Shown piece after piece: positions 1-11,215 of a stretch of DNA of 11,215 nucleotides. A program made the position numbers and the translations under genes. The stretch is taken from NCBI GenBank assembly GCA_001803565.1, contig MHDQ01000123.1, forward strand, positions 1 through 11,215. The letters are read 5' to 3'. The stretch's first letter is position 1. Each line of letters begins with the position of its first letter. Origin of the DNA: Nitrospinae bacterium RIFCSPLOWO2_12_FULL_45_22 (lineage in GTDB: Bacteria; 2-12-FULL-45-22). The notes below the pieces were generated by a model, which worked only from the letters and a program-made list of their open reading frames with translations, did not search any database and was not told where the DNA came from.

Positions 1-2
1 AT

Positions 3-1397
3 TACTGGAAGATAGTGGCAACCGATAGCCAAGGGGCAACGGCAAGCGGGCCGGTATGGAGCTTCACTACTGGCTCAGTCCCTAATAACCCACCCAAGAC
101 TCCCAGTAACCCTTCGCCGGCTGATGGGGCAACCGATGTTTCGATCAGTGTCAGCTTAAGCTGGAGCGGTGGTGACACTGATACTGGAGATACTATTACC
201 TATGATATCTATTTTGGTGCCAGTAGCAGCCCTACCCTGGTCAAGAGTGGCCTAACGGAGACCAGGTATATCCCTGGTACCCTTGCTTATAGTACTAAAT
301 ACTACTGGCGGGTAGTAGCTAAGGACAATCATGGGGCCGAGGCCGGGGGGTCAGTCTGGAGCTTTGAAACTGGCCCAGCTCCCAATAATCCCCCTCATAC
401 CCCCAGCAATCCATCCCCAGCTAATGGTGCAACTGTGGCATCCATCAGCTTGAGCTTAAACTGGAGTGGTGGTGACCCCGACACAGGAGATTCGGTGGCC
501 TATGATGTCTATTGGGATGGTGCAGGTAATAACCCTGATCCACCCCTGTGGGCAAGCAACCAGAGGGATACTACCGTTGATGTAAGCCCTCTCCAGAACC
601 CTTCCACAGTCTATTACTGGAAGGTGGTCGCCAAGGATAGCCATGGGGCTGCCGGTACCAGCCCGATATGGAAATTTACTACCGCTGCTACCCTTACTAA
701 CCCACCCAATACCCCTACTGGCTTGAAGGCTACCATCACGGGCAAGGCCGTACATATCCAGTGGCAGGCCAATAGCGACTCCAACCTGGATCATTACAAT
801 CTCTATGTAGGGTATTCATCCAAAAAATATGACATGACCGGTAGTCCCTTCAATGTAAGCAATATTACCTCCCTTACTGCCTCTGATATACCGGAAGGTA
901 CTTATTACCTGGCCCTGAGTGCGATCAACAGTGCAGGCAAGGAGAGTAGCCTATCAGAAGAGATAAAGGTAATGGTAGGTGCTAAGCCGACCATTACCAT
1001 AAGCAGTAATAAGAATAGCTATTCCCCAGGCGATACCTTTACCCTTTCCTTTGCCCTCAGCAACCCTACGGCTACTACTCAGGTAGTAGATGCTTTCCTG
1101 GGTATTATAGCCCCCAGCGGTAGCATCTACTTTTTCGATTCCTCTCCCTTTCAAAGGACTCTGGTACCAGCCAGGGCCGATGACTCCAGAACTTTTACCC
1201 CAGCCGCCACTTCTTTGGAACTGAGCCCAGGTTATGATTTCCCTTTGACCCCTTACTTTTCTATGACCTTACCCTCTGGCTTACCTGAAGGCACTTATTA
1301 TGCCTTTGCTGCGGTAGCTGAGCCCGGCTCTGTCCAGGCAGGTAATCCTAAGATAATGGGAGAGATCAGTATTAGTTCCTTTATATATTCTCCTTAA
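3..1397 (+). CDS. Repetitive Ig/fibronectin-III-like surface or secreted protein, 5' part outside the window
   Basis: The frame is open to the left edge. The first visible residues, YWKIVATDSQGA, match the internal repeat ends YYWRVVAKDNHGA and YYWKVVAKDSHGA, so the GTG at 15 is not the true start and the gene enters from the left. Counting from that GTG, I see the end of one domain (to about 20), two complete about 100-residue beta-sandwich units (about 24-120 and 124-223), a fibronectin-III-like domain (about 230-320) and a different C-terminal beta domain (about 324-460). The repeats share NNPP.TPSNPSPA.GAT, SWSGGD.DTGD and YYW.VVAKD..GA, which are typical of extracellular bacterial Ig/FN3 repeats used for adhesion or as spacers in exported enzymes. 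The signal peptide and any catalytic domain would lie upstream and are not seen. There is no LPXTG or membrane anchor at the C-terminus. The exact partner or substrate cannot be inferred. Confidence 0.85.
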   Translation, partial: YWKIVATDSQGATASGPVWSFTTGSVPNNPPKTPSNPSPADGATDVSISVSLSWSGGDTDTGDTITYDIYFGASSSPTLVKSGLTETRYIPGTLAYSTKYYWRVVAKDNHGAEAGGSVWSFETGPAPNNPPHTPSNPSPANGATVASISLSLNWSGGDPDTGDSVAYDVYWDGAGNNPDPPLWASNQRDTTVDVSPLQNPSTVYYWKVVAKDSHGAAGTSPIWKFTTAATLTNPPNTPTGLKATITGKAVHIQWQANSDSNLDHYNLYVGYSSKKYDMTGSPFNVSNITSLTASDIPEGTYYLALSAINSAGKESSLSEEIKVMVGAKPTITISSNKNSYSPGDTFTLSFALSNPTATTQVVDAFLGIIAPSGSIYFFDSSPFQRTLVPARADDSRTFTPAATSLELSPGYDFPLTPYFSMTLPSGLPEGTYYAFAAVAEPGSVQAGNPKIMGEISISSFIYSP

Positions 1398-1663
1398 TGG
1401 GGTCTTAGGAGCTTGTCCCTAATTACCCTTGATAAAAGCCCAGGAAATGACCTGATTCATACTGACCTTTAGTCTGAAAAGAAGGGGGGAATCTTAAGGT
1501 CAGAAAATCTTTGGAATTAATGCTTGCTACAGAATGTATGCATAATCCTTGACAATGAATGGGTTAGCAATTATCATGAGTGATGGATCAACTAAATTCA
1601 TACAGAGGAGCAAATATTTGAAATATTTCGTATATACCCTGCGCTTGAAGGATAGTCAAACTG
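1398..1663. other. Intergenic region with hairpin, promoter and a gene stub
   Basis: This stretch holds an inverted repeat, CTGACCTT (1462-1469) and AAGGTCAG (1496-1503), with a 26-base loop. It could be a processing or weak termination hairpin after the surface-protein gene, but it has no T-run. Next come a sigma-70-type promoter (1549-1577) and the truncated GIY-YIG-like start described separately. Confidence 0.5.
1549..1577 (+). promoter_or_regulatory. Sigma-70-type promoter for the downstream three-gene operon
   Basis: A perfect -35 TTGACA (1549-1554) is followed, with exactly 17 bases of spacing, by a -10 TATCAT (1572-1577). Transcription would start near 1584. The first translation signal downstream is the GAGGAG at 1605-1610 in front of the GIY-YIG-like stub, so the promoter may originally have belonged to that gene. 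Confidence 0.6.
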
Positions 1664-1671
1664 ATGATTGA
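1618..1671 (+). pseudogene. Truncated start of a GIY-YIG nuclease-like gene
   Basis: Seven bases after a strong Shine-Dalgarno (GAGGAG, 1605-1610), a TTG opens a 17-codon frame reading LKYFVYTLRLKDSQTDD before a TGA at 1669-1671. The stretch KYFVYTLRLKDS closely resembles the first beta strand of small GIY-YIG proteins, whose N-termini typically read like KYYVYILRLKDGS. The expected continuation with the YIG motif and the catalytic Arg and Glu is absent in all frames. The stub overlaps the ATG at 1664 of the next gene. I infer a remnant whose remainder was replaced when the downstream operon arrived. It could instead be a short upstream leader peptide that resembles the family by chance, because only about 12 residues support the match. 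Confidence 0.35.
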
Positions 1672-2326
1672 TAAAAGGGAATTCCAACTACGGACATTCT
1701 CGGTGGTAGTTGTGGCGAAGAATCATAACCCCTCTCTTCTAAATCCTGATTTCTTGCTAATACGTCACATCGTGCCCGACGGATATGAGCTAGCCGAACC
1801 ACCCATCACTACCCCTCCAGTGGCTATAGTCAAGTACAAACAGGGGATTTCCATCACGGTCGAGATGGAGAAACTTCAAGTTATCGAAACCACTGCTGGG
1901 GAATTCCCGGAATCGCCGTTGGCTACGGATATCGCATCCAAGTATGTTCATACGCTCCCACACGTTCGATATACTGGCGTAGGGATCAACTGGAGTGGTT
2001 TTTTGAGGAAGAAAGATCCCGACCTTTGGATATGCAATCGCTTCTTGTCGAAAGGACCATGGAGGGACGACCCGCACAAACTTGTTTCTTCGGTGGTACG
2101 TCTCACGTATGATCTCGGGAATATCCGGTGTAATCTCTCTCTGGCTAGTGGGCAAATTTTTGAGGAAGAGACACCGATTCCTGTTGTGACCGTAGATGTA
2201 AACTACCATCACGATATAACAGCATACCCAGGGGATGATGATGTTGTTGGAGTGATCAACTGCTGGAAGGATCGTCTTCACCATTTTCTACTATTGATTC
2301 GGGATGTGCTGGATTTGGAGGCCTAA
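1664..2326 (+). CDS. Unrecognised 220-residue protein, first gene of a VapBC-like operon
   Basis: I do not recognise this family. It is a soluble protein with no signal peptide or membrane segment. The N-terminus, MIDKREFQLRTFSVVVVAK, looks like a beta-alpha element, followed by a proline-rich turn (TTPP) and a mixed alpha/beta body. Conspicuous stretches are GINWSGFL, PDLWICNRFLSKGPW and VDVNYHHDI. No nuclease or nucleotide-binding motif is evident. The start has a weak AAGGA (1648-1652) 11 bases upstream. Its stop overlaps the next ATG by one base (TAATG), so it is translationally coupled to the antitoxin candidate and then to a PIN toxin. That order suggests a third component or regulator of the toxin-antitoxin unit, but this is inference from position only. 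Arginine codons CGT/CGC/CGG and CpG are more frequent than in the flanking genes, which fits recent acquisition. Confidence 0.7.
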   Translation: MIDKREFQLRTFSVVVVAKNHNPSLLNPDFLLIRHIVPDGYELAEPPITTPPVAIVKYKQGISITVEMEKLQVIETTAGEFPESPLATDIASKYVHTLPHVRYTGVGINWSGFLRKKDPDLWICNRFLSKGPWRDDPHKLVSSVVRLTYDLGNIRCNLSLASGQIFEEETPIPVVTVDVNYHHDITAYPGDDDVVGVINCWKDRLHHFLLLIRDVLDLEA

Positions 2327-2733
2327 TGAGACTCATAACAGAAACTACCAACCCTAAAAGTGCAGAGCTTGCCGATAAAGTTGGTGCGCTATTAAATGAT
2401 TTAGTTCTGGTTAATACTGAGCGGATGAGTCTTACAGGAGTGAGTTTAGGCTCCTGGCTAGAGACACTTCCGACCGGGAACTTAGCTACCGATCGAGTAG
2501 AAAAGATGGGCAGGATCTGGGTCAAACACTGGCCGGAAAAGAGTTTTGAAGTTGGAGGTGCACCGGTTTCGGTAGGTAGCGAAAGCACTGACTCACTGGT
2601 CTCGATGGAGGCGATGCTTAGCCCTGATAGGAGAGCTATTCTGGAACGCGCTAGAGCTATCCGTCGAAAGATCGGTCCAGTCCCATGGAAAATCTCTGAT
2701 ATTCTTCGCCAGATGGACGAAGAAAATGAATGA
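2326..2733 (+). CDS. Putative VapB-like antitoxin
   Basis: This small protein lies between the unrecognised 220-residue protein and a PIN-domain toxin, overlapping the first by one base and the second by eight. GGAGG sits just ahead of the ATG, within the end of the preceding gene. The last 35 residues (RRAILERARAIRRKIG, then PWKISDILRQMDEENE) form a charged helix plus tail like the toxin-wrapping C-terminus of VapB-type antitoxins. The first 100 residues are longer than usual for a VapB, and I see no clear AbrB, ribbon-helix-helix or Phd motif. The antitoxin role follows mainly from gene order and the tail. DNA binding and autoregulation are plausible but not shown by the sequence. Confidence 0.6.
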   Translation: MRLITETTNPKSAELADKVGALLNDLVLVNTERMSLTGVSLGSWLETLPTGNLATDRVEKMGRIWVKHWPEKSFEVGGAPVSVGSESTDSLVSMEAMLSPDRRAILERARAIRRKIGPVPWKISDILRQMDEENE

Positions 2734-3193
2734 AATGCTAGTCCTAGACGCCTCTGTGGTAGCCAAGTGGTACCTCAATGACGAAAAACTCATTGAGAAG
2801 GCTGAGGAGTTCCTCATCCGTATCCTCGCCGGTCAGATCGAGGCGCATGCCCCTGAGATATTGCGTTATGAGTTGGGCCATCTATTAACTAAAGCTCAAC
2901 GCCAGCCTCAGAGGCCGATTGATCCTGCTCAAAGCGAGGAGGTGTACCGCGAATTTTGTTTACTCCCGATCACTTTTCACCAGCTCGACGATACTGAACG
3001 GCAAGAAGTTCTTGCATTCGCCAATACTTTTCGGCGGGGATTTTACGATTCTTCCTACGTCTGGCTTGCAGGACACCTCGGCTGTCGGTGGCTTACGAGT
3101 GAGCAGCGTTACGGAGGCAAACTGCCATTAGACTACCCAACCCAACGGATCCTTACCCTGGAATCATATAAACAGTCATCCAGAAGGACATAG
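2726..3193 (+). CDS. vapC: PIN-domain ribonuclease toxin, VapC family
   Basis: PIN-domain proteins are Mg-dependent endoribonucleases; as VapC toxins they cleave tRNA or other RNA and are held inactive by the cognate antitoxin. The 155 residues have the family's usual length and fold order. The first acidic residue is in LVLDASVVAKW (D8), the second in ILRYELGHLL (E49), the third in YDSSYVWLA (D108), and the fourth position is in TSEQRYGGKL, with Glu126 where many relatives have Asp. The gene overlaps the antitoxin candidate by eight bases (ATGAATGA), a classical toxin-antitoxin arrangement. A second ATG three codons inside is a possible alternative start. The acidic set looks complete, so the toxin is probably active. 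The RNA target cannot be read from the sequence. Confidence 0.88.
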   Translation: MNEMLVLDASVVAKWYLNDEKLIEKAEEFLIRILAGQIEAHAPEILRYELGHLLTKAQRQPQRPIDPAQSEEVYREFCLLPITFHQLDDTERQEVLAFANTFRRGFYDSSYVWLAGHLGCRWLTSEQRYGGKLPLDYPTQRILTLESYKQSSRRT

Positions 3194-3278
3194 CCATTAA
3201 CAAATAGGCTTTAATCAGTACTGGCTCACCATTGACTTTTTGATTGTGCAACAAAGGGAGTACAAAATATTCCTTTCC

Positions 3279-3292
3279 AGGAGTAAACTCCT
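3279..3292. repeat. Short palindrome, possible operator
   Basis: AGGAGTAAACTCCT is a perfect 6-base inverted repeat around AA. It is about 65 bases before the higBA -35 box and 86 bases after the vapC stop. It could be a repressor site or a weak hairpin; there is no T-run after it. Confidence 0.35.
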
Positions 3293-3356
3293 ATGACCCC
3301 ATTTTAGAGCCCTACAAAAGCCAAACATCTTCAGTACCAATTTAACCTGATCTCCC

Positions 3357-3387
3357 TTGACATCACATAGCATTTATGCGATATATT
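3357..3387 (+). promoter_or_regulatory. higBA promoter with an operator-like palindrome between the boxes
   Basis: A perfect TTGACA (3357-3362) is followed by TATATT (3382-3387) with a 19-base spacer; GATATA at 17 bases is an alternative -10. The spacer holds GCATTTATGC (3370-3379), extendable to a 16-base imperfect palindrome (3367-3382). That is the place where an XRE antitoxin such as HigA would bind to repress its own operon. Transcription would start within a few bases of the ATG at 3392, so the message may be nearly leaderless. Confidence 0.5.
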
Positions 3388-3391
3388 ATTT

Positions 3392-3454
3392 ATGGACTGG
3401 CGGGTATAATTCTACCAGGAAGCGGATGGGAAAGAACCTGTAAAAGATTTCCTC
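3392..3454 (+). pseudogene. 5' end of the higB-like gene, cut off by an in-frame ochre stop
   Basis: Reading from the ATG at 3392 gives MDWRV, a TAA (3407-3409), then FYQEADGKEPVKDFL running straight into the frame that begins at ATG 3455. The family (phage-derived Gp49-like/HigB, PF05973) characteristically starts with W.I.FYQ..DGK.PV.DFL, so this is clearly the native N-terminus. One substitution at the codon after Val5 has made a stop. No ATG, GTG or TTG lies in frame between the stop and 3455. Other genes here also end in TAA, so the codon is not reassigned. Confidence 0.7.
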
Positions 3455-3781
3455 ATGGAATTAAACATTCCCAGTCGCCAGAAGATATTTTCTTATCTGG
3501 ATCTCTTGGAAGAAAGGGGATTATTGCCTTATCCCTATTCCCGAAAGATTGAAGGGATAAAGAAGCTTCGAGAACTAAGGGTAGAATTCGCTTCCAATAT
3601 ATACCGGATTTTCTATTTTGTGCACAAGGATAAGCAGATCATTCTCTTACATGGATTCATAAAGAAGAGCCAGAAGATACCATCAAAGGAAATAGCCGTA
3701 GCCCAAAGACGGTTAAAAGATTTTTTGGCTAGAGACAAGAAGGAAGGGGGGGTTAGAGATGGCCAGGGAAAGCGGTTTTAG
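3455..3781 (+). CDS. higB: HigB/Gp49-like RelE-superfamily toxin, N-terminally shortened
   Basis: HigB-type toxins are RelE-fold mRNA interferases neutralised by an XRE antitoxin. Residues 10-75 carry the family signature: KIFSYLDLLEERG, then KLRELRVEF..NIYRIFYF and IILLHGFIKKSQK.P..EI..AQRRLKDF. The catalytic-face Arg and Lys residues of the C-terminal half are present. This start is the first one available after the ochre stop at 3407-3409. It lacks a Shine-Dalgarno and leaves out roughly 20 native residues, including the first beta strand. The product, if made, is probably unstable or inactive. About 15 residues at the C-terminus (KEGGVRDGQGKRF) read through the antitoxin's ribosome-binding site, and the gene overlaps higA by 23 bases. 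Confidence 0.7.
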   Translation: MELNIPSRQKIFSYLDLLEERGLLPYPYSRKIEGIKKLRELRVEFASNIYRIFYFVHKDKQIILLHGFIKKSQKIPSKEIAVAQRRLKDFLARDKKEGGVRDGQGKRF

Positions 3782-4070
3782 AAGATTATTAGACGAACAT
3801 CTTAAAGACCCAGAATTTGCTAAAGGGTATATGGAAGAACTGGCTAAGACCAGGATAGCCGTTCAGATAGCTTCCCTCCGGGCGAAACGTGGTCTATCCC
3901 AGACAGATTTGGCCAAAAAGATAGGTACTACTCAGTCAGCTATAGCCCGGTTAGAAAATCCCAATTATGGCCGTGCATCTTTGCCCACCCTGGAAAAGGT
4001 TGCTGAGGCTTTGGGTGCAAAGTTAGAGATTCGGCTTATTCTTAATAGGGAATACCAAAAGACAGCATGA
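3759..4070 (+). CDS. higA: XRE-family antitoxin, HigA-like
   Basis: The N-terminal 30 residues (with FRRLLDEHLKDPEFAKGYMEEL) are typical of HigA antitoxins partnered with Gp49-like toxins and would contact the toxin. Residues 36-92 are a Cro/C1-type HTH: IASLRAKRGLSQTDLAKKIG, then TTQSAIARLENPNYG and LPTLEKVAEALG. It should neutralise HigB and repress the operon through the palindrome upstream. A strong purine-rich Shine-Dalgarno (AAGGAAGGGGGGG, 3740-3752) precedes the ATG inside the toxin gene, so the antitoxin can be made well even though the toxin is broken. The protein appears complete at 103 residues. Confidence 0.88.
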   Translation: MARESGFRRLLDEHLKDPEFAKGYMEELAKTRIAVQIASLRAKRGLSQTDLAKKIGTTQSAIARLENPNYGRASLPTLEKVAEALGAKLEIRLILNREYQKTA

Positions 4071-4080
4071 AAGATTACTT

Positions 4081-4136
4081 TGGGGGATAGGGATGCTAGC
4101 CCCGATAAGCCGGTAGTCCCTGGCCGGTTTCCCCCA
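4081..4136. other. Compact nested stem-loop in the gap after higA
   Basis: TGGGGGA (4081-4087) pairs perfectly with TCCCCCA (4130-4136). Inside, GGGA (4090-4093) pairs with TCCC (4117-4120), and CTA with TAG just within that. It is GC-rich and lacks a 3' T-run, so it is not an ordinary terminator. It may be a leader structure for the gene at 4174 or a transcript-end stabiliser. I could not match it to a known riboswitch. Confidence 0.4.
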
Positions 4137-4154
4137 TACTTAACCACCCAGGGA

Positions 4155-4172
4155 GCTACTAAGGGAGGTAGC
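4155..4172 (+). promoter_or_regulatory. Hairpin presenting the Shine-Dalgarno of the 455-residue protein
   Basis: GCTAC (4155-4159) and GTAGC (4168-4172) form a 5-base stem, and AAGGGAGG (4161-4168) lies almost wholly in its 8-base loop, directly before the ATG at 4174. The SD is strong and the arrangement could gate ribosome access. The stem is short, so this may be chance. Confidence 0.35.
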
Positions 4173-4173
4173 A

Positions 4174-5541
4174 ATGGACGATCAAGAATATTGGGACATA
4201 GAATTTAAGACTACCGGGGACTTTCTGAACCATTGCCCAAGTGATGTTCGGGCGCATGCCATCTTCCAAATAGCCAATTACCTTACCTCCCACCCGACAC
4301 TACCATTCACCCCACAGGATAAGACATTAGGGGATCGGTTTATCATCTCAGACCCCATCTTGCAACGTGTGATCTACTATACATACAGCCCCTTAGAAGA
4401 AATAGATATGCGATGCAAGATGCTTGCGACAACCGATATTATCAGGGATGTGGGCTATATATACTATGTCCTGGGATACCCCAAGCTTCAGGATAGTCCT
4501 TTACTCAAGAGTTTTTTAGAGAAGCTAAAGAAAGATTTCTCTAGGGTGCTGAATGCTGACATGCGTAAGCTTGCGGGGGCTGAAGGGTCGATAGCCGAAC
4601 TTAGGGCTAATAGCTACCATGTTGAAGTGGATAAAGATGGTAAACCTACCAAAATAATTATCGACCAGTCGCCCTGGTATAGGATTGAGCACTATATCAA
4701 GCAGAAGGAAGGCCATTACTACGTTCTTGATGATAGCCCCGATTCAATTAGTGCCCTTTCGTCACCTGACGAGCATCTAATAGAATGGTATCAATGGTTT
4801 GAAGATGAAAAAGGTCTTCAGGATAATGCTTATTCAGGTAAAACCAAAATCTATATCCACGACAAAGATGGAAAGCTAATTGAAAAGTACCCATTCGCCC
4901 TGGGGCCTAAATACACGCCCTTGAGGGAGAAGATTCATAAGAAATACTGGTTTGAGCGCAAGGCATTTTGGGTAGAGAAGGGACAAGGATGGGATACCAG
5001 AGAAGAGGACCGCATTGACCGCAGGTGGGACCTAGAGCAGATTTTCAGGAAGGCTATTATGGAGTGGGAAGGAGATGTGCCCCCTCCTGCTTACTTCAAA
5101 AAAGCTTTAGAATGGGGTTTTATGAACCTTGAGATGAGCTTTAGGAAGAGATTCGTCCCCCACCCTGATGATCCCTCTAAGTATATTCTTAGGGAGGATC
5201 TTGATTTTAGTGGTGGCTCCTTAAATGATCGTTTAAAAGATGAGAAGGGTGAAAGTGAAAAGGTCAAAGAATGGATTGACCTATTTCCTGATAAGAAAGA
5301 TGACATAACAACCATAGAGACCTTGAATACATTATCTCGCCTTATCGAACGTGAATCTCATCCAACAGATAAACTAATCTTGCTCGATTTTTGGGATATA
5401 TGCCAAAATGATACCGAACCAAGAAGTGATGCAGAGATAGCCCGCCAGCTCAAAACCCAAAGGGTTCACCTTTCCCCCCAGCGTATAGGCCAACGGCGCA
5501 AAAGGCTTATGCGCACCCTCCAAGAAATCTTCTGCAAATAA
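4174..5541 (+). CDS. Unrecognised 455-residue protein with C-terminal sigma-4-like HTH
   Basis: I do not recognise the first 370 residues. They are hydrophilic, with many Trp and Tyr (WYRIEHYIKQ, EWYQWFED, KYWFERKAFWVEKGQGW), no signal peptide and no membrane segment. The C-terminus resembles sigma-70 region 4 or a LuxR-like HTH: a helix with LILLDFWDICQND, then SDAEIARQL, a turn, and LSPQRIGQRRKRLMRTL, about residues 390-450. It therefore probably binds DNA and may be the transcriptional switch of the element. The start is fixed by AAGGGAGG five bases before the ATG. It lies downstream of higA and, after a 183-base leader, upstream of the replication operon, on the same strand. It could equally be a defence or host-takeover protein; the sequence does not decide. 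Confidence 0.65.
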   Translation: MDDQEYWDIEFKTTGDFLNHCPSDVRAHAIFQIANYLTSHPTLPFTPQDKTLGDRFIISDPILQRVIYYTYSPLEEIDMRCKMLATTDIIRDVGYIYYVLGYPKLQDSPLLKSFLEKLKKDFSRVLNADMRKLAGAEGSIAELRANSYHVEVDKDGKPTKIIIDQSPWYRIEHYIKQKEGHYYVLDDSPDSISALSSPDEHLIEWYQWFEDEKGLQDNAYSGKTKIYIHDKDGKLIEKYPFALGPKYTPLREKIHKKYWFERKAFWVEKGQGWDTREEDRIDRRWDLEQIFRKAIMEWEGDVPPPAYFKKALEWGFMNLEMSFRKRFVPHPDDPSKYILREDLDFSGGSLNDRLKDEKGESEKVKEWIDLFPDKKDDITTIETLNTLSRLIERESHPTDKLILLDFWDICQNDTEPRSDAEIARQLKTQRVHLSPQRIGQRRKRLMRTLQEIFCK

Positions 5542-5724
5542 CTTATCCCACAACCAGAGCCTTTTAATCAAGCTCACCTTTGCTCAACCTCCCCAAACGT
5601 TTATTTAGACAACAATAGGAATTTTTTTTTGCCGGGGGTTTCGATTTCACCTCCTGGCTGCACACTTATATAGTATGACCAGGAATAGAATATCAGAATC
5701 CAATAGATAAACGGAGGAAACGGG
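5542..5724 (+). promoter_or_regulatory. Leader and possible promoter of the replication operon
   Basis: No gene is seen here. A run of nine T (5622-5630) is followed by a hairpin, GCCGGGGG (5631-5638) with CCTCCTGGC (5650-5658), containing two G-U pairs. A possible -10, TATAGT (5669-5674), has only a weak -35 (TTTCAC, 5645-5650, 18-base spacer). The T-run lies before rather than after the hairpin, so this is not a plus-strand terminator. GGAGG at 5713-5717 serves the next gene. Confidence 0.35.
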
Positions 5725-5928
5725 ATGATTTTATATGTGGCTATCAGCCCAAAGGGTGTCCACTACGTTGAAGTCGAAGCGCTAATGGAGGAGGAAGAAG
5801 TGGCGAAGGACTTTTATCGTTTGGTTAAGCCATTGCTGAGAGACCTGGGTAAAGCTATTTGTCAGCTTAATAATCGCAGAGGGGAAGAAGATGCCAATAA
5901 TGGCAAGGGGAGAAAGATAAGCGGATGA
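5725..5928 (+). CDS. Small hypothetical protein upstream of the helicase
   Basis: This 67-residue protein has a good Shine-Dalgarno (GGAGG, 7 bases before the ATG) and overlaps the helicase start by four bases (ATGA), which points to translational coupling. It begins with a beta-hairpin-like segment (MILYVAISPKGVHYVEVEAL), has an acidic patch (MEEEEV), then an amphipathic helix (DFYRLVKPLLRDLGKAICQL) and a basic, glycine-rich tail. I do not recognise the family. Being the first gene of the replication operon, it may assist or regulate initiation, but that is only from position. Confidence 0.6.
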   Translation: MILYVAISPKGVHYVEVEALMEEEEVAKDFYRLVKPLLRDLGKAICQLNNRRGEEDANNGKGRKISG

Positions 5929-7259
5929 CTGTATCAAATCTTCATCCAGAGCACTTAGCCGACCTGCGCACGAGCGGGTTAGCGGATGAGGCTATAAGAG
6001 TCCATGAGATAAAGGGATTAAAAATGGCAAAAAGCGAGAGACCAGAGCCCATATTCATAGCTAATCGTGTGGAGCAGGAATTTGATCTGATCTTCTATGG
6101 GGGGCAGTTTTGGTATTACAATGAGGGCTGTTACAGGCCAGCCGAGATGGAGATTCGGGAATTCTTGCAGACCGTGCTGGGCAAGGACTTTTCATCACAC
6201 TTTGTAAAGGAAGTTTTTTATGTATTGGAGAGTCGTTGCTTTAAAAAGGCTATCGCTTCTGATCCTGGGTTCATAAACCTCCGAAATGGGGTATATGACT
6301 GGATAAATGCTAAACTGTATCCGCACTCAGAGATGCCAGATAAGAGATTTATTTATCAGTTGCCGGTCAGTTTTAACCCGAAAGCTAAGACTCCAAGAAT
6401 CGAGAAATTTTTGAGTGAGGTAGTAAGACCTGAAGACAAAAAGGCTTTGCTACAGTTTGTTGGTTATTGTCTTATTCCCACGACTAGGTTCGAGAAGGCC
6501 ATGATGCTGTTGGGGGAAGGGGCAAATGGCAAGAGTACCTTAATCAAGATACTTATAAGTTTGCTAGGCAAGGATAATGTCTCAACTTTATCACTCCATG
6601 ACCTCTCCCATCGCTTCAGGCTGGCTGATTTGGTGGGAAAGCTCTTGAACGTCTTTCCCGATCTGCCATATAGAAGACTTCAGGATACAGCAAATTTTAA
6701 GGGCCTGGTAAGTGGCGACCCCATAACTGCGGAACGGAAATATCAACGACCTTTTACATTTGAGAACTTTGCCAGGCTGGTCTTTTCCACTAATAAATTG
6801 CCACCGACCCTGGATGTATCTCCGGCATTTTTCAGGCGGTGGTTACTTATTGAATTCCCAAATTCGTTTTATGGCAAAGATAGAGACCCTGGATTGCTGT
6901 CCCGATTGACGACCAGAGAGGAACTAGAGGGATTCTTGCTAATGGCCATAGAGGGGTTGAATTCGCTTTATGAGGCTGAGGAATTTACGGAAAGTCAAGA
7001 CATGAAGGATTTGAGAACCGAATATGAAAGAACAAGTAACCCGGTTAATGCCTTTCTTGAGGAGCAATGCCAAGTCGACGCAGATGCTGAAATAGAGAAT
7101 GCAGAGCTGTTCACAGCATTTCGTAGGTACATGTTTAAAGAGAAATTACCTTCAATAGGACGTAACGACTTTTATAAAGAGTTGAAAAAAATAGTCCCTT
7201 CGCTTGTGGAAGTCAGGGATTCATCCAGACGGTACCGGGGGATAAAAGTTATATCCTAG
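5925..7259 (+). CDS. D5/P4-type superfamily 3 helicase, phage or plasmid replication protein
   Basis: This is the replicative helicase of phages and satellites, a hexameric ATPase that unwinds the origin. Visible features are a D5_N-like region with FINLRNGVYDW (about 116-126), Walker A GEGANGKST (197-205), a Walker B region LLNVFPDLP (240-248), the family stretch FKGLVSGDPITAERKYQRPFTF split around 258-279, the sensor FSTNKLP (287-293) and the arginine pair RRW (304-306). Unlike P4 alpha, there is no primase domain. Residues 5-24 (NLHPEHLADLRTSGLADEAI) look like the opening of the DUF3854/TOPRIM-like primase family, whose remaining domain is missing. An internal AAGGG (6012-6016) and ATG at 6024 (Met34) would give a shorter start. 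It is coupled to the small gene upstream and followed by a candidate origin. Confidence 0.9.
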   Translation: MTVSNLHPEHLADLRTSGLADEAIRVHEIKGLKMAKSERPEPIFIANRVEQEFDLIFYGGQFWYYNEGCYRPAEMEIREFLQTVLGKDFSSHFVKEVFYVLESRCFKKAIASDPGFINLRNGVYDWINAKLYPHSEMPDKRFIYQLPVSFNPKAKTPRIEKFLSEVVRPEDKKALLQFVGYCLIPTTRFEKAMMLLGEGANGKSTLIKILISLLGKDNVSTLSLHDLSHRFRLADLVGKLLNVFPDLPYRRLQDTANFKGLVSGDPITAERKYQRPFTFENFARLVFSTNKLPPTLDVSPAFFRRWLLIEFPNSFYGKDRDPGLLSRLTTREELEGFLLMAIEGLNSLYEAEEFTESQDMKDLRTEYERTSNPVNAFLEEQCQVDADAEIENAELFTAFRRYMFKEKLPSIGRNDFYKELKKIVPSLVEVRDSSRRYRGIKVIS

Positions 7260-7364
7260 ACACTTTAGACGGTTTCTACTTATACTGTTATTTTACAGAA
7301 TTTCAATAAGGATAATAAAAATAACAATAAGAAAAAAACTGTCTAAAGTGTCGAAACTGTCTAA
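7259..7364. other. Candidate replication origin: repeats flanking an AT-rich segment
   Basis: GACACTTTAGACGGTTT (7259-7275) is the inverted partner of AAACTGTCTAAAGTGTC (7336-7352), with a single mismatch over 17 bases that would be a G-U pair in RNA. AAACTGTCTAA recurs directly at 7354-7364, 18 bases after its first copy at 7336-7346. The 60 bases between the arms are very AT-rich (for example GGATAATAAAAATAACAAT). Iteron-like repeats beside an AT-rich unwinding stretch, directly after a replicative helicase gene, are what an origin looks like. It could instead be an operator pair for the next gene. Confidence 0.45.
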
Positions 7365-7387
7365 GAAGTGAGGGGAGGGTTATAAGA

Positions 7388-8050
7388 ATGGATGAACTAT
7401 TGGCCTTTAGGAGAAAAAGAAAAAAGAATGGTGGGCATGTCTCTTCTTTCTTCCCCCAGCCAAACAATAAGGAGAATCAAGAGAGGGCTTCTTCAGTTTT
7501 GCCTCTCAGGGAGGAGGAAGCCAAGTTCTGCTCATGGCGAGAGATGGCCGTCTCTGCTGAAGAGTGCGTTAAGCCATGCTATGAGTTCGATCCGGGTAAG
7601 GTCAAAGAGTGCAGGCATCTAGTCACTTGGTGGAAAGGGCGGCTTAAATGGTTAGAGGCAAATAACATAGGGGCAAATAGGGATAAGCAACCATCCCAGG
7701 TGATAGCCTTGTCTCCTGAAGCTGATTGCTTTGACCCGGATGGCGCCCTTGCTTCCCTGCTAGAATGCGCTGAGAGAAAAGGTATAAGTGATGCCCAGGT
7801 AGCCAGCATCGTTGATGACCTTATCCGTGCACAGTCCCTTAAGAGCCCCTGGGGGATCAAGATAAAGGGTAGCCCGGCCTTAGGCGATTATTGGATTGTC
7901 TCAGATGAAGAGGCCAAAAAGCTGATCCCTACCCACGAGGTCATCTTTGCCCAGGATGATATCCGGCTACTGGCAGAAGTAAGGGAAATATTTGGTATCA
8001 AGTCCGTTGAGGTAAAGAAGTATGACACAGGAAAACAAGCTGGTATCTGA
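7388..8050 (+). CDS. Hypothetical protein of the replication operon
   Basis: I do not recognise this 220-residue protein. It begins with a strongly basic segment (RRKRKKN, 9-15), a low-complexity linker, then a mostly helical body with WWKGRLKWLEANNIGANRD and later CAERKGISDAQVASIVDDLI. The C-terminal part (GDYWIVSDEEAKKLIP, then FAQDDIRLLAEVREIFG) looks like a small alpha/beta domain. There is no signal peptide. A GGGGAGGG (7372-7379) provides the ribosome-binding site. It overlaps the PC4-like gene by 29 bases, so the two are probably made together. A role with the helicase or origin is inferred from location only. Confidence 0.65.
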   Translation: MDELLAFRRKRKKNGGHVSSFFPQPNNKENQERASSVLPLREEEAKFCSWREMAVSAEECVKPCYEFDPGKVKECRHLVTWWKGRLKWLEANNIGANRDKQPSQVIALSPEADCFDPDGALASLLECAERKGISDAQVASIVDDLIRAQSLKSPWGIKIKGSPALGDYWIVSDEEAKKLIPTHEVIFAQDDIRLLAEVREIFGIKSVEVKKYDTGKQAGI

Positions 8051-8261
8051 AATCCAGAAGAACGACATAGAGGTAGTCCGGGTATCACTTACCAAATACA
8101 AAGGGAAGGACTTCTTTGATCTCAGACTTTATTACAGAGATGATGAAGGGGAATGGAAGCCCACCAAGAAAGGTATATGCTTATCACAAGGGCTGTTTCC
8201 TGAATTAAAACAGGCTATACTTACGCTAGAAAAGGCTTTGATTAATCAGAAGAGAGAATAA
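8022..8261 (+). CDS. PC4/p15-like single-strand DNA-binding protein
   Basis: The PC4 fold binds single-stranded DNA as a dimer; bacterial and phage members act in replication, repair or transcription. Residues 17-66 show the pattern: IEVVRVSLTKYKGKDFFDLR, then LYYRDDEGEWKPTKKGICL and LFPELKQAI, i.e. four beta strands with the W.PTKKGI.L motif followed by the helix. At 79 residues it is a minimal single-domain form. It starts inside the preceding gene with GAGG upstream, and its stop overlaps the next ATG by one base. In this element, where no OB-fold SSB is seen, it is the natural candidate for the single-strand-binding partner of the helicase. Confidence 0.78.
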   Translation: MTQENKLVSEIQKNDIEVVRVSLTKYKGKDFFDLRLYYRDDEGEWKPTKKGICLSQGLFPELKQAILTLEKALINQKRE

Positions 8262-8659
8262 TGGCATACGAAACACAACAAAAACTAACACGTAACCAGC
8301 TTAGGGCTATCCCCTATCTTGTGTCCTGCAAGACAATTGATGAGGCGGCCCAAAAGGCCCGGGTATCAAGGTGTCATATCTATAAGTGGTTAGAAGCCCC
8401 CTCCTTTAAGGAGGAGTTGCAGCGGCAAAGGGACATAGTAACCAGGGAGGCGCTGGAGAAGCTCAAGGCTTCTATCACCAAGGCCATTGATACCCTGGTT
8501 TCTTTGCTAATCTCAGATAATGAAAACATAAAGCTTAGGGCATCCATGTCCATCGTTGATTACACCCTCAAATCAATCGAGTTGCAAGACCTGGAGAAAA
8601 GAGTATCAATCCTGGAAGAACAACTGGCAAGCAAAGGGAGGCGGGTGAGATGGGGCTAA
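8261..8659 (+). CDS. phBC6A51-like HTH protein
   Basis: The N-terminal third is a homeodomain-like HTH (LTRNQLRAIPYLVSCKTIDE, then AAQKARVSRCHIYKWLE), followed by a long helical region and a C-terminal coiled coil (LEKRVSILEEQL). This layout matches the small phage family named after phBC6A51, distantly resembling the DNA-recognition domain of small terminase subunits. No large terminase subunit is nearby, so a regulatory or origin-binding role is as likely as a packaging one. It is translationally coupled at both ends: TAATG overlap with the PC4-like gene and a 10-base overlap with the next gene. Confidence 0.7.
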   Translation: MAYETQQKLTRNQLRAIPYLVSCKTIDEAAQKARVSRCHIYKWLEAPSFKEELQRQRDIVTREALEKLKASITKAIDTLVSLLISDNENIKLRASMSIVDYTLKSIELQDLEKRVSILEEQLASKGRRVRWG

Positions 8660-8889
8660 AGAGACGAGTAGATAGGCTAGAGGAAATAGCGCAGGACGAT
8701 GAATTATCTGATCTGCCCAGAGTAATCATAGAGGTTAAGGGCCGATATTATGCTGGTCAGGTTCGGGGAAATGAACCCTTAAGCGAAGAAGAGATCAAAG
8801 CCCTCGAATCCAAAGACAAATACAGGCAAATCCTCTGGGTACATATTCATGACCCACGCACAACAGCAAAGGAGCAGCATGGGGGATAA
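8650..8889 (+). CDS. Small hypothetical protein coupled to the HTH gene
   Basis: This 79-residue protein starts with a basic-acidic helix (MGLKRRVDRLEEIAQDDE), then one or two beta strands (PRVIIEVKGRYYAGQV), an acidic helix (LSEEEIKALES) and a short tail. It overlaps the preceding HTH gene by 10 bases with a GGGAGG upstream, so the pair is probably co-translated. The leading helix could pair with the coiled coil of that protein. I do not recognise the family. Its last sense codons carry the GGGGGA that may serve as ribosome-binding site for the next gene. Confidence 0.6.
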   Translation: MGLKRRVDRLEEIAQDDELSDLPRVIIEVKGRYYAGQVRGNEPLSEEEIKALESKDKYRQILWVHIHDPRTTAKEQHGG

Positions 8890-8905
8890 CTAAGTCAACA
8901 CTTAG
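8890..8905 (+). promoter_or_regulatory. Hairpin between a Shine-Dalgarno and its start codon
   Basis: CTAAGT (8890-8895) and ACTTAG (8900-8905) form a perfect 6-base stem with loop CAAC. The ATG at 8910 has no Shine-Dalgarno at the normal distance, but GGGGGA at 8881-8886 does lie upstream. Folding the hairpin would reduce the spacing from 23 to about 7 bases, as in the structured start of phage T4 gene 38. Confidence 0.45.
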
Positions 8906-8909
8906 AATA

Positions 8910-9209
8910 ATGGGTTTGGATAAGCAAATAATCAGTTTGTACCAGCAAGGCAAAGGCATAAAGGCCATAGCTAAAGAACTGGGGACTTATCCTAATGCCA
9001 TAAAAAGGGTTCTAGTGAAAGTGGGAGCTTATAATTTCTCCAGGAACTATAGGCTGAAGGGTGACAGGGTGACAAGATCAGCATCTGAGAGAGAATGCGC
9101 TGTTTGCAGGAACGAAAGGGAAGGTATTTCCGTATGTCCTACATGCTGGGCCTTAATCAGACAAACATTAGAAATTAATCAGGCAATCTTGAGATATAGA
9201 CATAAATAG
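8910..9209 (+). CDS. HTH plus zinc-knuckle protein
   Basis: Residues 3-37 form a resolvase/homeodomain-type HTH (IISLYQQGKGIKAIAKELG, then TYPNAIKRVL). Residues 63-79 hold Cys63-x2-Cys66-x9-Cys76-x2-Cys79 (CAVC...CPTC), which should bind one zinc. The C-terminus is a helix (ALIRQTLEINQAILRY). It is a 99-residue DNA-binding protein, probably a regulator of the element. The architecture repeats in the protein at 9646, with different sequence. The start depends on the hairpin-bridged ribosome-binding site; no better in-frame start is seen. Confidence 0.65.
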   Translation: MGLDKQIISLYQQGKGIKAIAKELGTYPNAIKRVLVKVGAYNFSRNYRLKGDRVTRSASERECAVCRNEREGISVCPTCWALIRQTLEINQAILRYRHK

Positions 9210-9250
9210 GGATAAACCACTATAACCCCCATTAGTGTATGGAGTTAAGC

Positions 9251-9361
9251 ATGGAGAGCATAGACCACAAAATTAAAGCCCTGTCTAAGGGTGAACCCCT
9301 ATCCCATGATAGAGGACTGATGAACTGTATTACCAGGAATATAGACAATGCTACAAGATAA
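9251..9361 (+). CDS. Possible 36-residue small protein
   Basis: A GGAG (9241-9244) lies six bases before an ATG that opens 36 codons (MESIDHKIKALSKGEPLSHD, then RGLMNCITRNIDNATR) and a TAA at 9359-9361. Composition is charged and helix-prone, with one Cys. It fills an otherwise empty gap between two DNA-binding protein genes on the same strand. I do not recognise it. The support is a good ribosome-binding site, position and sensible amino-acid content only. Confidence 0.4.
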   Translation: MESIDHKIKALSKGEPLSHDRGLMNCITRNIDNATR

Positions 9362-9403
9362 TAACCTCCTGATAGCCCAATATTATGAAAAGGAAACAAA
9401 CCA

Positions 9404-9652
9404 ATGCGTAAGCTAGATGCCGCACAACGTTTAGGGGTTTCTACTGCCACCTTAAAACGGTTCTTACTCCAGGATAGCCGTTATCATGGTTATCTACTTA
9501 AGCGGACTCCTGGGGGCCACTATCGCTTTACCGAGGAAGATGTCCGGCGGCTTGATTATGCTATGACACAGGCGGGTATGCAACGCCATCCTGAGAGGGT
9601 TATGTTCCAGCAAAGAGGAAGAGGGCAAAGTAGAAGGATGAGAAGGTGGTAA
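9404..9652 (+). CDS. MerR/BldC-like DNA-binding protein
   Basis: The N-terminal 52 residues are a winged HTH of the MerR/BldC kind: KLDAAQRLGVSTATLKRFL forms the helix pair, RTPGGHYRFTEEDVRRLD the wing and following helix. The characteristic .TPGGH.R. signature is intact. The tail (QQRGRGQSRRMRRW) is very basic and probably contacts DNA nonspecifically. It lacks the effector domain of true MerR activators and at 82 residues fits phage or element regulators and excisionase-like factors. The AAGGA upstream is a moderate ribosome-binding site. The gene overlaps the next one by seven bases. Confidence 0.75.
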   Translation: MRKLDAAQRLGVSTATLKRFLLQDSRYHGYLLKRTPGGHYRFTEEDVRRLDYAMTQAGMQRHPERVMFQQRGRGQSRRMRRW

Positions 9653-10065
9653 GAAGCCTCAAAGAATACGAAGCATGGCTCTCATTCATGGAGCAGCGCA
9701 AAACCCGAATTAAGGAGCTTTATCTCCTCCAGGGCAAAGGGCAGCACCAAATAGCTCGGATTATAGGCATTTCTCAGCCGGGCATAAGGAAGCACTTGGC
9801 CAGGATGAATTTGCTAATCCCCAAAAACAGCACTTCTCCAGACGGTGTCCCCCTTCCCATTACCTTGAAAGAGGGTGAGTTTATCAAGGTAGAACCTGGC
9901 GGGTATTCATGGGGGAAGCCTAGCCTGGAGATAGGACGTTGTGAACGTTGCCGGGGTTTCTTTATCAGAGGATATACCGGAATGCGTTTCTGTTGTGATG
10001 CCTGCGGGTCTAGCAATCCGTGTACCTGTGGCACGTGCAAAAGGGGAAAAGTAGTTATCTCGTGA
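9646..10065 (+). CDS. HTH plus zinc-ribbon protein
   Basis: Residues 20-54 form an HTH (RIKELYLLQGKGQHQIARII, then GISQPGIRKHLARM). A proline-rich beta linker follows, then a cysteine-rich end with Cys99-x2-Cys102, Cys116, Cys117-x2-Cys120 and Cys126-x-Cys128-x2-Cys131. The first and third pairs make a classical zinc ribbon; the last three cysteines may form part of a second site. The predicted start is a GTG at 9646 overlapping the preceding gene by seven bases. An ATG at 9688 is an alternative that would keep the HTH. Its layout parallels the 99-residue protein at 8910. It is likely a DNA-binding regulator of the element. Confidence 0.65.
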   Translation: MVRSLKEYEAWLSFMEQRKTRIKELYLLQGKGQHQIARIIGISQPGIRKHLARMNLLIPKNSTSPDGVPLPITLKEGEFIKVEPGGYSWGKPSLEIGRCERCRGFFIRGYTGMRFCCDACGSSNPCTCGTCKRGKVVIS

Positions 10066-10073
10066 TAGGTTAT

Positions 10074-10289
10074 ATGGACAAACGACTTCTCACATTAAAA
10101 GAAGCGGCTCGATACCTGGGCAAAACCGATAAGGCCCTTTATCTCTCTGTGATGAGAAAGGAAGTCCCTTTTCGTAAATGGGGCAAGAAACTGATCTTTG
10201 ACCGGATGGAATTGGATAAGTTCATCTCTACCTTGCCAGGTGTGACATTTGAGGATGTATTGGCCAATAAATACTCCCCTCTAAGATAA
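10074..10289 (+). CDS. xis: Excisionase-like HTH protein
   Basis: This has the compact winged-helix pattern of the excisionase/HTH_17 family: LLTLKEAARYLGKTDKALYL, VMRKEVPFRKWGKKLIF and DRMELDKFI. It is 71 residues from this ATG. A GTG at 10020 would add 18 residues, but they overlap the preceding gene and do not look like part of the domain, so I prefer 10074, eight bases after the previous stop. It is the last gene before the repeat-rich sequence and the broken tRNA. That is the expected place for a directionality factor acting at an attachment site. The fold is also used by simple transcription factors, and no integrase is seen beside it. Confidence 0.65.
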   Translation: MDKRLLTLKEAARYLGKTDKALYLSVMRKEVPFRKWGKKLIFDRMELDKFISTLPGVTFEDVLANKYSPLR

Positions 10290-10309
10290 TGCCTTTCCTG
10301 TAGCATTAT
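10286..10309 (+). other. Hairpin overlapping the stop of the excisionase-like gene
   Basis: ATAATGC (10286-10292) and GCATTAT (10303-10309) form a perfect 7-base stem with a 10-base loop. The stop codon lies inside the first arm. It is AT-rich and not followed by a clear T-run, so it would be a weak terminator at best; an Xis or integrase site is an alternative. Confidence 0.35.
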
Positions 10310-10565
10310 TGACCTATTACACGGTTCTTAAAAACATTCACCTTTAGCACAAGATAATTTGATATATCTAGCAATTTCTAGTCGGCTTAAACAAACCCTT
10401 ACCAGATAAGCATTTCAGTAGAAAATATAGTAGTTAAAATAGTAGTTACTCCAGTGAAAAAATGGGGGGAAATGAGAGGAAATGAGAGAAGGTAGAAATT
10501 GCCGTTTTAGCTAATAAAATAAGGGGTTTAGCCTATCTAATAAGGATTTGACCAAACCCCTTTAA
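10310..10565. other. Noncoding repeat-rich region next to the tRNA junction, candidate attachment-site arms
   Basis: No gene is seen. Repeats present are: GCAATTTCTA (10371-10380) inverted at 10493-10502; ATAGTAGTTA direct at 10427-10436 and 10439-10448 (12-base period); GGAAATGAGA in tandem at 10469-10478 and 10479-10488; CTAATAA at 10511-10517 and 10537-10543; and AAGGGGTTT (10521-10529) inverted at 10554-10562. Such clusters are typical of integrase and Xis arm-binding sites. The assignment is inference. Confidence 0.45.
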
Positions 10566-10607
10566 CCGCCTTGGCAAGGCGATGCTCTACCGCTGAGCTA
10601 TTCCCGC
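10566..10607 (-). pseudogene. 5' half of tRNA-Gly(GCC), truncated after the anticodon arm
   Basis: The minus strand reads acceptor GCGGGAA, TA, D arm GCTC-AGCGGTA-GAGC, A, and anticodon arm TCGCC-TTGCCAA-GGCGG with anticodon GCC (10573-10575), which is bacterial tRNA-Gly. The variable loop, the TTCGAAT T-loop and the 3' acceptor strand TTCCCGC are absent; unrelated sequence follows. Integration of an element at the anticodon arm is the simplest explanation; a plain deletion is the alternative. Because the 3' half is not restored here, this copy cannot give a working tRNA. Confidence 0.8.
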
Positions 10608-10684
10608 AATACATTATTTATCAAGCCTTTTAGAAGGAAGTAGTATAGAGTTATAATGAAAATAGCAATTATTTCAGATAAATT

Positions 10685-10713
10685 TTTTTAACACTTTTCC
10701 CGGGTTCTGTCAA
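10685..10713 (-). promoter_or_regulatory. Promoter of the truncated tRNA-Gly gene
   Basis: On the minus strand TTGACA (10708-10713) is followed with a 17-base spacer by TAAAAA (10685-10690). It lies between the oxidoreductase gene and the tRNA fragment and points at the fragment, with a leader of about 70 bases. It would now transcribe leftward into the element, antisense to its genes. Confidence 0.45.
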
Positions 10714-10737
10714 GATGCTATCCCGTCCAGTCGGATT

Positions 10738-11215
10738 TTAATTATGGTTTTGCTTAATATATTCGACCCCGGCGCGCAGGGCCTTCTTGTTTAACCCTAT
10801 CATGGCCTCTTTACCTTCTTCTTTTAAGGAATCTGTCAAAGTCTCTTCAATAATATCCAGTGGCAATGCCTCGGTAAGGCCCAGATAAGCCCCTAGAAGG
10901 ACCAGGTTCGCCACCCGGGGAGAACCATTTTTCTGGGCTAGCTCGCTAGCCGGTAAAGCAATAACCTTTAAGTCTTCCCGTTTGATCTTCCCCACGATAA
11001 GGGAGCTATCATAGATAAGAGTTCCACCCGGTGCAATAGTACCTTCATACATATCTAACGATCTCTGGTCACAAATGATCATGATCTCTGGCTCTGAGAT
11101 CAAAGGAGAATATATATCTTCATCGGCAGTTATTACATAGCAAGCAACGGTGCCACCCCGCATAAAGGTCTCATAGGTAGGAAACCAGGTTACATTTTTA
11201 AAGTGGTTCAGGCCG
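10738..11215 (-). CDS. 2-oxoacid:ferredoxin oxidoreductase gamma subunit, start outside the window
   Basis: The enzyme oxidatively decarboxylates a 2-oxoacid (pyruvate, 2-oxoglutarate or a branched-chain acid) to acyl-CoA with ferredoxin as acceptor in the cytoplasm of anaerobes. The frame is open to the right edge and its first residues, GLNHFKNVTWFPTYETFMRG, are the family's conserved middle segment, so the Met encoded at 11163 is internal. Then follow GTVACYVI, SPLISEPEIMIICDQRSLD, a GG turn and NLVLLGAYLG near the helical C-terminus. The start and the thiamine-binding partner subunits would lie to the right. The gene is read towards the element and appears to be chromosomal. Which 2-oxoacid is used cannot be told; a KorC- or VorC-like label would be a guess. 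Confidence 0.85.
   Translation of the reverse strand, partial: GLNHFKNVTWFPTYETFMRGGTVACYVITADEDIYSPLISEPEIMIICDQRSLDMYEGTIAPGGTLIYDSSLIVGKIKREDLKVIALPASELAQKNGSPRVANLVLLGAYLGLTEALPLDIIEETLTDSLKEEGKEAMIGLNKKALRAGVEYIKQNHN

Follow-up and report, generated by a model that had tools for sequence, protein, structure and literature searches.

A partial tRNA-Gly gene at the border of a probable integrative element

The window, by which we mean the whole stretch of DNA that was analysed (11,215 bp, all of contig C123), comes from an assembly of 3.67 Mb in 321 contigs that is 85% complete. On its minus strand, positions 10607 to 10567 are identical to nucleotides 1 to 41 of a tRNA-Gly(GCC), as judged against the intact gene at C222:1202-1276, and the match stops at the outer base of the anticodon stem. 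No complete tRNA was found by ARAGORN in the whole 11,215-bp window, and the Rfam tRNA match at 10602-10539(-) reached 26.2 bits, which is below the gathering score of 29. The original prediction had described a truncated tRNA-Gly with its first 42 nucleotides intact; the truncation was confirmed, with a length of 41 rather than 42 nucleotides. It had further assumed that this half keeps its own promoter, and that assumption found no support, since no sigma-70-like site was found upstream on that strand. Upstream of the half and codirectional with it lies korC (10738..11163, minus strand), which encodes a gamma subunit of the POR-family 2-oxoacid:ferredoxin oxidoreductases (Pfam POR, 5.9e-25) and which we assign to the host flank.

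The identity to contig C222 runs 26 bp upstream beyond the tRNA start, giving 67 exactly matching bp in all (10567..10633, minus strand; C222:1176-1242). For 67 identical bases, chance is not a serious explanation, and we read them as an att direct repeat that is composed of the 26-bp upstream flank and the tRNA 5' half and has the same orientation relative to the tRNA at both junctions. The anticodon stem-loop at which the identity breaks off, CGCCTTGGCAAGGCG (10567..10581), is dyad symmetric, and we infer that it contains the crossover region. Directly 3' of the orphan half, a hairpin of 13 bp followed by a U-rich stretch (10521..10562, minus strand; MFE -21.6 kcal/mol, z -2.5) is conserved in a sister element end on contig C154. 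This hairpin is a possible terminator that may end transcripts of the orphan half; it is absent from the output of our terminator scan because its loop exceeds the length allowed by the scan.

Adjoining the att site is a gene for a small HTH_17/AlpA-like protein (10074..10289, plus strand; Pfam HTH_17, 1e-6; PHROG excisionase/regulator, 3.6e-5), probably an excisionase or regulator. The only phage-like genes in the window encode a D5-type primase/helicase (5925..7259, plus strand; Pfam DUF5906, 6.7e-24; PHROG DNA primase, 8e-95) and a small-terminase-like HTH protein. No capsid, portal, large terminase or tail genes were detected among the scanned ORFs of the window, part of the element being unassembled, and the window portion of the element contains no tRNA gene. 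Viral contigs held no relative of the primase or of the integrase described below and no copy of the 41-nt half, and phage records contained only distant primases (∼30% identity).

Several other features were observed in the same region. A long inverted repeat (GACACTTTAGAC...GTCTAAAGTGTC) at 7253-7358, just after the primase gene, may have a role in replication or regulation; the eukaryotic microRNA families matched there are surely spurious hits. Two toxin-antitoxin-like pairs were seen, namely, a Gp49/HigB-like toxin with an HTH antitoxin (3455-4070) and a PIN-domain gene after a small ORF (2726-3193). An Rfam int-alpA RNA match at 4080-4153 (+) sits between a HigA-like gene and a 455-aa ORF without a Pfam or PHROG match. 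At 33.0 bits it is below the gathering score of 35.8, and it was not reported upstream of the integrases, so we rejected it as evidence for the element. A similar leader (GGGGATAGGGA..CTAG..CCCGA) precedes the integrases on contigs C222 and C80 and occurs again at C222:29.6 kb; the leader with GGGGATAGGGA may be common to the element family.

The second junction and the origin of the orphan half

Contig C222 begins with a 112-bp leader, which is followed by a tyrosine integrase gene (113-1195), 6 bp of spacer, tRNA-Gly(GCC) (1202-1276) and tRNA-Cys (1287-1361). The integrase is encoded by a full-length ORF of 360 aa (Pfam Phage_integrase, 1.3e-35), and its catalytic R, K, HxxR, H and Y residues are invariant in the integrase alignment. 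The junction identity breaks off on this other side inside the integrase coding sequence, so that the att repeat includes the last integrase codons. When the 3.67-Mb assembly was searched for the tRNA-Gly(GCC) 5' half with up to 3 mismatches allowed, only two copies were recovered, one in the window and one at C222:1202. The 3' half is present in a single exact copy in the assembly, and a second match, with 2 mismatches, is part of tRNA-Gly(TCC) on C207.

Joining host flank to host flank in silico yielded one intact tRNA-Gly identical to the C222 gene, while joining element end to element end yielded an attP without a tRNA gene. Since the joined flanks give one intact gene, and since this is the sole tRNA-Gly(GCC) in the assembly, the 5' half would have been brought by the element, displacing that of the host. 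We thus consider it highly probable that the window contains the non-integrase junction of an element residing in tRNA-Gly(GCC), with the front half of the gene supplied by the element and the host's own half (10567..10607, minus strand) displaced, a pairing read from two separate contigs, C123 and C222, and not seen as one molecule. If C222 represents the other end of the element, everything to the left of the window junction would lie inside it, so that the interior would comprise window positions 1..10566, with its left extent beyond the contig end and its integrase end at C222:1-1242.

The paired junctions support the integration at the anticodon arm that had been predicted from the window. 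One of the two proposed outcomes, which places the missing half at a distant junction, where it is attached to an element-borne 5' half, agrees with the integrase, 6-bp spacer, complete tRNA-Gly(GCC) and tRNA-Cys on C222. The expected 3' half does exist, with the loop TTCAAAC instead of TTCGAAT and on C222 instead of further left on C123, where it could not be because the window is the whole contig. In the other outcome, integration would have destroyed this tRNA-Gly copy without ever restoring it, leaving the orphan as a broken gene. Such a loss would be in line with the lack of a complete tRNA in the window and with the element sequence that follows nucleotide 41, but C222 carries the same 67-bp repeat, an integrase and an intact rebuilt gene (71.2 bits), which is the single tRNA-Gly(GCC) that ARAGORN gave over the tRNA loci when such genes were counted in the assembly. 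We therefore regard destruction as very unlikely: the gene was not lost, because the element-supplied front half rebuilds a complete tRNA at the C222 border.

Further evidence for the pairing comes from a candidate arm-type integrase site in the window, GTAACTACTATTTTAACTACT, which contains two AACTACT units (10429..10450, minus strand) and is repeated exactly over 22 bp at C222:1126-1147. At each junction, the 22-bp word AGTAACTACTATTTTAACTACT is found within the element and with unchanged orientation: on C222 it falls towards the end of the integrase gene, and in the window it is ∼120 bp from the element's border. Its position suggests an arm-type site. For the two 200-bp stretches compared, the longest shared word had 22 bases, versus a maximum of 12 in 1000 shuffles. 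Throughout the assembly, a 21-mer of the site was found only at four element ends, on C80, C123, C154 and C222.

The arm-type repeat also bears on the question of whether the two contigs could belong to different elements integrated in tandem, with the far end of one in the window and the integrase end of the other on C222. In keeping with a tandem arrangement, C123 and C222 are separate contigs, and the genome has related elements and repeated occurrences of similar leaders. Against this, the arm-type repeat is identical on both sides, and the 5' half occurs in only the two copies described above, whereas a simple array should have one more copy at its internal junction (in an assembly that is incomplete); we judge a tandem array to be improbable. 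Nor do these sites fit with an accidental partial duplication or a stray tRNA fragment that arose without site-specific recombination. While tRNA fragments of several origins are known (PMC9897764), the repeat seen here extends 26 bp beyond the tRNA, stops at the anticodon arm and is accompanied by arm-type sites and an integrase, and the same plan is found at other tRNAs in this genome and in others, making the probability of a stray fragment close to negligible.

Uninterrupted tRNA-Gly(GCC)-tRNA-Cys pairs are present in many other, distant genomes, which shows only that the pair is commonly uninterrupted; no empty site was found at korC-like gene loci in relatives.

For an element with its front half of tRNA-Gly at the integrase end, the following course of events can be proposed. 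Recombination by the tyrosine integrase would take place between attP and the anticodon arm in the host's one tRNA-Gly(GCC) gene, the attP being placed directly after the integrase gene and containing a copy of the tRNA 5' half plus the 26-bp upstream flank. With the crossover presumably occurring within the anticodon loop, integration would join the element's 5' half to the host's 3' half, generating an intact tRNA that starts 6 bp past the integrase stop. The host's original 5' half would be stranded at the opposite junction, the one seen in the window. Excision, for which the AlpA-like protein (10074-10289) might act as the excisionase, would restore the original tRNA-Gly gene. In the integrated state, the rebuilt tRNA-Gly would depend on promoter sequence carried by the element. 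A weak sigma-70-like site (9/12), of a kind expected by chance, ends 6 bp before the C222 tRNA-Gly, with its second hexamer inside the shared 26 bp; this position would be suitable for transcription to begin at the first base of the tRNA.

Sister elements in the same genome

A second integrase, 66% identical to the first, is encoded at C80:2978-4048 and lies 13 bp before tRNA-Arg(CCG). Nucleotides 1-42 of this tRNA recur at the very end of contig C137, which ends at nucleotide 42, with different DNA preceding them. The C80/C137 pair follows the same plan as C123/C222, here with a 42-nt repeat.

The third element end, C154:1-199, is 89.4% identical to window positions 10363-10561 and has the same arm site in addition to the conserved hairpin, and it abuts the anticodon arm and the 3' half of tRNA-Phe(GAA). 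The same element end is thus joined to a tRNA 5' half on C123 and to a 3' half on C154. Judging from these sequences, a single element end joins tRNAs in both orientations, which the dyad symmetry of the anticodon arm permits. An intact tRNA-Phe was not found in the incomplete assembly, in which the integrase end of the Phe element is unassembled. Two sister ends (89% identical) of one genome, attached to the 5' half of one tRNA and the 3' half of another, form a natural comparison, and they make the idea of two orientations based on anticodon-arm symmetry directly testable.

A fourth, more distant element has the classical layout: a displaced 3' half of tRNA-Leu(CAG) adjoins an AlpA-like gene at C222:20.5 kb, and the intact tRNA-Leu(CAG) on C56 faces an integrase of 28% identity. 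We also observed a partial tRNA-Arg(GCG)-like 3' half (25.6 bits) that starts near the anticodon arm at G000:C76:5532-5595, possibly a displaced half from a further element.

The integrase lineage and known tRNA-targeting systems

Scanning the integrase alignment against GTDB genomes, and adding integrase relatives and extra loci, gave a sample of 131 loci. These were classified by the presence of a tRNA within 150 bp after the integrase stop, a codirectional tRNA being scored as 5'-type and a facing one as 3'-type. A tRNA was adjacent at 69 of the 131 loci (28 codirectional, 41 facing). The resulting share of ∼40% 5'-type loci holds for this lineage only and not for integrases at large, because the sample was drawn by similarity to 5'-type integrases. 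For the tree we used the 68 loci of sufficient length (27 5'-type and 41 3'-type). The two types cluster on the tree, yet they are mixed, with 12 changes of state versus 21.6 in shuffles. A single clade of 5'-type integrases was rejected given these 12 changes, at least 6 of which are forced by well supported branches.

When nine 5'-type loci were searched upstream, a displaced 5' half was found on the same contig at four, each beginning at or next to tRNA nucleotide 1 and ending in the anticodon arm (∼nucleotides 38-44). The halves belong to tRNA-Ser in G088 (∼12.4 kb away), tRNA-Met in G195 (∼23.5 kb), tRNA-Gln in G196 (∼4.3 kb) and tRNA-Arg in G202 (∼11 kb, 45/45 identical). In G088, two positions differ between the copies of the tRNA-Ser half, which would be expected if the element copy and the host copy had different histories. 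In G043 (∼40 kb searched), G193 (∼21 kb), G201 (∼7 kb to the contig end), G030 (∼37 kb) and G035 (∼4.5 kb), no displaced half was found, and these five are therefore 5'-type by position only. We tentatively suggest, as a possibility rather than a likelihood, that the anticodon arm serves this lineage as an orientation-blind target, that its members would have switched repeatedly between 5' and 3' halves, and that, in the 5' mode, an essential single-copy tRNA would come to be transcribed from the integrase side.

The 5'-half arrangement is an already known but uncommon kind, of which this is a well documented new case. The Islander database lists 159 islands with a 5' tDNA fragment versus 3,760 with a 3' fragment (3,919 in total; PMC4383910). 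Like the element described here, its 5'-fragment islands have a tyrosine integrase, an anticodon-centred site and, at opposite ends, an intact tRNA and an orphan 5' fragment; an integrase by the att site, an intact tRNA with a same-orientation 5' fragment and an end of identity in the anticodon arm are all present in our case, on two contigs. Unlike in the Islander cases, the 5' design is repeated here within one integrase lineage (27 of the 68 scored), the distance from integrase stop to tRNA start is usually below ∼30 bp, and one of the sister elements in this genome is integrated in the opposite orientation. The archaeal pTN3-like integrases employ a 5' half of 41 bp, and the integrase promoter is left to transcribe the rebuilt tRNA; similar cases have been called rare in bacteria (PMC8371274, PMC5495485). 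In the pTN3/TKV4-type elements of the archaeal Thermococcales (PMC5495485, PMC8371274), attP lies inside int and integration splits this gene, whereas here attP lies just after int and overlaps only its last codons, so that int stays intact. It is from the Islander and pTN3 precedents that we place our case in a known, uncommon kind.

The classical 3'-half elements, which include most tRNA-targeting phages and ICEs, use the same enzyme family, and 41 of the 68 related integrases are of this type; in contrast to the present element, it is the 3' half that they bring, and the tRNA keeps its own promoter. In tRNA-dependent lysogeny (PMC10865867), integration likewise takes place at a tRNA, and the split host gene is compensated for. 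There, however, the tRNA is not rebuilt and the phage carries a whole extra tRNA gene, while in our case the junction itself rebuilds the tRNA.

Elements of the 5'-half kind would part a host tRNA from its promoter, here the only tRNA-Gly(GCC) in the assembly, and the host would therefore have to rely on element DNA for its expression. Two points seem less familiar, namely, how often a single lineage uses the 5' design and the finding of both orientations in sister elements that share a genome; our search found no paper on either, which is a weak test given that most subscription papers lay outside it. Searches for 3' tRNA fragments alone would miss ∼40% of the tRNA-adjacent members of this lineage as sampled here.

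Two individual genomes deserve separate mention. Desulfobacterota bacterium AH_259_B03_O07 (G203) contains 21 integrase-family matches in one genome, and both orientations occur among its integrases adjacent to tRNAs. The sole genome from the same order has, on contig G001:C31, the remnant of an integrase (69% identical over its first 87 residues) directly ahead of an intact tRNA-Arg(GCG); this looks like a decayed element of the same type.
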